Below, in pieces: positions 1 through 64,000 of a stretch of 64,000 nt of DNA. The stretch comes from a virus: positions 1 to 64,000 of IMG/VR virus record IMGVR_UViG_3300028558_000022; one strand, 5' to 3'. Position numbers and translations under genes: made by a program. The notes under the pieces were generated by a model that saw only the letters and a program-made list of their open reading frames with translations, was not told where the DNA came from and did not search any database. Position 1 is the stretch's first letter, and each line of letters opens with the position of its first letter.

Positions 1-239
1 ATGATTAGTTTCCCGCGCTCCTCCGCCTTTCGCGCTACGCGGTCAAACTCAGTTTTGTACCACGCTACCTCAATCTCAGTCTGGGTACCGTACTCCCTCG
101 TGTATTCAAAGGAATCGATCACTGTCAGATGAGGGTTAACAACTTCTCCAATGAGATAGGCTTGAATTTCCAGCTTAGATTCGCGGGCCAGCCTCTTGAA
201 GTAATCCAATTGGCTCTTTTTGAGCCTTACCTTGTGCAT
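1..239 (-). CDS. JAB/MPN-like protein, N-terminal part (runs off window)
   Basis: The frame opens at ATG 239 and is still open at base 1, giving 79 residues of N-terminus. It begins MHKVRLKKSQLDYFKRLA and contains EIQAYLIGEVV followed by a stretch ending ERGKLI. The pattern of a helix, then a xYLIG strand, then a strand leading to KLI(I) resembles the start of JAB/MPN (Mov34-type) metallopeptidase domains, whose HxH zinc motif would lie outside the window. Such genes are common near phage tail modules. Assignment rests on fold pattern only; the catalytic part is not visible. Confidence 0.45.
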   Translation of the reverse strand, partial: MHKVRLKKSQLDYFKRLARESKLEIQAYLIGEVVNPHLTVIDSFEYTREYGTQTEIEVAWYKTEFDRVARKAEERGKLI

Positions 240-349
240 AGTCCGGCCCGCCTAATATCTACCCGGCTTTACGGGTAGGACCGCGCGATTAAGCGTCAAA
301 GTGTCCCTCGAAAGAGATGGATCGACGACGGCGGCCTTCGTTGAAAAGT

Positions 350-423
350 GCAAGTGGGTTGGATTCGAACCAACGACGCCCGACTCCTAATGTCGGTGCT
401 CTGCCGGGCTGAGCTACCACCTA
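350..423 (-). tRNA. tRNA with anticodon TAG (Leu codon CUA), short variable arm
   Basis: On the minus strand the acceptor TAGGTGG pairs with CCACTTG (two G-U pairs), the D stem is GCTC/GAGC, the anticodon stem CCGAC/GTCGG encloses ATTAGGA, and the T arm is GTTGG-TTCGAAT-CCAAC. The anticodon reads TAG. Leucine tRNAs normally have a long variable arm, but this one has only five bases (GCGTC), so the charged amino acid is uncertain. No CCA is encoded. Confidence 0.8.
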
Positions 424-434
424 CGTGTTGAAAA

Positions 435-509
435 TGGCTCCCCCGATAGGACTCGGACCTATAACCGCTCGGTTAACAGCCGAGTGCTCTGCCGTTGAGC
501 TACAGAGGA
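435..509 (-). tRNA. tRNA-Asn (GTT)
   Basis: Minus-strand cloverleaf: acceptor TCCTCTG pairs with CGGGGGA through U-G pairs, the anticodon loop is CTGTTAA (anticodon GTT), and the T arm is ATAGG-TCCGAGT-CCTAT. Discriminator G is followed by an encoded CCA. It lies 11 bp from the neighbouring tRNA, forming a small tRNA pair upstream of the JAB-like gene. Confidence 0.9.
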
Positions 510-513
510 GTGA

Positions 514-810
514 TTAAATCTTGTGCGAGGCGCCTTTGTTGTACTTCTCGACTCGTGCCAGCAAACGCAGGAAAGCATCGCGCAGTTCATTGAACTCAGC
601 GCGGTTCACGTCGAACGTGTTCTCTTCGTCCAACGGATCGGCGTCAGGGTCGAGCATATCGAGTACGGGAACGCTTCCCTGTTCGACTGCGGCGTCAAGA
701 TCGGCGGCGGACGGTTGCCCGGCTGCCTCATCGCGATCCGTACCGGCGAGATTCGCATTTGTGTTCCCAGCGGTTAAAGCCGGGTTCTGATTTTCATTGA
801 CTTCGCTCAT
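514..810 (-). CDS. small acidic hypothetical protein
   Basis: This encodes 98 residues starting MSEVNENQNPALTAG. The ATG at 810 is chosen over a longer frame because CTGGAGGAAAATG gives a strong ribosome binding site. The middle is acidic and disordered (LDMLDPDADPLDEENTFDV) and the C-terminal third is a likely helix (RAEFNELRDAFLRLLARVEKYN). No family recognised. A terminator-like hairpin (825-857) lies immediately upstream, so expression may depend on readthrough from the promoter at 1518-1546. Confidence 0.75.
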   Translation of the reverse strand: MSEVNENQNPALTAGNTNANLAGTDRDEAAGQPSAADLDAAVEQGSVPVLDMLDPDADPLDEENTFDVNRAEFNELRDAFLRLLARVEKYNKGASHKI

Positions 811-824
811 TTTCCTCCAGACGT

Positions 825-857
825 ACAAAAGCGCCACTGGTAAATTCACAGTGGCGC
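825..857 (-). terminator. Intrinsic terminator-like hairpin upstream of the acidic gene
   Basis: On the minus strand GCGCCAC pairs with GTGGCGC (7 bp, 13-base loop) and is followed by TTTTGT. It sits about 15 bp before the start of the 514-810 gene and after a long, nearly gene-free transcribed region, so it could end that transcript or act as an attenuator. Confidence 0.55.
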
Positions 858-1255
858 CATTCTTCGGAGCGGGTACGGCGCTCGCGCGTCGTAGGAGGAG
901 GCCCGCCCCGGATTTTCAATGACTTAAATGCCTTCCCCCATCTTGTAAATCCATTATAATATACGTGTCAATAGCATTTAGGGCCATTTTATCACGTATA
1001 TTATTGCATTTATTGGAGTTAAAAAAACTTTTGCTATTTTCGTTTTTCTTCAAGGCACACGAGGGCTTTCCTCCCGTCGAACTAACCCTTACCCCATTAG
1101 GGGATAACTGGTATCAAGGTAGTGTAGGTATACCCTTGATAGTTAAGGCTTTAAGGGTATAAACCCTATAGCTTAACCTAGTATTGACGTTGCCTATTGG
1201 CTGGCAGTAGCAGGAGTGCCCGTCTGAGTGGGTAATGACTTCCCCACGCGCTTTT
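858..1255. other. ORF-poor, AT-rich stretch with inverted repeats
   Basis: No convincing gene is seen apart from a 21-codon GTG frame (minus, 1194-1259) that overlaps the stop of the upstream 46-codon frame. Around 1090-1165 there are short inverted repeats (CCCCATTAGGGG; GGGTATACCC; TAAGGGTATAAACCCTATA). The stretch would be transcribed leftward from the promoter at 1518-1546. Confidence 0.4.
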
Positions 1256-1396
1256 TCACTCCCCGTTGGATGGGTGTTTTTGTTGTTCGACTTTGATTGA
1301 CCGGGACGTTTCGCCCTCGAAGTAATCTCCATTGCTGGAGCTGGGGATCGTTACCCCACCGTTGCCCGGAAAAACTGCGTTTACACCGCAGAACAT
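1256..1396 (-). CDS. possible 46-residue protein
   Basis: Minus-strand frame from ATG 1396 to TGA 1256. It encodes 46 residues starting MFCGVNAVFPGNGG and ending KHPSNGE. TAAGGG precedes the ATG as a possible ribosome binding site. It follows a 20-residue frame (1462-1400, MPRAFKCGAFEVDSS..., preceded by GAAGG) and its stop overlaps a GTG that opens a 21-residue frame, an arrangement typical of translational coupling. The product matches no family I know, and the region could equally be a non-coding RNA. Confidence 0.35.
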   Translation of the reverse strand: MFCGVNAVFPGNGGVTIPSSSNGDYFEGETSRSIKVEQQKHPSNGE

Positions 1397-1399
1397 CCC

Positions 1400-1462
1400 T
1401 TACGTTGCTTCTACCGCACTGCTGTCCACTTCAAAGGCCCCGCACTTGAAGGCACGGGGCAT
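1400..1462 (-). CDS. possible 20-residue leader peptide
   Basis: ATG 1462 to TAA 1400 on the minus strand, preceded by GAAGAAGGGT as a ribosome binding site. It is the first frame after the promoter at 1518-1546. Very short, so the call rests on position and the Shine-Dalgarno-like sequence only. Confidence 0.25.
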   Translation of the reverse strand: MPRAFKCGAFEVDSSAVEAT

Positions 1463-1517
1463 ACCCTTCTTCGTACATCCCAACAGGTGAGGGTCGAAAT
1501 GCACAAGAATCCCCTTC

Positions 1518-1546
1518 AGCATACCAAATCATTTACGATTTGTCAA
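1518..1546 (-). promoter_or_regulatory. Sigma70-like promoter, leftward, with upstream operator
   Basis: Minus strand: TTGACA (1546-1541), a 17-bp spacer and TATGCT (1523-1518), a near-consensus promoter. The palindromic operator at 1553-1570 sits just upstream of the -35. Predicted start is near 1511, so the transcript covers the ORF-poor region towards the acidic gene. Confidence 0.75.
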
Positions 1547-1552
1547 GGGGTT

Positions 1553-1570
1553 TTTGCCAATTTGTCAAAC
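1553..1570 (-). promoter_or_regulatory. Palindromic operator site
   Basis: Minus strand GTTTGACAAATTGGCAAA, one of twelve near-identical palindromes in the window (consensus GTTTGACAATTTGTCAAAC). It overlaps the end of the RNase H gene and precedes the leftward promoter at 1518-1546. Confidence 0.7.
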
Positions 1571-2008
1571 TTTTTTCTGATGTGCTTTTGATAGGTCGTC
1601 ACAGATAGTGTTCTTCTCGCGGGGAACACAGTCGAATGTGACGAATGCGCCTGTCCGCCTGATCTCTCGCAACAGTCCATCGCACATCTCGAACGTACTG
1701 TAGTACGCTTTGTCCTTTCGCGGCTTCCAATGCTTGTTCATCACTTGGATGACAAGGTTTGAATCTCCAAACACTTGTAGCGTCGTTGGCGATCCGTCCC
1801 TGTGCTTGCAGAAGCACGCCATTCCTTCGTACAGCCCGGCGAACTCCGCGCGGTTGTTAGTCATTCCTTCCCCGGTACCGATAACGCCGTGCCCGGTCTC
1901 GATTGGTTTCTCTTCTCCGTTCTTCAGAAGGACAAAGCCATAGGCCGCCGTCCCACCCGGATTCTTCGGCCCGCAAGAGCCATCAAAGTACAGTGTGTAT
2001 GTGTCCAT
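1565..2008 (-). CDS. rnhA: Ribonuclease HI
   Basis: The 147-residue protein has the RNase HI core that cleaves the RNA strand of RNA-DNA hybrids. Visible are YFDGSCGPKNPGG (first Asp), TNNRAEFAGL (Glu), VFGDSNLVIQVM (second Asp) and the C-terminal CDDLS (last Asp), the usual DEDD set, and the length matches the family. It would remove primers or R-loops during phage replication and lies back to back with the DNA polymerase gene. The promoter at 2018-2046 ends about 10 bp from the start codon, so the mRNA should have almost no leader. Confidence 0.95.
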   Translation of the reverse strand: MDTYTLYFDGSCGPKNPGGTAAYGFVLLKNGEEKPIETGHGVIGTGEGMTNNRAEFAGLYEGMACFCKHRDGSPTTLQVFGDSNLVIQVMNKHWKPRKDKAYYSTFEMCDGLLREIRRTGAFVTFDCVPREKNTICDDLSKAHQKKV

Positions 2009-2017
2009 TGTCAGATA

Positions 2018-2046
2018 ATCGTATCACATTTTCTGACATCTTACAA
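2018..2046 (-). promoter_or_regulatory. Promoter of the RNase H gene
   Basis: Minus strand TTGTAA, 17 bp, TACGAT. The -10 ends at 2018 and the ATG is at 2008, so transcription should start within a few bases of the start codon, with no room for a ribosome binding site. Confidence 0.6.
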
Positions 2047-2056
2047 GCGAAATCAC

Positions 2057-2085
2057 TTGACATTTATTCGCAATTCATGTACAGT
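2057..2085 (+). promoter_or_regulatory. Promoter of the DNA polymerase operon
   Basis: TTGACA, 17 bp, TACAGT. The leader of about 80 nt contains a 10-codon frame starting at the ATGATG near 2114 with GAGAGGG upstream; it ends before the polymerase TTG start. No copy of the palindromic operator is present here, unlike most promoters of this phage. Confidence 0.65.
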
Positions 2086-2171
2086 AGGGGAATCTACAGA
2101 GAGGGTCAGCTGCCATGATGTTCCGCGCGGGCGACCGGAGTAGTTAGCGTCACCGTTTCAGAAACCTACAT

Positions 2172-4910
2172 TTGTCAGAACAAGCTCCTGTCAAGCTGAG
2201 CGACCTAAAGCCGCCGCTCAATGTGACTCGCATTGAGTCTCCCGATCAATTCCCCATTCTCAAAGATTACTTCGACCGCAGTAAAGGCGTCGTCGGTTGG
2301 GATATCGAAACCAACCCGATCAAGGACTACTTTTACCGCCGCGTCCGTACCGTCCAGTTCGGCAATCAAGCTGAACAGTACGTCGTTGACATCCTGTCAC
2401 TCTGCGACGGCGATCCCGATCTCCTGTTCAGCTCACAAGGTTATTACGGGGCGAACGCGCACAAGGCGCCAAAGCTCGCGGAGTTCCTGTCAACTATTCG
2501 GCCAATCCTTACGACCAAAGACTTTCTGAAAGTCGGCGTCAATCTCTCGTTCGAGTACATGAGCTTCTACTGGCTGTTCGGCCAGCGCACGTTCAATTTC
2601 TTCGATTGCTCAATGGTCGAAAAGTGCATCTGGGCCGGGGCGCACTCGATGAAGGACTACGGCTACTACTCGATGGAAGAGATGATGCAGCGGTATTTCA
2701 ACATCTCCATCGACAAAAGTCTTCAGGAGTCATTCACGCTCGATCAGCCGCTCAGCGACGATCAAGTTGCATACGCCGCACTCGATACCCGCTTTCCGAT
2801 GGCACTGATGGCGGCCCAGAAGCTCATCCTTCAGGGATGGACAGCGAAGAAGCTCATCGCGTCCGGCTCACAGGCTGCCAACATCCTGAAGAACATCGAT
2901 CCCATCGTCACCGGGGACAACCTTACCGAGATCGCACAGATTGAGAACGACGCAATCGGATCGTTCCAAGACATGCACGTTCACGGCGAGCGTGTTGACT
3001 CCCCGCGCTGGCTTGAGCGCATCGCGAAAAAGAAAGAGGAGTTCAAAGCTCTCATCAAGGATGAGCTGGACCCAATCTTCCTGCCAATTGTCGGAAGCAA
3101 GCTCAACATGCCGACTGAAGAGCAGATCGAGAAGGCGAAAGAGGCGTGGAAAGTTTACAACATCATCCTCGATGCGGAGCTGAAGCTCAAGGCAGAAGCC
3201 CGTGCCGCTACAAAGGCCGGAGATGAGATAGCCGCCGCAGAAGCGAACATTAAGCTGTCGCAACACGAACAAGCACGCAAGGCGAAGAAGGAAGAGCTGA
3301 AGGCCATCGCCTCTGAAATGGGCAAGCGCCGGACGAAGATCAAGAACCTTGCCGAGAAGTGCGAAGGCGACGCCCTTATCAACTACGGCTCAGACACTCA
3401 GCTCTTGGCTGTGCTCAGTGAGATGAAGGGCCTCAAGCACGTCAAGAACCTCGAAGACGAGACTCTCGAAAAGTACGAACACTTCCTTGTCATGAAAGCG
3501 ATCCGCAAGTATCACGGCCTCGCGAAGGAAATCGGCACGTATGGCGACCAGTGGGCAATGCAATGGGTCACCAAGCCGTGCAAGGAAGAGGGATGGCTAC
3601 ACCCCGGCGACGGTCGCCTTCACTGCGTATTCAATCAGTACGACGCCGAAACGGGCCGGTCGAGTTCCGAGAAACCAAACGGGCAGAACCTTCCGCAGGA
3701 CAAAGAGGTCCGCTCGTGCTTCATTGCTGATCCGCCGAACGAGAACATCCGTATTAGTAAGTGCTGCCATGCGGACACGATCACGGTCCCCGATATCGAC
3801 GGGCCGGACTACTACCGTTGTACCGCGTGCGATGGCAACCGCTCTTTTGCTGAGACATACGCCGAAGAGTACGTCATCATCACCGCCGATATGTCCGGCG
3901 CCGAGCTTCGCATCATCGCAGAGCTGGCACACGATCCGGTCTGGATCAGTGCCTTCGGTCGTGGCGAAGACGTTCACTCGGTAGGTACCGAACTCTTGTA
4001 CGGCGAGCGATGGGCAAAGCTCGCATACAACGGACAAGAGATCAAGGACAAAAAAACTGGCGAGATGAAGCCGTACTGGTGCGAATACTACAAGCTCCAT
4101 ACGGAAGAGACCATCAAAAAGAACCCCAAGGCCAAGCTCGGCGATCCGATGCGCCAAAAGTGCGAGTGTCCCGAGCATAAAGAGATGAGGGACGCCAACA
4201 AGTCAACGAACTTCCTGCTGGCATACGGCGGCGGTCCTTACACACTGGCAGCTCGCATCAAGAAATCCCGTGAAGAGGCTACGAAGCTCATGGCCTTGCA
4301 CGAGATCAAGTTCCCGAAGATTTGGGCCTATCTCGACGAGTCCGGGCGCCGGGCGAAGATGTTCAAGAAATCGTTCGATATGTTCGGGCGTCGTCGTCTG
4401 TTCCCTGAGCCAACATGGGACCGCGCCAAAGAAAAGGCGATGGAGGATCGAGAGGAGAAGCTCCGTCTCGAAGAGGATGAGGCGAAGCGCAACGTTGAGA
4501 CGTTCATGACGCTCAACAAGCGCAAGCCGGACAAGGACGAGCTTTGGCTCCTAACTCACAGGCTGCCGACAAAGAACGAAGTCAGCAACGCGTTCCAAGC
4601 CCTTCACGGGACCATCGAACGCCAAGGTAAGAATCACGCGATTCAAGGAACGAACGCATCCATCGCCAAGCTCGCAATGGGCGCCGGGTTCGACAAGGAC
4701 GGCAAGCCGTATCTCTGGCACACACTTCCCCAGTATCGCGCGAAGCTCGTCAAGTTCGTACATGACGAGTTGGTCGTACAGGCTCCGAAGCACTTCGCAA
4801 AGATCGTTGTTGACCTCATCGGCGACGCGTTCAAGCGAGCGGCGGCCACAAAGATGACCAAAGTAGTAATGGAGTTCGATGCCAATGTCGCAACCTACTG
4901 GAAAAAGTAA
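2172..4910 (+). CDS. DNA polymerase I family (family A) with 3'-5' exonuclease
   Basis: The 912-residue replicative polymerase. The N-terminal exonuclease shows DIET near residue 44, the Asn-containing GVNLSFEYMSF segment and YAALDTRF. A charged helical insertion (about 290-400) precedes the polymerase domain: motif A is ADMSGAELR near 573 (usual family form DYSxIELR), motif B KSTNFLLAYGGG near 676, motif C VHDELV near 863. A Cys4-like insertion (CCH...CTAC, about 531-553) just before motif A and a second Cys cluster (KCECPEH) are unusual. The start is TTG without a clear ribosome binding site, and no 5' nuclease domain is present. Confidence 0.95.
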   Translation: MSEQAPVKLSDLKPPLNVTRIESPDQFPILKDYFDRSKGVVGWDIETNPIKDYFYRRVRTVQFGNQAEQYVVDILSLCDGDPDLLFSSQGYYGANAHKAPKLAEFLSTIRPILTTKDFLKVGVNLSFEYMSFYWLFGQRTFNFFDCSMVEKCIWAGAHSMKDYGYYSMEEMMQRYFNISIDKSLQESFTLDQPLSDDQVAYAALDTRFPMALMAAQKLILQGWTAKKLIASGSQAANILKNIDPIVTGDNLTEIAQIENDAIGSFQDMHVHGERVDSPRWLERIAKKKEEFKALIKDELDPIFLPIVGSKLNMPTEEQIEKAKEAWKVYNIILDAELKLKAEARAATKAGDEIAAAEANIKLSQHEQARKAKKEELKAIASEMGKRRTKIKNLAEKCEGDALINYGSDTQLLAVLSEMKGLKHVKNLEDETLEKYEHFLVMKAIRKYHGLAKEIGTYGDQWAMQWVTKPCKEEGWLHPGDGRLHCVFNQYDAETGRSSSEKPNGQNLPQDKEVRSCFIADPPNENIRISKCCHADTITVPDIDGPDYYRCTACDGNRSFAETYAEEYVIITADMSGAELRIIAELAHDPVWISAFGRGEDVHSVGTELLYGERWAKLAYNGQEIKDKKTGEMKPYWCEYYKLHTEETIKKNPKAKLGDPMRQKCECPEHKEMRDANKSTNFLLAYGGGPYTLAARIKKSREEATKLMALHEIKFPKIWAYLDESGRRAKMFKKSFDMFGRRRLFPEPTWDRAKEKAMEDREEKLRLEEDEAKRNVETFMTLNKRKPDKDELWLLTHRLPTKNEVSNAFQALHGTIERQGKNHAIQGTNASIAKLAMGAGFDKDGKPYLWHTLPQYRAKLVKFVHDELVVQAPKHFAKIVVDLIGDAFKRAAATKMTKVVMEFDANVATYWKK

Positions 4911-5322
4911 GATCACAACGTTCACGGACCGTGAGAAGGTCTTCGCCATCGACCCGTTCGGCTACAGGCTGCACGTAGTAGTTTCAGAAAACACTCGCCA
5001 GTCTTTTGAGTTGCGCCGGGACGTTCTGAAAACTCACTTGAATCCCAAGTCGAACATGGTCGCTCTGACCTTTACGATGTCGGGATCAATGGACATCTGG
5101 GTCTTCTACCCAGAACAAGCCAATGTCGGCACGACAGCGCACGAGATCGTTCACGTCGTATCGTTCCTGATGCGCGAGATTGGCGCCGAGTTCGAGGAAG
5201 AGATTTGGGCCTACTACATCGACGGCCTGACGCAATCGGTGTCGGAGTTCATTCACGAACCGTGGGAATGGTTACGAGTCAAGAAACGGAGGAAAACGAA
5301 TGGCATACAATCTGGAAGGTGA
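4879..5322 (+). CDS. HEIVH zinc metallopeptidase-like protein
   Basis: A 147-residue protein with TTAHEIVHVVSFLM (HExxH zinc motif) followed about 20 residues later by EEEIWAYYID, which could supply the third ligand. No membrane segment or signal peptide is seen, so it is probably cytoplasmic. It overlaps the end of the polymerase gene by 32 bp, with GGAG 4 bp before the ATG, so it is translationally coupled to it. Small phage metallopeptidases with this HExxH...E arrangement are common, but their substrates are unknown. A second ATG six bases downstream is an alternative start. Confidence 0.7.
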   Translation: MPMSQPTGKSKITTFTDREKVFAIDPFGYRLHVVVSENTRQSFELRRDVLKTHLNPKSNMVALTFTMSGSMDIWVFYPEQANVGTTAHEIVHVVSFLMREIGAEFEEEIWAYYIDGLTQSVSEFIHEPWEWLRVKKRRKTNGIQSGR

Positions 5323-5611
5323 GTTCTACCTCATCGTCAAACGCAGTAGGACATGGAATCAACTAGCGGCCCGCTTGACTGGGAAGTCCCCTTCCCTTGA
5401 GGTCGGAGAGGTCGCGATCAAGCTGAAGGTGTCCGTCCCTGAGACGCTCTTCACAAAGCCTCAGCTCAAGGCGACGGTCATTATCCCGGAAAGCGCAGTC
5501 AGCGCCCCGGTGATCGACGCTACTGTGATCGACAACGTTCAGGAAATCCTTAGTCAACAGACAGGGATGCAAGTGACCGTTGCGGTCGTCGAGCCAACCA
5601 AGGCCGAGTAA
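5300..5611 (+). CDS. hypothetical protein
   Basis: 103 residues, MAYNLEGEFYLIVKRSRTWNQ..., with a good ribosome binding site (CGGAGGAAAACGAATG). The N-terminus looks beta-rich and the C-terminal half is Val/Ile/Ala-rich (IDATVIDNVQEILSQQ). It overlaps the metallopeptidase gene by 23 bp. No family recognised. Confidence 0.8.
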   Translation: MAYNLEGEFYLIVKRSRTWNQLAARLTGKSPSLEVGEVAIKLKVSVPETLFTKPQLKATVIIPESAVSAPVIDATVIDNVQEILSQQTGMQVTVAVVEPTKAE

Positions 5612-5612
5612 T

Positions 5613-5630
5613 GTTTGACAAATTGTCAAG
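5613..5630 (+). promoter_or_regulatory. Palindromic operator site
   Basis: GTTTGACAAATTGTCAAG, ten bases upstream of the -35 of the promoter at 5640-5668, the same arrangement as at 1553. Confidence 0.75.
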
Positions 5631-5639
5631 GATTACCCC

Positions 5640-5668
5640 TTGACAAATCGCGAATAATTAGGTAAACT
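5640..5668 (+). promoter_or_regulatory. Sigma70-like promoter
   Basis: TTGACA, 17 bp, TAAACT, about 20 bp before the ATG at 5689. Likely drives the 5689 gene, the tRNAs and the tmRNA downstream. Confidence 0.75.
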
Positions 5669-5688
5669 GGTTTCACAGTTGAGGACGA

Positions 5689-6009
5689 ATGGCACTAAAG
5701 CGAGTAGATGAAAAGTTTGTTGTGGGCGAATGGCTCAGCTATGAAGACAAAGGTTACATTTCGGTCACTGCCACAACCCGCAAATATCTTGTCAAAAGTC
5801 GCAAGGATCAATCTGTTCTCGGATACGTCAAGTTCTTTGCCCAATGGCGGCAATATGTGTTTCACCCTCTCAACTGCATTCTTAACAAAGACTGTTTGAG
5901 AGAAATCGCTGAGTTCTGTATCGAGGTTACGACCGCGAACAGGATGAAGCGGCTACCGTTTCCGGCTTCGGAACAAAAGCCGGTGGTGGAGGCGGTCACT
6001 TCCGAGTGA
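5689..6009 (+). CDS. hypothetical protein, first gene of an operator-controlled unit
   Basis: 106 residues with many aromatic and basic residues (TTRKYLVKSRKDQSVLGYVKFFAQWRQYVFH) and a disordered tail. No ribosome binding site stronger than GAGGA. Being the first gene behind an operator-promoter pair it is a candidate regulator, but no DNA-binding motif is clear. It is followed 14 bp later by a tRNA. Confidence 0.75.
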   Translation: MALKRVDEKFVVGEWLSYEDKGYISVTATTRKYLVKSRKDQSVLGYVKFFAQWRQYVFHPLNCILNKDCLREIAEFCIEVTTANRMKRLPFPASEQKPVVEAVTSE

Positions 6010-6022
6010 CGCCCTATTGTGC

Positions 6023-6096
6023 CGGGGAGTACCTCAGTTGGATAGAGGACCGGGCTATCTGCCCGGAAGTCGGTGGTTCGAGTCCACTCTGCCCGG
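6023..6096 (+). tRNA. tRNA, anticodon loop reads ATC (Asp codon GAU)
   Basis: Cloverleaf: acceptor CGGGGAG pairs with CTGCCCG with one G-G mismatch and is extended by TGC/GCA outside, D stem CCTC/GAGG, anticodon stem CCGGG/CCCGG around CTATCTG, T arm GGTGG-TTCGAGT-CCACT. The anticodon would be ATC, with an unusual A34 and a pyrimidine at 37. Bacterial Asp tRNAs use GTC, so the identity is uncertain and the tRNA may be non-standard. Confidence 0.65.
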
Positions 6097-6122
6097 CATC
6101 AAGTTGAGAGGAGAAAAAGTCA

Positions 6123-6377
6123 ATGAACATTCCGTTCTTTAGCAAGTTGTTTGCAAAGGTCAAGGCCAGCATTACGGCTGCCGAAGGCTCCGCGTTCGTC
6201 AAGATCGCAGAGGCCGAAGCGAAGGGTCTCGAAGCCAAGGGCCGTATTGTGGCAATCGACGCCGCGAACAAGGCCAAGACCGAGCTGGTCGCCTTCTACG
6301 AGAAGGAAGCCTCACGCGTTCACGCCGAGGCCGACAAGATCAAGGCAGACTTCGACGCGATTCTCGCGAAGCTGTAA
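6123..6377 (+). CDS. small alanine/lysine-rich helical protein
   Basis: 84 residues with a strong ribosome binding site (GAGAGGAGAAAAAGTCAATG). Nearly all of it should form one long helix (EAEAKGLEAKGRIVAIDAANKAKTE in heptad-like order), suggesting a coiled coil. It lies between a tRNA and the tmRNA. No family recognised. Confidence 0.8.
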   Translation: MNIPFFSKLFAKVKASITAAEGSAFVKIAEAEAKGLEAKGRIVAIDAANKAKTELVAFYEKEASRVHAEADKIKADFDAILAKL

Positions 6378-6503
6378 TCGCATTACGCCCCACGCGCAAC
6401 TTACCAATTACGCTGCACTGCCACTCGTGAAACGCGTGTAACGGTGGGAGGGCCGGTTTGATACCGGGGTGAGGCACCTTAACATTTCTCGGAGATCACT
6501 CAA
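6378..6503. other. Intergenic stretch, one hairpin, no gene seen
   Basis: CCGGT-TTGAT-ACCGG near 6453-6467 forms a short hairpin without a T run. Nothing else is supported. Confidence 0.3.
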
Positions 6504-6614
6504 ATGATCGTAGTCCTTCTCGTCATGTGGTTACTGGGATACGGCGCTGCAATTGACGCCGCGTTCCATGCACACACTTTGCTCTTCATCCTTGGATTGA
6601 TCTTTCTCGGATAG
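6504..6614 (+). CDS. 36-residue membrane peptide
   Basis: ATG 6504 to TAG 6614 with GGAGA eight bases upstream. The peptide is two hydrophobic stretches (IVVLLVMWLLGYG and HTLLFILGLIFLG) joined by a short polar turn, so probably a small hairpin in the inner membrane. It ends where the tmRNA acceptor piece begins. No family recognised. Confidence 0.6.
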   Translation: MIVVLLVMWLLGYGAAIDAAFHAHTLLFILGLIFLG

Positions 6615-7014
6615 AGCGCCAAGAACGCACGTAAACTCGCATTTCGGACATGGGTTCGATTCCCATCCGGTCCACCAGAGAGGGTAGTAGACTCGGGCTG
6701 GGTAATGTCACAACATTGGTCCTAGAGCAATACGACTGAGCTTGTGTACTACCTTCTCTTGTGGGCCGGTCACGGTTTCGACGGAATAAGGGCGTGCAAG
6801 TAGCCGACTACTTTAACAGCGGAAAACAACAACTGCCGAAACTCTCGTCAGTAAGCGTAGCGCAAAGGTGATCCCGTTCGTGAGCCGCAAGGTTCGCGCG
6901 TTGGTTCCACAGACCGCGATGCTGTTGGCAGCTTAGGCTGCCGGGGGTTCGTCCCGAATCCTAGCAACAGAAGTTCTCACCGCGAAAGCACTGAGGACGG
7001 CGGGACTTTTTATG
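6615..7014 (+). ncRNA. ssrA: Circularly permuted (two-piece) tmRNA
   Basis: The 3' acceptor half is encoded first: ATTTCGGAC, T arm ATGGG-TTCGATT-CCCAT, then CCGGTCC-A-CCA ending at 6677. The coding half starts at 6763 with GGGCCGG...GGTTTCGACGG, the classic tmRNA 5' end. GGGCCGG pairs with CCGGTCC over 7 bp, and CGTGC (coding half) pairs with GCACG (acceptor half) as helix P2. Between them, 6677-6759 folds into a 13-bp stem (AGAGAGGGTAGTA/TACTACCTTCTCT) that would be cut out. The tag most likely ends MLLAA with its TAG (6934-6936) in the hairpin GGCAGC-TTAG-GCTGCC; a GCG resume codon at 6898 gives ALVPQTAMLLAA. The 3' end near 7014 is inferred from a GC stem followed by TTTTT. Confidence 0.88.
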
Positions 7015-7143
7015 TTTCACCGAAAGCAGGGAGCACCTTGCGGGGCTTAATGGACCTGCCTGAAAGGTTGTCCTCTCCGGTGTCGTCCGCGCGGGCCGGA
7101 GATGAGTCAATAGACGGTAAAAATCCGTCCGGTGAGTAGCTCA
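7015..7143 (+). other. Structured-looking spacer between tmRNA and tRNA
   Basis: No frame of useful length. Several complementary pairs are visible: CACCG/CGGTG, GCAGG/CCTGC, CTCCGG/CCGGAG and GACGG-TAAAAAT-CCGTC. This could be the tail of the tmRNA precursor or a separate small RNA; no known class recognised. Confidence 0.35.
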
Positions 7144-7217
7144 AGATCGGTAGTTTAATGGCAAAACAACAGGCCCTTGCTGCCTGTGTTCCGGGTTCGA
7201 GTCCCGTCCGATCTTGA
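7144..7217 (+). tRNA. tRNA, probable anticodon TTG (Gln)
   Basis: Acceptor AGATCGG pairs perfectly with CCGATCT, D stem GTTT/AAAC with AATGGCA loop, anticodon stem CAGGC/GCCTG around CCTTGCT, T arm CCGGG-TTCGAGT-CCCGT with one mismatch. The anticodon would be TTG, but position 33 is C instead of the near-universal U and one extra base sits before the anticodon stem. No CCA is encoded. Confidence 0.65.
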
Positions 7218-7256
7218 GAATAGCTGTTCTTCCCGAAAATTTTTTCCTGAGGTCAA

Positions 7257-7616
7257 ATGAGTGTTCTTAGCTTTGAGAAACCGAAGAAGGTCCGTCCAAC
7301 GTCTGAGCACAACGATTACTACTCGTCTGATTCTGGCGTCGCCGGTACCTACGTTCCCAATATGTCCAACGCCGACCGGCGCAAGTGGAAGGCCAAGCTC
7401 ATCGCAGGTAAAGACCCTCGTGTCGAGATTCGCAAGTCGATAGGACGCTCTCAGGTTCAGATCGTGATGGTCGTCCGCCCGGACTTCTCAACGTCGATAT
7501 CTGCAAACGGTCGCATGGACTTCACTTCTCAGGATTGGATCGAATTACTGCAAGCACGTAACGAAGCGTTGAGTCATGGGCAACTTACCTTGGGAGCTGA
7601 ATGGCAGACATCATAA
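7257..7616 (+). CDS. hypothetical protein
   Basis: 119 residues, MSVLSFEKPKKVRPTSEHN..., preceded by CTGAGG. Contains a basic segment NADRRKWKAKLIAGKDPRVEIRKSIGRSQVQIVM. Its end overlaps the next gene by 16 bp. Family not recognised. Confidence 0.8.
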   Translation: MSVLSFEKPKKVRPTSEHNDYYSSDSGVAGTYVPNMSNADRRKWKAKLIAGKDPRVEIRKSIGRSQVQIVMVVRPDFSTSISANGRMDFTSQDWIELLQARNEALSHGQLTLGAEWQTS

Positions 7617-7864
7617 TCGCTTCGGCAAAGGTCGTCGGTATTAAAGAGATGACCCTAACGCCGACAGTCGAAGCACCCGATCCCAAGACGGTCGCGGCGT
7701 CTGAGTTACGAATTGAACCAAAGAATCACCCGGACCCAAGGATCAAACCGCACGGGACAATATGGGTTGCCCAGCTACTCCCTTACGGCGTGACGTTCGA
7801 TCTCGTACTTCGCGATCAGAACATGGTTCAGGAGCCAGCCGGGAGAAAGCTCCAAGATGAGTGA
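7601..7864 (+). CDS. small beta-rich protein, paralog A
   Basis: 87 residues with GGGAG before the ATG. It shares a C-terminal segment with the next two genes: LLPYGVTFDLVLRDQ here, IPYGKTFEIILREKE and LEFGEEYEIIARRVK in the others, so the three look like a tandem family. It overlaps the next gene by 8 bp. Function unknown. Confidence 0.75.
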   Translation: MADIIIASAKVVGIKEMTLTPTVEAPDPKTVAASELRIEPKNHPDPRIKPHGTIWVAQLLPYGVTFDLVLRDQNMVQEPAGRKLQDE

Positions 7865-8132
7865 AGAGATCAAAGTAGGCGAGTGCCGGATCATCAAGGT
7901 CGAAGAGGTCACTGCAAAAGGCGTGACGTTCACTCTGTCGTCCCTCGACTTCAGCGAAGTTGGCGCCTTATATCCTGCCGATGCCTTTCAGGGCGGTTAT
8001 GACAGCTCTCCTCTACGCAAATTGAAGATGAAGGCCGAGATTCCTTATGGGAAGACATTCGAGATCATTCTTCGCGAAAAGGAAAAGACGGTAGGCGGTA
8101 GTGGCGCTCGAAGGATACGTACCGATGAGTGA
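7857..8132 (+). CDS. small beta-rich protein, paralog B
   Basis: 91 residues, MSEEIKVGECRIIKVEEV. Contains the shared IPYGKTFEIILREKE segment and ends GARRIRTDE, a looser version of the GRxFR-acid tails found elsewhere in this genome. Overlaps its neighbours at both ends. Confidence 0.75.
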   Translation: MSEEIKVGECRIIKVEEVTAKGVTFTLSSLDFSEVGALYPADAFQGGYDSSPLRKLKMKAEIPYGKTFEIILREKEKTVGGSGARRIRTDE

Positions 8133-8424
8133 TGAGGTTGTGATTGGGAAAGGTGTCGTAGCCTCTATAGCCGGTTCATACGGCCAAGACATGACGCTGG
8201 ATGTAAATAGAGTGACGAGTTACATACAGTTTGGCGGGAACCTCAACGATAAGATCGCGTTCACAAAGAGTTACGACGGTCAGGATCGGCTTTTGGGAAT
8301 GACCTTTCCCGGAAAGCTGGAGTTCGGTGAGGAATACGAGATCATCGCGCGTCGAGTGAAGAAGAACGTCCCGGAAGTCGGACAGCCATCCGGCCCGCGC
8401 ATGTTCAAAGAGGAATCGGAATGA
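8125..8424 (+). CDS. small beta-rich protein, paralog C
   Basis: 99 residues from ATG 8125 (AAGGA about ten bases upstream; a GTG at 8101 is possible but has no ribosome binding site). Carries the family segment LEFGEEYEIIARRVKKN and ends SGPRMFKEESE, one of the RMF/RKF-acid tails shared by several proteins in this window. Confidence 0.7.
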   Translation: MSDEVVIGKGVVASIAGSYGQDMTLDVNRVTSYIQFGGNLNDKIAFTKSYDGQDRLLGMTFPGKLEFGEEYEIIARRVKKNVPEVGQPSGPRMFKEESE

Positions 8425-8993
8425 TTTGGTTTACGAGTGACGAACACTTTGGGCACAGGAACATCATCAAGTTCTGCAAGCGCCCTTTTACTGACCTTCG
8501 CGACATGCGGGATCAGATGATCGGTCGTTTCAACTTTTCTGTAGGCAAGGACGACACGACGTATCATCTCGGTGATATGTTTTGGCGGACGCTGGACGCG
8601 GAGTCGGCTATCTCCATTCTCAGGGAGTTGAATGGGAAGCACTACTACATTCGCGGTAATCACGAAGAGGTTTTGGACAACCATGATTCGGTGCGCTTCG
8701 CGTTCCACGGCGTTTATGATCGACTCCTGATCGAACCGCCGAACGGTCCGAGATACGGGATAGTTCTCGATCACTTCGCTGGTCGCGTGTGGCATCACAG
8801 CGACAAGGGTTCGTGGCAACTGTACGGGCACTCGCACGGAGAGCTGCCGGACGATCACAGCCTGTTGTCAATGGATGTCGGCGTAGACGCGCACAACTGG
8901 TACCCTCAGTCGCTCGACACGATTCGCGAACTGATGGGACGAAAGATCAAGTGGATGCAGAGGAGAATCGACTCCTTTCAGCCAAAGGCTTAG
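8421..8993 (+). CDS. calcineurin-like metallophosphoesterase
   Basis: 190 residues with the complete metal-binding set: FTSDEHFGH, HLGDMFW, IRGNHEE, DHFAG and YGHSHG. This is the small phage/bacterial phosphoesterase type that starts almost immediately with the DxH motif. Substrate cannot be told from sequence. ATG overlaps the previous stop (ATGA). A second, longer phosphoesterase is at 54242. Confidence 0.9.
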   Translation: MIWFTSDEHFGHRNIIKFCKRPFTDLRDMRDQMIGRFNFSVGKDDTTYHLGDMFWRTLDAESAISILRELNGKHYYIRGNHEEVLDNHDSVRFAFHGVYDRLLIEPPNGPRYGIVLDHFAGRVWHHSDKGSWQLYGHSHGELPDDHSLLSMDVGVDAHNWYPQSLDTIRELMGRKIKWMQRRIDSFQPKA

Positions 8994-9014
8994 TCACGGG
9001 GAGGCGGCGGACAA

Positions 9015-9956
9015 ATGGGGGAAATCTTAGTCGCCTCCCCTGAGGCGGTTGACGCTTACAAGACCTACCTGTACCGGCAAGGCCATACGGCGCTGGCGAA
9101 CAGCATTCATCCGGGCGAGCTGATTCCGACATATCAAATTGAGCAGCATATCAACGTAACTATCGCGTCGATCACGATTCTCAAAGAATTTGGGATGTCG
9201 CGCGGGGCTGAAGAGGCGAAGCTCGCCGGTCTGAAGAAGTTGCTGGAAGGTGTTGCCGGAAAGCGAACGCCGAGTAAGGAAGAAGAGGCACTCAAGGCTA
9301 AAGAGGCTGCGCTTCTGAAAAAGCTCAATGCCGACGCTCTCGCCGCGATGAAGGCGGTCAACAATAGCAAGACGGTAAAGGCAATCGAGTTAGCCAAGGC
9401 TCAGGCAGCCGCTCTATGGGAGAAGTACAACCCGGACCCTGACGCCAAGGCCGACGCGAAAGCTAAGGCAGCGGCATCAGATTTGATGGACAAGTTCGGG
9501 AACACTATAGCTGATCCTCAGAAGATCATTGGTAGCTACTTCAATAAACAGTTCGTACAAAACCTTAAAGCTCAAACGCCGCTTGGCAACAAGAACCCGA
9601 TCTTAATGGTGAAGCCGGGCACAATGGTCCCGGTCGAAAAGAAGGGCGGTCTCGCTTCGATTGCTGCCCTTCAAGTCGGGCGCTCAAAGATCGAGCAAGA
9701 GTTCATCATGCGGATCGGCATGGTATCAGACATGAACGTCGTGATCGAGCAGTACCGCTCTACGGGATGGGACACTGTTCGGCTTCTCTGTAAGAGATGC
9801 AGCGCGGTCCACGTATTTAGCGACGCCGCTTTTCTGGCCGGGGCCACTCAACTGACAGACGAAGCGGAGAAGTTTTGTAAGGCACATCGACACGAAGCAC
9901 CAAAGCCGGTCGTTGAGGCGCCGGTCGGCGGGCGCAAGTTCCGGGAGGATGATTGA
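9015..9956 (+). CDS. hypothetical protein with GRKFREDD tail
   Basis: 313 residues after GGAGGCGGCGGACAA. The N-terminal 70 residues are folded-looking. Residues 75-165 form an Ala/Lys-rich helical region (EEALKAKEAALLKKLNADALAAMK). The C-terminal third contains LLCKRCSAVHVFSDAAF...FCKAH, a possible zinc site. It ends VGGRKFREDD, closely matching the GRKFRDE end of the 17375 gene although the bodies are unrelated. Family not recognised. Confidence 0.85.
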   Translation: MGEILVASPEAVDAYKTYLYRQGHTALANSIHPGELIPTYQIEQHINVTIASITILKEFGMSRGAEEAKLAGLKKLLEGVAGKRTPSKEEEALKAKEAALLKKLNADALAAMKAVNNSKTVKAIELAKAQAAALWEKYNPDPDAKADAKAKAAASDLMDKFGNTIADPQKIIGSYFNKQFVQNLKAQTPLGNKNPILMVKPGTMVPVEKKGGLASIAALQVGRSKIEQEFIMRIGMVSDMNVVIEQYRSTGWDTVRLLCKRCSAVHVFSDAAFLAGATQLTDEAEKFCKAHRHEAPKPVVEAPVGGRKFREDD

Positions 9957-10321
9957 GAAAAGTATGGACACTAATTTTGATCGCGATCTTGTCCTGTCCG
10001 GGATATGCGAAGCCGAAACCGGCGACGAACTCACAAAGAGTTCGTGCTTCGTTTTATGCGGAGAAGTTTGAAGGGCGCCGGATGGCGAACGGCGAGCGGT
10101 TCCATGAAGACGTGATGACCGCCGCGAGCCGGGCGTTCCCGCTGGGGACGATCCTGCATGTGACGAACGTCGCGACCGGCGATTCGGTCGATGTTGAAGT
10201 CACGGATCGCGGCCCGTGGGACAAGCGGTACGGTCTCGATCTCAGCCGGTCCGCATTCTTGGCGCTCGGGTTCAAATCCCGTCAGGGGTGGGGATGGGTG
10301 ACGGTTAAAAAGGTGAGCTGA
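9953..10321 (+). CDS. RlpA-like exported protein with double-psi beta-barrel
   Basis: 122 residues from TTG 9953 (GGGAGG upstream). A signal peptide (RKVWTLILIAILSCPGYA) is followed by the RlpA pattern ASFYAEKFEGRRMANGERF...MTAASRAFPLGTILHVTN...VEVTDRGPW...DLSRSAFLALG. RlpA-type domains bind or cleave denuded peptidoglycan in the periplasm, so this may assist lysis or entry. It is far from the lysis cluster at 52.9-56.7 kb. The bases around 10265 that look like a tRNA T arm are coding. Confidence 0.88.
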   Translation: MRKVWTLILIAILSCPGYAKPKPATNSQRVRASFYAEKFEGRRMANGERFHEDVMTAASRAFPLGTILHVTNVATGDSVDVEVTDRGPWDKRYGLDLSRSAFLALGFKSRQGWGWVTVKKVS

Positions 10322-10386
10322 TGCCGAAGTACGGACTAAGCTCTTGCGAGAATCACGGTGAGGCCGTCGTTGCGTACCCTGTGTAA
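10321..10386 (+). CDS. possible 21-residue peptide
   Basis: ATG overlaps the stop of the RlpA-like gene (TGATG), with AAGGTGAG upstream. The product is MPKYGLSSCENHGEAVVAYPV. Position and ribosome binding site are good but the length is minimal. Confidence 0.35.
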   Translation: MPKYGLSSCENHGEAVVAYPV

Positions 10387-11333
10387 CAAAGTCTTGATAC
10401 ATCACACGGACCTCGGTACACCGCTGCCCGCGCCCGTGAAGCTAGTTAAGACCCCCTCTCCCAAGGTCTCCGTGACTCCCAAGGGCCGTTTGTTCCGGGA
10501 AAACGAGTAGACAACCCCTTCGCTGCGCTCAGATTTCCCTTTTCCAGAGACCCCACCCGCAAATACCCCACCAACTCATCTACAAAGTCCTACCTACAAA
10601 CTCTTTTCTATAAGTCCCCCGTATCTGTACGGACAAGGGACTGACCCCCTATTCACAAATGATTGATTCTAAAAAGGGCCGGGACTCCTAAGGGACTCCT
10701 AGCTCTTTTTTATTTGTACGGCTAACTACTGACCGGCTGCGGGCGTGTGCTGGCCGCGTCAGCCTCAGCTCGCGAGCGCACCCACCGGGGACTCCCCGGC
10801 CCCCGTCCGGGGCAGGGTTGGTTAGGGACGTTACGCTGAATCTAAAGGGGTTATACTCGCGAAGCGAATACATCGGCGGAGCTGTACACCCCGGACCGGA
10901 TCGCATCGCGAAGCGAATACAACGGCGCTCGCCGTATGTTATTGATTTTAAGCCGGATGGTCACCATGTCCGCAATATCATGTAATGCGGACAATGTTAC
11001 GACGCGTAACACTACACGCTGTAACGGCTGCACAGCTCACGGCCTAGCCGGGCGGTTATTCAACCCGGCCCGTTTGTTATCCGTTGCGCTTCGCTATTCG
11101 CTATGCTCCCCGTACTTAGTACGGCCCAGCGGTTACCGGCTTACGGTCTCACGGTCTCCGGCGTATGCTCTCAGCTCTTCCAGCTCTTACGGTCTCCGGC
11201 ATCCGGGGACGGATCGCCGGGCGTCTATACAGCGGGCGTACAGCGAACGCGGGCATCCGGCTTTATGGTCTCTTCTATTCCCCTTCTATGGTCTCAGCTC
11301 TTACACGGTCCGATAGAAAACGAACTGCAAAGA
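10387..11333. other. Long gene-free region with direct and inverted repeats
   Basis: No credible gene. Two copies of a 16-bp repeat starting TCGCGAAGCGAATACA (10857 and 10906, 49 bp apart), direct GGACTCCTA repeats near 10684-10702 ending in a T6 run, and at 11135-11310 many repeats of ACGGTCTC/ATGGTCTC and CAGCTCTT. This marks the left end of the GC-rich island. An origin of replication or a non-coding transcript are both possible; nothing in the sequence decides. Confidence 0.45.
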
Positions 11334-11351
11334 GTTTGACAAATTGTCAAA
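11334..11351 (+). promoter_or_regulatory. Palindromic operator site
   Basis: GTTTGACAAATTGTCAAA, 17 bases upstream of the -35 at 11369. Confidence 0.75.
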
Positions 11352-11368
11352 GATTCTCACAAAAGCTA

Positions 11369-11397
11369 TTGACAACGGTTTTATTATTTGCGATTCT
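11369..11397 (+). promoter_or_regulatory. Promoter of the GC-rich island
   Basis: TTGACA, 17 bp, GATTCT, about 37 bp before the ATG at 11434. Confidence 0.65.
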
Positions 11398-11433
11398 CTT
11401 GTCTGTAAGCAAATCCACACACGGGCGGACACA

Positions 11434-11601
11434 ATGACACGGTTTGAAAAGCTCAAGATATCGGCAAGTGTAGCGGGCGTCATTATCGGCACAATTGGCT
11501 GTATTCTCTTCCCTTGCGGTTTGCTCTCAGATAACGGCCCGGCAGCTCTAGCGGGCGGCCTAATGCTTTTAACCGGGTTCGTGTCCGCGTTTATCGACTA
11601 A
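11434..11601 (+). CDS. 55-residue membrane protein
   Basis: Starts at ATG 11434, downstream of the promoter; a longer frame from 11344 would begin upstream of the promoter. MTRFEKLKISASVAGVIIGTIGCILFPCG... gives two hydrophobic segments (about 9-27 and 36-54). First gene of the island. No family recognised. Confidence 0.6.
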   Translation: MTRFEKLKISASVAGVIIGTIGCILFPCGLLSDNGPAALAGGLMLLTGFVSAFID

Positions 11602-11654
11602 CACAAGCGGGCCGGGTTTACTCCGGCCCCATTCCCTTTTTGGAGGTTTTCTAA

Positions 11655-11867
11655 ATGTTCCGTATCAATTGGACAAATCACGGTTATAGCTCGCCGGATA
11701 CGTTCCACACTTTGCACGAAGCTATACAGCATGGGAAAAAACAAGCCTTTGACTTTTCCGTGTCCGATGGGTTCGGGCGCATAGCAGCGGCGGGCGGAGT
11801 TCTGAACGGCGTTCGGCTTTTCGGCGAGTACGATACGCGGGTAAACTGGCAGACCATACGGTATTAA
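11655..11867 (+). CDS. hypothetical protein
   Basis: 70 residues, MFRINWTNHGYSSPDTFHTLHEAIQHGKKQ..., behind TTGGAGGTTTTCTAA. The DTFHTLHEAIQHGK segment followed by two predicted strands looks like a small alpha/beta domain. No family recognised. Confidence 0.7.
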   Translation: MFRINWTNHGYSSPDTFHTLHEAIQHGKKQAFDFSVSDGFGRIAAAGGVLNGVRLFGEYDTRVNWQTIRY

Positions 11868-11915
11868 ACCCCGGCCCGGATCGCGGGCCGCATTCCACAA
11901 ACGGAGCTGATACAA

Positions 11916-12143
11916 ATGGCAACTTTGACAGTAAACACAATGCGGCCCAGCATAGGGCAAACCGTACTAGTACGTTTTGAATCAATCGCGGTTAAATGCA
12001 CAGTCACGGACGCTAAAAGCGCATACGGGCGCATACGTCTGGAAGTTCGGCCCGTATCGGGTACGGGGTCACAATGGGTCGAACTGGACCGGATCGCCGG
12101 GCCGGTAGAAGATGAACGGCCCGCGCGTATGTTCCGGGACTAA
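11916..12143 (+). CDS. hypothetical protein ending ARMFRD
   Basis: 75 residues, beta-rich (IGQTVLVRFESIAVKCTVTDAK...GSQWVELDRIAG), perhaps an SH3/OB-like barrel. Ends PARMFRD, one of the shared RMF/RKF-acid tails. The stop is followed by island-type GC repeats and the next operator. Confidence 0.7.
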   Translation: MATLTVNTMRPSIGQTVLVRFESIAVKCTVTDAKSAYGRIRLEVRPVSGTGSQWVELDRIAGPVEDERPARMFRD

Positions 12144-12180
12144 TCCGGGCGGCCCAGCTCGCCGGGCGGAGCTGAAAAAA

Positions 12181-12196
12181 GTTTGACAATTTGTCA
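12181..12196 (+). promoter_or_regulatory. Palindromic operator site
   Basis: GTTTGACAATTTGTCA, about ten bases before the -35 at 12206. Confidence 0.7.
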
Positions 12197-12205
12197 CGAA
12201 TTTTC

Positions 12206-12235
12206 TTGACTCGTTTTTATTATTCGCGATATTCT
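12206..12235 (+). promoter_or_regulatory. Sigma70-like promoter
   Basis: TTGACT, 18 bp, TATTCT, 40 bp upstream of the ATG at 12275. Confidence 0.6.
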
Positions 12236-12274
12236 CGGGTTGTAAGCAAATCCCAACTATTTGAGGTTCCCACA

Positions 12275-12610
12275 ATGGCAAACTGGACTAAGGAAACTCT
12301 CCGGCAATGGTTTCTGGACGCGGACCACGAAAACGTCAAGCATAGACTCGCGATGTCAAAAGCTCTTATGTTCCTATACGCCCGGCAAACGGCGGACGAG
12401 CAAGCGAGCGGAACCACGGCGCATGATAACGGGGCCGGGTTTTCTGGTATCGATGCGGAGTTTATGTCTAGTGTCGCGCGGGGCGTTCAGAAGTTCGGAA
12501 ACATGACGCCCGGTCAAGCCAAACACATCAAGGTCAAGCTCGCGAAGTACGCCGGGCAATTAGTAGAGTTTGCGAACCCAGCGGCCCCGGAACAAACGGC
12601 GGCGGCCTAA
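12275..12610 (+). CDS. conserved phage/plasmid-type protein with QTADEQ and NGAGF motifs
   Basis: 111 residues from ATG 12275 (TTGAGG upstream). The order ALMFLYARQTADEQASGTT..DNGAGFSGIDAEFMSSVARGV...MTPGQAKHIKVKLAKYAGQL is one I recognise as a recurrent small protein of phages and plasmids, without a known function. No nucleic-acid-binding motif is obvious. It is the first gene behind its own operator and promoter. Confidence 0.7.
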   Translation: MANWTKETLRQWFLDADHENVKHRLAMSKALMFLYARQTADEQASGTTAHDNGAGFSGIDAEFMSSVARGVQKFGNMTPGQAKHIKVKLAKYAGQLVEFANPAAPEQTAAA

Positions 12611-12622
12611 CCCAGATAGCGG

Positions 12623-12642
12623 GCCGGGCGCTATATCCCGGC
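12623..12642 (+). repeat. GC hairpin repeat, type GCCGGG-CGCTATAT-CCCGGC
   Basis: Perfect 6-bp stem with an 8-base loop after the stop of the 12275 gene. The identical hairpin is found at 12984. No T run follows, so it is probably not a simple terminator. Confidence 0.6.
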
Positions 12643-12677
12643 AAATCTAAAAACGTACACAAACGGAGGTTTGTATA

Positions 12678-12968
12678 GTGGCATACACACGGAAAACTTT
12701 TCCCGGTCATATCATCGAAACCCGGTTTGACGAACTGGGATACTTTCACAGTACCGGCGTCCAAATCGGCGGAGCTGGACACGGGCGGCGGGTTGACAAT
12801 TGGCGGTTTGTAGATTTGTCGGACTCTTCCAGCGTTGCACAAATCGGGCCGGAGTACAAAAGCCGGGCGGAACTTCTAGCCGATTTGGACCGGTACGCGG
12901 CGGAGTACGGATGCAAGCTCGCAACCCGGCCCCGGATCGCTTCCCCGGAACCCGTCCCGGCGTACTAG
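12678..12968 (+). CDS. hypothetical protein
   Basis: 96 residues from GTG 12678, preceded by CGGAGGTTTGTATA. Sequence MAYTRKTFPGHIIETRFDELGYFHSTGVQIGG... is rich in Gly and aromatic residues. The stop overlaps the inverted repeat CGTACTAGTACG. No family recognised. Confidence 0.7.
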   Translation: MAYTRKTFPGHIIETRFDELGYFHSTGVQIGGAGHGRRVDNWRFVDLSDSSSVAQIGPEYKSRAELLADLDRYAAEYGCKLATRPRIASPEPVPAY

Positions 12969-12983
12969 TACGGCATACAGCGG

Positions 12984-13003
12984 GCCGGGCGCTATATCCC
13001 GGC
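12984..13003 (+). repeat. GC hairpin repeat (second copy)
   Basis: Same GCCGGG-CGCTATAT-CCCGGC hairpin as at 12623, again directly after a gene. Confidence 0.6.
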
Positions 13004-13032
13004 GTCAATCCCCTTCTAACGGAGTTGGACGC

Positions 13033-13173
13033 GTGCAAACTGAATTTAAGCCGGAATGCGAATATCAGCATAAGCAACGTAAAGCCGGAAACGAAAACCC
13101 GGATTATTGCGCGAACTGCGGGCACATCTACCGGGAACACCGGAACGGAAAATGCCCGCTTGACCTTGATTAA
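13033..13173 (+). CDS. 46-residue zinc-finger-like protein
   Basis: GTG 13033 to TAA 13173 with CGGAG upstream. The product has CEYQH followed by YCANCGHIYREH and GKCPLD: Cys and His residues spaced as in a small zinc-binding domain. Basic overall. A small regulator or adaptor is possible. Confidence 0.55.
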   Translation: MQTEFKPECEYQHKQRKAGNENPDYCANCGHIYREHRNGKCPLDLD

Positions 13174-13177
13174 ACGC

Positions 13178-13199
13178 GGGCCGGATCGCAACCCGGCCC
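13178..13199 (+). repeat. GC hairpin repeat, type GGGCCGG-N8-CCGGCCC
   Basis: Seven-bp perfect stem (GGGCCGG/CCGGCCC) around ATCGCAAC, followed by AGCTC. Identical copies lie at 16559 and 18464, all after stop codons in the island. Confidence 0.65.
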
Positions 13200-13223
13200 A
13201 GCTCACACACGGAGCTTGAGACA

Positions 13224-13685
13224 ATGGAACCCAATTACAAAATTGAGAGCGGAACCCATTACAAACCCAGTACGCCCGATGAGGTTATCAGGCTTTTGGA
13301 ACGGTCCCGGCATACCGGGGAACGAATCCGCATACACTACGGGGACGCCACAACGGGCCGTGATTGGCTTGAAGAATGGGATGTTACCGGGCATATTGGC
13401 CGGAGTATGGGGCCGGTAAAAATCCCCCTAATGATTGCAACGGCCCGCAGTACGGGCGGCCCCGGTATCCTTGACGATTGCATTGTAAAAATTCGTTCGA
13501 CGCGCGGCGGAGCTGTACTGTATCAGCATCCGGCATATAACGCGGGCCGGGTAACTCTTAGAGACGAACCCGGCGAGCTGTACGCGTTCAAAGTGGACCG
13601 GGACGGCGTAACCCATGCCGGATTTAGAACAGCTCGCGAGCGGGCCGCATGGGTCGCAAAAATGGGTTTGACGGTCACGGCGTAA
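13224..13685 (+). CDS. conserved hypothetical protein
   Basis: 153 residues after GGAGCTTGAGACA. The part TPDEVIRLLERSRHTGERIRIHYGDATTGRDWLEEWDVTGHIGRSMGPVKIPLMIATARSTGGPGILDDCIVKI is reminiscent of a hypothetical protein family found on bacterial chromosomes and plasmids, though I cannot name a domain. The C-terminus (FRTARERAAWVAKMG) should be a helix. Its codon use and word content match the island rather than the rest of the phage. Confidence 0.75.
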   Translation: MEPNYKIESGTHYKPSTPDEVIRLLERSRHTGERIRIHYGDATTGRDWLEEWDVTGHIGRSMGPVKIPLMIATARSTGGPGILDDCIVKIRSTRGGAVLYQHPAYNAGRVTLRDEPGELYAFKVDRDGVTHAGFRTARERAAWVAKMGLTVTA

Positions 13686-13728
13686 CCCGTACCAGTACGG
13701 ACACACACACACACGGAGGTTAAAGACA

Positions 13729-13824
13729 ATGGAACATCAGACGTTTATCCCCTATGTTCTCGCATTGGTTGACCGGGTTTTCCAAAAGTACATGACGGAA
13801 CCCGCGAACCCGGCCCAGCTCTAA
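13729..13824 (+). CDS. 31-residue peptide
   Basis: ATG 13729 to TAA 13824 with a good ribosome binding site (CGGAGGTTAAAGACA). Product MEHQTFIPYVLALVDRVFQKYMTE..., a single amphipathic helix with a short tail. Confidence 0.5.
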   Translation: MEHQTFIPYVLALVDRVFQKYMTEPANPAQL

Positions 13825-13892
13825 AACTTTTTTCTAATTGTTTTCGGTTTTCGCTTGACTCTTGACTAAATCTCCGGCAATATCTTTTTCAG

Positions 13893-13911
13893 GTTTGACA
13901 ATTTGTCAAAC
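13893..13911 (+). promoter_or_regulatory. Palindromic operator, perfect 19-bp form
   Basis: GTTTGACAATTTGTCAAAC, a perfect palindrome around a central A/T. Here it lies downstream of two TTGACT hexamers (13855, 13862) and a weak TATCTT, so binding would block elongation or start rather than the -35. Confidence 0.75.
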
Positions 13912-13935
13912 ATTTTCAGACAAGAGGCGGACACA

Positions 13936-14115
13936 ATGCACAAATACATTGTCACCTTTGCAGGTTTTCGCGGAACCCGTGACCGGTCCGTAACAGTAAC
14001 GGCCCCGGACCCGGAAACCGCGAAATTTGACGCTATCGCAACTAACCCCGGATGGTTCGCCGTCCGGTCCGTAGAACTGGCGGCCCATGTCAATCGTTCA
14101 CAGCTTGCCGCCTAA
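13936..14115 (+). CDS. 59-residue hypothetical protein
   Basis: ATG 13936 behind GAGGCGGACACA. MHKYIVTFAGFRGTRDRSVTVTAPDPETAKFDAIATNPGWF... reads as two strands, a helix and a strand, an alpha/beta mini-domain. It overlaps the next gene by 29 bp. Confidence 0.65.
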   Translation: MHKYIVTFAGFRGTRDRSVTVTAPDPETAKFDAIATNPGWFAVRSVELAAHVNRSQLAA

Positions 14116-14269
14116 CATAGCGGCGGAGCTGGACGCGGCCCGCAAGCGTACCGGGGACACGGACGCGTTACGGATCGCGGCCCAGCGTTTACCGGCACTG
14201 TTAGCACTAACCCCGGCCCAGTTTGAACGGATCGCGGCGGAACTTCTGAAAAACAAATCTAACCTTTGA
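14087..14269 (+). CDS. 60-residue helical protein
   Basis: ATG 14087 inside the end of the preceding gene. Almost entirely helical (NIAAELDAARKRTGDTDALRIAAQRLPALLALTPAQFERIAAELLKN). It lies 10 bp before the permuted ATPase gene, so may be co-translated with it. No family recognised. Confidence 0.6.
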   Translation: MSIVHSLPPNIAAELDAARKRTGDTDALRIAAQRLPALLALTPAQFERIAAELLKNKSNL

Positions 14270-14279
14270 GGTTTTGAAC

Positions 14280-15818
14280 ATGGAATTTATCGCACAATTC
14301 AAGGCGGCCCGGCGAGTAAGTACGCCTCTCGTATCTATCCGAACCTTTGACGCGAAGTCCACAACGGACGCAATACGCGCGGCACTCGGGGAAAAGCTGA
14401 AAGATAATGCTTTGATTCTCTGGGACACAATGAACGGTATGCGGGCGCTAACGGAACGCGGCGGCGAAGAGCTTGCACACATCTTACAGGGTGCGGACCC
14501 AGCGGCGAGTATGGACCTTGCGTCAACTCTGAAAATGGCGGAAAACGCCCGGACTAACGTTACTCTGTTTTTGTCCAATGCACATTTATTCGTCAAGAGT
14601 GACGAACCCGCGATAATTCAAGGCGTCTGGAACTTGCGCGATAACTTCAAGGCAAACGGAAACATGCTCGTACTGCTCTCACATCCGGGCGCATCTTTAC
14701 CGGTCGAGTTGGTTTCCGATGTTCTGGTATTGGATGAACCCCTTCCGACACGGGCGGAGCTGGGCGCAATCATCGGTAACACTTTTAAGTTTGCCAAACT
14801 CGAAACCCCGGACGCCGGAACGCTGGAAAAAGCAACTGATGCCCTCATCGGTTTACCCGCGTTCCCGGCTGAACAGTCTACCGCGATGTGTTTGGACACG
14901 AAGTCTAAGGCGCTAGACGTGGCGGAACTTTGGGCGCAAAAAAGAGAGATCATAAGCCAAACCCCCGGCCTGTCAATGTGGACGGGTTCCGAAAAGCTGG
15001 ACGATATCGGCGGCCTAGAGTCCGTCAAGGATTTTTGCTCCGCCGTTATGACCGGCAAAGACGCGCCAAAAGTCATTATCTTTTTGGACGAGGTAGAAAA
15101 GCTCTTCGCCGGTACCGGTACGGACCTATCCGGCGTCAAAACGGAACTAACCGGCGAAATGCTCAAATGGATGCAGGATCGCGAAATAGACGGAACTATT
15201 TTTATCGGGGTTCCGGGCGCATCTAAAAGCCAACTTGCAAAGTCTTTGGGCGGTTCGTTCGGCGTTCCGGTAATTCATTTTAATCTGGCAGCTATGCAAA
15301 GCTCACTAGTTGGAAGCTCGGGCGCAAATCTGCGGGCCGCCATGAAAACGGTTGACGCAATCAGTGACGGGCGTATCTTTGCGATTGCAACGTCTAACGG
15401 TATTGATTCTCTACCGGCTGAGCTTCAATCTAGATTCCAGCTCGGGACGTTTTTCTTTGATGCACCGGACGCGGAAGAGCGGGCCGCAATCTGGGATATT
15501 TACCGGAACAAATACAGCATACCGGCTGAACAAAAGACGCCGGAGTCTAACGGTTGGACCGGTCGCGAAATAAAGGAATGCACCAAAAAGGCGTACCGGC
15601 TGAACTGGACGCTAGAAAAGGCGGCCCAGTACGTTGTCCCGGTCACGAAGTCTAACGCGGAACGGATAAACGGTCTCCGGGCGGCGTGCTCGGGTAAGTA
15701 TCTATCCGCATCGAAGCCGGGCGTCTACCAGTACACGGGCGCAACGGCGGCCCCGGTCCCGTCACACACGGTCGCGCATAACACGGGCGGACGGGTTGTC
15801 CGGTTTGACGAAGAATAA
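14280..15818 (+). CDS. Ycf46-like AAA+ ATPase with permuted Walker motifs
   Basis: 512 residues from ATG 14280 (GAGG eight bases upstream). The N-terminal 200 residues follow the Ycf46 pattern (ALILWDTMNGMRAL..., LSHPGASLPVELVSDVLVLDEPLPTRAEL). In known Ycf46/AAA+ proteins Walker A precedes Walker B. Here VIIFLDEVEK (about 265-274) plus the EMLKWMQDRE segment come first, and GVPGASKS (310-317) follows. After SLVGSSGANLRAAMKTVDAI the chain goes straight to IFAIATSNG (about 367-374) and the arginine segment ELQSRF (about 381-386), with no second Walker B. Genes for DUF1257, DUF2997 and a radical SAM protein follow, pointing to one machine. Ends GGRVVRFDEE. Confidence 0.85.
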   Translation: MEFIAQFKAARRVSTPLVSIRTFDAKSTTDAIRAALGEKLKDNALILWDTMNGMRALTERGGEELAHILQGADPAASMDLASTLKMAENARTNVTLFLSNAHLFVKSDEPAIIQGVWNLRDNFKANGNMLVLLSHPGASLPVELVSDVLVLDEPLPTRAELGAIIGNTFKFAKLETPDAGTLEKATDALIGLPAFPAEQSTAMCLDTKSKALDVAELWAQKREIISQTPGLSMWTGSEKLDDIGGLESVKDFCSAVMTGKDAPKVIIFLDEVEKLFAGTGTDLSGVKTELTGEMLKWMQDREIDGTIFIGVPGASKSQLAKSLGGSFGVPVIHFNLAAMQSSLVGSSGANLRAAMKTVDAISDGRIFAIATSNGIDSLPAELQSRFQLGTFFFDAPDAEERAAIWDIYRNKYSIPAEQKTPESNGWTGREIKECTKKAYRLNWTLEKAAQYVVPVTKSNAERINGLRAACSGKYLSASKPGVYQYTGATAAPVPSHTVAHNTGGRVVRFDEE

Positions 15819-15864
15819 TACAAAGTAATTGCATCGAATCCACAAACGGAGAATCGAAAAAAAC

Positions 15865-16305
15865 ATGAGCGCATACAGCGAAGTACAAACACAATTCACG
15901 GACGGGGAACTTCTGATAGAAGCTCTAAAAGAGCTGGGATACAACCCCGTCAACTGTATCGGCAAACCCGAACCCCTGATAGGTTATCAGGGGGATTACA
16001 GAACGGCGGACGGCGAAGGGCATACGCGCGACGCGTCAAAGGCTATGCGGGCGGACGTGATTATACCCCGGTCACAAGTGGGCGGATCTTCAAATGATGT
16101 GGGATTTGTCCGGGGTTCCGATGGGAAGTTTTCGGCGATAATCTCCGATTATGACTCGCGACGGCATAACGCGGAATGGCTTAAAAAGCTCCGCACGGCA
16201 TACGCGGAAAAAGGAATCTTGAAGCAAGCGAAGCGGGCCGGGTTGACTCTGACAGGGAAAAAGACCGTAAACGGAAAAGTTCAATTTCAATTCCTGAAAC
16301 ACTAA
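15865..16305 (+). CDS. DUF1257 (Ycf35-like) protein
   Basis: 146 residues from ATG 15865 (CGGAGAATCG upstream). YSEVQTQFTDGELLIEALKELGYNPV, the GYQGDYR segment and the KKLRTAYAE...LKQAKRAG C-terminal part fit the DUF1257 family, whose plastid/cyanobacterial member is Ycf35. Function of the family is not established. In many genomes it neighbours DUF2997 and a Ycf46-like ATPase, exactly as here. Confidence 0.8.
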   Translation: MSAYSEVQTQFTDGELLIEALKELGYNPVNCIGKPEPLIGYQGDYRTADGEGHTRDASKAMRADVIIPRSQVGGSSNDVGFVRGSDGKFSAIISDYDSRRHNAEWLKKLRTAYAEKGILKQAKRAGLTLTGKKTVNGKVQFQFLKH

Positions 16306-16356
16306 CCCGGCCCGGATCGCCGGAACCAAACACACATCCTAACGGAAGGGGGATAC

Positions 16357-16545
16357 ATGGCGGGCGCTAAAACTATCACTGTAGAGCTGGACCCGGACAC
16401 GGCGTCAATATCGGTTGACACTAACGGGTTTCAGGGTCAAGGGTGTGACGCGATTCACAAGATGTTCGCGAACATCGGGACCGTTACGGCATCGAAGAAA
16501 AAGCCGGAATACAAACAGCAAACACTAAGCCGGGTTAAACAGTAA
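16357..16545 (+). CDS. DUF2997 protein
   Basis: 62 residues behind GAAGGGGGATAC. KTITVELDPDTASISVDTNGFQGQGCDAIHKMF matches the DUF2997 pattern of a short beta hairpin followed by GFxGxxCxxxxxxF. Partner of DUF1257 in this module; biochemical role unknown. Confidence 0.78.
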   Translation: MAGAKTITVELDPDTASISVDTNGFQGQGCDAIHKMFANIGTVTASKKKPEYKQQTLSRVKQ

Positions 16546-16558
16546 CCCGGACGCGGGC

Positions 16559-16580
16559 GGGCCGGATCGCAACCCGGCCC
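16559..16580 (+). repeat. GC hairpin repeat GGGCCGG-N8-CCGGCCC (second copy)
   Basis: Identical to the copy at 13178, including the following AGCTC. It lies between the DUF2997 gene and the next operator. Confidence 0.65.
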
Positions 16581-16591
16581 AGCTCGACAAA

Positions 16592-16609
16592 GTTTGACAA
16601 TTTGTCACA
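16592..16609 (+). promoter_or_regulatory. Palindromic operator site
   Basis: GTTTGACAATTTGTCACA, ten bases before the -35 of the promoter at 16618. Confidence 0.7.
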
Positions 16610-16617
16610 CTTTACCC

Positions 16618-16645
16618 TTGCATTTTTTATCGCTTTTGTTATTCT
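16618..16645 (+). promoter_or_regulatory. Sigma70-like promoter
   Basis: TTGCAT, 16 bp, TATTCT, 37 bp upstream of the radical SAM gene. Confidence 0.55.
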
Positions 16646-16682
16646 GAACGGGAACCAAATCACAAACCTTTGAGGTTAAATC

Positions 16683-17306
16683 ATGCTTATACACTCCAAA
16701 CTTGCAAGCTCTACAGTTAACGGCCCCGGAACCCGCGCGGTAATTTGGTTGCAGGGTTGCACGCTGAACTGTACCGGATGCTGGAACCCAAACACACACA
16801 AGTTCGACGCGTCTACTGATACGCCGGTATCGGAGCTTCAAACGTGGCTGCTAAACCTTGACGGCATCGAAGGGGTTACATTTAGCGGCGGCGAATCCTT
16901 ACAGCATGTTATAGAACTTTTACCACTTGCGAAGTTCATACGCGAAGTACGCCCGGAGCTGTCTATAGGCATCTTTACAGGGTACACGGCCCGCGAGCTG
17001 GAGACCGGGAACTGGCAGACGTTACACCCAGCCGGGGTTATGATTCCGGGTTCCGGCGAAGTTTGGGAAAAGTTCCGCGCGTATCTTGACTTTGCAGTTA
17101 TGGGGCGTTTTAACGCCTCAAAGCTCACAACGAAAAAACCGCTGTGCGGTTCGACTAATCAAGACATAATTTTGTTTACGGACCGTTACAACGCCGGGGA
17201 TTTTACGGCACAAGAAACCCAGATAACCATTGACGGGGACGGACTAGTCCAGATCACCGGGTTTCCCGGTCGCGAGTTTATCGAAGCTGTAAAGGGTATG
17301 AACTAA
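16683..17306 (+). CDS. NrdG-like radical SAM activase
   Basis: 207 residues after TTGAGGTTAAATC. VWLQGC-type opening: IWLQGCTLNCTGCWNP supplies the CxxxCxxC cluster ligands, followed by GVTFSGGESLQ (GGE motif, SAM binding) and IGIFTGYT, as in anaerobic ribonucleotide reductase activase (NrdG/PflA type). No class III reductase or other glycyl radical enzyme is in the window and the phage reductase is class II, so its target is probably something else, perhaps the ATPase/DUF1257 module it sits in. Confidence 0.85.
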   Translation: MLIHSKLASSTVNGPGTRAVIWLQGCTLNCTGCWNPNTHKFDASTDTPVSELQTWLLNLDGIEGVTFSGGESLQHVIELLPLAKFIREVRPELSIGIFTGYTARELETGNWQTLHPAGVMIPGSGEVWEKFRAYLDFAVMGRFNASKLTTKKPLCGSTNQDIILFTDRYNAGDFTAQETQITIDGDGLVQITGFPGREFIEAVKGMN

Positions 17307-17374
17307 CCCGGCCCAGCTCCGCACGCTTGAAGTTAACGCAATTACAACCCATCAGAAAACGGAGAACAAACACA

Positions 17375-18436
17375 ATGGCAACCCCGGAGATTATCCCTTT
17401 TGAAAACATTTTGATTCCATCAGACGCGGTAATCGCGGAACTTGCCGGAACCCCGGCCCCGGTTTCCGATATCCCAGCGGCCCCGGCCCCGGCTTTTGTG
17501 CCGGAGATCGCGGCCCCGTTCGATGCGGCCCCGGCCCCAAAAGATTTGACAGTCACGGACGCGTCAAGCCTAACGGCGGCAACTGTCTTTTTAAAAACCC
17601 GTTTTGGTATCATCGGGAACTCTCGCAAAGTGTCGGGCGCTGAAGTTCTGGACACGGACGCGGATAAAGCTCTATTGCGAGTGTCAAAACAGCTCTTAGA
17701 CTCGCCGGAGCTGGAAGCGATAAAGCAAGCCGATACAAAAATGCGGACGTGGTTGTATAACGCTTGCTTGCCTTACGATTTGGGCGTCCAACTCTTACCG
17801 AAAAAGTCAATCGAATCCGCACGCGCGAAAATGGCGGAGTTCCGGGCGGAACGCGCGGAACTGGTAGAGAACTTTGTCGCGGCCTATCCGGGGTTACTCG
17901 AAAAGGCGGCGGCCCAGCTCGGATCGCTTTTCAATGCGGCGGACTATCCGACAATTGAGCAAGTCCGGGCAAAGTTCTTTTTCGGTTGGAATATCGTTAC
18001 TTTCGAGGTTCCCGATTCTCTCAAAGAGATCAGCGAGCAAGTTTTTCAAGAGGAAAAGGCGAAGCAAGAGGCGAACTTCAAGGCGGCGGCGGACGAGATT
18101 ACCGCGCTAATGCGTCAAACCATGTTTGACCTAGTGTCACACTTGGAAACCCGGCTAACGCCCGGCGATGATGGGAAACAGAAAATTTTGAAGGAATCCG
18201 CCGTAGCGAATCTCCAAAAGTTTTTAGAATCGTTCGATATCAAAAACGTAACGAATGACGCGGAACTGGCGGCGGTTGTGTCAAAAGCTCGGGAATTAGT
18301 TGACGGTACGTCCGCCGCAACTCTCCGCAGTTCGGACGCGTTCCGCGAAAAGATACGCGCGGGAATGGCAAGCGTAAAGGATCAACTCTCTGGAATGGTC
18401 GAAGAAAAAGCCGGGCGCAAGTTCCGGGACGAATAA
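17375..18436 (+). CDS. DUF3150-like protein with GRKFRDE tail
   Basis: 353 residues from ATG 17375 (CGGAGAACAAACACA upstream). A Pro/Ala-rich N-terminus (about 20-50) is followed by a helical domain: RMRTWLYNACLPYDLGVQLLPKKSIE-like segment, EFRAERAELVENFVAAYPGL, and RAKFFFGWNIVTFEVPDSL. This layout resembles DUF3150 proteins, which often accompany MoxR/AAA ATPases; the match is by eye only. It ends KAGRKFRDE, nearly the same as the 9015 gene product. Probable fifth member of the ATPase module. Confidence 0.65.
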   Translation: MATPEIIPFENILIPSDAVIAELAGTPAPVSDIPAAPAPAFVPEIAAPFDAAPAPKDLTVTDASSLTAATVFLKTRFGIIGNSRKVSGAEVLDTDADKALLRVSKQLLDSPELEAIKQADTKMRTWLYNACLPYDLGVQLLPKKSIESARAKMAEFRAERAELVENFVAAYPGLLEKAAAQLGSLFNAADYPTIEQVRAKFFFGWNIVTFEVPDSLKEISEQVFQEEKAKQEANFKAAADEITALMRQTMFDLVSHLETRLTPGDDGKQKILKESAVANLQKFLESFDIKNVTNDAELAAVVSKARELVDGTSAATLRSSDAFREKIRAGMASVKDQLSGMVEEKAGRKFRDE

Positions 18437-18463
18437 CCCCGGCAAGCTCGCCGGATAGCACGC

Positions 18464-18485
18464 GGGCCGGATCGCAACCCGGCCC
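18464..18485 (+). repeat. GC hairpin repeat GGGCCGG-N8-CCGGCCC (third copy)
   Basis: Identical hairpin after the DUF3150-like gene, followed by AGCTC and by the inverted repeat CGTACCAGTACG at 18499. Confidence 0.65.
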
Positions 18486-18542
18486 AGCTCCACACTCTAA
18501 CCCGTACCAGTACGCCCGCACGCCGGGCGCTATGGGGGAACT

Positions 18543-18794
18543 ATGCCACAACCTAAGGGGTTTTTGATTGACGTACCCGTAACGCTCACGGTAGCGGTAC
18601 GCGGTGGAACTGAAAAAGACGCGCTAAAAGCGGCCCGCGCGTTTTTCGCTGAACACTTGGAAAAGTTCGCCGATGATAACCGGCACAAAGGTTACAGCAT
18701 AGCGCCGGGCGTAACGGTCACAGAATTTTCTATGGAATCCCCTTCAGACGAGGTTTGCGAAGTTCTGGAAGAGCTTGACGCCGAAACCGATTAA
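18543..18794 (+). CDS. hypothetical protein
   Basis: 83 residues behind GGGGGAACT. VPVTLTVAVRGGTEKDALKAARAFFAEHLEKFADD reads as strand-helix; the acidic C-terminus (SPSDEVCEVLEELDAETD) is probably disordered. Last recognisable gene of the GC-rich island. Confidence 0.7.
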   Translation: MPQPKGFLIDVPVTLTVAVRGGTEKDALKAARAFFAEHLEKFADDNRHKGYSIAPGVTVTEFSMESPSDEVCEVLEELDAETD

Positions 18795-19208
18795 ACGCCC
18801 GTATACAGGGCCGGAACGGTCCCGAACGGGGAAACAATCCACACGGGCGGCCCGGATCGCACGGCGGCCCAAACCCGGCCCAGCTCGGGCCGGAATAAGC
18901 GAAGAGTACAGCGGGCCGGAGCTGGAAGAGTTTAACCGGTCCGGGGTTAGTTGCAAACACTTTGACAGTACGCCCGGACGCCGGGCGGGTTGTAATCGCT
19001 TCGCGACAATGGCGGCCCAGCTCGGGCCGGGGTTACCGCGAAGCGGCGGAGCAACGGCCCGAACGGGGCCGGAGACGCCCGGCGAAGCCGGACGCGGCCC
19101 GCGCGAGCGGGCGTACCGGTACGAGCGCCGGGGCGCCGGAAGTAATAAAACCATACGCGCTAATGGCTGGTACTTTGGCGCTTAATCGGCTGGTACTTTG
19201 GGGGACTT
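18795..19208. other. GC-rich repetitive stretch, no clear gene
   Basis: A 136-codon frame from TTG 18775 crosses the region but has no ribosome binding site and starts inside the preceding gene. Composition is dominated by GGGCCGG, CGGCCC and AGCTC words. At its right end two copies of GGCTGGTACTTTGG (19165 and 19188) begin the second repeat network. Confidence 0.4.
19165..19201 (+). repeat. Two tandem copies of GGCTGGTACTTTGG
   Basis: Copies at 19165-19178 and 19188-19201, just before the 19209 gene. These are the first members of a family with core GAGCTGGTACTTT recurring at 19438, 20724, 21413, 23262, 24238 and 25885, each between a stop codon and the next start. Confidence 0.65.
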
Positions 19209-19436
19209 ATGCGGAATCCAGATTCTAGTCTGCAATGCGATATGCGAAAAGATTGCACGAACCGAGTTACTCACATTGGTTACAAAGGGTTCATCTACTG
19301 CGCGGAACATGCAAAGGGCCGCCGCTACTACGCGGGGGAAAATTGCCGCAAGATGCGCGTTTGGGAATTAAACCTGATTCGAGCTGGGAAACCATTGCCA
19401 TGTTATCAGCCGATACGAAAGCCGCAAGCGGCCTAG
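19209..19436 (+). CDS. small zinc-binding protein
   Basis: 75 residues from ATG 19209 with GGGGGA upstream. CDMRKDCTNRVTHIGYKGFIYCAEHAKGRR shows two Cys pairs and a CxxH, fitting a zinc ribbon. Followed by a copy of the GAGCTGGTACT element. Confidence 0.7.
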   Translation: MRNPDSSLQCDMRKDCTNRVTHIGYKGFIYCAEHAKGRRYYAGENCRKMRVWELNLIRAGKPLPCYQPIRKPQAA

Positions 19437-19437
19437 T

Positions 19438-19448
19438 GAGCTGGTACT
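19438..19448 (+). repeat. GAGCTGGTACT element
   Basis: Overlaps the end of the 19209 gene and precedes the sliding clamp gene. Confidence 0.55.
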
Positions 19449-19495
19449 CCGAACCGTCAACGAACGAACAACCAAACATTTTAGGAGAACTTACC

Positions 19496-20707
19496 ATGAA
19501 CTCAGTCATTGTTACGACCGTCGAGTCATTTTTGAAAGCACTCAAAGACACACACATCGAGCGCAAGTCAACTATCCCGATCCTTCAGTACGCGAAAGTC
19601 ACCCCGGACCGGATTGTCGGAACTGATTTGGACTTGTCCACAAATGTTTTCTACGACGGCGAAGGGTCCGGCGAGTTCCTGATTCCGTACCGTCAAACTC
19701 TTGACGCATTGAGCGGGGAAAAGGGGAAACTGGTAATCGAGTACACGCCCGGCCCGGTCACGTACCCGAAGAAAAAGGACGAGAACGGATTCGAGACAGA
19801 CGAAGACGATACGGAAAAGGTTCCGTATGAGGCGGCGGGGTTCGTGTCCTTCACTTTCGGCGAATTGGTATTCCGATTCAATTCTATGACTCTCAAGAAC
19901 TTCCCAGTTCAGCCGGAAGTGTCTGGTACTACGGTCACCATTGACCGGGCAGAGTTCGCGACAATGCTTGAACGCACACGGTTTGCAATCTCTCGCGAAG
20001 AGTCACGGTACACACTGAACGGGGCGCTTTTCGAGATCGCGAGCGGTAAAGCTCGCATGGTTGCGACGGACGGTCACCGGTTGTCGCTGTACGAGTCCGA
20101 ACATCGTGCAGTGGATCAGGTGAAAGCTCTTTTCCCATCGTCTGCTATCGCATGGCTTGACGCGCGGGCCGGTAAGAGTGATGCCATTATAACCATCGGC
20201 ACCGGGGACAGTGAGTCATACATTACCGTGACACTCGGAGACAGGCAGCTTACCGCGCGTAAGCTCTCCGGGCAGTTCCCGAACTGGGAAGCGATTATGC
20301 CGACGAAGTTCCAAACGTTTGTCAATATCCCATCCCCAGACAAGACGGCCAAAACACTTGCACGCGTGGCGAAGTGTTCCGACGAACGGAGTAACGCGGT
20401 TCGCTGGGCGTTCGATCCGGTCGGGGGAATGATTCATGCCAAGTCAACCGAACGCGGCGAAGCATCAGCCAAGCTCGATTGCAGCGTAACGTTTGCACCG
20501 GAAGAACCAAAGACGAACGAAGAGACCGGCGAGACCGAAGAACCTGTAAAAGAGTTGTGCATTGGACTAAATGCCAACTACATACAAGAGTTTCTGAAGT
20601 TGGCAAAGGATACGCCCGCAATCATGTCACTGAGAGACGGCAACTCCTTCGCGATGTTCAGCGCCGGGGATAACTGGAAGTACGTTGTCATGCCGATGCG
20701 AATGTAA
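19496..20707 (+). CDS. dnaN: DNA polymerase III beta sliding clamp
   Basis: 403 residues from ATG 19496 (TAGGAGAAC upstream; the longer frame lacks a start signal). Typical clamp features: SIPILQYAKV-like N-terminus, ARxTRFAISREESRYTLNGALFEI, MVATDGHRLSLYES, LSGQFPNWEAIMP and the closing WKYVVMPMRM. Compared with chromosomal clamps it has acidic insertions near residues 85-105 (KKDENGFETDEDDTEK) and 330-345 (PKTNEETGETEEPVKE). It would tether the phage polymerase; a phage-encoded clamp next to a family A polymerase is notable. Confidence 0.95.
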   Translation: MNSVIVTTVESFLKALKDTHIERKSTIPILQYAKVTPDRIVGTDLDLSTNVFYDGEGSGEFLIPYRQTLDALSGEKGKLVIEYTPGPVTYPKKKDENGFETDEDDTEKVPYEAAGFVSFTFGELVFRFNSMTLKNFPVQPEVSGTTVTIDRAEFATMLERTRFAISREESRYTLNGALFEIASGKARMVATDGHRLSLYESEHRAVDQVKALFPSSAIAWLDARAGKSDAIITIGTGDSESYITVTLGDRQLTARKLSGQFPNWEAIMPTKFQTFVNIPSPDKTAKTLARVAKCSDERSNAVRWAFDPVGGMIHAKSTERGEASAKLDCSVTFAPEEPKTNEETGETEEPVKELCIGLNANYIQEFLKLAKDTPAIMSLRDGNSFAMFSAGDNWKYVVMPMRM

Positions 20708-20723
20708 GACGGCATCGGCTAAA

Positions 20724-20736
20724 GAGCTGGTACTTT
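20724..20736 (+). repeat. GAGCTGGTACTTT element
   Basis: Full 13-base copy after the clamp gene, 50 bp before the next start. Confidence 0.6.
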
Positions 20737-20786
20737 GGCGGGCCGGTCTAGGCCCGCTCAACCCAACCAAACAACGGAGAACAGTT

Positions 20787-21398
20787 ATGCCAAAAGGTAG
20801 AGGGTTCGGAACACTGCAAAAAGGTGAGCGGATCACAGATTTGTCCGCTCTTCAATTGGGCCACATTTTATTGGAATACTCCACACAGTTCGACGCGGAG
20901 AACACAGTCAAGGTTGTCGCGATACTCGACGGTCGTGTCTATGTTCGATTCGTGAACCCGGAGAACACAGACGAGTTTGTCGGGCCGGAGTTCTGTATAT
21001 GGCACTGGGAGCTGGAATCAACACAGCTCTGGTTTGCTGAGACGGCGAAGCAGGAACGGGACGTTACGGAATGGCTCGCGATACCGGCTTACGGTCACTT
21101 CTATCGGCTGAATGACGGCGAGTTGGAATACCGGCCAATGATGGACGATGGCACGATGGACCCAGACGAAGACGCGGGCGGGTTTGCCGATCCGTTCGAG
21201 GGTGCGCCGGATGCAGTTCACAGGCTGAGTAAGATACTGGAAAACTTTTTAGAGAATCCGCAAACCGGCGAGAACGTAATGATTGGCGTTTATCTCAGGA
21301 TGCCACAACTCTTTCAGACACCGGAGGCAAAGTCTGTATTGCCTATTGTGTGCGAAGAGCACGGTACCCGGTTCGGCGATCACTGCAACTGTCTTTAA
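20787..21398 (+). CDS. hypothetical protein
   Basis: 203 residues from ATG 20787 (CGGAGAACAGTT upstream). Starts MPKGRGFGTLQKGERITDLSALQLG. The middle is acidic (MMDDGTMDPDEDAGGFADPFEG) and the end CEEHGTRFGDHCNC could bind a metal. No family recognised. Confidence 0.8.
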   Translation: MPKGRGFGTLQKGERITDLSALQLGHILLEYSTQFDAENTVKVVAILDGRVYVRFVNPENTDEFVGPEFCIWHWELESTQLWFAETAKQERDVTEWLAIPAYGHFYRLNDGELEYRPMMDDGTMDPDEDAGGFADPFEGAPDAVHRLSKILENFLENPQTGENVMIGVYLRMPQLFQTPEAKSVLPIVCEEHGTRFGDHCNCL

Positions 21399-21412
21399 CC
21401 AACCGGCTTATT

Positions 21413-21423
21413 GAGCTGGTACT
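21413..21423 (+). repeat. GAGCTGGTACT element
   Basis: Part of CGGCTTATTGAGCTGGTACT, placed directly before the ribosome binding site (CAGGAGA) of the methyltransferase gene. Confidence 0.55.
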
Positions 21424-21436
21424 CAGGAGACCTTTT

Positions 21437-23263
21437 ATGTTCACAGATAATCCAGACTTTTATCCTACCCCTCGCTGGCTTGCCCGTAAGATGCTCGCGA
21501 AGATCACGAACACGGATGCGAAGTATTTTCTGGAACCCGAAGCCGGGAAAGCCGACATCGCCGACGTTATCAAAAACCCTTGTACATACGAAGAATGGTG
21601 CGCGGAGAACCCAGACGAACAGGTTCAAGAGAATCGCCGGACGGGACGCGGTTACGGCGCTTGGAGTGACCGGGACCGGTACCGTCGAGTGAACATCGAC
21701 GTGATAGAGAGTCACCCGGCACTGCTTCAGGTACTCAAGGGAAAAGGCTACGACGTTGTAGGCTATGACTGGCTTACCTACGAAGGCGTCAGCTACTATG
21801 ACGCGATCATAATGAATCCGCCATTTAGTGAAGGGGCAAAGCATTTACTAAAGGCTTGGGATTTCCTTCACCACGGCGAGATTGTTTGCCAGCTCAATGA
21901 AGAGACTCTGAAGAATCCTTATACCGACGAGCGTAAACGGCTGGTACATCTGATCGAGCAGTTCGGAAACGTCGAATACTTGGGAGATTGCTACACGACG
22001 GCGGAGCGTAAGACGAACGTCAATGTGGCTCTGGTCTACCTGAAAAAGGTTGCGGAAGATGACGCCCCGGACCTTTGGGCAAAGGCGCCGACGCAAGAGA
22101 AGAGCTACGGCGTCGAGTTTGACGGCGATCCTAATATGCTCGCGATCCGGGACAATCTCGGGAACATGGAACATTGGTTCAACATGGCGAACGAGCACTG
22201 GGTTAAAGGGATCGAGCACATTCGCAAGGCAGCCGTGTACATGAACCAAAACAAGGTCAAGGACTACAGCTCCGACGACCGGGACGACTTCAAAAAGATT
22301 CTGACAATGGCTTTGGAGAACGTCCACACAAGCCGGGCTGAGTTCCTGAGGCGTCACCGTAAGCTCGCATGGACAAGCGTCTTTCAACAAATGGAGTTCG
22401 GGCGCTGGCTGGACTCAAAGCAGCAAGCTCGTTTTCTCCGGGACGTGGAACGCGACAGCACGATTCCGTTCACTGCGGAGAATATCCGCATGACTCTTGA
22501 GAACGTCTTTCTATCTCGTAACAAGTTGTTCGACGAGAGTGTGGCAAATGTTTTTGACGAGCTTTGCAGCCATTCTGTAGAAAATGGCTCCGGGCCGGTC
22601 ATGCCGTCCACGATCCGCGAGCACCGTAGCGAAGGTTGGAAGACGAACGACAGTTACAAGGTGAATCAGCGTCTCGTGTTCCCTTGGGCCGTCGAAGTGG
22701 ACTACGGCGGCAAACTCCGCCAAAAGGGTTACGGCTCAAGCGACAGCGCAAGGGTATGCAGCGACCTAGACCGTATCTTGTGCGTTCTGGACGGACGTTC
22801 GTTCGAGAGCTGCTACACGGTCGGACAGGCTATCGATAAGGCACGGCCCGGCGAGCTGGTTGAATCGCAATACTTCGAGATTCGCGGCTACAAAAAGGGA
22901 ACGCTTCACTTGAAGTGGAAGCGCGAGGACTTGTGGCAACGATTCAATGAGACGGCGGCGGCTGGTAAAAAGTGGCTCGGAGAAGACACCCAGCAGTACA
23001 GACCGAAGACGAAGCGCAAAGACCCAGACCTTTACTGCAAGAATCACGGCCACAAGTTTGTCAATGGGGAGTGCGAACGCTGCGAAGACCCGGAGATTGA
23101 CGAGACCTTATCGGTCGAGTGTGAGCTTTGCCGGGCAGTGTTTGAGTACACCGGAGTCAAGGAATGTCCAATACATTCGCAGCTCCCTTCCCTTCCCCAG
23201 ATGCCCGGCGCCGTGCTTGCACTCACGGACGGCAACCAACATACAACCGTATCGGCCTATTGA
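21437..23263 (+). CDS. DUF4942 protein with N-terminal DNA methyltransferase domain
   Basis: 608 residues from ATG 21437. The N-terminal part (FYPTPRWLARKML, FLEPEAGKADIADV, YDAIIMNPPFSEGAKHLLKAW) is a class I SAM methyltransferase with the NPPF motif of N6-adenine enzymes. The centre and C-terminus (IRMTLENVFLSRNKLFDESVANVFDEL; NQRLVFPWAV) fit DUF4942. Two Cys/His clusters close the protein (CKNHGH...CERC; CELCRAVF...CPIH). Likely modifies phage DNA, for protection from host restriction or to mark sites; target sequence unknown. Confidence 0.88.
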   Translation: MFTDNPDFYPTPRWLARKMLAKITNTDAKYFLEPEAGKADIADVIKNPCTYEEWCAENPDEQVQENRRTGRGYGAWSDRDRYRRVNIDVIESHPALLQVLKGKGYDVVGYDWLTYEGVSYYDAIIMNPPFSEGAKHLLKAWDFLHHGEIVCQLNEETLKNPYTDERKRLVHLIEQFGNVEYLGDCYTTAERKTNVNVALVYLKKVAEDDAPDLWAKAPTQEKSYGVEFDGDPNMLAIRDNLGNMEHWFNMANEHWVKGIEHIRKAAVYMNQNKVKDYSSDDRDDFKKILTMALENVHTSRAEFLRRHRKLAWTSVFQQMEFGRWLDSKQQARFLRDVERDSTIPFTAENIRMTLENVFLSRNKLFDESVANVFDELCSHSVENGSGPVMPSTIREHRSEGWKTNDSYKVNQRLVFPWAVEVDYGGKLRQKGYGSSDSARVCSDLDRILCVLDGRSFESCYTVGQAIDKARPGELVESQYFEIRGYKKGTLHLKWKREDLWQRFNETAAAGKKWLGEDTQQYRPKTKRKDPDLYCKNHGHKFVNGECERCEDPEIDETLSVECELCRAVFEYTGVKECPIHSQLPSLPQMPGAVLALTDGNQHTTVSAY

Positions 23264-23273
23264 GCTGGTACTT
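23262..23273 (+). repeat. GAGCTGGTACTT element
   Basis: Overlaps the TGA of the methyltransferase gene and runs into the CAGGAGG ribosome binding site of the next gene. Confidence 0.6.
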
Positions 23274-23289
23274 CAGGAGGAACAAAGTC

Positions 23290-23628
23290 ATGTCACGTTG
23301 GAAGACAGGACAAGTTGTATCGGCAATCTCAGTAGTGCCCGGCGTACTAGTAGGGGCACTGAGCGCGGGCGAGGACTACACAACGCAACAGATAACGCTC
23401 ATAGTTGACGGATCGGAAAACAATCTCTTCGTTCGTGGATTCGTCACGGATCATAAGCCGCTCAATGGCGACGACGACGTAGACGTAGAGATGGTCGAAG
23501 TCACGACCGGCTACTCAGACGGCGATATGCCGAACGATCCCATTCTCGTCGTGGCTCACGGGCAAGTGTCGGCGGCCCTGATGCAACTCGGTCACAAAGT
23601 AGTTCGCAGCATGGACCCGTACTTTTGA
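23290..23628 (+). CDS. hypothetical protein
   Basis: 112 residues from ATG 23290 (CAGGAGGAACAAAGTC). Beta-rich N-terminal two thirds and a helical end (AALMQLGHKVVRSMDPYF). No family recognised. Confidence 0.75.
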   Translation: MSRWKTGQVVSAISVVPGVLVGALSAGEDYTTQQITLIVDGSENNLFVRGFVTDHKPLNGDDDVDVEMVEVTTGYSDGDMPNDPILVVAHGQVSAALMQLGHKVVRSMDPYF

Positions 23629-23945
23629 TGAACTGTTTCGGCGAAGGCGCTCAGCACGTACCGGGCTGTAATTGTCGGACGGTTTTCCTATCAACCGGGG
23701 CCAAACTAGCGGCCCCTAAACCTAAAGCGGAGAAACCCGAAATGAAGCGATTTAAAGGATTCATGAGACTGATACTCGGTCACGATCAACCGGAGTTCAT
23801 CGAGTTTGATGCAACTCACTACCGCGCGGCGGGCGTACCGGCGTCAACGTTCGCCGGGATGCCGATTCTCGAAGCTCACGAGCTGGTCAACAAGTGGAAC
23901 AGTCAACAGATCGCCGGGCAGCGATTCATTTACTGGCTGGCTTAG
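23628..23945 (+). CDS. hypothetical protein
   Basis: 105 residues if translation starts at the ATG overlapping the previous stop (TGATG). A second ATG at 23742 has a better ribosome binding site (GCGGAGAAACCCGAA) and gives a 67-residue product starting MKRFKGFMRLILGH. The longer N-terminus (CFGEGAQHVPGCNCRTVF) looks like coding sequence with a possible metal site. Confidence 0.65.
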   Translation: MNCFGEGAQHVPGCNCRTVFLSTGAKLAAPKPKAEKPEMKRFKGFMRLILGHDQPEFIEFDATHYRAAGVPASTFAGMPILEAHELVNKWNSQQIAGQRFIYWLA

Positions 23946-23954
23946 GGAGGTCAG

Positions 23955-24239
23955 ATGCGGGGACAGTTCAAACGCATGGTACAGAACACAGTACCAACCC
24001 CGAACCTAGCGTTCCGTCGATTTAGAACATGCGACCGGAAAAAGGTTTACGAGAATATGGCGGCGGACTGGCAAGCCGTTGCACATATCAAGGCGAACGG
24101 CAAAGACTTTTACCCAGACTTCGAGCTTAGACCATACGAGTGTACCTACTGTGGCAGTATTCACGTCGGACACTCCAACACACCCAAGAGCACCGAGGCC
24201 CGGATGCGGGCACAAGAACAAAGCGTATCCGCTCAATGA
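23955..24239 (+). CDS. small zinc-ribbon protein
   Basis: 94 residues behind AGGGAGGTCAG. Contains RTCDRKKVYENMAADWQ and PYECTYCGSIHVGH, a CxxC-x4-H arrangement. Common type of small phage protein; function unknown. Confidence 0.75.
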   Translation: MRGQFKRMVQNTVPTPNLAFRRFRTCDRKKVYENMAADWQAVAHIKANGKDFYPDFELRPYECTYCGSIHVGHSNTPKSTEARMRAQEQSVSAQ

Positions 24240-24250
24240 GCTGGTACTTT
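24238..24250 (+). repeat. GAGCTGGTACTTT element
   Basis: Starts at the stop codon of the zinc-ribbon gene. Confidence 0.6.
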
Positions 24251-24288
24251 CCTTCAACCTCTAACCAAGATTTCAGGAGATCACGACA

Positions 24289-24732
24289 ATGAGCGTACAG
24301 ACAAGAACCAAGACTCTCTCACAGAAGACCATTGATGGCTTGCTCGCAATCGCGGCGGCAGTTCTCGCAAACCCGAAGGACTATAACCAAGAGCAATTTG
24401 TCAACGTCATGTTCGATACGGATACGCGCGAGATCGGATGCTTAGCCCTGTTCCATTCGCAGATTTCGTCAACCGAACGGGCGCACAAACTCCGAGTGAA
24501 GAAGACCCGGCGTGCCTCACTGACATCACCTATCGAGAGTCCGTTCTTCAGCAAGGTGAAGAAGGATTTCAAACTTGACGACGAGCAGACACGAAGGCTC
24601 TTTGGCTCGACTATCGACTGGCCGGAGAAGTTCCGCACAGCTTACAACAATGCGAACGCGTACACCAAGGCCCGCGCCCGCGTCGCCGAGCGTCGCATCA
24701 AGCACTTCATCAAGACCAACGGCGCCGAGTAA
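24289..24732 (+). CDS. hypothetical protein, tandem paralog 1
   Basis: 147 residues behind CAGGAGATCACGACA. It shares with the next gene the layout SxKxIxxLxxxAxAVLANPKDYNQ, GCLAxF, WPEKFRxxxxxA and a closing IKHFIKTNGAE (IMHFIATDGAE in the partner). Even the upstream sequences (CAAGATTTCAGGAGATCA) match, so the pair arose by tandem duplication. No domain recognised. Confidence 0.8.
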   Translation: MSVQTRTKTLSQKTIDGLLAIAAAVLANPKDYNQEQFVNVMFDTDTREIGCLALFHSQISSTERAHKLRVKKTRRASLTSPIESPFFSKVKKDFKLDDEQTRRLFGSTIDWPEKFRTAYNNANAYTKARARVAERRIKHFIKTNGAE

Positions 24733-24790
24733 TCGGCGCCCCGCCAACCCCTCCCTAAACCATTCACCAAGATTTCAGGAGATCAAAGTC

Positions 24791-25210
24791 ATGAGCACAA
24801 CGAAAAGCAAAAAGAATCTTTCCCGTAAGGCCATCAACTTCCTCACCCGACTAGCCGAGGCCGTTCTCGCCGACCCGAAGCACTACAACCAAGGTTCGTA
24901 TCTTCGTACGAACGACAAGGGCGAACAGTTTGGCTGCCTTGCGTTCTTTGCCGCGAGGCTCCGCGCAAAGACAGCGAAGGCACTCACAGAACTCACATGG
25001 GGCGACGTGGCAAACACTCGCTGGGATGTCTGGGACGAGCTAGGGTTGCCGGGCGCCGAAAACGGCGGTAGCGACGTGATGTTCTCAACAGAATATCAGT
25101 GGCCCGAGAAGTTCCGCAGACAGTTCGAACAAGCCAAGGGTCCGAAGGGTCAAGCACGCGCGGCCTACAACCGGATCATGCACTTTATCGCAACTGACGG
25201 CGCCGAGTAA
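24791..25210 (+). CDS. hypothetical protein, tandem paralog 2
   Basis: 139 residues from ATG 24791, after the same TTTCAGGAGATCA ribosome binding region as paralog 1. Helical N-terminus (KAINFLTRLAEAVLADPKHYNQ), GCLAFFAARLRA, WPEKFRRQFEQA. Function unknown. Confidence 0.8.
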   Translation: MSTTKSKKNLSRKAINFLTRLAEAVLADPKHYNQGSYLRTNDKGEQFGCLAFFAARLRAKTAKALTELTWGDVANTRWDVWDELGLPGAENGGSDVMFSTEYQWPEKFRRQFEQAKGPKGQARAAYNRIMHFIATDGAE

Positions 25211-25241
25211 CCAGCGCCCGGCAACCCCAAGGGAGACAGGT

Positions 25242-25619
25242 ATGCACACTTCAGGATTCATGACGTGGTGGACTCTGACAATGGTTATCGCTCTGGGACA
25301 CATGGCGATACACGAGCTGGGTCACGTCTTCGTGGCCCTTGGGGTCGGATCAAAGGTCAAGGGGATCGGGTTCAACCGGCTGGGACCGTATGTAGTACGG
25401 CAAGCCTCTCCCGATCCATTCTTGAACGTTCTAGTCGCACTGGGCGGCCCGGCAGCGAACCTCTTGACGTGGTACGTGCTACTCGCCTTGGGATGTGACG
25501 CACATAACCCGCGCGTCTACTGCGCTTTGTTTTTTGCTGTGTTCAACCTTTTGCCTCTTCCCCACTCGGACATGACAAAAGCGTTGTGCTACGCATCGGA
25601 GGATATCACCAAGTGTTGA
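25242..25619 (+). CDS. M50-like membrane metallopeptidase
   Basis: 125 residues behind GGGAGACAGGT. HMAIHELGHVFVALGVG supplies the HExxH zinc motif inside a membrane segment. ALGGPAANLLTWYVLLALG and FNLLPLPHSDMTK match the GGPxxNL and NxxPxPxxD features of site-2-type proteases. Predicted to sit in the inner membrane with about three segments. Shorter than bacterial M50 enzymes and with no PDZ domain. Substrate unknown. Confidence 0.8.
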   Translation: MHTSGFMTWWTLTMVIALGHMAIHELGHVFVALGVGSKVKGIGFNRLGPYVVRQASPDPFLNVLVALGGPAANLLTWYVLLALGCDAHNPRVYCALFFAVFNLLPLPHSDMTKALCYASEDITKC

Positions 25620-25882
25620 GATATCAGTATGAAATTGACGAAGAGCTGGAGGCTCTTCGCACGCTCAAGGACGAGGCCGAAGGTAACGAGGAACGCGTCG
25701 ATTGCATCGAGGCCCAGATAACCACAATCAAGGACGGACTCAAGCGCCAAGCCGTCGAAGAGTTGTACGAAGACGACCCGGCAGCAATGGAAGCGGCGGT
25801 CGTAGCGCATCGCTGGTACTGGGAAGACGACGAAGCGTCATCCCGTGTGTGGCAGTCCGAAGAGTACGCACAGGCCGCCTAA
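25613..25882 (+). CDS. small acidic coiled-coil protein
   Basis: 89 residues from GTG 25613, nine bases after GGAGG and overlapping the peptidase gene. YEIDEELEALRTLKDEAEGNEERVDCIEAQITTIKDGLKRQA has heptad spacing. No family recognised. Confidence 0.65.
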   Translation: MLRYQYEIDEELEALRTLKDEAEGNEERVDCIEAQITTIKDGLKRQAVEELYEDDPAAMEAAVVAHRWYWEDDEASSRVWQSEEYAQAA

Positions 25883-25884
25883 TC

Positions 25885-25897
25885 GAGCTGGTACTTT
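25885..25897 (+). repeat. GAGCTGGTACTTT element
   Basis: Last full copy of the element, followed 40 bp later by the related CTGGTACATAGGAG before the 25959 gene. Confidence 0.6.
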
Positions 25898-25958
25898 ATC
25901 AGCTATAATTTGCATCCAACACCGGACCTAACACGTCTGGTACATAGGAGACAATCCC

Positions 25959-26753
25959 ATGAAAGAACCTGAGATCAAACTTCCGCCGACCGAGCAATGG
26001 ATTGAACGAAAGCAGTCCGGGTCTCGTGGCTACGATCCGATTACCGAGACTCATCCGTCCTATGGCATCATCGGCATTCATCACTCGTTCTGGAGTCGCA
26101 CACTGTTTGACAGCGACGTTGTACATCAACACTTCATCTCGATCTCGATCAAGAATGCCCAGCGTGTGATCGACGGAACACATGAGCACATCATGGGCAC
26201 GGGTCAAGAACTGATTGAAATCCACATGACCGAGGCACAGTTCGCCCAACTGATCGCGCGGCCCAACGTCGGCGACGGCGTACCGTGTACGATCAACCAC
26301 TGCAAGAGCGATTTTGCAAAGGCTGAAACCGAGCCGTGGGTTCACCCGCGACACGGCGGGCGCCCCGATCCACCGGAGCCGGAGAAGTTCGACCTCAAGT
26401 TCAAAAAGGAAACCGGCGAGCGGGCGCAAATCATCGTTGACGCACTGAACAGTCTGCAAAGTATGATTGACAAGTTCTTGTCAGGTGAGGAGAAGCCGAA
26501 CAAGACCACCCTGAAAACGCTCAAGGGACAAGTCAGCTCAGCTCTGCTGCAAATTCAGAGTAATCTACCGTGGGTTCAAGAGGTCGCCGCCGAGCAGTTG
26601 GAAAAGAAGATCGCTTCTGCCATCGTCGAGTTCGAGAGCTTCGTCAACATGAGTTTACAGCGTCGTGGACTCGCCGCGATGCAGAACGAGGCGCCAAGAT
26701 TATCCGTGCCATTAGTGACCAACGAGCCAGTAATCCCACTTTTAGGTGACTGA
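25959..26753 (+). CDS. conserved phage hypothetical protein
   Basis: 264 residues behind TAGGAGACAATCCC. The N-terminal 110 residues (YGIIGIHHSFWS..., SISIKNAQRVID, LIEIHMTEAQFAQLIARPNVGDGVPCTI) follow a pattern common in phage early genes: an IGI strand, a S(I/M)EI strand, then a MTEAQ/MSxAQF helix and GxGxPCTL. The C-terminal half is helical. Function unknown. Confidence 0.82.
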   Translation: MKEPEIKLPPTEQWIERKQSGSRGYDPITETHPSYGIIGIHHSFWSRTLFDSDVVHQHFISISIKNAQRVIDGTHEHIMGTGQELIEIHMTEAQFAQLIARPNVGDGVPCTINHCKSDFAKAETEPWVHPRHGGRPDPPEPEKFDLKFKKETGERAQIIVDALNSLQSMIDKFLSGEEKPNKTTLKTLKGQVSSALLQIQSNLPWVQEVAAEQLEKKIASAIVEFESFVNMSLQRRGLAAMQNEAPRLSVPLVTNEPVIPLLGD

Positions 26754-26809
26754 CAAGTAATCATTAACGGTGCGAAATTTAACACATCGGTTTTGTGAGG
26801 GGATCAAAC

Positions 26810-27337
26810 ATGCAACACCTTACCCGCGATGAATTTAAAGCCCTCGTTGGGGCAATCCGCGACCCTAAGCATCGCCTGATGCTGAAAGTGGGGTTCAATC
26901 ACGGTCTACGTGTAAGCGAGTTGACCGGGTTGACCGGAGCAAGTATCCGGGACGGTTACGTGACTGTGCAACGGCTCAAAGGTTCGATGAAAACAATCCA
27001 GCCGTACCAGTCCCACGAAGACCCTTTGCTCGATGAGGCAAGAGAGCTGGCAGACTTGGCCGCCAAGCTCAAGCCGAGCGAGCGTCTCTTCAACATCACC
27101 CGGTCGGGTGTGTTGAAGCTAATCAAGCGTGCTGGCAAACGTGCCGGGATTCCCGAGCACAAGCTGTTCGCTCACGTCTTGAAGCACTCCATCGCCATGC
27201 AAACAATCCATACAGCCGGGATCGAGAATGTCCGGCAATGGCTGGGCCACAAGAACATTTCCAGTACGGGCGCCTACCTCCGGGTATCAGACGAGGCCGC
27301 CGCGCTCGCTATCGGAAGGGCGATGACAATTGAATAG
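26810..27337 (+). CDS. minimal tyrosine recombinase (catalytic domain only)
   Basis: 175 residues from ATG 26810 (GAGGGG seven bases upstream; a GTG at 26795 is less likely). FNHGLRVSELTGL supplies the first Arg, HVLKHSIAMQ the HxxR box with Lys in place of Arg, VRQWLGHKN the second His, and STGAYLRVS the Tyr. The N-terminal core-binding domain is missing. Could resolve multimers or act in inversion; may be inactive if the Lys is not tolerated. Confidence 0.85.
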   Translation: MQHLTRDEFKALVGAIRDPKHRLMLKVGFNHGLRVSELTGLTGASIRDGYVTVQRLKGSMKTIQPYQSHEDPLLDEARELADLAAKLKPSERLFNITRSGVLKLIKRAGKRAGIPEHKLFAHVLKHSIAMQTIHTAGIENVRQWLGHKNISSTGAYLRVSDEAAALAIGRAMTIE

Positions 27338-27441
27338 CTCCAGTTGCCTTCTACTGGCAAGCACAGGGAAAGTTGCAAGCCTGAACACTGCCGTTGGTTC
27401 TCCACGACTCGCTTTCACTGAAGATAGGAGAGATTTCCCCA

Positions 27442-27684
27442 ATGCCATCAATCGAAGTCACACCGGAGGCATACAGCCGGGCTTCGCGCTACGCAGCCGT
27501 TTTAGGCATCACTACTGATGAGGCGGTTAGTAAAATGGTTATCGCTTGGATGAACGACACGGGAGACATGGTTCTCTCGTTCCTAGACAGGAAAGACAAG
27601 GCCCGCAAAGAGACTGGCACTTCCGCTCAGGTTATAAAAATGCCCGAGCGGGCAACTTCAACGAAAAGAACCACATCGAAGTAA
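27442..27684 (+). CDS. small protein, possible ribbon-helix-helix regulator
   Basis: 80 residues from ATG 27442 (AGGAGAGATTTCCCCA). SIEVTPEAYSRASRYAAVLGITTDEAVSKMVIAWM has the length and order of a ribbon-helix-helix domain (strand, helix, turn, helix). RHH dimers bind palindromes, so it is a candidate for the factor binding the phage operator, a copy of which lies just downstream. Not demonstrated. Confidence 0.6.
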   Translation: MPSIEVTPEAYSRASRYAAVLGITTDEAVSKMVIAWMNDTGDMVLSFLDRKDKARKETGTSAQVIKMPERATSTKRTTSK

Positions 27685-27694
27685 ACTGTAAAAA

Positions 27695-27709
27695 GTTTGA
27701 CAAATTGAC
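27695..27709 (+). promoter_or_regulatory. Palindromic operator (degenerate right half)
   Basis: GTTTGACAAATTGAC, followed 34 bp later by a promoter. Confidence 0.6.
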
Positions 27710-27743
27710 GAATTAGGTTTTTTGAAAATTCACATTTAATCGC

Positions 27744-27772
27744 TTGACTTTTCCCCAGATTTTAAGTACGTT
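27744..27772 (+). promoter_or_regulatory. Sigma70-like promoter
   Basis: TTGACT, 17 bp, TACGTT, about 60 bp upstream of the ATG at 27835. Confidence 0.55.
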
Positions 27773-27834
27773 TAATCAGTACCAAAGTAACACACCCGAT
27801 AAGTCAAAAAACCATCCACCAGTGAGGTATCAAC

Positions 27835-28656
27835 ATGGGTCCGAAAAAAGACTATCTGTCCAACGTCACGATCATTCCGCATAACGCGACAGTTGAAGCG
27901 GGTCGCTTCATGCCGAAGCAAGAGATTCAACAGATGTCGTTTCTGAAGAACGTGAAGGAACGGGATCAGGAGTTTCTCATCGCTGAGATCAGACAAGCGG
28001 CGGCTGCGAAGCTGATGCACGAGCGGGCCGGTCTTGCGTTGGGAAGGCACATCCAGAACATCTACAATCGGTGCGAATCCTACTCGGGCACTTTTCGCCG
28101 CACTATGGCGTATCTCGGGATCAAGGAACGCAACGCGTATCGGTACATGAAGGCGTTCGCTGGAGCCTCAAGTCAATGGCATGAAAACGTCCTGAACGCT
28201 GCGATTGTAAAGGGCCTCGACTTCCGGTCGGCTGACGAGAATAAGCCACTCGGAAAGTACACGGAAGTCGCTCGCTTACTTCCAGCTCCGAGCCGTAACC
28301 CTGACCCAGTTGAGGCGGTTCGTTACATCGAACAGCTTGAGCAGACATACAAGGATCGCAAGCGGGCCATTAAGGAAGGAAGGGTCAAGCCGAAGGACCG
28401 TAGCCAAGAGGCCGACGATATTCAGCGCGACCCTGAGTTCCTTCTCCGTCAGAACTACCGGGGCATCAAGAACGCCCTTCAGCACGTCCCGCCGCGTCAG
28501 CGTAAGCGGTGGTTCGAGAAGCTCGTAGGCATGAGCCTGACCAATCAGGGAGTAGCAAGCGCGGTCATGTTCTCGCCGGAAGCTATCCCCGAAGACTTCA
28601 ACCAAGGGCCGGGACGACCTTCCCTCCCTCAGATGGTTCATGAGAACGTTGCCTGA
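27835..28656 (+). CDS. DUF3102-like DNA-binding candidate
   Basis: 273 residues behind GTGAGGTATCAAC. Residues about 65-110 (GLALGRHIQNIYNRCESYSGTFRRTMAYLGIKERNAYRYMKAF) resemble the DUF3102/KorB-like pattern in which LGxxERTAYRYM forms a recognition helix. The rest is basic and helical. It has its own operator-promoter and terminator and lies beside the integration module, so it is a good candidate for the phage repressor or a partition-type regulator. Identity not proven. Confidence 0.65.
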   Translation: MGPKKDYLSNVTIIPHNATVEAGRFMPKQEIQQMSFLKNVKERDQEFLIAEIRQAAAAKLMHERAGLALGRHIQNIYNRCESYSGTFRRTMAYLGIKERNAYRYMKAFAGASSQWHENVLNAAIVKGLDFRSADENKPLGKYTEVARLLPAPSRNPDPVEAVRYIEQLEQTYKDRKRAIKEGRVKPKDRSQEADDIQRDPEFLLRQNYRGIKNALQHVPPRQRKRWFEKLVGMSLTNQGVASAVMFSPEAIPEDFNQGPGRPSLPQMVHENVA

Positions 28657-28690
28657 TCTCATGTACCGGTAGCGGCTAAGGCTATGCTTG

Positions 28691-28720
28691 AAGGGCCGGA
28701 GCGATTCGGCCCTTACTTTT
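28691..28720 (+). terminator. Intrinsic terminator
   Basis: AAGGGCCG pairs with CGGCCCTT (8 bp, 8-base loop) and is followed by ACTTTT, 35 bp after the DUF3102-like gene. Confidence 0.7.
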
Positions 28721-28759
28721 GTGGCGCTAGATTAAAACCCTTGGGAGCTTCACCGGGCT

Positions 28760-28879
28760 ATGAAACGAAGGTTGACTCTTGGTGATGTAGTTGCTTTTGT
28801 GATTGGAGTCTCTTTACTGCTGTATGTTCTGGGCTTCACCGATCCGTACCTTGGATCGTTGCTCGGAGTGTTTAGGTGA
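28760..28879 (+). CDS. 39-residue membrane peptide
   Basis: ATG 28760 to TGA 28879. MKRRLTLGDVVAFVIGVSLLLYVLGFTDPYLGSLLGVFR has one clear membrane helix. GGGAG lies 13 bases upstream, rather far. It overlaps the first of the GTGATACGA repeats. Confidence 0.45.
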   Translation: MKRRLTLGDVVAFVIGVSLLLYVLGFTDPYLGSLLGVFR

Positions 28880-28894
28880 TACGAAGTGATACGA
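28876..28894 (+). repeat. Pair of GTGATACGA repeats (left arm of attP)
   Basis: Two copies, 28876-28884 and 28886-28894, ten bp apart start to start. The same 9-mer occurs twice on the other side of the att core, a layout typical of integrase arm sites. Confidence 0.6.
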
Positions 28895-29028
28895 AAAAAC
28901 TTGTCCCTACAGGCCCCAAGGTATCCTCTGTATCGCGTATATCGTAAATAATAAACAGCTATCTTCCTCTCGATCAGTGGTTTGCAAGTTAAGCGCCTAT
29001 CTGTCTGGTACTTAGGCGACGGCGACAA

Positions 29029-29051
29029 GTCGAATCCCACTCTCTCCGCCA
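29029..29051 (+). other. attP core, copy of a tRNA 3' end
   Basis: GTCGAATCCCAC followed by TCTCTCCGCCA is a T-loop, T-stem strand, acceptor strand, discriminator G and CCA. The acceptor TCTCTCC suits serine tRNA genes (GGAGAGA at the 5' end). The upstream bases (GGCGACAA) do not complete a T stem and no 5' half exists, so this is an attachment site rather than a gene. It lies 58 bp before the integrase. Confidence 0.75.
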
Positions 29052-29080
29052 GAGCCTTTAAAATCAATAACTTAGCAAAT

Positions 29081-29101
29081 GTGATACGAAGTGTGATACG
29101 A
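29081..29101 (+). repeat. Pair of GTGATACGA repeats (right arm of attP)
   Basis: Copies at 29081-29089 and 29093-29101, between the att core and the integrase start codon. Binding here could also control the integrase gene. Confidence 0.6.
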
Positions 29102-29109
29102 TCTTCGCT

Positions 29110-30252
29110 ATGAATGTGAAGGTCAATCTCACGAAGCGTATCAATATAGACGGACAGAAGCGGTTCGTCCCAGTCGTTCAGGCGGCCAACGGTCGGATCA
29201 AAGCCGACTGGGTAGTGATCGACGGCGCCGAGCAACGGTATCCCGGTGGGAGCTTCTACATAGACTGGACCGAAGGCGGCAAGCGTCGGCGGGAATCGGT
29301 CGGCGTGAGCGCGGCGACGGCGGTTGCCCGGCAGCTCCGCAAGGAAGCTGAACTCAAGGCTAAGGGTCAAGGACTTACCGTAACCTCTCAAGACGACCGC
29401 GACCGGCGCCTGACGGTCGAGACAGCCGTATCCGCCTATCTGGAAGAGATCGCACTCACAAAGAAGCCTAAGACCGTTTCGGCCTACACGACGAGCCTGT
29501 CCTATTTTCAAGAATCTTGTACAAAGACCTACATCGATGAGATCGAGCGGCTGGACATGATCCGGTTCCATGCGTACCTGAGGGACAAGAAGGCACAGTC
29601 CCCGCGTAGCTGCTGGAACAAATTCTCGAACGTGATGGGATTCCTGAAGGCTCAAGGTGTTCGCAAGATCGTGAAGCCGGGCGATTGGCCGAGGTACGTC
29701 GAAGAGGAGCCAGAGGCATACGAGCGGGAAGAGCTTGACAAGTTCTTCGACGCTTGTAACGACAATGAGCGTACTCTGTACGAGTTCTTCCTCATGACCG
29801 GGATGCGTGAGCAAGAGGTCATGCACGCCATGTGGCAAGACGTGAACCTCAAGCAAGGGACGATTGCGATGAAGTGGAAGCCCGAGCTTGACTGGACTCC
29901 CAAGGCGTACAAGGAACGCGAGATTCCCGTTCCTACAAAACTTTTGAAGAAGCTCGAAGATCGCCGACCGGCGAACGGACGCGGCTTGATCTTCCCTACC
30001 TCTGGCGGCCTACCAAACGGTCACTTCCTTTTGTTCTGCAAGAACATTGCGAAGCGTGCCGGTCTCGATCCCGAGAGCTGGTGGCTTCACAAGTTCCGCG
30101 CGACGTTCGCAACGTGGCACCTTCAGGCCGGGGTCGATCTGCGGACCGTACAGAAGTGGCTCGGTCACACAGACCTTGAGTCAACTATGCGGTACCTGAA
30201 GGCCGCCCGTGGCGCCGAGGTTCAGGCGAAGGTCAACCAGACGTTCGCCTAG
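29110..30252 (+). CDS. int: tyrosine integrase
   Basis: 380 residues. A basic N-terminal arm-binding region (MNVKVNLTKRINIDGQKRF...), a SAM-like core-binding domain (about 95-185) and the catalytic domain with TGMREQEVMHAMW (Arg), KEREIPVP, HKFRATFATW (HxxR), VQKWLGHTDLESTMRYLK (His and Tyr). All catalytic residues are present, as in phage integrases that use tRNA genes. The adjacent attP core with arm repeats and the opposite-strand excisionase form a complete integration module. Confidence 0.95.
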   Translation: MNVKVNLTKRINIDGQKRFVPVVQAANGRIKADWVVIDGAEQRYPGGSFYIDWTEGGKRRRESVGVSAATAVARQLRKEAELKAKGQGLTVTSQDDRDRRLTVETAVSAYLEEIALTKKPKTVSAYTTSLSYFQESCTKTYIDEIERLDMIRFHAYLRDKKAQSPRSCWNKFSNVMGFLKAQGVRKIVKPGDWPRYVEEEPEAYEREELDKFFDACNDNERTLYEFFLMTGMREQEVMHAMWQDVNLKQGTIAMKWKPELDWTPKAYKEREIPVPTKLLKKLEDRRPANGRGLIFPTSGGLPNGHFLLFCKNIAKRAGLDPESWWLHKFRATFATWHLQAGVDLRTVQKWLGHTDLESTMRYLKAARGAEVQAKVNQTFA

Positions 30253-30370
30253 CTTCTCGCGCCTCTTCCCTCTCGATCTCGCGCTCAAGTTTGCAAGCGT
30301 CACATATACGCTTCCGGGAGAGTTGATCTTCAATCGGCTCTCCGCAGTCCTTACAGAGCTTTTCCCTCAT
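30233..30370 (-). CDS. 45-residue zinc-ribbon protein
   Basis: Minus strand, ATG 30370 overlapping the excisionase stop (ATGA) with GGAGAG upstream, ending inside the integrase gene. MREKLCKDCGEPIEDQL...RICDACKLERE gives two CxxC pairs followed by a charged helix, reminiscent of short DksA/TraR-type zinc fingers. Likely co-translated with the excisionase. Confidence 0.65.
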   Translation of the reverse strand: MREKLCKDCGEPIEDQLSRKRICDACKLEREIEREEAREARRTSG

Positions 30371-30576
30371 TGTCTCTCCAGCCATTTAGACAGCTCTTGT
30401 GGGTCGAACCTCACCGCCGTACTGATACGGAACGATGGGATGTTCCCCCGTCTCGCCTCCCGGCGAATCATCTGAGCTGACATTCCCAGCACTCCTGCAA
30501 CCTCTTCAGCCGTTAGCGCCCGTTCATAAGCTGCGATCCTTTCTCGCACACTGGGGACGTGTGTCTGTGTCGTCAT
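30367..30576 (-). CDS. xis: excisionase-like MerR-type helix-turn-helix protein
   Basis: 69 residues. RALTAEEVAGVLGMSAQMIRREARRGNIPSFRISTAVRFDPQELSKWLER is the winged helix-turn-helix pattern (HTH_17) used by excisionases and small regulators. Divergent from the PRTase-like gene and beside the integrase. It may direct excision or repress the integrase. Confidence 0.8.
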   Translation of the reverse strand: MTTQTHVPSVRERIAAYERALTAEEVAGVLGMSAQMIRREARRGNIPSFRISTAVRFDPQELSKWLERQ

Positions 30577-30621
30577 AGGAACACCCTACCACAAACTATT
30601 TTCGATTGCAAGAGAAATAAT

Positions 30622-30640
30622 GTTTGACAATTTGGCAAAC
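30622..30640 (+). promoter_or_regulatory. Palindromic operator overlapping a promoter
   Basis: GTTTGACAATTTGGCAAAC. Its TTGACA also serves as the -35 of the promoter at 30624-30652, so binding would directly occlude RNA polymerase. Confidence 0.75.
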
Positions 30641-30652
30641 TTATATTACAGT
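30624..30652 (+). promoter_or_regulatory. Promoter of the PRTase-like gene
   Basis: TTGACA, 17 bp, TACAGT. The expected start, seven bases past the -10, coincides with the GTG at 30659, implying a leaderless mRNA if that start is used. Confidence 0.65.
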
Positions 30653-30658
30653 TGATTT

Positions 30659-31102
30659 GTGTTCGAGACAACCCAAACATCCCAGCACATCGCCAGCGGT
30701 CACATGACTCACCTTCTACGCCCTAAGGAACTGAGAACGAGGATCGACCTTGCGGTCAGGGCATTGCAGACACACACCTTCGATACGATAGCGTTTCGTG
30801 GGATGTCTGGGGCGTTCCTTGGTCCGCAAATCGCAGCGTTTCTTGACAAGGAAATGATCCTTGTTCGGAAGCCCCACGACGATACTCATTCGTTCTATAA
30901 CGTTGAGGGATTCAAAGGCGCAAGGCGATACATCATCGTTGACGACTTTATATCACTGGGCGGCACAAAGCGAGCGATCATTGAGGCTGTGTCTAAGTTC
31001 GCCCCTGATGCGAATTTCGTCGGACTGCTGCCAGTTTTAAGGATCAGGGACTATATGCTTGAACATTCTGAACGTCACAACACGCCCTACCCTTTGGAAT
31101 AA
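30659..31102 (+). CDS. phosphoribosyltransferase-like protein
   Basis: 147 residues from GTG 30659, or 132 from ATG 30704. ARRYIIVDDFISLGGTKRAIIEAV is the PRPP-binding loop of type I phosphoribosyltransferases (two acidic residues then GGT). IAFRGMSGAFLGPQIA could be the other substrate loop. It probably takes part in nucleobase salvage or related nucleotide supply. Confidence 0.75.
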   Translation: MFETTQTSQHIASGHMTHLLRPKELRTRIDLAVRALQTHTFDTIAFRGMSGAFLGPQIAAFLDKEMILVRKPHDDTHSFYNVEGFKGARRYIIVDDFISLGGTKRAIIEAVSKFAPDANFVGLLPVLRIRDYMLEHSERHNTPYPLE

Positions 31103-31162
31103 ACCGAGACCATCAGGAACCCCCTGCCGGATCGGTAGTAGTGAACACTAGGAAACAACACG

Positions 31163-31516
31163 TTGCCATTCGATCAGTACAAACAACCCCACCGTGTCTT
31201 CGTCGATACAGGACGCAAATCCTACCGCATGGGAGTTCCGATAAACGGAAACCCTCACAAGATGGAACCTTTCAGAGACCTATGGGAGAAAGGCTGGAGA
31301 CTTGAGCGTCGTAAAGAAGAAGGTCAACGCTCGCAGTTCAAGCGCCCCGCAGCCCAACAAGGGCAGCAAGGCCAAGCCGAGCAAAGGGCGCCAAAGAAAG
31401 TCGGACACACCCCTTGGCGGGAACTCCGACATAAACGGAAAGAAGAGCCGAAAGGCCCAGTCCTCACCGATGGACTTGTCGCCCGCTTCAACAGACAGCA
31501 TAGAACGGCCATCTAA
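31163..31516 (+). CDS. basic hypothetical protein (overlaps next gene)
   Basis: 117 residues from TTG 31163 with AGGA upstream. The first 45 residues look folded (YKQPHRVFVDTGRKSYRMGVPINGNPHK). The rest is Gln/Lys/Arg-rich and overlaps a +1 frame that continues into the following gene, so the tail may be out-of-frame reading of that gene. Confidence 0.5.
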   Translation: MPFDQYKQPHRVFVDTGRKSYRMGVPINGNPHKMEPFRDLWEKGWRLERRKEEGQRSQFKRPAAQQGQQGQAEQRAPKKVGHTPWRELRHKRKEEPKGPVLTDGLVARFNRQHRTAI

Positions 31517-31709
31517 TCAGCTCCCTTCGGGCGGTACCGTTTCTGTCGGCGATGTGGTTATGTGTTACGACCAAGGCTGGCGAACGGGCCGCGTCGAAGA
31601 GATCATCAAAACTGCGGCGTGGATCAGGGTTACCCCTGCAATCGGTAAGGTAACTCGATCAGCCGTGATGTTTGGATTTGAAGACATTCGACAGATTGGA
31701 GGAGATTGA
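31302..31709 (+). CDS. hypothetical protein with basic N-terminus
   Basis: 135 residues from TTG 31302 (GGAGAC upstream). Disordered basic N-terminus (residues 1-75, many Lys/Ser), then a folded segment TVSVGDVVMCYDQGWRTGRVEEIIKTAAWIRVTP resembling a small beta-barrel (Tudor/SH3-like). It overlaps the upstream frame by 215 bp in +1 phase. Confidence 0.6.
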   Translation: MSVVKKKVNARSSSAPQPNKGSKAKPSKGRQRKSDTPLGGNSDINGKKSRKAQSSPMDLSPASTDSIERPSNQLPSGGTVSVGDVVMCYDQGWRTGRVEEIIKTAAWIRVTPAIGKVTRSAVMFGFEDIRQIGGD

Positions 31710-31710
31710 A

Positions 31711-32010
31711 ATGGAAACTGACATCTGTGCAGTGAATCATGGTGGTAATCCCCAAAGCGTCGCCGCGTTCCAAGGAATCGTCCCGACCCTTCCAGCTCTT
31801 CGTAAGAAGGTGCTGTTCGCGGTAAGCGAGCTGAAGTTTGCGACCGTAAAAGAGGTCGTAGACAAGACGGGCCTTGAACGTCTGACGGTAGGCGCCCGTC
31901 TCACCGAGTTGAAAAAGTCAGGGTTACTCACGGCAACCAATACGATCCGTGAAGGATGCCGCGTACTGACACTCTCGGAGCTGGGGAAGCAAGCAACACA
32001 GGCAGTTTAA
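31711..32010 (+). CDS. small winged-helix protein
   Basis: 99 residues from ATG 31711 (TTGGAGGAGATTGAA). LRKKVLFAVSELKFATVKEVVDKTGLERLTVGARLTELKKSGLLTAT is a winged helix-turn-helix pattern. It lies directly before the exonuclease gene; a transcription regulator is likely. Confidence 0.72.
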   Translation: METDICAVNHGGNPQSVAAFQGIVPTLPALRKKVLFAVSELKFATVKEVVDKTGLERLTVGARLTELKKSGLLTATNTIREGCRVLTLSELGKQATQAV

Positions 32011-32017
32011 GGGGTAA

Positions 32018-33379
32018 ATGCTTCTCGACAACTTCATTGACCGCTTCGGCGGTATGACCGAATCCTACTACTTCTACAACGGAGAGGTTGAGCTTCGGTA
32101 CGATCCTAAGGATCACGTCTACCTGTTAGTGAACGGTGACGCTCTCGAACCACAAGACGGCGTTACAACCGTTTGTCACATCATCGACAAATCTGAGGCC
32201 CTGATTCCTTGGGCCTGTAAGCAGATGGCAACCAAGCTCCTCACGGACTTGACCATTGTGTTGCCGGACGGTCAGAAACAGCTCCGTCAAGTCACTTACC
32301 AAGACTTTGAGAATCTCGTCATCGCAGCGAAGACGGCCCATCGCGACCGGCTTGAAGAGGCCGGAGAAGTCGGGCACATCGCGCACGCGTGGATCGAGAT
32401 GTACATCAAGGCGATCCTTGCGAACGATCAGTCTCGACAAGAGGAATTGCTTGCCAAGTTCCCAGATGACGAACGGGCACGTAACTGTTGCTTCGCCGCT
32501 CTCGGGTGGATGAAGAATCACAACGTCCGGTGGATCGGTACCGAACGTAAAATCTACAGCCGCAAATGGAAGTACGCCGGTACACTCGACGGTCTGTGCG
32601 TTGTGGACTCGTGTAGCGATCCGAAATGCTGTCCGCGTCCGTTCAAGGATCGGCTAACGGTCTCGGACTGGAAGACGAGCAACTATCTGTACAAAGAGTA
32701 CAGACTACAGACCGCAGCGTATCAATACGCCTACGAGGAAGAAACCGGCGAGAAGATTCAGGATCGCTGGATCATCCGGCTCGGTAAGGAAGACGCCGAG
32801 TTCGATCCGTGGCACGTCGAAGCTGACCAATACTATCGGGACTTCCAAGCATTCCGGCTCGCGCTCGAACTGAGGCGCACGGTCGGCGAGATCGACGAAA
32901 ACATTCAAGCTCGCGACAAGGCCCGCAGAGAAGCTGAGAAGGCGGAGAGACAAGCGGCCAAGGCTGAGGCGGAACGACTGAAGCGCGAAGAGCGTGAGAA
33001 GCGCAAGGCCGAAGAGAAGGCAGCCCGAGAAGCGGCTCTCAAAGTCGCGTGCCCGAACTCGAAGAAATACAAGGGCCTCAAGAAACCGCGCTGCAATGGA
33101 GGAGAACCATGCGAGACGTGCCTGAAGAAGTATGCGGAAGTACAGGCAGCCAAGCCGAAGAAAGAACCGAAGAAAAAGAAGGTCAAGGGTGGCGTCCAGA
33201 ACCTATTATCCGTACTGGACCCCGCTTCATCCTCACTATCGACGGAGACCTCAACACTCCCAATTTCGGAATCAAGTTCCGACACGAACACTGGAGCTTG
33301 TATCTCGGATACATCGGATTCAATCTCATCTGGGGAAAGTTCCGGGACAGCTTCATCGACACTTTCGACGCCGGACTAG
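32018..33379 (+). CDS. PD-(D/E)XK exonuclease (RecB/Cas4 type)
   Basis: 453 residues. The nuclease core is visible: GEVGHIAHAWIE, WIGTERKIYSRKWKYAGTLDGLCVVD (Asp), LTVSDWKTSNYLYKEYRLQTAAYQYAY (the DxK motif, then QxxxY). Residues 300-345 are a charged helix, then CPNSKKY...CNGGEPCETC, a Cys cluster. The last 60 residues are Ser/Thr-rich and overlap a different frame with a good start (33109), so may be a by-product of overlap. Phage exonuclease in recombination with the SSB-like and RecA proteins. Confidence 0.88.
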   Translation: MLLDNFIDRFGGMTESYYFYNGEVELRYDPKDHVYLLVNGDALEPQDGVTTVCHIIDKSEALIPWACKQMATKLLTDLTIVLPDGQKQLRQVTYQDFENLVIAAKTAHRDRLEEAGEVGHIAHAWIEMYIKAILANDQSRQEELLAKFPDDERARNCCFAALGWMKNHNVRWIGTERKIYSRKWKYAGTLDGLCVVDSCSDPKCCPRPFKDRLTVSDWKTSNYLYKEYRLQTAAYQYAYEEETGEKIQDRWIIRLGKEDAEFDPWHVEADQYYRDFQAFRLALELRRTVGEIDENIQARDKARREAEKAERQAAKAEAERLKREEREKRKAEEKAAREAALKVACPNSKKYKGLKKPRCNGGEPCETCLKKYAEVQAAKPKKEPKKKKVKGGVQNLLSVLDPASSSLSTETSTLPISESSSDTNTGACISDTSDSISSGESSGTASSTLSTPD

Positions 33380-33405
33380 AGGCGCGTCGAACATCTAAGA
33401 CCTAA
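33109..33405 (+). CDS. 98-residue protein overlapping the exonuclease gene
   Basis: ATG 33109 with a very strong ribosome binding site (GGAGGAGAACC), in a different frame, overlapping the exonuclease end by 271 bp. The C-terminal half PRFILTIDGDLNTPNFGIKFRHEHWSLYLGYIGFNLIWGKF reads like a genuine folded domain. No family recognised. Confidence 0.6.
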   Translation: MRDVPEEVCGSTGSQAEERTEEKEGQGWRPEPIIRTGPRFILTIDGDLNTPNFGIKFRHEHWSLYLGYIGFNLIWGKFRDSFIDTFDAGLEARRTSKT

Positions 33406-33417
33406 CGAAAGGACAAC

Positions 33418-33552
33418 ATGACCACACTTTCACGTCAGCTCCGTCGTATCGACAAACAACCGGAAGATCGCCGCATCTCTGAGGATGCCATCCGTGCTGC
33501 TCATAAAATGCGTCGCAAAGCGCGGAAGGCTCGCGCTAAGGCCAAAGTTTGA
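33418..33552 (+). CDS. 44-residue basic protein
   Basis: ATG 33418 (AAAGGACAAC upstream) to TGA 33552. MTTLSRQLRRIDKQPEDRRISED...KMRRKARKARAKAKV is strongly basic and helical, probably nucleic-acid binding. Its stop overlaps the operator at 33547. Confidence 0.65.
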   Translation: MTTLSRQLRRIDKQPEDRRISEDAIRAAHKMRRKARKARAKAKV

Positions 33553-33564
33553 CAATTTGTCAAG
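33547..33564 (+). promoter_or_regulatory. Palindromic operator site
   Basis: GTTTGACAATTTGTCAAG, 17 bases upstream of the -35 at 33582. Confidence 0.75.
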
Positions 33565-33581
33565 AACCGTATCGAATACGC

Positions 33582-33610
33582 TTGACAAATCGAAAATAAT
33601 ATAGTACGAT
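33582..33610 (+). promoter_or_regulatory. Promoter of the SSB-like operon
   Basis: TTGACA, 17 bp, TACGAT; 55 bp leader to the ATG at 33665. Confidence 0.75.
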
Positions 33611-33664
33611 GGAGAAGTAAATCAGACGTTCGTCTGATCGGTGTCAAATTCACACAGGAGATAA

Positions 33665-34537
33665 ATGAGCAGTGAACTCGTTCAGGTAAATGCTGCCGAA
33701 TCAGCATTAGTCCAAGCGCCCGTAGGCGGACTTGGCGTAGACTTCAACAATCCCCTCATGCGGGTAAAGCCCGCAACTCTGGTTATTAACCAGCCCACCA
33801 CACAGGCGGAAGACGCCATCAAGGGCAAGCTCCGCATCCTTGAGACCGGCGATCAGTATGACGAACTCTACGTCACGCTTCTGGACATGCCTGTCGAAAA
33901 GCGCACATGGTACGCCGGTAAACCCGGTGAACTCAACCGCACGGCTGAGAACCTGATGTGCTTCTCCAACAACGTCATTCGCGACGCCAATAAGCGCGAG
34001 CTGCAAGGCCCTGACCCGAAGGCCAAGGTTCCCGGTGCGCTCAAGTGCAATGGCTGTCCCAAAGCATCGTGGGAAAAGTGGCGTCAGACCAAGTTACAGG
34101 AAGACATTCCGCCTTGTGAATCGTTCTTCTACGTGACGCTGATCGACACGAACTACAAGATGCCGCTTCGTTGGTATGTTCGCTCCGGCGCCAAAGACCC
34201 ATTCGAGTCTGCGCTTCAGAACGTAGCCCGTAAGCTCTTCATGATGCGTGCAAAGGGCGGCAACCCGAACATCTTCGACATCGGCTTCAAGATCAAAACG
34301 GACAAGCGGACCAAGAACAATAAGACGACTTATGTTCCGGTGTTCTCTGGATTCGATGAGATCACACCCGAGCAAAAGGCAGACTTCGGTGACATCTTCG
34401 CTCAGTACGTTGCGTTCAAGACCGCTCCGGCGCCTGAACAGACCGTAGAGGATGCGGTTGTCGAGTCCCAGTCAAGCATCAACGGCGAAGTCGTTGAGCC
34501 TTCCGGTCCCGCTCCTACTGGCGAGATCACGATCTAA
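33665..34537 (+). CDS. SSB-like protein
   Basis: 290 residues behind AGGAGATAA. A central CNGCPKASWEKW segment, a paired-strand region (LRWYVRSGAKDPFESALQNVARKL) and an acidic Gln/Glu tail ending GPAPTGEITI. Acidic tail plus zinc-like Cys pair, first gene of an operator-controlled replication operon, suggest a phage single-stranded-DNA-binding protein. The primase-helicase ends with almost the same tail (VGEISI). Fold assignment is tentative. Confidence 0.65.
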   Translation: MSSELVQVNAAESALVQAPVGGLGVDFNNPLMRVKPATLVINQPTTQAEDAIKGKLRILETGDQYDELYVTLLDMPVEKRTWYAGKPGELNRTAENLMCFSNNVIRDANKRELQGPDPKAKVPGALKCNGCPKASWEKWRQTKLQEDIPPCESFFYVTLIDTNYKMPLRWYVRSGAKDPFESALQNVARKLFMMRAKGGNPNIFDIGFKIKTDKRTKNNKTTYVPVFSGFDEITPEQKADFGDIFAQYVAFKTAPAPEQTVEDAVVESQSSINGEVVEPSGPAPTGEITI

Positions 34538-34761
34538 CAAAAGCTCTCCGGCCCGCCTGTAAGAGGGTAATCGGTCGGTGAGGGGTGCGGGTGGCACCCA
34601 GCCGTGAGGCAAAGCCACCAAGGATCAAGTCCTCCGGGGATGAAAACTGGTACGCGAGTCCGAGCTTGGATGCGTGCCCATTGGACTGCGGGACAAGCTA
34701 CCACAACACAAAAGCGAGAAGACGTGGGACGGAGAATCGTTCAGAACGCCTTAGGGCAGTG
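34538..34761 (+). ncRNA. Structured leader RNA candidate before the RNA ligase
   Basis: About 220 nt without a convincing gene. Pairs visible: GGGT-GGC-ACCC, AGTCC/GGACT, and an outer TGGTA/TACCA near 34648-34712. The frame continuing upstream from the ligase (from 34585) reads as low-quality protein. Some words (GGTGAGGG, GGGGATGAAAACTGG) recall HEARO/omegaRNA-type RNAs from memory, a weak hint only. Confidence 0.4.
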
Positions 34762-35943
34762 ATGGGCATACATCAAGCCGTCGAATCAGGCTCGCTCCAA
34801 TTGGAGGCGGAAGTGTACCTAAAAGACTACATGGATGTGGACAAGCTCCGCATGTATGAAGACGAAGGAATCATAGATCGGCGAGGTCATCGTACCCTTC
34901 CGCTCAACATCTACACATTCTCGAAGAGGGCAGTTTACGAGAATCTCTGGGACGACATCACGACAAAGTGTCGCGGCCTAATCGTTCACCACAGTACCGA
35001 AGAGATCATCGCGCGGCCATTCGAGAAGTTCTTCAACATCGACACGGACTATCGCCCGGAGACTCACCGGGCCAATCTCCCAGACGCTCAACCAATCGTC
35101 TCAGAAAAGCTCGACGGTTCGTTGGGAATCCTCTGGCGCTGGGGCGGTCAACAGGGGATCGCTACAAAGGGATCGTTCCACTCAGAACAGGCGGAGTGGG
35201 CCACAAAGACGTACAACCGGTACTACCCGTTCTCGAAGTGGCCGGAAGGCTACACGCCCGTTTTCGAGATCATCAACGAATCCATTCAGCATCACGTTGT
35301 CCACTACCACGGATACAACGATCTTGTGCTCTTGGCGCTGATTGAGAACAAAACCGGTATGGAGCTTAACGAGCATTCGCTACAGCTCTGGGCACGGATG
35401 AACGGAATATCTGTGTCCAAGACCTATAACAAGTCTCTGGATGCAGTGCTGGCAGAAGATCGGAAGAACCATGAGGGATACGTTCTATCATGGCCGCGTC
35501 TTGGCCGCACGCCGCTCAAGATCAAGGTGAAGCACAAGAGCTTTCTCGATCTTCAGAAGGTCGTTCACGCTGCTACACCCGGCGCGATTCTCGAAGCTCT
35601 CAAGACTGGGAATGTCGATCTACTCAACACTTGGATCGGACAGACGAACGAACCTATCGGCCAATGGGTCAAGAGCTGGCTTGTCAGGCTGAATGGTAAG
35701 TACGGCGAGATTCTCATCAAGAGCAACAACGCTTACAAGCAAGCTCTCTTCGGCGCCAACCCTTCCGAATCCCGCAAAGCATTTGCGCTTTACGTGAAGG
35801 AACACGCACCGGAATACGCATCGATATGCTTTGCGATGCTCGACGGTAAGGATCACAAGACTCTCGTATGGAAGAAGGTTGAAGAAAACTTCGATGCGGA
35901 GCTGTCCAAGCCGTTCGCTATTGAGGAGGCCAAAGCAGCATGA
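34762..35943 (+). CDS. T4 Rnl1-like RNA ligase
   Basis: 393 residues from ATG 34762. KCRGLIVHHSTEEIIARPFEKFFN is the Rnl1 N-terminal pattern. SEKLDGSLGIL contains the adenylated Lys (KxDG). GYVLSW and LKIKVKHKSFL match the downstream nucleotidyl-transferase motifs IV and V. Such ligases repair tRNAs cut by host nucleases. The phage tRNAs and the tmRNA nearby make that role plausible here. Confidence 0.85.
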   Translation: MGIHQAVESGSLQLEAEVYLKDYMDVDKLRMYEDEGIIDRRGHRTLPLNIYTFSKRAVYENLWDDITTKCRGLIVHHSTEEIIARPFEKFFNIDTDYRPETHRANLPDAQPIVSEKLDGSLGILWRWGGQQGIATKGSFHSEQAEWATKTYNRYYPFSKWPEGYTPVFEIINESIQHHVVHYHGYNDLVLLALIENKTGMELNEHSLQLWARMNGISVSKTYNKSLDAVLAEDRKNHEGYVLSWPRLGRTPLKIKVKHKSFLDLQKVVHAATPGAILEALKTGNVDLLNTWIGQTNEPIGQWVKSWLVRLNGKYGEILIKSNNAYKQALFGANPSESRKAFALYVKEHAPEYASICFAMLDGKDHKTLVWKKVEENFDAELSKPFAIEEAKAA

Positions 35944-36446
35944 ACGCACCCAAACGGATAGCCGTCGATTTTGACGGAACGCTTTGTGATATGGCGTTCC
36001 CTGAAATCGGGGCGCCAAAGGTCGGAGCTGTGGAGGCCATGAAGGTTCTCCGTGCTCTTGGATTCAAGATCATCATCTGGAGCTGCCGGTGTTGCCACTG
36101 GGACTACGACGTATACGGCGGAGACCCTAAGCAGCCGGTCATGGAGCGCGACAAGGTTCAAGACATGATCGCGTGGCTCGAAGCTCACGGGATCGAGTAC
36201 GACGAGATCGACGACGGCAGCCGGGGTAAGCCGAGCGCGGATTACTACATCGATGACAAAGGTATCCGCTTCGAGGATAACTGGATGAACATTGCAGCAT
36301 TCATCATGAGTCGTACAACGACAGAACGAGTGCTGGCCGAACGTCGGGCAGAGCAAGAAAAGGGTGCGGGCCGGGTAATTCCCTTCCCCGTTCCATCGGC
36401 GAAAGAGGAAGTTCCTTTCACTGACGGCAGCGGGACAACGGCCTAA
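35940..36446 (+). CDS. HAD-superfamily hydrolase
   Basis: 168 residues; ATG overlaps the ligase stop (ATGA). IAVDFDGTLCD is the HAD nucleophile motif, IIIWSCRC motif II, and DYYIDDKGIRF motif III. Long tail after residue 130. In phage ligase operons such proteins often process 3'-phosphate or related ends; substrate not known. Confidence 0.8.
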   Translation: MNAPKRIAVDFDGTLCDMAFPEIGAPKVGAVEAMKVLRALGFKIIIWSCRCCHWDYDVYGGDPKQPVMERDKVQDMIAWLEAHGIEYDEIDDGSRGKPSADYYIDDKGIRFEDNWMNIAAFIMSRTTTERVLAERRAEQEKGAGRVIPFPVPSAKEEVPFTDGSGTTA

Positions 36447-36476
36447 CAACGGAGCGCAATGGCGGAGAAATAAACC

Positions 36477-36665
36477 ATATTCACGATCTTTGACGCTTCC
36501 GGGGATGAAGTGTCCAAAGTTCAGGCAGACGAGATCGTACAAAACGGTCCCCTCTTTAACCTGAGGAAGAAATACTCGTCCCCATTCGACATCGAGGCAG
36601 TCATCGCACTGACGCCGGGAATGATGATCGTAAAGGAATACAAGGAACCTCAGGAACCACAATAA
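36477..36665 (+). CDS. 62-residue protein with apparent ATA start
   Basis: An open frame with protein-like content (IFTIFDASGDEVSKVQADEIVQNGPLFNLRKKYSSPFDIEAVIALTPGMMIVKEYKEP) follows GGAGAAATAAACC, but the codon at the expected start is ATA. Alternatives are an internal GTG near 36512 or a start lost by mutation. It fills the gap between the HAD gene and the next gene exactly. Confidence 0.5.
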   Translation: MFTIFDASGDEVSKVQADEIVQNGPLFNLRKKYSSPFDIEAVIALTPGMMIVKEYKEPQEPQ

Positions 36666-37370
36666 ATGTTCCCAGAACAAAGTGTCATCGTCGGCGAAGC
36701 TGTCGCTGGCGAGTCCGCTAAGACGCGGGCGATGCTCGAAAGCATTATCAAGAATATCGACAAACAGACGCTCGACGCGGCTGAGCTTTTGGAAAAGGTT
36801 CAGTCACAAGGTCTGTATAACCCGGACTTCAACACGTACAAGGAATACACCCGCTCTATCGGCCTGAAGGACTCAAAGGCCGAGTACCTTCCGAAGATCG
36901 TCAGGGTCATGAAATCGGTCGGGTTTGAGCGCAAGGACTACGACAAGCTCAGTATTTCCCGGCTGCGTCACATCTCGTCTCTCGATCCTGAGAAGACTTG
37001 GAAGAACCCGGAAACCGGTGAAGAGGTTCCGTTCAAGGACTTCATTGTCAACTTCGTTCAGAAGGGTGAAGAGATCGACATGGAGACCTTGCTCCAACAC
37101 ATCCGTACCCTCAAGGGTTTCGTGGGAGAGAACGACATCACTTGGCTGAACCTTCCCTTTGCCCGGATCACTATGGACAACACTGTGCGCCCGGCAATCG
37201 AGAAGATGAAAGCCCTGATCGGATCGGTCGCGAAGGACGAAGACGGAATGTCCAAGGATGCCAGTGACAGCCGTTGTGTCGAGATGATTACCGTTCACTT
37301 CCTCAATGACGAAACCGTAACCGCTGAGCAGCTCAGCGCACCGCAAGGGGAACCTCAACCGGAGGAATAG
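36666..37370 (+). CDS. hypothetical helical protein
   Basis: 234 residues starting directly after the preceding stop (TAAATG). Mostly helical, Lys/Glu-rich, with DPEKTWKNPETGEEVPF near 117-133. The end is acidic. No family recognised. Confidence 0.75.
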   Translation: MFPEQSVIVGEAVAGESAKTRAMLESIIKNIDKQTLDAAELLEKVQSQGLYNPDFNTYKEYTRSIGLKDSKAEYLPKIVRVMKSVGFERKDYDKLSISRLRHISSLDPEKTWKNPETGEEVPFKDFIVNFVQKGEEIDMETLLQHIRTLKGFVGENDITWLNLPFARITMDNTVRPAIEKMKALIGSVAKDEDGMSKDASDSRCVEMITVHFLNDETVTAEQLSAPQGEPQPEE

Positions 37371-37372
37371 CC

Positions 37373-37564
37373 GTGACTGAAGCACAGCGGGAACCGATGC
37401 GTACTTATCTCCTCGACAAGCTCAAAGAAGCTCGGGAGGAGATAGGTACGGTCAACCCCCAGTATTCGTACTGGGACAGGCTTGTCGAAGTGGCGATGAC
37501 TGACGACGATCTCCTAGTCACGCTCGTTCGACGCGTAGAGCTGGACGGATTCAAAGGGGTCTAA
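37373..37564 (+). CDS. 63-residue hypothetical protein
   Basis: GTG 37373 behind CGGAGGAATAGCC. MTEAQREPMRTYLLDKLKEAREEIGTVNPQYSYWDRL... helical and acidic. No family recognised. Confidence 0.7.
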   Translation: MTEAQREPMRTYLLDKLKEAREEIGTVNPQYSYWDRLVEVAMTDDDLLVTLVRRVELDGFKGV

Positions 37565-37708
37565 ATGCCACTCGTAAAAGGAAAGTCCCGGAAGGCCATC
37601 GGTACGAACATCAAGCCCGAAGAGGCTGCGGGCCGCCCGCGTAAACAGGCGATTGCAATTGCACTCAGTAAGGCTGGCAAAGCAAAGCCGAAGCAAAAGA
37701 AAAGGTAG
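37565..37708 (+). CDS. 47-residue basic phage protein (MPLVKGKS type)
   Basis: ATG 37565 to TAG 37708. MPLVKGKSRKAIGTNIKPEEAAGRPRKQAIAIALSKA is a widespread small phage pattern (KGKSxxxIxxNIxxxxxxGxPxKQAxAIALSxA). Highly basic end. Function unknown. Confidence 0.78.
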   Translation: MPLVKGKSRKAIGTNIKPEEAAGRPRKQAIAIALSKAGKAKPKQKKR

Positions 37709-37713
37709 GCGCT

Positions 37714-38034
37714 ATGTCCGAAAACAAACGTCCAAAGCCTATCGTACACGTTGCTCATTCTGTGTACATCGACCCAATTCACTGTGACTCTACGGTGTCC
37801 TATAAGGTCGTCGAACAGGGCTTAGAAGATAAGCGGTATGCCTCAGGCGAAGTTAAACTGTCGGATTGCACCCGAACAATATCGTGGTATTTCGGGGACG
37901 GAGAGCATGAAGAATCGTTGGCAAAGATCAACCGGGCCATTGACGCCTTGAAAGCATTCAGAGTCGCCCTTCGTCACGCTCAGCTCAAGGTCAAGAGACA
38001 GCAACGTCTCGCGACAAAATCGGGAGAACAATGA
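37714..38034 (+). CDS. hypothetical protein
   Basis: 106 residues. DPIHCDSTVSYKVVEQGLEDKRYASGEVKLSDCTRTISWYFGDG reads as an antiparallel sheet, followed by a long helix (SLAKINRAIDALKAFRVALRHAQ). Overlaps the next gene by 4 bp. Confidence 0.72.
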   Translation: MSENKRPKPIVHVAHSVYIDPIHCDSTVSYKVVEQGLEDKRYASGEVKLSDCTRTISWYFGDGEHEESLAKINRAIDALKAFRVALRHAQLKVKRQQRLATKSGEQ

Positions 38035-38411
38035 GTCATTACGACGGATGGGTCGGCGTAGACCTTGACGGTACGCTCGCCGTATACGATCACTGGCGCG
38101 GGCCGACTCATATCGGCGCCCCGATTCCCAAGATGCTCGAACGCGTCAAGGGTTGGCTCGCTGAAGGTAAAGATGTTCGTATCTTCACGGCCCGTGTCTA
38201 CGCGCCAAAGGAACCGGTAACCGATCCGGCTGTACTACGGCGTCAGAACGAAGCGGTCGCCGCACTGATCGCGATTCGGGCATGGTGCGAAGAGCATATC
38301 GGTAAAGTGCTTCCCATTACCTGTACCAAGGATTACGGGATGGTTGTCCTCTACGACGACCGTTGCCGACAGGTAGAGCAGAACACCGGAAGAGTTATCG
38401 GAGAGGAATGA
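38031..38411 (+). CDS. HAD-superfamily phosphatase-like protein
   Basis: 126 residues. WVGVDLDGTLAVYDHW is the HAD motif I, VRIFTARVYAP motif II, and YGMVVLYDDRC motif III. Similar small phage HAD proteins act on nucleotides or polynucleotide ends; the second HAD protein of the window is at 35940. Confidence 0.82.
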   Translation: MSHYDGWVGVDLDGTLAVYDHWRGPTHIGAPIPKMLERVKGWLAEGKDVRIFTARVYAPKEPVTDPAVLRRQNEAVAALIAIRAWCEEHIGKVLPITCTKDYGMVVLYDDRCRQVEQNTGRVIGEE

Positions 38412-38569
38412 AGACAGGTTTCGTTCACATCGGCATGACGCTACTGTGCGTACTTAGTACGTGCTACTTCGTACCTCAGCACTATTGGCCGCCAGTGATC
38501 GCCGGAGTTGTCATCTCGAACATTACCGGTTGGCTCTTTGAGCGCGTGGCAACGTATTACGGTCACTGA
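38408..38569 (+). CDS. 53-residue membrane protein
   Basis: ATG overlaps the previous stop. Two hydrophobic segments (HIGMTLLCVLSTCYFV and VIAGVVISNITGWLF). The inverted repeat CGTACTTAGTACG lies within the coding sequence. Followed by an overlapping HNH gene (TGATG). Confidence 0.65.
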   Translation: MKTGFVHIGMTLLCVLSTCYFVPQHYWPPVIAGVVISNITGWLFERVATYYGH

Positions 38570-38835
38570 TGCCGCTCACGCCTTTAATCTCTCGGGCGTG
38601 CTTCGCTCGTGACGGCTGGAAGTGCCGACACTGTAACAACCGCTCCGGGCTACATCCCCATCACGTCATCTACCAATCGCAACAAGGCCCGGATACGCTA
38701 GACAACCTCATCACCCTCTGCGCGAGCTGTCACTCGGGGCACCATGCGGGAAAGCTGGGCATAGAGATTACCGCGAAGCTGAAGGACAACGTGATTGTCA
38801 GATTCACTCGCGCGAAGGGATGGAAACCAACATGA
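38569..38835 (+). CDS. HNH endonuclease
   Basis: 88 residues. WKCRHCNNRSGLHPHHVIYQSQQGPDTLDNLITLCASCHSGHH has two zinc-binding CxxC pairs and the HH-N-H catalytic set. Short, free-standing nuclease, possibly homing or packaging related. Confidence 0.85.
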   Translation: MPLTPLISRACFARDGWKCRHCNNRSGLHPHHVIYQSQQGPDTLDNLITLCASCHSGHHAGKLGIEITAKLKDNVIVRFTRAKGWKPT

Positions 38836-39146
38836 TTAAGCTCGCCGCCGCTCTCTTGTTTGCCTTGCTACCGACGCCCGCACAGGCCCCGGTTCGCTCA
38901 GAGCCGATCAACCCAGCTCTCTACCTCACCGCAGAAGCCGCAATCATTACACAGATGGCAGAGTGGCACGTCCGCTACCCATACACGCCGAAGGTCTATT
39001 TCTACAACGTCATTAGCGACATGCAAAGGATGAACGTCGATCCAATCGGCAGCCCAGAGTTCAACACAGACGTGGAGAACCTTGAGGGCGATTTTACGTC
39101 ACTCGCGTTCTACATCGATCAGCACAAGGACAGCGAGACGATTTAG
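38832..39146 (+). CDS. exported hypothetical protein
   Basis: 104 residues from ATG 38832 (the ATG at 38820 has no room for a ribosome binding site). Signal peptide IKLAAALLFALLPTPAQA, then a soluble domain with TQMAEWHVRYPYTPKVYFYNVISDMQR. No family recognised. Confidence 0.68.
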   Translation: MIKLAAALLFALLPTPAQAPVRSEPINPALYLTAEAAIITQMAEWHVRYPYTPKVYFYNVISDMQRMNVDPIGSPEFNTDVENLEGDFTSLAFYIDQHKDSETI

Positions 39147-39153
39147 GAGAGTC

Positions 39154-39303
39154 ATGGCAAAAGCGAGCGGTCATGAAGGTTGCGACTGGTGCTGCGATCT
39201 ATGCGGAGAGTGGGCGAACGAATGTACCTGCAATCCGAAGTGCATTGAAAAGGAATCTGATGAAACGCAAATTCAAGAATTGGATCATCACGCTCATTGC
39301 TAA
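39154..39303 (+). CDS. 49-residue Cys-rich protein
   Basis: ATG 39154 behind TTAGGAGAGTC. GCDWCCDLCGEWANECTCNPKCIE carries seven Cys in 20 residues and an HHAHC end, probably one or two zinc sites. Confidence 0.65.
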   Translation: MAKASGHEGCDWCCDLCGEWANECTCNPKCIEKESDETQIQELDHHAHC

Positions 39304-39487
39304 GCGAACGGGCTACACATACGGGGGATCGAGCAAGACTGTTGTGACAAAGGGATTCGGCCTGTTCTTCACAAAGTTTACAAGTCCTAGCGTTGCCGAC
39401 CCTGCCGGGATGATGGACAAGGGCGCCTCATTCCATATCAACAGTAAGACGTACCGTTTTTGGAAACCACGCAATAATGCAGAATAG
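39260..39487 (+). CDS. 75-residue hypothetical protein
   Basis: ATG 39260 after AAAAGGAATCTG, overlapping the Cys-rich gene by 44 bp. A basic N-terminal hydrophobic segment (FKNWIITLIAKRTGY) and a beta-rich remainder. It overlaps the helicase gene start. Confidence 0.6.
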   Translation: MKRKFKNWIITLIAKRTGYTYGGSSKTVVTKGFGLFFTKFTSPSVADPAGMMDKGASFHINSKTYRFWKPRNNAE

Positions 39488-41210
39488 AGCATACCAAGAG
39501 AAGGCACACGAAGCGATTCATTCCGGCCTTCTCGCAAGTGTAAATCGACAACTCATCCAAATGGCAACCGGTACAGGCAAGACGGTTGTCTTCGCGCAAT
39601 TACCAGAGAAGTTGAAAGACGTTCTCCCCGGTAAGATGCTCGTACTCGCACACCGCGAAGAGTTAATCGATCAGGCTATCGCAAAACTGAAAGCGTCGAA
39701 TCCCCTTCTTCGTATCGATAAGGAAATGGCGGAGCACCGGGCGGACCCGAAGGAAGCAGACATCATTGTCGCGTCCGTGGCGACGCTGGGCCGCAAGGGA
39801 ACCAAGCGCATCGAAGGTTACGACTGGTCACTGTTTGACAAGTTCGTAGTGGACGAGGCGCACCATGCGACCGCATCGACATACGGCAACATCTTTGAGG
39901 CTGCCGGTCTCTTCAACGAAGGCAGCAACCGTTTGCTACTTGGCGTGACCGCGACGCCCCAGCGTGGGGATGGTCAGGCACTCGCGAAGGTGTTCGAGAA
40001 GATCACTTTCACGTACCCGATACGGCAAGCGATTGAGGATGGATGGCTCGTAGAACCGCGCGGGTTCAAGGTATCGACCAAAACGTCACTGGACGGGATC
40101 AAGGTCTCGAACGGCGATTACGATCAAGTGCAGCTCGCGAACACCGTCAACACTCCAGAGCGTAACGCCCAGATCGCGAAGGCATGGCTCGAACACGCGA
40201 AGGGCCGTCAGACCATCGGCTTCACTGTCGATATTCAACACGCTAAGGACTTGGCCGCAGTCTTCAAACACTACGGCATCAATGCTGAGGCGATATGGGG
40301 AGACGATCCCCAGCGCGAAGAGAAGCTCAAGAAGCATCGGGCCAAAGAGATCACGGTACTATTCAACGCTGCCCTTCTGACTGAGGGGTACGACGATTGG
40401 CAAATTGGTTGCGTGATCCTTGCCGGTCCCACAAAGTCCCCGGTGAAGTTCGCCCAGATGGTCGGACGCAGCACTCGCTTAGAGGACGGCATCGGCAACC
40501 TGATCGAAGCGAAGTCCGTTTATGAAGGAAAGACTCTCATCAAGGATGCTCTCATAGCCCTTGAGAAGGGCATTTACCCATTCAAGGTGGATTGCATCAT
40601 CATCGACGTTGTGGACAACAGCTCTCGCAACTCGCTTGTGACGCTGCCAACACTTCTAGGAATGAGCGCCAAGCTCGACCTCAGAGGTAAGGGCATCGTA
40701 GCAGCGGTCAAGGAACTGGAAGACGCCCAGAAGCAATACCCGCATATCGACTTCACAAAGCTCGATGACATCTCCCAACTTCAGGCACACATCGAGAATG
40801 TCAACCTGTTCGACATCAAGTTCCCGGCTGAAGTCGAGATGAACAGTAAGCTCTCATGGTATCCGTCACCTTCGGGTGGTTACGTCATGTTACTACCGGA
40901 CAAAGACCGTATCGAGATCAAACAGAATATCCTTGACAAATTCGATATATCTGCTACGATCAAAGGGAATCGATACAAAGGCGAGCGAGACACGATTGAA
41001 GCTGCTTTCGCGGCTGCCGATGACACGATCAACAAAGTAATTCCCGAAGCACTCAAAATCATCAGACGTGAAGAAACGTGGCATAAGCAACCGGCAACCC
41101 CGGCACAGCTTAAACTTCTCGCCAAGTTCTTCAAAGGTAAAGCCATTCCGCCTGACCTCGACAAAGGCAAGGCGAGCAAACTGATTTCCAGCTACCTTGC
41201 TGGGAAATAA
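39477..41210 (+). CDS. superfamily 2 DNA helicase (DEAD/H type)
   Basis: 577 residues. QMATGTGKTVVF (Walker A), VVDEAHHATASTYG (motif II DEAH), GVTATPQRGDG (motif III), and QMVGRSTRLEDG (motif VI). N-terminus YQEKAHEAI is the Q-like segment. C-terminal about 150 residues are an extra domain. Related to phage helicases of the UvsW/XPB type used in recombination and branch migration. Confidence 0.92.
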   Translation: MQNRAYQEKAHEAIHSGLLASVNRQLIQMATGTGKTVVFAQLPEKLKDVLPGKMLVLAHREELIDQAIAKLKASNPLLRIDKEMAEHRADPKEADIIVASVATLGRKGTKRIEGYDWSLFDKFVVDEAHHATASTYGNIFEAAGLFNEGSNRLLLGVTATPQRGDGQALAKVFEKITFTYPIRQAIEDGWLVEPRGFKVSTKTSLDGIKVSNGDYDQVQLANTVNTPERNAQIAKAWLEHAKGRQTIGFTVDIQHAKDLAAVFKHYGINAEAIWGDDPQREEKLKKHRAKEITVLFNAALLTEGYDDWQIGCVILAGPTKSPVKFAQMVGRSTRLEDGIGNLIEAKSVYEGKTLIKDALIALEKGIYPFKVDCIIIDVVDNSSRNSLVTLPTLLGMSAKLDLRGKGIVAAVKELEDAQKQYPHIDFTKLDDISQLQAHIENVNLFDIKFPAEVEMNSKLSWYPSPSGGYVMLLPDKDRIEIKQNILDKFDISATIKGNRYKGERDTIEAAFAAADDTINKVIPEALKIIRREETWHKQPATPAQLKLLAKFFKGKAIPPDLDKGKASKLISSYLAGK

Positions 41211-41225
41211 GAGGAGATCATACTT

Positions 41226-41579
41226 ATGCGCATCGAAGCTACGCAACCATCCAAAACTCACGGCGGTTTCTACATGACGAACGGTGACAACTCAGCGCCT
41301 TCAAAACCGAAACGCCCCGTCGATATCACGGTTACAGAGGGCACGGCAAATGATCCGGTCGGTCCTCAAGTCGCTGACTTGAAGATCGGTCAGGCACTCA
41401 AGTACAAGCTCAGCGGTAATACTGTCGCACGGTTGGCCGGGAACGTATTCGTCAAGGTGTACAACAAGGGCACCTTACCCCCGGTGTTCTTCGATACGGA
41501 TCACGCCGCCTACTTTATCAAGTATGAGCCATCGGTCATGCTGCCTGAGGGTACAACGCTCACGATCAAGCTCCAGTAA
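41226..41579 (+). CDS. hypothetical beta-rich protein
   Basis: 117 residues behind AAGAGGAGATCATACTT. The C-terminal 70 residues look like an all-beta domain (LKYKLSGNTVARLAGNVFVKVYNKGTLPPVFFDTD). No family recognised. Confidence 0.72.
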   Translation: MRIEATQPSKTHGGFYMTNGDNSAPSKPKRPVDITVTEGTANDPVGPQVADLKIGQALKYKLSGNTVARLAGNVFVKVYNKGTLPPVFFDTDHAAYFIKYEPSVMLPEGTTLTIKLQ

Positions 41580-41583
41580 CGGA

Positions 41584-41602
41584 GTTTGCCAAATTGACAA
41601 AC
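41584..41602 (+). promoter_or_regulatory. Palindromic operator across a start codon
   Basis: GTTTGCCAAATTGACAAAC; the TTG at 41594 inside it is the start codon of the next gene. No promoter is obvious within it, so a bound protein would act on transcription passing through or on its own gene. Confidence 0.65.
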
Positions 41603-41905
41603 ATTCCCGCTCTCAGCCGATACCAGTTCGGCTTACTCACACATACTGCGAAGGCAGACATTCCAGTGTTCCTCTTGGCAATGCCGAACCTGAAAGATAC
41701 GCCTTCGCAACGGTTCGGGCTAAAGGCCCGGCACAACGAGATCAAAAGCCTAATGGCGGCTGGTCTCATTGAAGAGGCGTCCGACGAGTTTCGCGAGCAC
41801 GTTCGCGAGCACGAGAAGCAGACCGGGCGCCGGTTCAAGGTATTCGGCCTCACCGAAATTGGTTTCAAGCTCTTTCAAGACACGTCAACAGAACACGTTA
41901 ACTAA
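41594..41905 (+). CDS. winged-helix regulator candidate, start codon inside operator
   Basis: 103 residues from TTG 41594 with GGAG nine bases upstream. RYQFGLLTHTAKADIPVFLLAMP...RHNEIKSLMAAGLIEEASDEF...KVFGLTEIGFKLF fits a winged helix (helix, recognition helix, beta hairpin). Having the phage operator over its own start is the layout of an autoregulated repressor. Confidence 0.68.
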   Translation: MTNIPALSRYQFGLLTHTAKADIPVFLLAMPNLKDTPSQRFGLKARHNEIKSLMAAGLIEEASDEFREHVREHEKQTGRRFKVFGLTEIGFKLFQDTSTEHVN

Positions 41906-41935
41906 ACACAGCACTTAACCACATCTGGAGGATTC

Positions 41936-42340
41936 ATGTCGCTACTCGCAGAGGAGACCCCTGTCTCTATCAAGAAATCCAACCATCAGGCGAACATCGT
42001 TCGCATCTCTGAGCTACTTCCCCACAACAACTCTGACAATCTCGCACTGGTCAAGATCGGCGGCTACCAAGTCGTTGTGAGAAAGGATCAGTTCAAGATC
42101 GGCGATTTGGCCGTATACATTCAACCGGACTCCGTTGTCCCGCAGACTGAGCCATTCCGTTTCATCTGGGAACAGTACGCCACATGCTCAGTGTGCGGCA
42201 ACGGGTGGGGCGCTCATAAAATGAGCTGCTACCCTGAATACCCCAGAAAGGCGTCTGAGGTTCCGGTAACCCGATGTACAGATTCAGTAATAGCTTTGAG
42301 CCGAATCAGGTACTTGAGATCGCGGTCCGAACTGCGTTGA
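41936..42340 (+). CDS. Stand-alone N-terminal domain of a phage RNA ligase
   Basis: 134 residues. IVRISELLPHNNSDNLALVKIGGYQVVVRKDQFKIGDLAVYIQPDSVVPQTEPFRFIWE is the N-terminal OB-like domain of the TIGR02306-type RNA ligases. Where the ligase domain should follow there is a zinc-finger-like CSVCGNGWGAHKMSC segment, and the frame ends; no KxDG motif is present. Either a remnant or an independently used RNA-binding domain. Overlaps the next gene by 67 bp. Confidence 0.7.
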   Translation: MSLLAEETPVSIKKSNHQANIVRISELLPHNNSDNLALVKIGGYQVVVRKDQFKIGDLAVYIQPDSVVPQTEPFRFIWEQYATCSVCGNGWGAHKMSCYPEYPRKASEVPVTRCTDSVIALSRIRYLRSRSELR

Positions 42341-42534
42341 AACTCTTCGAGCACATGGGCGAACAGCGAAACCGCACAATGCGCTATGTACATGAGAACT
42401 ACCTAGAAAGACTTTGGCGTGAACGGAATCATTTGCGAGTCCCGGCCCCGGTACAGACCGTACCCAGTACGCAAGGACGCTTGTTCAGAGAGGAAGACAA
42501 TGGTCAAGGCACTTCGTCGGTTACTGTCGCATAA
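42274..42534 (+). CDS. hypothetical protein with GRLFREED segment
   Basis: 86 residues; GAGG lies 12 bases before ATG 42274. FSNSFEPNQVLEIAVRTALKLFEHMGEQRNR is helical; near the end is STQGRLFREEDNG, an internal version of the GRxFR-acid tail. The end overlaps the next gene's start. Confidence 0.6.
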   Translation: MYRFSNSFEPNQVLEIAVRTALKLFEHMGEQRNRTMRYVHENYLERLWRERNHLRVPAPVQTVPSTQGRLFREEDNGQGTSSVTVA

Positions 42535-42862
42535 GGACATCGGCTGGAAAGAGATCGGTGAAGAGTTCACGAGATACACGATCCTCAAGACGCGGTGGTT
42601 CAACGTATACCTTCACCAACTGAACGCCCCGAACTGGCATCCTGAGTGTCACGATCACCCTTGGTCGTTTGTGACGTTCATCCTGTGGCGCGGGTACCTC
42701 GAACAGGTTGGGGACAAGTTGTATCGGCGCCGGGCCGGTTCCGTACACTATCGACCGGCTGACTTCTCGCACAACGTCATCACGCCTTACGGTACCGCAT
42801 GGTCCGTGATCGTGACGACTCGGAAGACCCGCGACTGGGGGTTCAATAGCTGTCCGGTATAA
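42500..42862 (+). CDS. cupin-like phage protein, paralog 1
   Basis: 120 residues from ATG 42500 (AGAGGAAGACA). WHPECHDHPWSFVTFILWRGYLEQ, a SVHYRPADFSHNV segment and VTTRKTRDWGF match the 49481 gene product in order, giving a His-rich site like a cupin metal centre. Function unknown. Confidence 0.72.
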   Translation: MVKALRRLLSHKDIGWKEIGEEFTRYTILKTRWFNVYLHQLNAPNWHPECHDHPWSFVTFILWRGYLEQVGDKLYRRRAGSVHYRPADFSHNVITPYGTAWSVIVTTRKTRDWGFNSCPV

Positions 42863-42885
42863 GGCTGTGGTTGCCTTATACTTGA
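42863..42885 (+). terminator. Weak hairpin, terminator-like
   Basis: AAGGC-TGTGGTT-GCCTT directly after the cupin-like gene, followed by ATACTTG. No strong T run. Confidence 0.35.
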
Positions 42886-42894
42886 AAGGGTCAC

Positions 42895-43116
42895 ATGAGC
42901 GAGGTATTCAAATTCGGCGGAACTGAGCTTGATCTGGAGCACAATGTCGGTGATCCTAAGTGCTCTTCGTGTATGAGCGATAACTACCCAAAACCATGCT
43001 CTCAGCCGGGATGTACCGGGTTGATTCACCTTGAGGGCGAAGAAATTTGGGACAATGAAATTCAAGGGTACGACTATTTCACGCGTACCAAGTGCGACGC
43101 TTGCGGTAATGTTTGA
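42895..43116 (+). CDS. 73-residue zinc-binding protein
   Basis: ATG 42895 behind AAAGGGTCAC. DPKCSSCMSDNYPKPCSQPGCTGLIH and TKCDACGNV supply four Cys pairs, probably two zinc sites. Its stop overlaps the operator at 43111. Confidence 0.72.
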   Translation: MSEVFKFGGTELDLEHNVGDPKCSSCMSDNYPKPCSQPGCTGLIHLEGEEIWDNEIQGYDYFTRTKCDACGNV

Positions 43117-43129
43117 CAATTTGGCAAAC
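43111..43129 (+). promoter_or_regulatory. Palindromic operator site
   Basis: GTTTGACAATTTGGCAAAC, twelve bases upstream of the -35 at 43141. Confidence 0.75.
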
Positions 43130-43140
43130 ACGGAAATCAT

Positions 43141-43169
43141 TTGACATTTTAAGCAAAACGTGAGATACT
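43141..43169 (+). promoter_or_regulatory. Promoter of the primase-helicase operon
   Basis: TTGACA, 17 bp, GATACT; about 57 bp leader to the ATG at 43226. Confidence 0.72.
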
Positions 43170-43225
43170 ACGAACACTTGAACAAGAGAGCCTTCGGGCG
43201 GAGTCAAATCTAGCAAAGGGAGTAA

Positions 43226-45253
43226 ATGCCTAACGTATCAGATAGTTTCGCCGGAAGCCCGGCGTTCCAATTTATACAGAGTCAAGGATGGAACTGGAAG
43301 CCTTCAACCCCACCGAACATTGAATTAGAAACCTGCCCATATTGCGGCAAGACCGGCTACGGTCACTGTTACATGGAGATACACGGGACTTCTGACGAAC
43401 AGAAGAACCGGGACTCTCTTCACATCTGCCACAAATGCGGTAAGGGCGGTCGCCTCTTCGACCTAAAGAAACATCTGAACATCTCGATCCCCGACGTTGA
43501 GTCTCGTAAGGACTGGTCAGGGGGAGCAAAGAAAACAGAAGACCTACCAGACATCGACGCCTGTCATCAGGCATTGCTAGAAGACGCTGAGGCGATGGAC
43601 TACCTCATGAACGGACGCGGCTTCTCGCGAGAGGTCATTGAAAAGCAGAAGGTCGGTCTCGTTCAGGAACGATACTTCCGCAACATTGGAAAAGCGCGTG
43701 CAATCGTTTATCCCTATCTCGTTAATGGCAATTGCGTGTTTGTACATTACCGCACGTTGCCTACTATGCCTCTGGCAGATAACAAGGTGCCTAAGGGGTT
43801 CAGCTCTCCGACCGGCTGGGATGCTCCGCTGTATAACGGCGAGATTCTTCGCGATGGCCTCAAAGAGGTCTTTATGGTTGAGGGCGAAGCGAATTGCATC
43901 GCGGCGATGGACAAGGGTGTCTCGAACATCTGCGGCGTCCCCGGCGCCAACTTCAAAAAGGCGGAGTGGATCGGGACGCTGGACAAGCTCGACGGACTTG
44001 AGAAGATTTACATCTGCTACGACAAGGATAAGGTCGGGCAGCAAGCGGCACAGAACTTAGCGGTTCGCATCGGTATTGAGCGTTGCTGGAAGATCACACT
44101 CCCAGACTTCGACGTTACGACTGACGAAGGCGAGAAGCGCAAGGGCAAGGACTTAAACGAGTGGTTCGCGGTCGGCGGCGGTACAGCCGAAGCGTTCGAG
44201 AAGCTCAAGGAAGATGCCATCCTGTTCGATGTGGAAGGTGTCGCCAGCTCGAAAGACGCGATACAAGAGTTTGAGGATGAGCTTAACGGTAAGGTTGGAC
44301 TCGAACCGTCGTACAAGACGCAATGGCCCGGCCTGAACAAGCTCGTGGGATTCGATCCCGGCGATGTAATTGACATCATCGCTCCTGAGAAGGTCGGCAA
44401 GACAACATTCGCACTCAACCTGATCGAACACATGGTTGATACATACGGGGAAGATGGCATCATCATCTGCCTCGAAATGACAAGGGCAAAGCTCGCGCGT
44501 AAGTGGATTTCACACAAGGCGGGAATTGCCGATGACATTCCAACAACGCCGGAAGAGGCGGTAACACTCAAGTCGAAGTTCTTAGCGGCAATCCCAGTAG
44601 TCCGGGACATGGCCGCAAACAGGCAAGGTGATCTCTACTTCTGCCTACCGAAGTACAAAACAACTGAAGACATCTACAACCTCATTCGGCAGTGTATCCG
44701 CCGCTATGGAGTCAAGTGGATTGTGCTCGACAACCTTCAACGACTTGCCGATACGACATCGGACAGCGGGAAGGGCCGGACAACGCACCTTTCGGAGATC
44801 AGCAAAGTAACTTCGCAGATCGCCAAGGAATACAACATCCAAATGGTTCGCATCTTGCAGCCTCACCGTGTAGCTCAGGGCAAGGTTGCGACGAGCGACA
44901 ACACAGACGGTTCGTCTCAGATCGCAAAAGACTGTGACTGCAACATTGCTCTTCACAGAGAGAAGATCGCCGAGACCGATTCGTCCAAGGTGGACATGAC
45001 GATGGGGACCGATCAGGCCCAGTCGTTCAAAAACGAAACGCTGGTACTGGTAGGACTCTCGCGATTCTCTGGCGGCGGTAGTACGTGGCTCATGTGTGAC
45101 GGCGCCCGGAGTACGTTTAGCAACTTCGGCCCGGAAAGCATCGCAGCGGTACAAGCCGAGCTGAACAAGGACAAAGGGATTATGGGAACGCTGCAATCAG
45201 CCGTTACCCCACCCAACGCAGAGGAACCACCGGTCGGGGAGATCAGCATCTAA
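43226..45253 (+). CDS. T7 gp4-like primase-helicase
   Basis: 675 residues. N-terminal zinc-binding part (CPYCGKTGYGHC...HICHKCGKGG), primase TOPRIM core (EVFMVEGEANCIAAM, YICYDKDKVGQQAA), and a RecA/DnaB helicase domain with IIAPEKVGKTTFALNLI (Walker A near 388) and a DNLQ Walker B. One polypeptide for priming and unwinding. It ends EEPPVGEISI, matching the SSB-like protein tail TGEITI. Works with the family A polymerase and clamp. Confidence 0.93.
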   Translation: MPNVSDSFAGSPAFQFIQSQGWNWKPSTPPNIELETCPYCGKTGYGHCYMEIHGTSDEQKNRDSLHICHKCGKGGRLFDLKKHLNISIPDVESRKDWSGGAKKTEDLPDIDACHQALLEDAEAMDYLMNGRGFSREVIEKQKVGLVQERYFRNIGKARAIVYPYLVNGNCVFVHYRTLPTMPLADNKVPKGFSSPTGWDAPLYNGEILRDGLKEVFMVEGEANCIAAMDKGVSNICGVPGANFKKAEWIGTLDKLDGLEKIYICYDKDKVGQQAAQNLAVRIGIERCWKITLPDFDVTTDEGEKRKGKDLNEWFAVGGGTAEAFEKLKEDAILFDVEGVASSKDAIQEFEDELNGKVGLEPSYKTQWPGLNKLVGFDPGDVIDIIAPEKVGKTTFALNLIEHMVDTYGEDGIIICLEMTRAKLARKWISHKAGIADDIPTTPEEAVTLKSKFLAAIPVVRDMAANRQGDLYFCLPKYKTTEDIYNLIRQCIRRYGVKWIVLDNLQRLADTTSDSGKGRTTHLSEISKVTSQIAKEYNIQMVRILQPHRVAQGKVATSDNTDGSSQIAKDCDCNIALHREKIAETDSSKVDMTMGTDQAQSFKNETLVLVGLSRFSGGGSTWLMCDGARSTFSNFGPESIAAVQAELNKDKGIMGTLQSAVTPPNAEEPPVGEISI

Positions 45254-45254
45254 A

Positions 45255-45746
45255 ATGCGGCGGTTGACATTGAGCAGGATCGTTTCCCGGATGAAGAACT
45301 ACAGACCGGGAACGGTAGAAGAGATTGTCCGGGACTGTGATCTTCCGGTGAAGTTTATAGGATCAGGCGTGTTCCGGGAAGTGTACAAGATCATCGGTGC
45401 GCCCTACGTTGTGAAGATTCCCTATGAGGGAAGCGAAGGGCACGCCGCAACCGAGTACAGGGCATGGAAGCGAATCAAGACGAAAGAACGCTTCAATGAT
45501 ATTCGGAAGTACCTACCGGAGATCATCCTGTATCAGCGTTCAACCGGGCTTGTGCTGATGCCGTACTACCGGCCAATCTCAGCACGGCGTTACAACCGGG
45601 AAATGGAAGACGTTGACGCGTTTCTCGAAAAGACGTTCGGGATGGGAAGCGCCGACGTGGGGTCTGACAAGTGGGATAACTGGGGACTGGACGAAACCGG
45701 TCAGCTCAAGCTCATCGACCTCGGATGTATTGAAAACGAAAGCTAG
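45255..45746 (+). CDS. small protein-kinase-fold protein
   Basis: 163 residues. FIGSGVFREVYKIIGAPYVVKIPY is a kinase glycine-rich loop and Lys strand. GLVLMPYYRPI looks like the hinge. WDNWGLDETGQLKLIDLG carries the Asn and the DLG in place of DFG, but no HRD catalytic loop is seen, so it may be a pseudokinase or a small-molecule kinase. Begins one base after the primase-helicase stop. Confidence 0.7.
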   Translation: MRRLTLSRIVSRMKNYRPGTVEEIVRDCDLPVKFIGSGVFREVYKIIGAPYVVKIPYEGSEGHAATEYRAWKRIKTKERFNDIRKYLPEIILYQRSTGLVLMPYYRPISARRYNREMEDVDAFLEKTFGMGSADVGSDKWDNWGLDETGQLKLIDLGCIENES

Positions 45747-45748
45747 TG

Positions 45749-46174
45749 ATGCCGTCAAAGCCACTCAGCCCGAAGGATCGGGCGGCGGACAAGAGGCTGA
45801 AGTCAAACTATTCGGGATTCGGTCTTCAGCACTTCGCAACTGTATTGAAGTTCCAAAAGGGCGTCTGTGCGATATGCAGACAGGCGCCGGTCGCCGGTAA
45901 AGCTAGATTCTCCGTCGATCACAGGCACAGTGACGGATTGCTTCGCGGTCTCTTGTGCTGGAAGTGCAACAGGGCGATAGGCGCCTTTCAACGGTTTCAC
46001 CCTGACGCGGTTGAGCTATTCCGGGCCGCGTATGAGTACCTCAAGAACCCGCCAATTACAGCCGTATTCGGTACGGAGTGGCGAACAGCTCCCGGCAAGG
46101 TCGGGACAAAGAAGCGAGCGAAGCTCTTGAAACAGATGGAAGCAAATCCAAATAAGGGGATAAATGCAGCGTGA
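45749..46174 (+). CDS. recombination endonuclease VII-type nuclease
   Basis: 141 residues. GVCAICRQAP...FSVDHRHSDGLLRGLLCWKCNRAIGAF is the endonuclease VII pattern (zinc Cys pairs plus the DHxH and N catalytic set). It would cut branched phage DNA before packaging. Confidence 0.9.
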   Translation: MPSKPLSPKDRAADKRLKSNYSGFGLQHFATVLKFQKGVCAICRQAPVAGKARFSVDHRHSDGLLRGLLCWKCNRAIGAFQRFHPDAVELFRAAYEYLKNPPITAVFGTEWRTAPGKVGTKKRAKLLKQMEANPNKGINAA

Positions 46175-46820
46175 GAGAAGCGTAAACAAGTCGGCGAAGC
46201 GCGGAAGCGTAGCAGCAAATAGGCGTGCGTTCGTCGATATCTTCGGCGACCCTACCGCCCTACCAGAGGCCATACCGGGCCATTACCAGAACTTCAAAGG
46301 TCGCGGCCCTGTCGCGGCAATGAAGAACAACTTTGGAGAGGGTAAGGCCACAAGGAACCCAGCAAGTCCAAACATCATCGACTTCTTTTGTGATGTGGAT
46401 CGCGTCGTCGGTAAAACCCTGACGCAAGATGAGCAAGACAAGCTCCTGTCCCGCTACATATACGAAGACGACGATCACGGACTTTCTCAGGCAGAGCAAA
46501 ACGATATCGAGCAGAGACTTGGCAAAGCGTTCCGGGAAGCCGGAATCAGTCCTGTGACTCGGTACTTCACTGCCATTCGAGGAGTCTTCGCAATGACCGA
46601 GAACCTAAGCACCATCGACCAAGTACAACCCGTAGCGGTTGATAACGACATCATCGTAGATGTTACCCGACAGATGAAAGAGGAGATCGGAACCGACACG
46701 CTCTCCAAAGACGACGAGTTCATGCTTCGTCAGAAGTACGGACTCTCGGCGCCCCAGCTCACGTTGTCGGAACAGAATCTCATTCGCAGGGAGGAACGCA
46801 ATGCAGCCCGCAACCGCTAA
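46164..46820 (+). CDS. hypothetical protein
   Basis: 218 residues behind AAGGGGATAA. Basic N-terminus (QRERSVNKSAKRGSVAANRRAF), then helical segments rich in Asp/Glu/Gln (LTQDEQDKLLSRYIYEDDDHGLSQAEQNDIEQ). No family recognised. Overlaps both neighbours. Confidence 0.75.
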   Translation: MQRERSVNKSAKRGSVAANRRAFVDIFGDPTALPEAIPGHYQNFKGRGPVAAMKNNFGEGKATRNPASPNIIDFFCDVDRVVGKTLTQDEQDKLLSRYIYEDDDHGLSQAEQNDIEQRLGKAFREAGISPVTRYFTAIRGVFAMTENLSTIDQVQPVAVDNDIIVDVTRQMKEEIGTDTLSKDDEFMLRQKYGLSAPQLTLSEQNLIRREERNAARNR

Positions 46821-47325
46821 CGATACTCCCGTCACGCTGAGCACTACTGCCGAAGGTACGCCGAGCATTGCAGTAGAAATGCCGGTCGATCCCATGTCGC
46901 TGAACTACCGACGCGAGCAACGTATCCGTAAGGTTCCGTTCCGGTCGGCAGAAAAAGGCCCGATCCGGTACCAACGGTTGCCGGTCTGCCATCACAAGTT
47001 TGTGCCCGGCGCCGAGCCGCGTCACCGTAACTGCGAATCGTGTTGGTTCGCGTTCTTCCAGATTCACGGCGAGATCGTACAGGCCGCCGATGAGGTTCAC
47101 AGCAAGTACGGAATCTCTGGCCTTGCTCAGCTCAGAGGCCCGAAGTTCGCACAGAACTTTACGAAGTTCATGGCAACCGTAGCCGTCTGGAAGAAGGCAA
47201 TGGAAGAGGCAAAGGAAAAGAATGACACAACCCAAGAATCCGCTGGCGATGCTGGCGGAAGCGGCGGGGATGCCGCAGTCGAACCCCAAAGCGGAGAACT
47301 CTCCGGCCCCGAAGCCGTCCAGTAA
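46801..47325 (+). CDS. hypothetical protein with a Cys/His cluster
   Basis: 174 residues. CHHKFVPGAEPRHRNCESCWFAFFQIHGE suggests one zinc site. The end is disordered (GDAGGSGGDAAVEPQSGE) and overlaps the recA gene by 104 bp in another frame. Confidence 0.7.
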   Translation: MQPATANDTPVTLSTTAEGTPSIAVEMPVDPMSLNYRREQRIRKVPFRSAEKGPIRYQRLPVCHHKFVPGAEPRHRNCESCWFAFFQIHGEIVQAADEVHSKYGISGLAQLRGPKFAQNFTKFMATVAVWKKAMEEAKEKNDTTQESAGDAGGSGGDAAVEPQSGELSGPEAVQ

Positions 47326-48346
47326 GGACGACAAGCTCAAGGCGCTTGAGGCTGTAGCCAAAAAGCTGAACGCACAGTTCAGCACTACGAACAGTCTCAT
47401 TCGCCTTGGGAGCAAGGCCGCAGCGGTCGTACCGCACATCTCTACCGATATCCCATCACTCGACAACGAAGTGCTGGGAGTTGGTGGAATCCCGAAGGGC
47501 CGAATCATTGAGATATACGGCCCGGAGTCAGCCGGTAAAACGACGGTCACACTTGAGATCATCGCGGCTGAACAACGACACGGCGAACTATGCGCGTTCG
47601 TTGACGCGGAACACGCTCTCGACCCCAGCTATGCAAAGAAGCTCGGGGTAAACACCGATGAGTTGCTTGTATCCCAGCCGGACTCCGGCGAACAGGCACT
47701 CGAAACCACGATTGCCCTTGTCGAGTCCAGAGCTGTGTCGATTGTCGTTGTGGACTCGGTAGCAGCTCTCGTACCTCAGGCCGAACTCGACGGCGAGATG
47801 GGCGATCAGCACATGGGCCTACAGGCTCGCTTGATGTCTCAGGCGATGCGAAAGCTCCGTGGCATTTGCTCGATCAACGGCGTGACGGTGATCTTCATTA
47901 ACCAGATACGCGAGAAGATCGGCGTCATGTTCGGCAGCCCGGAGACAACAACGGGCGGACGTGCTCTCAAGTTCTACTCAAGCGTTCGTTTGGACGTTCG
48001 TCGCATCGGCGGAGACGCCGGGAAGATCAAGAGCGGAGACGTGCTGGTCGGTCACAAGATGAAGATCAAGGCCGTCAAGAACAAGGTTGCTGCCCCATTC
48101 CGTGAGACGGAAGTTGACGTTATCTACGGTAAGGGCATTGACCGGTTCGCGGATATGATCCGGTACGCGGCTGACGTGGGAGCGATCCAGAAGAGCGGAT
48201 CATGGTTGAGCTTCAACGGGGAAAAGCTGGGACAGGGTGCGGACAACGCTATCGCTGTTCTGCGGTCATTGCCGGAGCTTGTCGAGAAGATCAGGGCCGA
48301 AGTTGCAAAGGCAGTACAGGCCCAGCGAGAGGCGGACGCTCAGTGA
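47222..48346 (+). CDS. recA: RecA recombinase
   Basis: 374 residues. GPESAGKTTVTLEIIAA (Walker A near 100), FVDAEHALDP, VVVDSVAALVPQAELDGEMGD (Walker B), GLQARLMSQAMRKL (L1) and GVMFGSPETTTGGRALKFYSSVRLDVRR (L2) are all intact, close to chromosomal RecA rather than UvsX. It would act with the exonuclease, SSB-like protein and helicase in recombination-dependent replication. The N-terminus is longer and charged, and overlaps the upstream gene. Confidence 0.96.
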   Translation: MTQPKNPLAMLAEAAGMPQSNPKAENSPAPKPSSKDDKLKALEAVAKKLNAQFSTTNSLIRLGSKAAAVVPHISTDIPSLDNEVLGVGGIPKGRIIEIYGPESAGKTTVTLEIIAAEQRHGELCAFVDAEHALDPSYAKKLGVNTDELLVSQPDSGEQALETTIALVESRAVSIVVVDSVAALVPQAELDGEMGDQHMGLQARLMSQAMRKLRGICSINGVTVIFINQIREKIGVMFGSPETTTGGRALKFYSSVRLDVRRIGGDAGKIKSGDVLVGHKMKIKAVKNKVAAPFRETEVDVIYGKGIDRFADMIRYAADVGAIQKSGSWLSFNGEKLGQGADNAIAVLRSLPELVEKIRAEVAKAVQAQREADAQ

Positions 48347-48528
48347 GACATCGCGTGATCCGTAATCGCTGTAAATGCAAACAGTGTGGCGACGTAATCG
48401 AGTCAAAGGGTAGCCATGACTTCGTTCAATGCTCATGTGGAGCCATCTTCACGGACGGCGGAACCGATTACGTCCGCCGTGGCGGAGTCCTTGGAGCGAT
48501 TGAGGACATGAGTGAGTTTGAGGACTAA
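48343..48528 (+). CDS. 61-residue zinc-ribbon protein (DUF7695-like)
   Basis: GTG 48343 overlaps the recA stop (GTGA). RCKCKQCGDVIESKGSHDFVQCSCGAIFTDGGTDYVRRGG has two CxC/CxxC pairs and the GGTDY(V/L)RR end typical of a common phage and Bacillus ribbon. Function unknown. Confidence 0.78.
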   Translation: MRHRVIRNRCKCKQCGDVIESKGSHDFVQCSCGAIFTDGGTDYVRRGGVLGAIEDMSEFED

Positions 48529-48531
48529 GCT

Positions 48532-49473
48532 ATGCCCGGATTCAAAGCAAAGACCATCAAGTCCGTGATCTCGAAGAAGATCAACAAATGGCTTGACACA
48601 ATCGAAGACGCGGACCTTCGTAAACAGGTTGAGAAAAACGTGATCGTCACTGGAGGCTGCATCGTCTCGATGCTTCTCGGCGAACCGGTCAACGACTTCG
48701 ACGTTTACTTCCGCGATCATGACACAACCGTTGCCGTGGCGAAATACTACGTCAGCCGGTTCAAGCACAAGACCACTGTTGACTTCAAACTCGTCGTCAC
48801 GGACATTGACGGTCGCGTAAGGGTCCGGGCGCAGTCTGCCGGTGTTGCAAGCGAAGAGACGCCGACCGGAGAGTACAAATACTTCGAGAGCCAACCGGAA
48901 GAGGAGTCTGCGGACTACATCTCGAAGGTGATGGACAACCCTCAAGAGATCGAGGACACGCACGAAGACACTCAGATCGAGGTCGCGAAGAACCCAGAAG
49001 AGGGTAAGTACCGCCCGGTGTTCCTGAGTAGCAACGCGATCACGCTGAGCGACAAGATTCAAATCGTGCTCCGCTTCTACGGCGAGCCGGATGCGATCCA
49101 CGAAAACTACGACTTCGTACACTGTACGTCGTACTGGCAGAGTTGGGATGGCGGCAAGCTCGTACTTCGCCAAGAGGCGTTAGAGAGCTGCCTGTCAAAG
49201 GAACTGAAGTACGTCGGCAGCAAGTACCCGGTGTGCTCGATTGTCCGGCTTCGCAAGTTCATCAATCGCGGCTGGCGCATCAACGCCGGTCAGATTCTCA
49301 AGATGTGTATGCAGATCAGTGAACTCGATCTCACGAATGTGGAAGTTCTTGAGGATCAGCTAACAGGCGTTGACACAGCGTACTTCCTTGAGGTCATCGC
49401 CAAGCTGAAAGAAAAAGACCCGGAGAAGGTCAACACGGGTTATCTGGTCGAAATTATTGATCGAATGTTCTGA
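48532..49473 (+). CDS. nucleotidyltransferase-fold phage protein
   Basis: 313 residues. VTGGCIVSMLLGEPVNDFDVYFRDHD has the GG...DxDVYF motif of polymerase-beta-type nucleotidyltransferases. SSNAITLSDKIQIVLRFYGEPDAIHENYDFVHC is the conserved downstream segment of a widespread phage family. May transfer nucleotides to RNA or protein; substrate not known. Confidence 0.8.
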   Translation: MPGFKAKTIKSVISKKINKWLDTIEDADLRKQVEKNVIVTGGCIVSMLLGEPVNDFDVYFRDHDTTVAVAKYYVSRFKHKTTVDFKLVVTDIDGRVRVRAQSAGVASEETPTGEYKYFESQPEEESADYISKVMDNPQEIEDTHEDTQIEVAKNPEEGKYRPVFLSSNAITLSDKIQIVLRFYGEPDAIHENYDFVHCTSYWQSWDGGKLVLRQEALESCLSKELKYVGSKYPVCSIVRLRKFINRGWRINAGQILKMCMQISELDLTNVEVLEDQLTGVDTAYFLEVIAKLKEKDPEKVNTGYLVEIIDRMF

Positions 49474-49480
49474 GGTAAAT

Positions 49481-50020
49481 ATGGGGATTATCGAACGTAT
49501 TCTGTGCAAGCTGTTTCCGTACACGGACATCATGCGGGACGACACGAACGACATTTATCTTCGTCGTTGGTTCATCTATCCGAGACACAAAGAGTTCAAG
49601 AAACTCGAACCTCGAATCTATCTCCACAAGTTCTACCGTGGCGATGAAGACCCGCACTTGCATGACCATCCTTGGCCGTTTACTAGTCTCATCCTCACTC
49701 AGGGCTACTGGGAAGAGACGTTCGACGAGGACGGCGAGAAGGGTACGGGCGAATTTCCCTGCTACGTGACCGGCCCGGATGGGTCTCACCGAATGCAGCA
49801 ATTCTACAAACGATTCAGTATTCTCAGGCGCCCGGCGACGTGGAAGCATCGCGTCATTCTCGACAACAACAAGCCGGTCTGGACAATCGTCCGTACTGGC
49901 GTCAAGGAACGGAGCTGGGGATTCTGGGTCAACAATGCACTGTGCCCGTGGCGCAACTACAGTAAAGGCGTCTGCTGGTGCGAAAACGAAGGAAAGTCTA
50001 ACCCGGATGTGGAGGAATAG
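49481..50020 (+). CDS. cupin-like phage protein, paralog 2
   Basis: 179 residues from ATG 49481 (CTGAGGTAAAT). HLHDHPWPFTSLILTQGYWEE, the RMQQFYKRFSILRRPATWKHRV segment and VRTGVKERSWGFW correspond to the 42500 gene. It has an extra N-terminal domain and a Cys-containing end. Function unknown. Confidence 0.75.
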   Translation: MGIIERILCKLFPYTDIMRDDTNDIYLRRWFIYPRHKEFKKLEPRIYLHKFYRGDEDPHLHDHPWPFTSLILTQGYWEETFDEDGEKGTGEFPCYVTGPDGSHRMQQFYKRFSILRRPATWKHRVILDNNKPVWTIVRTGVKERSWGFWVNNALCPWRNYSKGVCWCENEGKSNPDVEE

Positions 50021-50022
50021 CG

Positions 50023-50370
50023 ATGGCTGAGCTGGTGACAAAGCAAAAGAGGAAGTTCGACAACCGTAACAATAAGGCCAACCCGAAGGGTAACAAACCC
50101 TTCAAGAAAAAGAAGGGTAAGAAGAAAGCCCTGCCCCGTCGTAAGCGTGGCGAACCGGCGTTCCTCTACTACTGCACCTGTCACGAGGACACGCGTGCCG
50201 TCAAGCTCCCGTGTGAGCGGAAGCCTGAAGATATGGCTGAGAACAAGTTCAGCGAGTCCACGCTCGGCACATGGCGCTGTGCCATCACGAACCGGAAGTG
50301 CAAGGTTCGTCGCGTCAAGAACGTGATCGAACAGGCCCCGGCTGCGATTGAAGAACAGGTAGCAGCGTGA
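50023..50370 (+). CDS. hypothetical basic protein with Cys cluster
   Basis: 115 residues behind GGAGGAATAGCG. Long basic N-terminus (KKKKGKKKALPRRKRG), then FLYYCTCHEDTRAVKLPCERK and RCAITNRKCKVRR, consistent with zinc and nucleic-acid binding. Confidence 0.72.
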   Translation: MAELVTKQKRKFDNRNNKANPKGNKPFKKKKGKKKALPRRKRGEPAFLYYCTCHEDTRAVKLPCERKPEDMAENKFSESTLGTWRCAITNRKCKVRRVKNVIEQAPAAIEEQVAA

Positions 50371-50510
50371 CGCTTAACCCAAAACTCTTGCCAGTCATCA
50401 TGATCGTCATTGATGTACTGGCAAGTCTGGTCTATTTGTACAACCGCGATTGGAGACACGGCTTGTATTGGCTCTTCGCGGCTGCTTTGACCGCCTGTGT
50501 CACTTACTAG
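50367..50510 (+). CDS. 47-residue membrane protein
   Basis: GTG overlaps the previous stop (GTGA). LLPVIMIVIDVLASLVYLY and GLYWLFAAALTACVTY are two membrane helices. The same NPxLLPxIxIxxDxxAxxVYL pattern recurs among phages of Gram-negative hosts; function unknown. Confidence 0.72.
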   Translation: MTLNPKLLPVIMIVIDVLASLVYLYNRDWRHGLYWLFAAALTACVTY

Positions 50511-50517
50511 AGGAAAC

Positions 50518-50868
50518 GTGGAAGTATTCACATTAAACGACTATCAGCGGGCAGCAATAGCCACCGCTGAGTACCCGGATCGCGGAAAGAACATGATCTA
50601 CCCTTCTCTAAAGCTCAACGGAGAAGCCGGTGAGATCGCAGAGAAGATCGGAAAGCATTGGCGCAATGAAGGGATCACTGACCCTAACAAATTGAACGCC
50701 GAACAGAAGCTCGAACTGGTCAAAGAGATGGGCGATGTGCTTTGGTATCTCGCGGCACTTGCCGATGAACTGAACGTCGATCTCAGCTATGTTGCTCGGA
50801 AGAACATCGAGAAGCTCCGGGACCGTAAGGCTCGCGGCGTCATCAAGTCTGAAGGCGACAACCGATAA
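50518..50868 (+). CDS. MazG-like nucleotide pyrophosphohydrolase
   Basis: 116 residues from GTG 50518 (TAGAGGAAAC). YPSLKLNGEAGEIAEKIGKHWRN and LVKEMGDVLWYLAALADELN are the ExxE and ExxD metal-binding helices of MazG. It would hydrolyse (d)NTPs or ppGpp-type signals during infection. Confidence 0.88.
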   Translation: MEVFTLNDYQRAAIATAEYPDRGKNMIYPSLKLNGEAGEIAEKIGKHWRNEGITDPNKLNAEQKLELVKEMGDVLWYLAALADELNVDLSYVARKNIEKLRDRKARGVIKSEGDNR

Positions 50869-50889
50869 GCTCTTGTCAATCATAAACTG

Positions 50890-50922
50890 ACCCTCTTATA
50901 CTTCTGGTATAGGAGGGTTTTT
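50890..50922 (+). terminator. Hairpin whose 3' arm is the next ribosome binding site
   Basis: ACCCTCTTATAC-TTCT-GGTATAGGAGGGT followed by TTTTTA. The 3' arm contains the AGGAGGG used by the gene starting at TTG 50927, so the same stem looks like both terminator and sequestered Shine-Dalgarno. Confidence 0.65.
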
Positions 50923-50926
50923 AGTT

Positions 50927-51148
50927 TTGCAGATAGAGAAATTCGTTCAAGAGCTTGACGCCGAAATCGAAAAGCTCACTCGCTTAAAGAGCCTTGCGCT
51001 GGAAGTCAACCCCACAAGTCCGAAAGTATCGCGTTCCCCTCGCGGTCCTTACAAAAAGAAAAAGCGCGTCATGTCCCCAGAAGCGCGAGCAAAAATCTCA
51101 AAAGCAGTTAAGGCAAGATGGGCCGGGTTGAAAAAAAAAGCCGCATAA
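50927..51148 (+). CDS. 73-residue basic protein
   Basis: TTG 50927 with AGGAGGG upstream. N-terminal coiled coil (IEKFVQELDAEIEKLTRLKSLALEV), then a basic tail (RGPYKKKKRVMSPEARAKISKAVKARWAGLKKKAA) resembling NUMOD/AT-hook-like DNA-binding repeats. Last gene of the rightward arm. Confidence 0.65.
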   Translation: MQIEKFVQELDAEIEKLTRLKSLALEVNPTSPKVSRSPRGPYKKKKRVMSPEARAKISKAVKARWAGLKKKAA

Positions 51149-51197
51149 ACGAAGAAAGACGGCCCACCCTCGAATGAAGGTGGGCCGATTCGTTTAT
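51145..51197. terminator. Bidirectional terminator between convergent arms
   Basis: CATAAACGAA...TTCGTTTATG pairs around the inner stem CGGCCCACC/GGTGGGCCG, a long interrupted hairpin between the converging 50927 and ribonucleotide reductase genes. Confidence 0.75.
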
Positions 51198-52843
51198 GAG
51201 CCGCAAGTTCCGCCGCGCGTAATATCGCAGATGTCCATAGCCTCTACGAAAATCTTACCCTCGTGCTTGATCGCGGTTGTGTATTTGACCGGCGTGAGGG
51301 GTTGTCCGCCTCTGGCGCCGTCTGGGTAGCAAGTGATTCCCCGAAGTCGCGGGAGGTACTTGATGAGCATCTTCCCAAACTCTTTGACACCCTCTTCGTT
51401 GTTCAGCTCTGAACCCCACTCGGGAATGTTGAGCGTCGAGCTGATCGCATGATCCACGTACTGTTGTAGCCATGCTTGGAACGCTACACGACGTTCGGGT
51501 TCCTTCGCGAGAGAGTACGCGTCTTCTACGGCGTCCGGGTGAACGCCTGACTCGATCAGTCGCTTGGCGGCGGGATCGATCACGTACTGGTAACTCCAGA
51601 CCTTACCGTCAAGGTACCGGCGCTTGTAGGCGACGCAGAACACCGGCTCAATGCCGGTCGTAGTCTCTCCCACAATGCCAATCGTTCCGGTCGGAGCAAT
51701 CGCGCGAGTCTTGATGGGTCGGGAGATTCCCCACTCATCAGCCTTGGCCGCCGCGATCTCCGTACTGGTGGCGTAGACTTCCATGTACTTTGCCAGCTCG
51801 TCACTCGGTCCGTACTTCTGACCGCGTTTGAGCATCCACTCATGGAGCCCCATCAAGCCGAGACCAAGGCGCCGATTCTTCGTTCTGATCTCATCGACCT
51901 TCGCGAAAGGAATATCGCTGTAGATCGTCCCAGCCAACAGGAACCATGTGCCGTACTTGACGACATGGAGCATCTCGGATAGCGTTTCTATCCGGGCCAT
52001 GTTGACGCTGCCTAAATTGCAGATGTCAGAATCATCGCGGCTGGTGACTTCTGTACAAGCGTTGCGGAGATTCTCCCCGGCATTCTCCGCAACATCTACG
52101 GAGAAACCCGGCTCAGCGGATTCGAGCATGTGGCGTACTGTGTCCCAATAGACCTTGTACGCTTGTTTGTGAAGTGGGTGTTTGTCGTGATGGTACGCCT
52201 TGAAGAACTCATCATCGAGTTCTACGGAAATGTTTGTACCATCCATCGGCGCCGGGAAGTTGAAGTCTTTTTCCTTCAGCGCCCGAACCTCTGGGGTCCA
52301 GTCTTTGAGGGTGATGAATTTGAAGATGTCAGGATGTGCCCAGTTCAGCCCGGCCCAAATTGCGGATCGGCGGGAGCCGCCTTGCATGATTCCGCGCCCG
52401 CACTCATTCGTCATTTGCATGAGAGCGATGGGACCGGTTGCTTTGCCGCCTGTTCTGCGGATCGGGGCGCCTTCCGGTCGGACGAGACTGTAATCAATTC
52501 CAATCCCGGCGCCGGTCATGAGAGCCATTGCACATTTCTGTAGATGGTCTGCCCAGCCTTCGCGACTATCTTCGACGCGCATGAGTAGGCAGTTCTGAAC
52601 CTGATGGAAGGGTCTACCAGAGGCGTACAGGTATCGGCCACCGGGGATGAATTTGCGTTCTGCGATTAGTCTTGCTGTTTCTTTGATTTGATCTTCGGGT
52701 GCGCCCACTGCTGACAGGACTGCACGGGCTACACGATTGGCAACCTCTTCCCACGTTTCTTTTGTTCCATCTTGTTTTTCGTGGGAATACTTATTCTGCA
52801 TGATCGCCGATGCAAAGGCGCTCATGTCCGAGCCATGATTCAC
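51194..52843 (-). CDS. nrdJ: class II (B12-dependent) ribonucleotide reductase
   Basis: 549 residues from GTG 52843 (GGAG nine bases upstream). RKFIPGGRYLYASGR, GIGIDYSLVRPEGA, NACTEVTSRDDSDICNLGSVNMAR (active-site Cys and Glu), and RAIAPTGTIGIV match NrdJ. Makes dNTPs from NTPs with adenosylcobalamin; no small subunit is needed and none is seen. It is shorter than many bacterial NrdJ enzymes. The C-terminus CDITRGGTCGS keeps one terminal Cys. Confidence 0.93.
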   Translation of the reverse strand: MNHGSDMSAFASAIMQNKYSHEKQDGTKETWEEVANRVARAVLSAVGAPEDQIKETARLIAERKFIPGGRYLYASGRPFHQVQNCLLMRVEDSREGWADHLQKCAMALMTGAGIGIDYSLVRPEGAPIRRTGGKATGPIALMQMTNECGRGIMQGGSRRSAIWAGLNWAHPDIFKFITLKDWTPEVRALKEKDFNFPAPMDGTNISVELDDEFFKAYHHDKHPLHKQAYKVYWDTVRHMLESAEPGFSVDVAENAGENLRNACTEVTSRDDSDICNLGSVNMARIETLSEMLHVVKYGTWFLLAGTIYSDIPFAKVDEIRTKNRRLGLGLMGLHEWMLKRGQKYGPSDELAKYMEVYATSTEIAAAKADEWGISRPIKTRAIAPTGTIGIVGETTTGIEPVFCVAYKRRYLDGKVWSYQYVIDPAAKRLIESGVHPDAVEDAYSLAKEPERRVAFQAWLQQYVDHAISSTLNIPEWGSELNNEEGVKEFGKMLIKYLPRLRGITCYPDGARGGQPLTPVKYTTAIKHEGKIFVEAMDICDITRGGTCGS

Positions 52844-52870
52844 TTAGATTGTCTCCTCAGACAAAACGAG

Positions 52871-52888
52871 CGCCCCCGAAGGGGCGCG
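52871..52888 (-). terminator. Intrinsic terminator before nrdJ
   Basis: Minus strand GCGCCCC-TTCG-GGGGCGC-like hairpin followed by TCGTTTTGTC; ends transcription from the lysis genes before the reductase gene. Confidence 0.7.
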
Positions 52889-52913
52889 AGGTACTACGTA
52901 AAGGTGGTAGGGG

Positions 52914-53678
52914 TTAGAAGTGGAGAAGTAGGTATACAGCTCCCCCGGCGCCCAGTGCTAGGCCACGGAGAAACCAATTGCGCTTGCTTTTGTTGTCTGC
53001 TGCCTTCTGAGCGGCGAGCTGGGTCTTGCATACTTTCTCGTCGTCAGTGACGGTGAGTTTGAGACCGGCGATTTGTTGCTTCTGCCCGTCGATCACATTG
53101 TTCGCACCGGTAAGCTCTTGTTGAGTGTTCGCGGCGACGGTCGTTTCGTCTTTAAGGTTCGCCTCAAGCACGGGAACCTGTTCGAGCTTCTGAACCGTAG
53201 CGCGGGCCGCCGTATCCGATACGGTGATGCCGTTTGATGTTGCTGTCAGCTCGGACTTGTCTACTCCGGCAAGCTCGGCCCAATGAGCACCGAGATCAGG
53301 GAGAGGCATCGTCTTATCGGCTGCCTGTTGCTGTTGAAGGACAATGGTTCGGTTCGCCATTGAAGCGGCAAGCCGGGCGTTCTCTGACGCCATCTCCGAA
53401 ACCAAAGCCTGATATTGAGAGCTGAGCTGGGCGACCTGTGCGGCCATTGCCGCATCCTTCGCCTGTTGCTCTTTGAGTTGCTGTACCGCTATCGCGGCGG
53501 ATTGGCTGGTGGCGGCGGCCCGTGTATCTAGCCAACGGTTGCCAAACCACGTCCCAGCTAAGAGCACGAGGAAGACGATAACAATTCGCTCATGCTTTTG
53601 GAGCCAGCTTAGCGACTTTGTTACGTCTGCCTTGGCTGCGCTTTCCAGCGCGGTTAGAGGGTTGTTGCTTGTTCCCAT
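52914..53678 (-). CDS. inner-membrane spanin-like protein
   Basis: 254 residues. Membrane segment IVIVFLVLLA GTWFG near residues 32-46, a long coiled coil of Ala/Gln/Glu heptads (about 55-215), and a second hydrophobic segment at the very end (GLALGAGGAVYLLLHF). Resembles i-spanins (Rz) except for the C-terminal hydrophobic part. An outer lipoprotein partner was not found. It lies with the holin-like and phosphoesterase genes. Confidence 0.62.
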   Translation of the reverse strand: MGTSNNPLTALESAAKADVTKSLSWLQKHERIVIVFLVLLAGTWFGNRWLDTRAAATSQSAAIAVQQLKEQQAKDAAMAAQVAQLSSQYQALVSEMASENARLAASMANRTIVLQQQQAADKTMPLPDLGAHWAELAGVDKSELTATSNGITVSDTAARATVQKLEQVPVLEANLKDETTVAANTQQELTGANNVIDGQKQQIAGLKLTVTDDEKVCKTQLAAQKAADNKSKRNWFLRGLALGAGGAVYLLLHF

Positions 53679-53769
53679 CTTTGCCTTTCCCGAAGACGTA
53701 CTCTTCGAGCAAGTTCTTGTCAGCTCCGGGGAGCTTCTTGATTACTGCTACCTTCGGTTGATTTCGCAT
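53590..53769 (-). CDS. 59-residue basic protein overlapping the spanin gene
   Basis: ATG 53769 (GAGAGGG upstream) to TGA 53590, overlapping the spanin start by 89 bp in another frame. MRNQPKVAVIKKLPGADKNLLEEYVFGKGKDGNKQQPSNRAGKRS... basic and soluble. No lipobox, so not an Rz1-type partner. Confidence 0.5.
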   Translation of the reverse strand: MRNQPKVAVIKKLPGADKNLLEEYVFGKGKDGNKQQPSNRAGKRSQGRRNKVAKLAPKA

Positions 53770-54223
53770 TCTTGACCCTCTCAGCGACCCATGCGCTCAG
53801 CTCGTCGGCAACCTTGCCGTATACGCCCGGCGCCCGGTCGTCAATGAGATTCCCATTCGCTTGTGCGTCGAGAAGTATTCCGAGACAGGCCCGTGCATGG
53901 GCTAGGTGATGTACACCGGAGTCCTTTGCCTTCTCTTCCTTCTCTGACCATGCAGAGATGTGGCGAAGGGCCGCGTCGATATAAATTCGAGCGACAACGT
54001 GCTTTTCGCGCCAATTGCGGAAACCGTACTTGAGATCGCCGTCCAGCATTGCACAAGATTCGTGCGCCATTGCCACCGGGCAAACCTGCCCTAGTGGGAC
54101 TTTCTTGATTCCGAGCAAGTCCTTGGGATTCGTTCCCGTTGCCTTGGACGTTGCTCCCGTAGCGGTTCGGGAGAGATTTGAACCGTGCTCTTTCTCCCAA
54201 GCCGTTCCATCTGCTAAACTCAT
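53720..54223 (-). CDS. DUF5664 protein (dATP/dGTP diphosphohydrolase-like)
   Basis: 167 residues. NPKDLLGIKKVPLGQVCPVAMAHESCAMLDGDLKYGFRNWREKHV and ARIYIDAALRHISAWSE...VHHLAHARACLGILLDAQ are the DUF5664 pattern, a compact helical phage domain implicated in nucleotide metabolism. Active-site His and Asp residues are present. Likely expressed from the same unit as the phosphoesterase. Confidence 0.82.
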   Translation of the reverse strand: MSLADGTAWEKEHGSNLSRTATGATSKATGTNPKDLLGIKKVPLGQVCPVAMAHESCAMLDGDLKYGFRNWREKHVVARIYIDAALRHISAWSEKEEKAKDSGVHHLAHARACLGILLDAQANGNLIDDRAPGVYGKVADELSAWVAERVKNAKSTEGSSNQEAPRS

Positions 54224-54241
54224 TCTCCTCCTGCTCTTGGA

Positions 54242-55606
54242 TTACGCCGCGATCTTCAGCTCTCGTGAAGTAGTGATCGCGGGTTGTGCTTCATCGTTGT
54301 AGAACGCCATGCCGACAAGACCTTCGTCTTTGTTCCAAACGTATGCCTCGGCTGCCCTGATGTTTCCAACGAAGCCATTCTCGCTGTGCCAATCGTCCGG
54401 GGGACAGAGGGCGGGGAGCACGCGGACGCGAACGCCGTGTTGCTCATCCATCTTTGTCATGTGTGTATGCCCGGTATGGCACTCGCGAAACTTTGTCGAT
54501 CCGAACATCTCCGGCTTTTCTGTAGCCATCAGCAACGGGTAATCTGTGCGCTTGCCCTTGTCACCGTGCGTGAACATGAGCATGACCTTGCCGTGCTGGA
54601 AATACTTGCGGAGTGTTGGTTCGTTGTCGATCTCAACGTCTGTGTACTTGTGGAAGTAACATTCGAGAGAATCGCCCAGATGCCAAACGGACTGCTGATC
54701 GTGGTTACCGCTCACCATCACAACCCGAACTGGGGCAATCTGGCGAAGACGTTCGATGCACGCCGTAATTGTCTTGCGGACCTTCCAGAAGGTTTTGTAG
54801 TAGCGACCGTCCGTCGTCACACGGGTACCGCGCGTCGTCTGATCTTCGAGGTTGTCCGAGTTGAACAAGTCGTTGCCGACAACGAAGACGACCTGATCGT
54901 ACTTGTAACCCTTTGAGCGTTCGATGAGAGTCTCAAGAGCACGAATGAACATGCCCTCAGCAATCTTGACATCGTAGTTCTCGTAGCCGGTCTCGACGCC
55001 CCATGCGAGCTTGCCGAAGTGAGTGTCGGGGATGTTGATTTCCAACACGTTGCCGGATCGCACAATCGACCGAACAACCGGAGACGGGATACGAGCGGCG
55101 GCCTTGGCGTCTGCCTTCAGGCGCTCGATCTCTTTGCGGATCGCAATGACTTCGGTACGGCGCCTGAAAGTGGCCTTGATTTGGAACAGCTCTTCAACGA
55201 CTATACCTTTGAGTTGTCCGTCTGCCTTATCAGCGGCACCCATCTCCCATTTGTTCGCGATGAAGCGTTCGACTTCCCACACGGAAGTGTCAATTTGAAA
55301 ACGCTCAATCAACTCTGGAAGGGTTTGAATCCGGCTCTTGAGAGTTAAATCCCACTTGTCGCCGTGGAAGACACTCGTCTCTTCCGGCTCTTGTGGCTTT
55401 TGGGATTTGGCCGGTCCGAGTCCCGCAGCGTTGCGAAACTGGGTGAAGTCTGAAAAGTATTTAGACCACTGAGAATCTTTATTGAACTTCCCGTGGTGTC
55501 TATAGAAATCGCGATTGATCGTCGCGTTAGGGAACTTCTGTCCAAGGCGTTTTAGATCATCGATCAGTTCCCTCTTGGATGGGAACCCCTTCGTCCTACT
55601 ACTCAT
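54242..55606 (-). CDS. phage metallophosphoesterase
   Basis: 454 residues from ATG 55606 (GGAGG four bases upstream; the longer frame begins in the promoter region). An N-terminal basic domain of about 150 residues (SKRELIDDLKRLGQKFPN... DNA-binding-like) precedes the catalytic part: PDTHFGK, VVGNDLFNSD, VSGNHDQ, MFTHGDKGK and CHTGHTHM, a full SbcD-type metal site. Typical of a phage nuclease/phosphatase family. Preceded by a good leftward promoter. Confidence 0.88.
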   Translation of the reverse strand: MSSRTKGFPSKRELIDDLKRLGQKFPNATINRDFYRHHGKFNKDSQWSKYFSDFTQFRNAAGLGPAKSQKPQEPEETSVFHGDKWDLTLKSRIQTLPELIERFQIDTSVWEVERFIANKWEMGAADKADGQLKGIVVEELFQIKATFRRRTEVIAIRKEIERLKADAKAAARIPSPVVRSIVRSGNVLEINIPDTHFGKLAWGVETGYENYDVKIAEGMFIRALETLIERSKGYKYDQVVFVVGNDLFNSDNLEDQTTRGTRVTTDGRYYKTFWKVRKTITACIERLRQIAPVRVVMVSGNHDQQSVWHLGDSLECYFHKYTDVEIDNEPTLRKYFQHGKVMLMFTHGDKGKRTDYPLLMATEKPEMFGSTKFRECHTGHTHMTKMDEQHGVRVRVLPALCPPDDWHSENGFVGNIRAAEAYVWNKDEGLVGMAFYNDEAQPAITTSRELKIAA

Positions 55607-55644
55607 CTGCCTCCATACGTGGATTTGACACCGACTGCTCAATC

Positions 55645-55673
55645 ATAATAGCAAAATCGGGACGAAATTGCAA
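55645..55673 (-). promoter_or_regulatory. Leftward promoter of the phosphoesterase/lysis unit
   Basis: Minus strand TTGCAA, 17 bp, TATTAT; the ATG at 55606 lies about 38 bp downstream. No palindromic operator is attached. Confidence 0.65.
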
Positions 55674-55677
55674 GTGA

Positions 55678-56058
55678 TTATTTTGCCTTTTTCGCCTTGG
55701 GTTTCGGTTTGGCTGGAGCCTTCGGTTTGGTCTGACTCTTGCGAGCGCGGGCCGGGGCCATCACCGGATCGGGCGCCATGTAGAAAGTTCGGAAGTCGTC
55801 GCGGAGATCGCGAAAGCCGCGATCAGTTACGGCCTGTAATGTACTGAACCCGCTCGCGATTGTCTCTGTCTGCTTTGTAAGTTCGGTGTTCGCAATGGCT
55901 ACGTCGGACTTGAGACCCTTGAGGTCTTTCTCGCGAATGTCCTTAACCCAGTTCAAGCCGTTAAACACGGCCCATAGACCTCCGACTAAACCTGCCCAAA
56001 ATTTGATTTCAGGGTAGAGCTTAATGAGAAGTGAAGGGTCAATGTTCGATTGGATCAC
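55678..56058 (-). CDS. membrane-anchored coiled-coil protein
   Basis: 126 residues. LYPEIKFWAGLVGGLWAVFNGLNWV is a membrane segment, then a predicted coiled coil (DVAIANTELTKQTETIASGFSTLQ), then a Lys/Pro-rich tail (KAPAKPKPKAKKAK). May be a lysis or virion accessory protein. Overlaps the holin gene by 4 bp. Confidence 0.65.
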   Translation of the reverse strand: MIQSNIDPSLLIKLYPEIKFWAGLVGGLWAVFNGLNWVKDIREKDLKGLKSDVAIANTELTKQTETIASGFSTLQAVTDRGFRDLRDDFRTFYMAPDPVMAPARARKSQTKPKAPAKPKPKAKKAK

Positions 56059-56333
56059 TGCTGGTCTCCATCTTTGTCCGCATCCTTCCGGCCAAACTTA
56101 TTGCCAAGGTATGCGCTCGCTCCGGCAGCGAGTACAGCCGCGATGCCGTAAAACTGTCCTTCCGTTGGAAGAGACTTGTGTACGACAAAGTTCGCGATCA
56201 TCAGGCCCGATAGCGTACCGCCGACCATTAGGCCGAGAATACGACTTGAGCTTCCGTTACCGTTCGGCTCTGAGGGTATGGTTTTGATCCACTTACCGCA
56301 CGAACCGAGTAATGCAAAAATCTTTTGCCACAT
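56055..56333 (-). CDS. holin-like protein
   Basis: 92 residues. Two membrane helices (ILGLMVGGTLSGLMIANFVV and GIAAVLAAGASAYLGNKF) with a charged tail (GRKDADKDGDQQ), the general form of a small class II holin. Placed between the coiled-coil protein and the next lysis-region gene. Confidence 0.65.
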   Translation of the reverse strand: MWQKIFALLGSCGKWIKTIPSEPNGNGSSSRILGLMVGGTLSGLMIANFVVHKSLPTEGQFYGIAAVLAAGASAYLGNKFGRKDADKDGDQQ

Positions 56334-56339
56334 GATGCC

Positions 56340-56744
56340 TCACACGAACAAGGCCAAGGTGTTCATCTCCATTACGCGGCGATGCACTTCTGACTGGCCC
56401 AGAATCTTCTCTTTGAAGAACGGAGTCGAAACGTCCCGTGTGTCGCACCAGTAAAGGGCGCCGTTCGAGTGATCGTTCGTACCGTCGTAGATGCCCTCTA
56501 CTTCGTGAAGCAATCTCACGAATCCCGGCTCCCATATTGCGGGCGTGCCGGTCGGCATCTCGGTTGTTGCTGCGAAGTTTGGAATTTTGTCGAGAACCTC
56601 AAGGACCGTTCCCCATCCAAGGCGAACCCGGTTCATTAGGCACGACATAATCATGCAAGCGGCCAAATGACCACCGTACTGTTTTCCCCAGCGCCATCCC
56701 GTAAGGACTAGCTGAGACTTTTGAAAATCGTCTTGACGAAGCAC
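56340..56744 (-). CDS. hypothetical protein of the lysis region
   Basis: 134 residues. The chain GTPAIWEPGFVRLLHEVEGIYDGTNDHSNGALYWCDTRDVSTPFFKEKIL recalls phage proteins beside holins, and could be a SleB-like cell wall hydrolase, but the catalytic Glu is not certain. ACMIMSCLMNRVRLGWGTVL at the start is amphipathic. Endolysin candidate. Confidence 0.5.
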   Translation of the reverse strand: MLRQDDFQKSQLVLTGWRWGKQYGGHLAACMIMSCLMNRVRLGWGTVLEVLDKIPNFAATTEMPTGTPAIWEPGFVRLLHEVEGIYDGTNDHSNGALYWCDTRDVSTPFFKEKILGQSEVHRRVMEMNTLALFV

Positions 56745-56757
56745 GTTACCTCAGTTC

Positions 56758-56775
56758 TTTGACAAAATGACAAAC
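56758..56775 (+). promoter_or_regulatory. Palindromic operator (degenerate)
   Basis: TTTGACAAAATGACAAAC, two bases before the -35 at 56778. The only copy in the right arm, and on the opposite strand to the virion genes. Confidence 0.55.
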
Positions 56776-56777
56776 AA

Positions 56778-56806
56778 TTGACAAGGCCCCAGCACTGTGA
56801 TAAACC
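56778..56806 (+). promoter_or_regulatory. Rightward promoter inside the virion/lysis cluster
   Basis: TTGACA, 17 bp, TAAACC. Drives the small gene at 56824 against the direction of the cluster. Confidence 0.5.
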
Positions 56807-56823
56807 TCTCTGATGGAGGTTCT

Positions 56824-56961
56824 ATGTTGTCAGTGATTACGGGCCTTGTACTGATTGTCGGTGCGATTTGCTACTTGGGGTTGATTATTCTTCGAGTCAT
56901 GTTTCCTACTGACCCAGCGCCCCCGCTACGCTCTGGTAGACGTTCTTCAGACCACTTCTGA
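56824..56961 (+). CDS. 45-residue membrane peptide on the opposite strand
   Basis: ATG 56824 behind GATGGAGGTTCT. MLSVITGLVLIVGAICYLGLIILRVMF is one membrane helix, followed by a short basic tail. Its 3' end overlaps the end of the convergent virion gene. Controlled by the operator at 56758, so perhaps expressed in lysogeny (superinfection role is a guess). Confidence 0.55.
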   Translation: MLSVITGLVLIVGAICYLGLIILRVMFPTDPAPPLRSGRRSSDHF

Positions 56962-58978
56962 TCGACTCTGAGTTCTGGGCTAACGTGCCCCGAGCTACAT
57001 TCGCAGCCGTCTTAGCGGTCCCGCTGTTGGCGGCCTTCCCAGCCGCCCGGAACGTTGCCCAGACTGCCGGGTGATTCGCGACGTAGTTGAGCATTTCCCT
57101 GCCCTTGGCGATCCCGCCGCCTTCAGCGACAGTCAAGCCGAGCAAGGTACCAAGCCCGACGCCTAACGGCCCGGACACCGGTCCCAACGCTCCTGCCGCC
57201 GCGCCAACTCCGCCGAGTACGCCGAGTCGCGTAAGATGCTGAAGCTCTGCGGCTGACTGAGCGTCGCGAACGAGTTTATTCAACCCGTTCTTGGCATTGT
57301 TCATGTCGAACAGGTTGCCCTTCGTCTCTTCATTCACCCGCTTCCAAGTCTCAATGAACTTCGCCGGGTTGAACCGGTCGTTTTCAACTGAGTCTTGCAG
57401 CATCGTTCCGAATACCTGCCGTCCGAATTGCTTCAAACCGTCGTATCCGACAATGCCCTCAAGGGCGTCCGTGTTGAACCGAATCTTACCGGCTGTAGGA
57501 AGTGCCGTACCGTTACGCACGACGCCGACAAAATCCTTGGCAGCATCGTCAACCTTACCGTCTCTCAACTTCTGAATGACAGGGTTGTCGAACAGGTTGA
57601 TCTTGTCACGATAGTTCGCCCGGAGCTGACGGTAATCCGAGAGTGCCGAAGCATCCCCGGACTGTTCGGCTAAGTGTTCGATGGTTTCATCCATCGGAGA
57701 CACCTTGTCACCAAAGCCGTTAATGAGCGAACGCAGTGCGCGTGAGTTCACATCACCGTACTCGTAAGAGTCGGCTAGTTTGCGGACTGTCTGACGTAGT
57801 GTTACAAGATCGTTGACCTTGTACGGAGGGGCGAGCTTTGTTGTAGCTTCGGCCTCATTAGCGGGTATGGTATTTCCGAACTGATCGAGTAGACCGGACG
57901 GTTCGGCTGCGGCTTCCCCTTCACCGGGCAGCTCACCTGAAGCGATGGATTCCAGAAGGGACTTTACTTTCTTATCGAGTCTGTCGCCCGCCGCTTGTTT
58001 CGCCTGTGAAACAGTTGGGTGTTCCTCAGGGTTCGGTTCAGAGAGAAGTTCCTTTGCTTTACCGGCAAGAGGATTGTCCTGTGCGCTGACCTCAGCACCT
58101 TGAAGCCTGTCGTTTAAGTCCTGAATACCGGACTCGTAGTTTGTATGGAGATCATCCTTTGCCTTATTGATCTTGTTAGAGATCGACTGGGCAACTTCTT
58201 CTTTCGTCGGGGCGTTACCAGCGACTCTCGCGAGATTCGCAGCGCCCTCGGCAGATGATCCGAAATGACTAAGGACTTTCCCGACAGCGCCGGTCCCCGT
58301 AGACAATGCACCGGCAGTCGCGCCAGTTGTTGCCGCATCCTTGGCAGCTTCTCCCGCATCACCAGTACGAGCGAGAGTCTGGGCGCCTTGTACGATGCCC
58401 GCCTCAGTTCCATGAAGTCCAGCTTCTTTCAGAACAGAAGCGCCAACCTTCAGAGCTTGTACGATTCGAGGAGAACCTTCAACAGTCCTCATTGTCTTGG
58501 CAGCGATTTCCAAACGCTTTGCCAGAGGCAGAGCTTTCAGAGCTTCATCACCTAGCATGAACTCCATCAGGGTTTCGCCACCATACCCAACTTCTTGAGC
58601 GGTTCCCTGAGGGGTTGCCATTTCCTTTACGTGCTGAAGATCGGCGGGCTTTCCAAATCCGAAATTGGAATTTGTAAGTACCGCTGGAAGATGCTTGCGT
58701 GCCCATTCATCCGTACCGGACAACGTACTGAGTAAGCCCTTACCGGCACCGACAATCGCGTTCCCCGCAGCCTCACCGGTCTTCTCAAGGAACCCTTCAT
58801 CTTGTCCGGGTTGTGAAGTGGATGTCGGCTGTGAAGGCTGACCCGGTGTATTCGGATTGTCTCCGATCACAGCGCCTTGCGGGATCGCAGCTCCCGTAGG
58901 TGCGTCGCCAATTGTGGCGCCTTGCGGGATAGCGGCACCCGGAGATGCCGCCTGAGTTGGATCGTTCAAACCTGCCAT
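56906..58978 (-). CDS. internal virion protein-like, 690 residues
   Basis: N-terminal repeats GAAIPQGATIGD / GAAIPQGAVIGD, then Ala/Gly-rich helical regions (LARTGDAGEAAKDAATTGATAGAL) and coiled coils. The C-terminus holds a hydrophobic glycine-rich stretch (GVLGGVGAAAGALGPVSGPLGVGLGTLLG) that could insert in membranes. Position beside the transglycosylase gene and the 250-residue gene resembles the gp14-gp15-gp16 ejection set of podoviruses. Assignment by context. Confidence 0.6.
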   Translation of the reverse strand: MAGLNDPTQAASPGAAIPQGATIGDAPTGAAIPQGAVIGDNPNTPGQPSQPTSTSQPGQDEGFLEKTGEAAGNAIVGAGKGLLSTLSGTDEWARKHLPAVLTNSNFGFGKPADLQHVKEMATPQGTAQEVGYGGETLMEFMLGDEALKALPLAKRLEIAAKTMRTVEGSPRIVQALKVGASVLKEAGLHGTEAGIVQGAQTLARTGDAGEAAKDAATTGATAGALSTGTGAVGKVLSHFGSSAEGAANLARVAGNAPTKEEVAQSISNKINKAKDDLHTNYESGIQDLNDRLQGAEVSAQDNPLAGKAKELLSEPNPEEHPTVSQAKQAAGDRLDKKVKSLLESIASGELPGEGEAAAEPSGLLDQFGNTIPANEAEATTKLAPPYKVNDLVTLRQTVRKLADSYEYGDVNSRALRSLINGFGDKVSPMDETIEHLAEQSGDASALSDYRQLRANYRDKINLFDNPVIQKLRDGKVDDAAKDFVGVVRNGTALPTAGKIRFNTDALEGIVGYDGLKQFGRQVFGTMLQDSVENDRFNPAKFIETWKRVNEETKGNLFDMNNAKNGLNKLVRDAQSAAELQHLTRLGVLGGVGAAAGALGPVSGPLGVGLGTLLGLTVAEGGGIAKGREMLNYVANHPAVWATFRAAGKAANSGTAKTAANVARGTLAQNSESIRSGLKNVYQSVAGALGQ

Positions 58979-58987
58979 CTATTTCCT

Positions 58988-61756
58988 TTACTGACCTTGA
59001 TACTGGTAGGAGAAGGTCTTCCCGTCCGCAGAGTAACCAGCAAACTTACCGTTCACCCAGACAGGCTTTTCGTTCGGCTGAGCCTGACGTACACCTTGCG
59101 GAATCTGAGGAGCTGACTGCAATCCGATTGCCTGAGCGACCGTCTGTCCCGGCCTTCCGCGACCATCGGAAGAACCGAAGATCGTACCGCCTGTGTCCAT
59201 ATCGCCGATGATGTTGGTTAGTTCTGGCATCATCTTGATTGTCTTCAGAGCGTCCGGGCTTACGAGACCGGGGAAGTTACGACCAAACACACGCTTCCAG
59301 TCGTTGTTCGTTTCTTTCAACCGGTATGCAGAAGTCTCGGCAAATCTCTTGAGCTGCTCTTGGAGCTGTGCTGTTGAGAAGTGCATTGCGAGCAAATCGT
59401 CGCCAGCTTTCTTGTCGGATTCCGTCAGCGCATGGTTGTTGTTCAGAAACGTCATGAACTCGGACTTGACCGGCTGGATCGCCGCAAGTACGGACGTGAC
59501 GTTCGGATCGCCAAGCGCATCTTTACGAATCGCGTTTAGCGGTTTGTTGAGAAGAGGAGAACCGGTGTTCCGCAGATTGTTAACCGCCTCAGACGCCGCC
59601 CCGATATGATCGAACAGCGTGTTAAACGACTTGATCTGCTGAGACGCCTTGCCCGAATCCGTTGTGAAGTCCTTCCACTTGTCGAGCTTCAATTCAGCGT
59701 TCGCCGGGTTGAAGTTCGGGTTGATCTTCTTCGCAAGGTCGTAGACCTTCGGACGGTCGGCGGTACGCTGAGAAATCAACTTATCGAGAGCCATCATGTC
59801 CCCACTTGCGGGATCATTTGGGTCTCCGGCAATTGCCTTCGCATCGGCGTAATACGCAGCTTCGTTCTCTGCGTTCTTATCAGCCCGTTCCTGAGCTTGA
59901 CGCTTCAGAAGCTCATCGTTCTCAGCCTTCTTCTTTAGGGCATCGCCCTTCAAGAAAGCCTGTTGGTCGTAGTGATTGATTAGGCTTGAGCCGCCGTAGA
60001 GTGCCATGATCTTTCCGGCCTCTTGCGGGTTCTTGGCGCCAAGCTCACCAATCGCCTTCGAGTAGTTCGGGATGCCATTCTGAGAAGTGGCGTTCAGGTA
60101 CGGTTGAAAATCCATCAAGGCGTCAACGAGAGTTGGATCGTCTTGAACGGCCTTTGCAAGATCGACCGGCTCATACGCGTCCTTCTCGCCCGGCTGAGGG
60201 GTTTGAGGGTTGTCGAGTCCAACGGCCTTCGAGATCGCATCAACGTACTGCTTTGTCTCTCCGTTGTCCGGTACATGATCCGTAACGTTGCCCGGCCCAG
60301 CGTTATACGCCGCGAGCGCGAGCTTCGTGTCGCCCTTGTATTGATCGAGCAACTGTTTAAGGTAGCGAACTCCGCCGTCGATATTCTGCTGTGCGTTGGT
60401 CGGATCGCTTACGCCCAAAGTTTTTGCAGTATCAGGCATCAATTGCATGACGCCTACTGCGCCTTTCGGACTTTTCGCGTTCGGGTTGCCGCCTGATTCT
60501 TGCATGGCAACTGCCCGTACAAGAGCCTTCGGGACTCCATAACGATTCGCCGCGTCGTCAACAATTGTCTGAATTGACTGGTCGTGCATTGTCGGCAACT
60601 GTAATGGCACATTGCCATTTTCAACGCCATCGTTGAGCGAACCGTAGTAGTCCTTTATGTCGCCTTCCGCGAGACGAAGGGCGCCGATCTTTGCCTTGTA
60701 CCCGGCTGCCATGCTGAGGCGCATTGGCAAGCTATCCGGCAGTTTCGACGGCTTACCGTCGCTGTCAGCAAATCCGGGGAGACGATACTTCGCAGCCATA
60801 GCCTTATCTTCAGCCGAGAGGAAATCCCCTGACTTGAAGTGCGGATCAACTACGAGATACTGAACGTCCCACTGAGGTTCGCCGAACTGATTCGTGACTT
60901 GCTCACCGGTCTTTGGATCGACACGCTTAACGACTCCGATAGGGATGGCACTATCCTTCGTGACGTGATACTTCGACAAGTCACTCTCAGCTACCACGCC
61001 CTGAACCGCTTGCGGATACTGTTTCTGCAAAAGCTCGGCAAGTGGTTTGAATTGCTGAACGTAAGAGTCGTTCGCCTCGAAGCCAAGCCTACCCAACTGC
61101 ACCGCGTTCTGGTGAAGACGCATATTCGTGTCTAACACCTGATAGTGGCGAGCGAAGTCGGCCTGTGCCTGTGCGTCCTGCTGTTGTTGCTGTTGTTGCT
61201 TTTCCTGTAGTGCCTGTTGGTAACCCGCTTCACCGGCACGTCCGACAGCTCCCGGTCCCTTTTGGGAAAGGCCCGCAAGCGAGCCACTGATCGCTTCCAT
61301 AGCGATAGCCAAACCGATGTCAGTCTTCGACACCGGTACCGGAGTGCGAGTCATCTCTCCAGTGTTCGCGTCTATCTTCTCTGCGTAACGCGGGCCACCG
61401 GCAAGAGTTTGAGCGATTGTGTGAATGAGTCCGGCCTTCTGGACGGACGGGTGTTGTGAGACATCAGGCGCCGGAGCTTGTGGCGCCGGGGCGTTCGCAT
61501 CCGGCTTACCCGGAGCCGATGGTGACTGTTGCTGCGGACCCTGTTGTGGACCCTGTTGCTGCGGGCCTTGCTGCCCGACCGGAGGTTGAGGGGTACTCGC
61601 GCTCGCCGTCTCTGGGGCCGCGTCGTTCGTTGCAACCTGCCCACCATCGGGCGGATTTGACACACCCTCATACTGAGGTAATGTGCTTGTGTCCGTCGTA
61701 TCGACAGAATCCGTGTTGCTCACTGGAGCATTTGAAGTCGAGATATTATCGCTCAT
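58988..61756 (-). CDS. large virion protein with lytic transglycosylase domain
   Basis: 922 residues. The SLT domain (about 390-490) shows RYGVPKALVRAVAMQESGGNPNAKS (catalytic Glu), KGAVGVMQLMPDTAKTLGV and LALAAYNAGPGNV. A Gln/Pro-rich disordered N-terminus (QQGPQQGPQQQ) and a helical C-terminal half (about 540-900). Such proteins are ejected with DNA and open peptidoglycan, as T7 gp16 does. Confidence 0.85.
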   Translation of the reverse strand: MSDNISTSNAPVSNTDSVDTTDTSTLPQYEGVSNPPDGGQVATNDAAPETASASTPQPPVGQQGPQQQGPQQGPQQQSPSAPGKPDANAPAPQAPAPDVSQHPSVQKAGLIHTIAQTLAGGPRYAEKIDANTGEMTRTPVPVSKTDIGLAIAMEAISGSLAGLSQKGPGAVGRAGEAGYQQALQEKQQQQQQQDAQAQADFARHYQVLDTNMRLHQNAVQLGRLGFEANDSYVQQFKPLAELLQKQYPQAVQGVVAESDLSKYHVTKDSAIPIGVVKRVDPKTGEQVTNQFGEPQWDVQYLVVDPHFKSGDFLSAEDKAMAAKYRLPGFADSDGKPSKLPDSLPMRLSMAAGYKAKIGALRLAEGDIKDYYGSLNDGVENGNVPLQLPTMHDQSIQTIVDDAANRYGVPKALVRAVAMQESGGNPNAKSPKGAVGVMQLMPDTAKTLGVSDPTNAQQNIDGGVRYLKQLLDQYKGDTKLALAAYNAGPGNVTDHVPDNGETKQYVDAISKAVGLDNPQTPQPGEKDAYEPVDLAKAVQDDPTLVDALMDFQPYLNATSQNGIPNYSKAIGELGAKNPQEAGKIMALYGGSSLINHYDQQAFLKGDALKKKAENDELLKRQAQERADKNAENEAAYYADAKAIAGDPNDPASGDMMALDKLISQRTADRPKVYDLAKKINPNFNPANAELKLDKWKDFTTDSGKASQQIKSFNTLFDHIGAASEAVNNLRNTGSPLLNKPLNAIRKDALGDPNVTSVLAAIQPVKSEFMTFLNNNHALTESDKKAGDDLLAMHFSTAQLQEQLKRFAETSAYRLKETNNDWKRVFGRNFPGLVSPDALKTIKMMPELTNIIGDMDTGGTIFGSSDGRGRPGQTVAQAIGLQSAPQIPQGVRQAQPNEKPVWVNGKFAGYSADGKTFSYQYQGQ

Positions 61757-61815
61757 CTAGTTTCCTTAGGCGTTCGCAGTGCTCAATGGCCCGCTCGCTA
61801 CCGGCAGAAGGTTAC

Positions 61816-62568
61816 TCACACCGCCGCCGCCGCTTTATTACCGCTACCGAAGTTCCGCAACATACCGCCAGTAGCCGCGCCAGCCACGCCGCCAAGTGCG
61901 CCCGTCACAGCTTGTACCCAAGAGTTGTTCTCTTGTGCTATCTGGTTTGCCGTGTTCGCGGTTCCCTCTTGCGAGCTTGTCGCAGCATTACCCGCCGATG
62001 TAGCCGGGTTGAATACATTCGGAGCATCTGACAACCGCTCGGCGGCGAACTGATAGTTCTGGCGCCCTTGGTTGTAATTGGCCTGATCGATTTGACTAAG
62101 CTCACTTGAGGTCTGGTTAGCCGCGCTCTCCGCAAGGTTGAGATCGGTCCCCACCTTCGCACCGCTTGTGATGCCGGGTGTATTTCCGCCGCCCTGTGCG
62201 GCCTGTGCTTGGCCGACCGCCTGACGCGCGTTTCTGTACGCCTGACCGGTTGATGTGATCGCGTTCGATTGAAGGTTCGCCTTCTCCGCCGCTGAGAACC
62301 CTTCCTGATTCGGTCCGGCCTGAACGGTCGGTAGGAAAGTGTTGACAAGATCGTTGAACACCTTTGACGAGTTGCCAAAGATTTGCGAAGCCTGTTGAAC
62401 CAACTGCTGAGAGAATTGGGATTGCTGTTGCTGGATTTGATTCTGTGCCGATGTCGCACCGCAGAGCTGTGCAACCGGACCATCGTAATCGAAGGACTCT
62501 TCGTACTCTCGAACGTATTGTCCGCTGGCTTCATCCCAGCTCATGACCAGCGTTGTGTAAATCTTCAT
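61816..62568 (-). CDS. virion protein with glycine-rich C-terminus (gp14-like)
   Basis: 250 residues behind GAGGAAG. Residues 35-75 (QIQQQQSQFSQQLVQQASQIFGNSSKVF) are a Gln-rich helix, then Ala/Asn/Gln repeats, ending with VQAVTGALGGVAGAATGGMLRNFGSG, a hydrophobic Gly/Ala segment. Same style as gp14-type internal virion proteins. Tentative. Confidence 0.55.
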   Translation of the reverse strand: MKIYTTLVMSWDEASGQYVREYEESFDYDGPVAQLCGATSAQNQIQQQQSQFSQQLVQQASQIFGNSSKVFNDLVNTFLPTVQAGPNQEGFSAAEKANLQSNAITSTGQAYRNARQAVGQAQAAQGGGNTPGITSGAKVGTDLNLAESAANQTSSELSQIDQANYNQGRQNYQFAAERLSDAPNVFNPATSAGNAATSSQEGTANTANQIAQENNSWVQAVTGALGGVAGAATGGMLRNFGSGNKAAAAV

Positions 62569-62951
62569 GCTAGAAACTTCCTCAATTCGCCTTGGCTCTC
62601 CTCAAAGCCGAATCGCTTGGTACAAAAGGCCCGTAACAAGTCGTTGTTCGTGTTGAACACTATCTCGGTAAAGCCGTTCTCTTTTGCTTTGGCAGCCAGT
62701 TTGTCGAACCCTTCCAGCATTGCCTTCATGTTACGCTTCTTGTCCAAGTTCGAGACGTACTGGATGTCGAGTCGAAGGGCCTTCGTGCCCCGGACGAAAC
62801 AGATGGGACCAAGTTCGTCTTCGTAGACCTTGCAAATGCTTCCGGGATTAGTGAAGAACTTGACCTCAGTCCCTTGGTGATGTTCGTCTTTGGCAAGACT
62901 TAACTCCAGCAACTCTAAGTCGCCCGGTTCAAGAAATCTGTCTGTTACCAT
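62565..62951 (-). CDS. GNAT acetyltransferase-like protein
   Basis: 128 residues from ATG 62951 (GGAG five bases upstream). EVKFFTNPGSICKVYEDELGPICFVRGTKALRLDIQYVSNLDKKRNMKAMLEGFDKLAAKAKENGFTEIVFNT...FCTKRFGFEES has the strand-helix-strand order and CTKRFGF end of GNAT folds. Sits between virion genes; small GNAT-like proteins are common there. Confidence 0.62.
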   Translation of the reverse strand: MVTDRFLEPGDLELLELSLAKDEHHQGTEVKFFTNPGSICKVYEDELGPICFVRGTKALRLDIQYVSNLDKKRNMKAMLEGFDKLAAKAKENGFTEIVFNTNNDLLRAFCTKRFGFEESQGELRKFLA

Positions 62952-62961
62952 TTCACTCCGT

Positions 62962-63993
62962 TTAGTAGATGACGCACGTATTCCCCCCACTTGAAGGGGG
63001 CGCGATAATTATCTGGAAGGTATGGGTACCTAATGATCCATTCGCATCAGTGACTCCGATACTAAAGGTGTACGTACCTACTACACTCGGCGTACCTGAT
63101 ATCACACCGGTAGTGCTGTTCAAATTGGTCCCTGTTGGTAATGATCCAGACGACACGGCGAATGTAAACGGCGGCGTACCGTTTACAACCGATATGGTTA
63201 CTGAATACGCTGTGCCTAAGGAACCCCCAATTAGGTTTTGGACAATAGGGCTAGGGTTGTTCCCGATGACAAGATAACTTGGTTTCCCTTTCTGAGCGTA
63301 AGCCGGACCTTTAGGAACAACTTCAGACCCTAACTTATTGCCTTTCACAACAAGAGCAGCAACTCCGGTACGAAGCTCCAGAGCTGCGGCTGCGTACTGG
63401 TTAATAGCACTACTGCCCATCTGTGTGCCGACTGTGAAGGCTGTGTTGGGGTATTGAATCGGTCCTACATCGACCAGTGCGATAGACGCAGTAGTAAGTG
63501 CAGGAATCACACTCTGTCTGAGAGTTCCTAGTAACGCCCCAGTAAATGTTTGACCTGACGTTGTGGCTACAGCTATAGCCCCAACACCCCAACTTCCGTT
63601 GTCCTGTGTGTTTATAGCGCAATCTGGGATGTTAGTGTTTCCCGTAGCAGACGGACCTATGTTCCCTAAGCCAGTCATTCCGGCATACTCTTCGTATGCT
63701 GCACTTGCCAACGTCGAGCCACTGAAGTTTATGGTGATCGTCCTGCTACCCGTCGCAGCAGTTACCGGACCAGACCACAGCTCAACTCGTACATTCGAGC
63801 TGTTGTTGGCTGCGGTGATTAAAGTGTAGGTATTAACGCCATCAGTGATACTTGACACGCTCACCGAGGTATTAGCGATAGCGATCCCTATGACGACTCG
63901 TTGGCCGTTAGTCAGTGTGTTTGCGGCAAACGCAAGTGATGTTGCCGCAGATGAGAGACTGGCCGTTGCTCCAGTTGTTGCACTGATAGCCAT
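62962..63993 (-). CDS. tail/adhesion protein with Ig-like domain
   Basis: 343 residues. The first 220 residues are beta-rich, Ser/Thr/Gly-heavy (TVSSITDGVNTYTLITAANNSSNVRVELWS). Residues about 250-335 (SLGTAYSVTISVVNGTPPFTFAVSSGSLPTGTNLNSTTGVISGTPSVVGTYTFSIGVTDANG) form a He_PIG/Ig-like domain. Typical of phage surface decoration or tail adhesion proteins. Start ATG 63993. Confidence 0.72.
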   Translation of the reverse strand: MAISATTGATASLSSAATSLAFAANTLTNGQRVVIGIAIANTSVSVSSITDGVNTYTLITAANNSSNVRVELWSGPVTAATGSRTITINFSGSTLASAAYEEYAGMTGLGNIGPSATGNTNIPDCAINTQDNGSWGVGAIAVATTSGQTFTGALLGTLRQSVIPALTTASIALVDVGPIQYPNTAFTVGTQMGSSAINQYAAAALELRTGVAALVVKGNKLGSEVVPKGPAYAQKGKPSYLVIGNNPSPIVQNLIGGSLGTAYSVTISVVNGTPPFTFAVSSGSLPTGTNLNSTTGVISGTPSVVGTYTFSIGVTDANGSLGTHTFQIIIAPPSSGGNTCVIY

Positions 63994-64000
63994 CAGTCAT

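Follow-up and report, generated by a model that had tools for sequence, protein, structure and literature searches.

The window, the whole stretch of 64,000 nucleotides that was analysed, carries on its plus strand a gene that is, as judged from its sequence, a permuted (two-piece) tmRNA gene, extending from position 6627 to about 6981. The Rfam model for the permuted tmRNA, RF04321, is matched over its full length (model positions 1 to 213) at 69.7 bits against a cut-off of 47 (E = 6.6e-13), the match spanning window positions 6627 to 6865, and ARAGORN called a permuted tmRNA with a tag of 33 amino acids. The permuted-tmRNA pattern has one match in the window and none in 100 shuffles, and the folding of the precursor has a z of -5.6 relative to shuffled sequence. 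A sequence-only reading had proposed a phage-encoded permuted tmRNA at 6615 to 7014 and had named Rfam and ARAGORN as ways of checking it. Both bear the proposal out, although its interval is too generous: the end of the coding piece is probably near 6981 rather than at 7014. The components of the gene are as follows.

6627..6677, plus strand: acceptor (3') half of the tRNA-like domain, placed by the RF04321 match and ARAGORN, its 5' boundary being the start of the match; it consists of GCACG (6627-6631), CGGAC and the T-arm from 6645, CCGGTCC (6667-6673), and A with the encoded CCA (6674-6677).
6678..6762, plus strand: intervening segment of 85 nt, expected to be removed, with a long hairpin, placed by the fold.
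6763..6834, plus strand: 5' part of the coding half, placed by RF04321, ARAGORN and the covariation of the acceptor stem and helix 2; in order GGGCCGG (6763-6769), TCACGGTTTCGACGG, CGTGC (6793-6797), the pseudoknot-1 region, and AACAACT before the resume codon.
6835..6936, plus strand: predicted tag reading frame from the GCC resume codon to TAG, AETLVSKRSAKVIPFVSRKVRALVPQTAMLLAA and stop (33 aa), placed by ARAGORN and homologous long tags.
6937..6981, plus strand: 3' part of the coding half with hairpin loop CCTAGCAACAGAA at 6960-6972, placed by the alpha_tmRNA consensus and motif counts; the 3' end near 6981 is an estimate from that consensus and this conserved 3' loop.

The acceptor half thus precedes the coding half, with the intervening segment between them. 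The acceptor stem forms 7 of 7 pairs between the two halves, with G3-U70 and a 3' ACCA, and the resume codon, tag frame and stop codon are all present. G.U as the third acceptor pair is the classical alanine identity pair. A second helix pairs GCACG with CGTGC. The earlier reading had given both pairings, an acceptor half ending CCGGTCC-A-CCA at 6677, a coding half starting GGGCCGG at 6763, and an 85-base spacer with a hairpin from the CCA end, all of which are as described. The spacer folds at -32.8 kcal/mol (z = -3.3 versus shuffled sequence), and the base of its hairpin lies directly against the CCA end on one side and the first G of the coding half on the other. Upstream of the gene is a tRNA with anticodon ATC (Asp) and an acceptor-stem mismatch (6023 to 6097), and a tRNA-Gln follows it (7143 to 7216). 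No Pfam domain was found in the ten ORFs flanking the tmRNA gene.

The window lies in a 90,978-base IMG/VR virus record whose proteins are phage proteins. By DNA polymerase, the nearest named phage is Tunturi_3 of Tunturiibacter psychrotolerans (Acidobacteriota), and a gene-by-gene comparison found the whole record to be collinear with it, with identities of 88% for the capsid, 69% for the portal, 71% for the ribonucleotide reductase and 56% for the DNA polymerase. The record is probably near complete, because both of its ends match the same Tunturi_3 gene. Since the record is collinear with Tunturi_3, an acidobacterial host is likely, and judging from these relatives the window phage probably infects a member of the Terriglobales. 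Soil is the source of the named relatives. When phages were searched by BLASTN with the tmRNA region and by megablast with 25 kb, nothing matched, and the DNA polymerase had no relative in the 84,980 bacterial and archaeal genomes scanned, which thus gave no prophage link to a host.

The gene is shared by related phages. Tunturi_3 has an unannotated permuted tmRNA at the same position, just downstream of the homologue of ORF 6123-6377; Tunturi_4 and the unrelated jumbo phage Tunturi_5 have one each, and Tunturi_1 and Tunturi_2 gave no permuted tmRNA match. The word tmRNA is absent from the text of the Tunturi phage paper (PMC11924767). Among 49 more records whose DNA polymerase is related, 22 match RF04321; for those longer than 80 kb the figure is 13 of 16. 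The tmRNA is not essential to the phage group, since three large relatives have no match.

Both helices that join the halves covary across these phages. For the acceptor stem, all pairs are formed in 22 RNAs of the clade (154/154, where partner-swapped sets average 123.8 and never exceed 135), a count that is somewhat favoured where 5' halves were located using complementarity, others having been placed by the covariance model alone. Four different pairs occur at positions 4 and 5 and three at position 6, with G-U at position 3 invariant. The second helix is formed in 21 of the 22, where swapping the partners gives an average of 13.1 and never more than 19, and has compensatory forms such as GCACG/CGTGC, GCATG/CATGC and ACACG/CGTGT. 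Spacers in the relatives are 11 to 219 nt long, and most, not all, are hairpins. At locus L124 (7577 to 7940) the T-loop is GGCGGCA instead of TTCGANT, near the GGCgGUA of the alphaproteobacterial consensus. Tunturi_4 also has a match to the Twister-P5 ribozyme at 24894 to 24951 (62.2 bits, cut-off 37.6).

In the likely host group the tmRNA is of the standard form. Of 150 Terriglobales genomes, 141 yielded a full-length standard tmRNA, Edaphobacter (Tunturiibacter) lichenicola and Granulicella among them; at the 30 acidobacterial loci that were read, the tag is 9 to 10 residues long, e.g. ANNNLALAA and AEPQFALAA. A search of 297 Acidobacteriota genomes with RF04321 found no genuine permuted tmRNA gene; nine matches were considered as host permuted tmRNAs and rejected, each being a standard ssrA with a tRNA immediately before it. 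Scores above the RF04321 cut-off at such tRNA and ssrA pairs (L339 to L347) are a systematic false positive of relevance to genome annotation.

That all nine chromosomal matches arise in this way raises the question of whether the phage gene is likewise a standard tmRNA, or a tRNA beside one, misread as permuted, and ARAGORN did also give a one-piece candidate in the region. This is very improbable. No tRNA match overlaps 6583 to 6677, and all seven positions of the acceptor strand pair with the coding half of the phage itself, a pairing that covaries in the 22 RNAs; the artefact caused by an upstream tRNA is thus not applicable to the window. The standard model RF00023 stays below its cut-off of 47, its best match having 27.2 bits at 6450 to 6677 and sharing only the acceptor half, and the one-piece order of 5' half, tag and 3' half was not found in the window. 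The outcome that the earlier reading had named as a refutation, covariance models scoring only a standard tmRNA or none, was not seen. The one-piece ARAGORN prediction, at 6239 to 6677, was rejected as an artefact: it lies partly in a protein ORF, has no proper 5' half, and covers a region that scores 27 bits with RF00023. Low-threshold ARAGORN runs gave only noise. The best clan match in the window is beta_tmRNA (RF01850, betaproteobacterial), with 48.1 bits, below its cut-off of 84. The alphaproteobacterial model RF01849 (cut-off 50 bits) did not outrank it and stayed below its own cut-off in the window, which four relatives pass.

Integrases frequently target ssrA genes, and the window has a tyrosine integrase at 29110 to 30252 (Pfam PF00589, E 1.3e-23). 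That the gene is a fragment of host ssrA, captured at an attachment site and left by integration, is nevertheless very unlikely: host ssrA is one-piece, the two halves of the phage tmRNA covary with each other, and the longest stretches common to the window and the ssrA loci of five host-group genomes are 11 to 16 nt, with the 16-nt stretch falling within the conserved GTCACGGTTTCGACGG.

The tag of the window tmRNA, AETLVSKRSAKVIPFVSRKVRALVPQTAMLLAA, ends in LLAA. This C-terminus fits the ClpX signal known for E. coli. The tag is longer and more basic than that of the host; tags in the clade, read by eye or script, have 11 to 36 residues, and 75 of 115 permuted tmRNAs in sampled viral contigs have tags of 10. 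Homologues of the window tag occur at L124 (ATNVGVVKQTAKVIPFRAPARRVVATRSAMLMAA), in Tunturi_5 (AKNSPVVRGTAKVLSFARKFVPAVSSTRAFAMAA) and in several other IMG/VR contigs (AKNTDSAKNAKVLAFPARPAVALQMAA-like), and the Tunturi_3 tag ends in SRKVRVAQFATMLAA. Other phage tags also contain the AKVIPF core, among them the tag of the jumbo phage Tunturi_5, which is unrelated but has a host of the same genus. One search of the examined stretches of the other IMG/VR contigs with tag homologues found no proteins of the window phage. The codons of AKV[IL]xF vary synonymously (GCA/GCC/GCT, GTG/GTC/GTT and CTG/TTG/CTC), and these changes support the view that the frame is translated. Four related phages (L196, L204, L209 and L192) have tags without a C-terminal AA, ending in AAAGV, AAAGR (two) and EFVKV; such tags might allow release of the ribosome without marking its product for ClpXP. 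A separate viral group with permuted tmRNAs (L009, L020, L054, L059, L067, L071, L074 and others) has tags of 28 to 31 residues in which a TFDFSAMSFTGNTV-like stretch lies ahead of a normal ending.

From the arrangement, the pairings, G3-U70, the tag frame and the conservation of the gene, it is taken, at a probability of roughly 0.85, to encode a working two-piece tmRNA belonging to a Tunturi_3-like phage, matured by the host and charged with alanine, which would tag stalled proteins and supplement the one-piece tmRNA of the host during infection. A single transcript would contain the acceptor half, the hairpin spacer and the coding half, and the spacer would be excised by host RNase P and 3'-end nucleases. 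The acceptor stem and the second helix are predicted to hold the two pieces together. Charging by the alanyl-tRNA synthetase of the host would rely on G3-U70, as the invariance of this pair suggests. Entry into stalled ribosomes would involve host SmpB and EF-Tu; the function would depend on SmpB from the host because the phage record has no match to this protein. Stalled proteins would gain the 33-residue tag, with LLAA acting as a normal degradation signal. An RF-1-type rescue factor was not found in the window record. Tunturi_3, which carries a tmRNA, has an annotated RF-1 domain release factor of rescue-factor size at 14802 to 15140.

Instead of tagging proteins, the RNA could act as a decoy or inhibitor that ties up stalled ribosomes or the SmpB of the host and so prevents trans-translation by the host. 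Such a role has been proposed for the RNA of mycobacteriophage DS6A, which has only the tRNA-like domain, and a molecule similar to it inhibits tmRNA (PMC4131195, PMC11915505). The endings AAAGR, AAAGV and FVKV of some tags in the clade would suit this role, but a decoy needs no tag, and the window RNA has an open tag frame ending in LLAA, with synonymous changes in the related frames. A decoy is accordingly improbable, and tagging is the preferred reading.

A two-piece phage tmRNA is not in itself an undescribed kind, and in this respect the sequence-only reading, correct as to what the gene is, was mistaken in supposing that it might be new. Fifty-three distinct two-piece phage tmRNAs were published in 2022, 50 of them from marine or aquatic samples and including that of the methylophage Melnitz (PMC9004378). 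The permuted form is covered by RF04321, and phages account for 79 sequences, taking all forms together, in the tmRNA database (PMC11915505). In IMG/VR, the permuted-tmRNA pattern matches at least 120 contigs. The gene of the window phage is like those of Melnitz and the mostly marine phages in being phage-borne and circularly permuted, with two pieces expected. It differs in that the hosts of Melnitz and its relatives belong to bacterial groups in which two-piece tmRNA is well known (PMC9004378), whereas the likely host phylum here has the one-piece form; the 33-residue tag is not ANDxxxxLAA-like, and the named relatives are from soil rather than marine. The literature searched contained no report of phages that carry a permuted tmRNA while the phylum they infect uses only the standard form, nor of the shared long tag. 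What is new, as far as could be found, is the setting, acidobacterial phages whose host phylum has standard tmRNA.

The gene shares features with two known systems. With the alphaproteobacterial permuted tmRNA (RF01849) it shares the order of the halves, the spacer and the 3' hairpin loop CCUnGCAACAGAA that ends the alphaproteobacterial model; the core of this loop occurs in 30 of 30 sampled alphaproteobacterial loci, none of 30 acidobacterial loci, and 10 of 22 phage RNAs, including that of the window. With Terriglobales standard ssrA (RF00023), which unlike it is one-piece and has tags of 9 to 10 amino acids, it has in common GTCACGGTTTCGACGG, CGGAC, TTCGA and G3-U70. The tRNA-like core does not group with the alphaproteobacteria but stands apart with acidobacterial sequences in a rough tree, which at about 135 nt and with midpoint rooting only is too short to decide origin. 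We take this to mean that the gene is of alphaproteobacterial type and that its core appears to have been adapted to another host; possibly, the permutation arose independently. A bolder view is that acidobacterial phages keep a permuted-tmRNA lineage of their own, of independent origin or from a re-adapted alphaproteobacterial source, that works in a one-piece host, and that the long AKV[IL]xF tag, which two or more unrelated groups of phages have, does more than mark proteins for ClpXP, for instance by redirecting products to another protease or to a factor that helps infection. This is a speculative proposal and rather unlikely to hold as a whole.

These phages keep a two-piece RNA although their likely hosts make only the one-piece version. 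The host must therefore be able to mature a form that is not its own, or the phage supplies the means to do so. Tunturi_3, 4 and 5 have been cultured with their hosts, which makes both the maturation and the role of the tag directly testable. The conservation of the long tag suggests that phages may affect what becomes of stalled proteins during infection.
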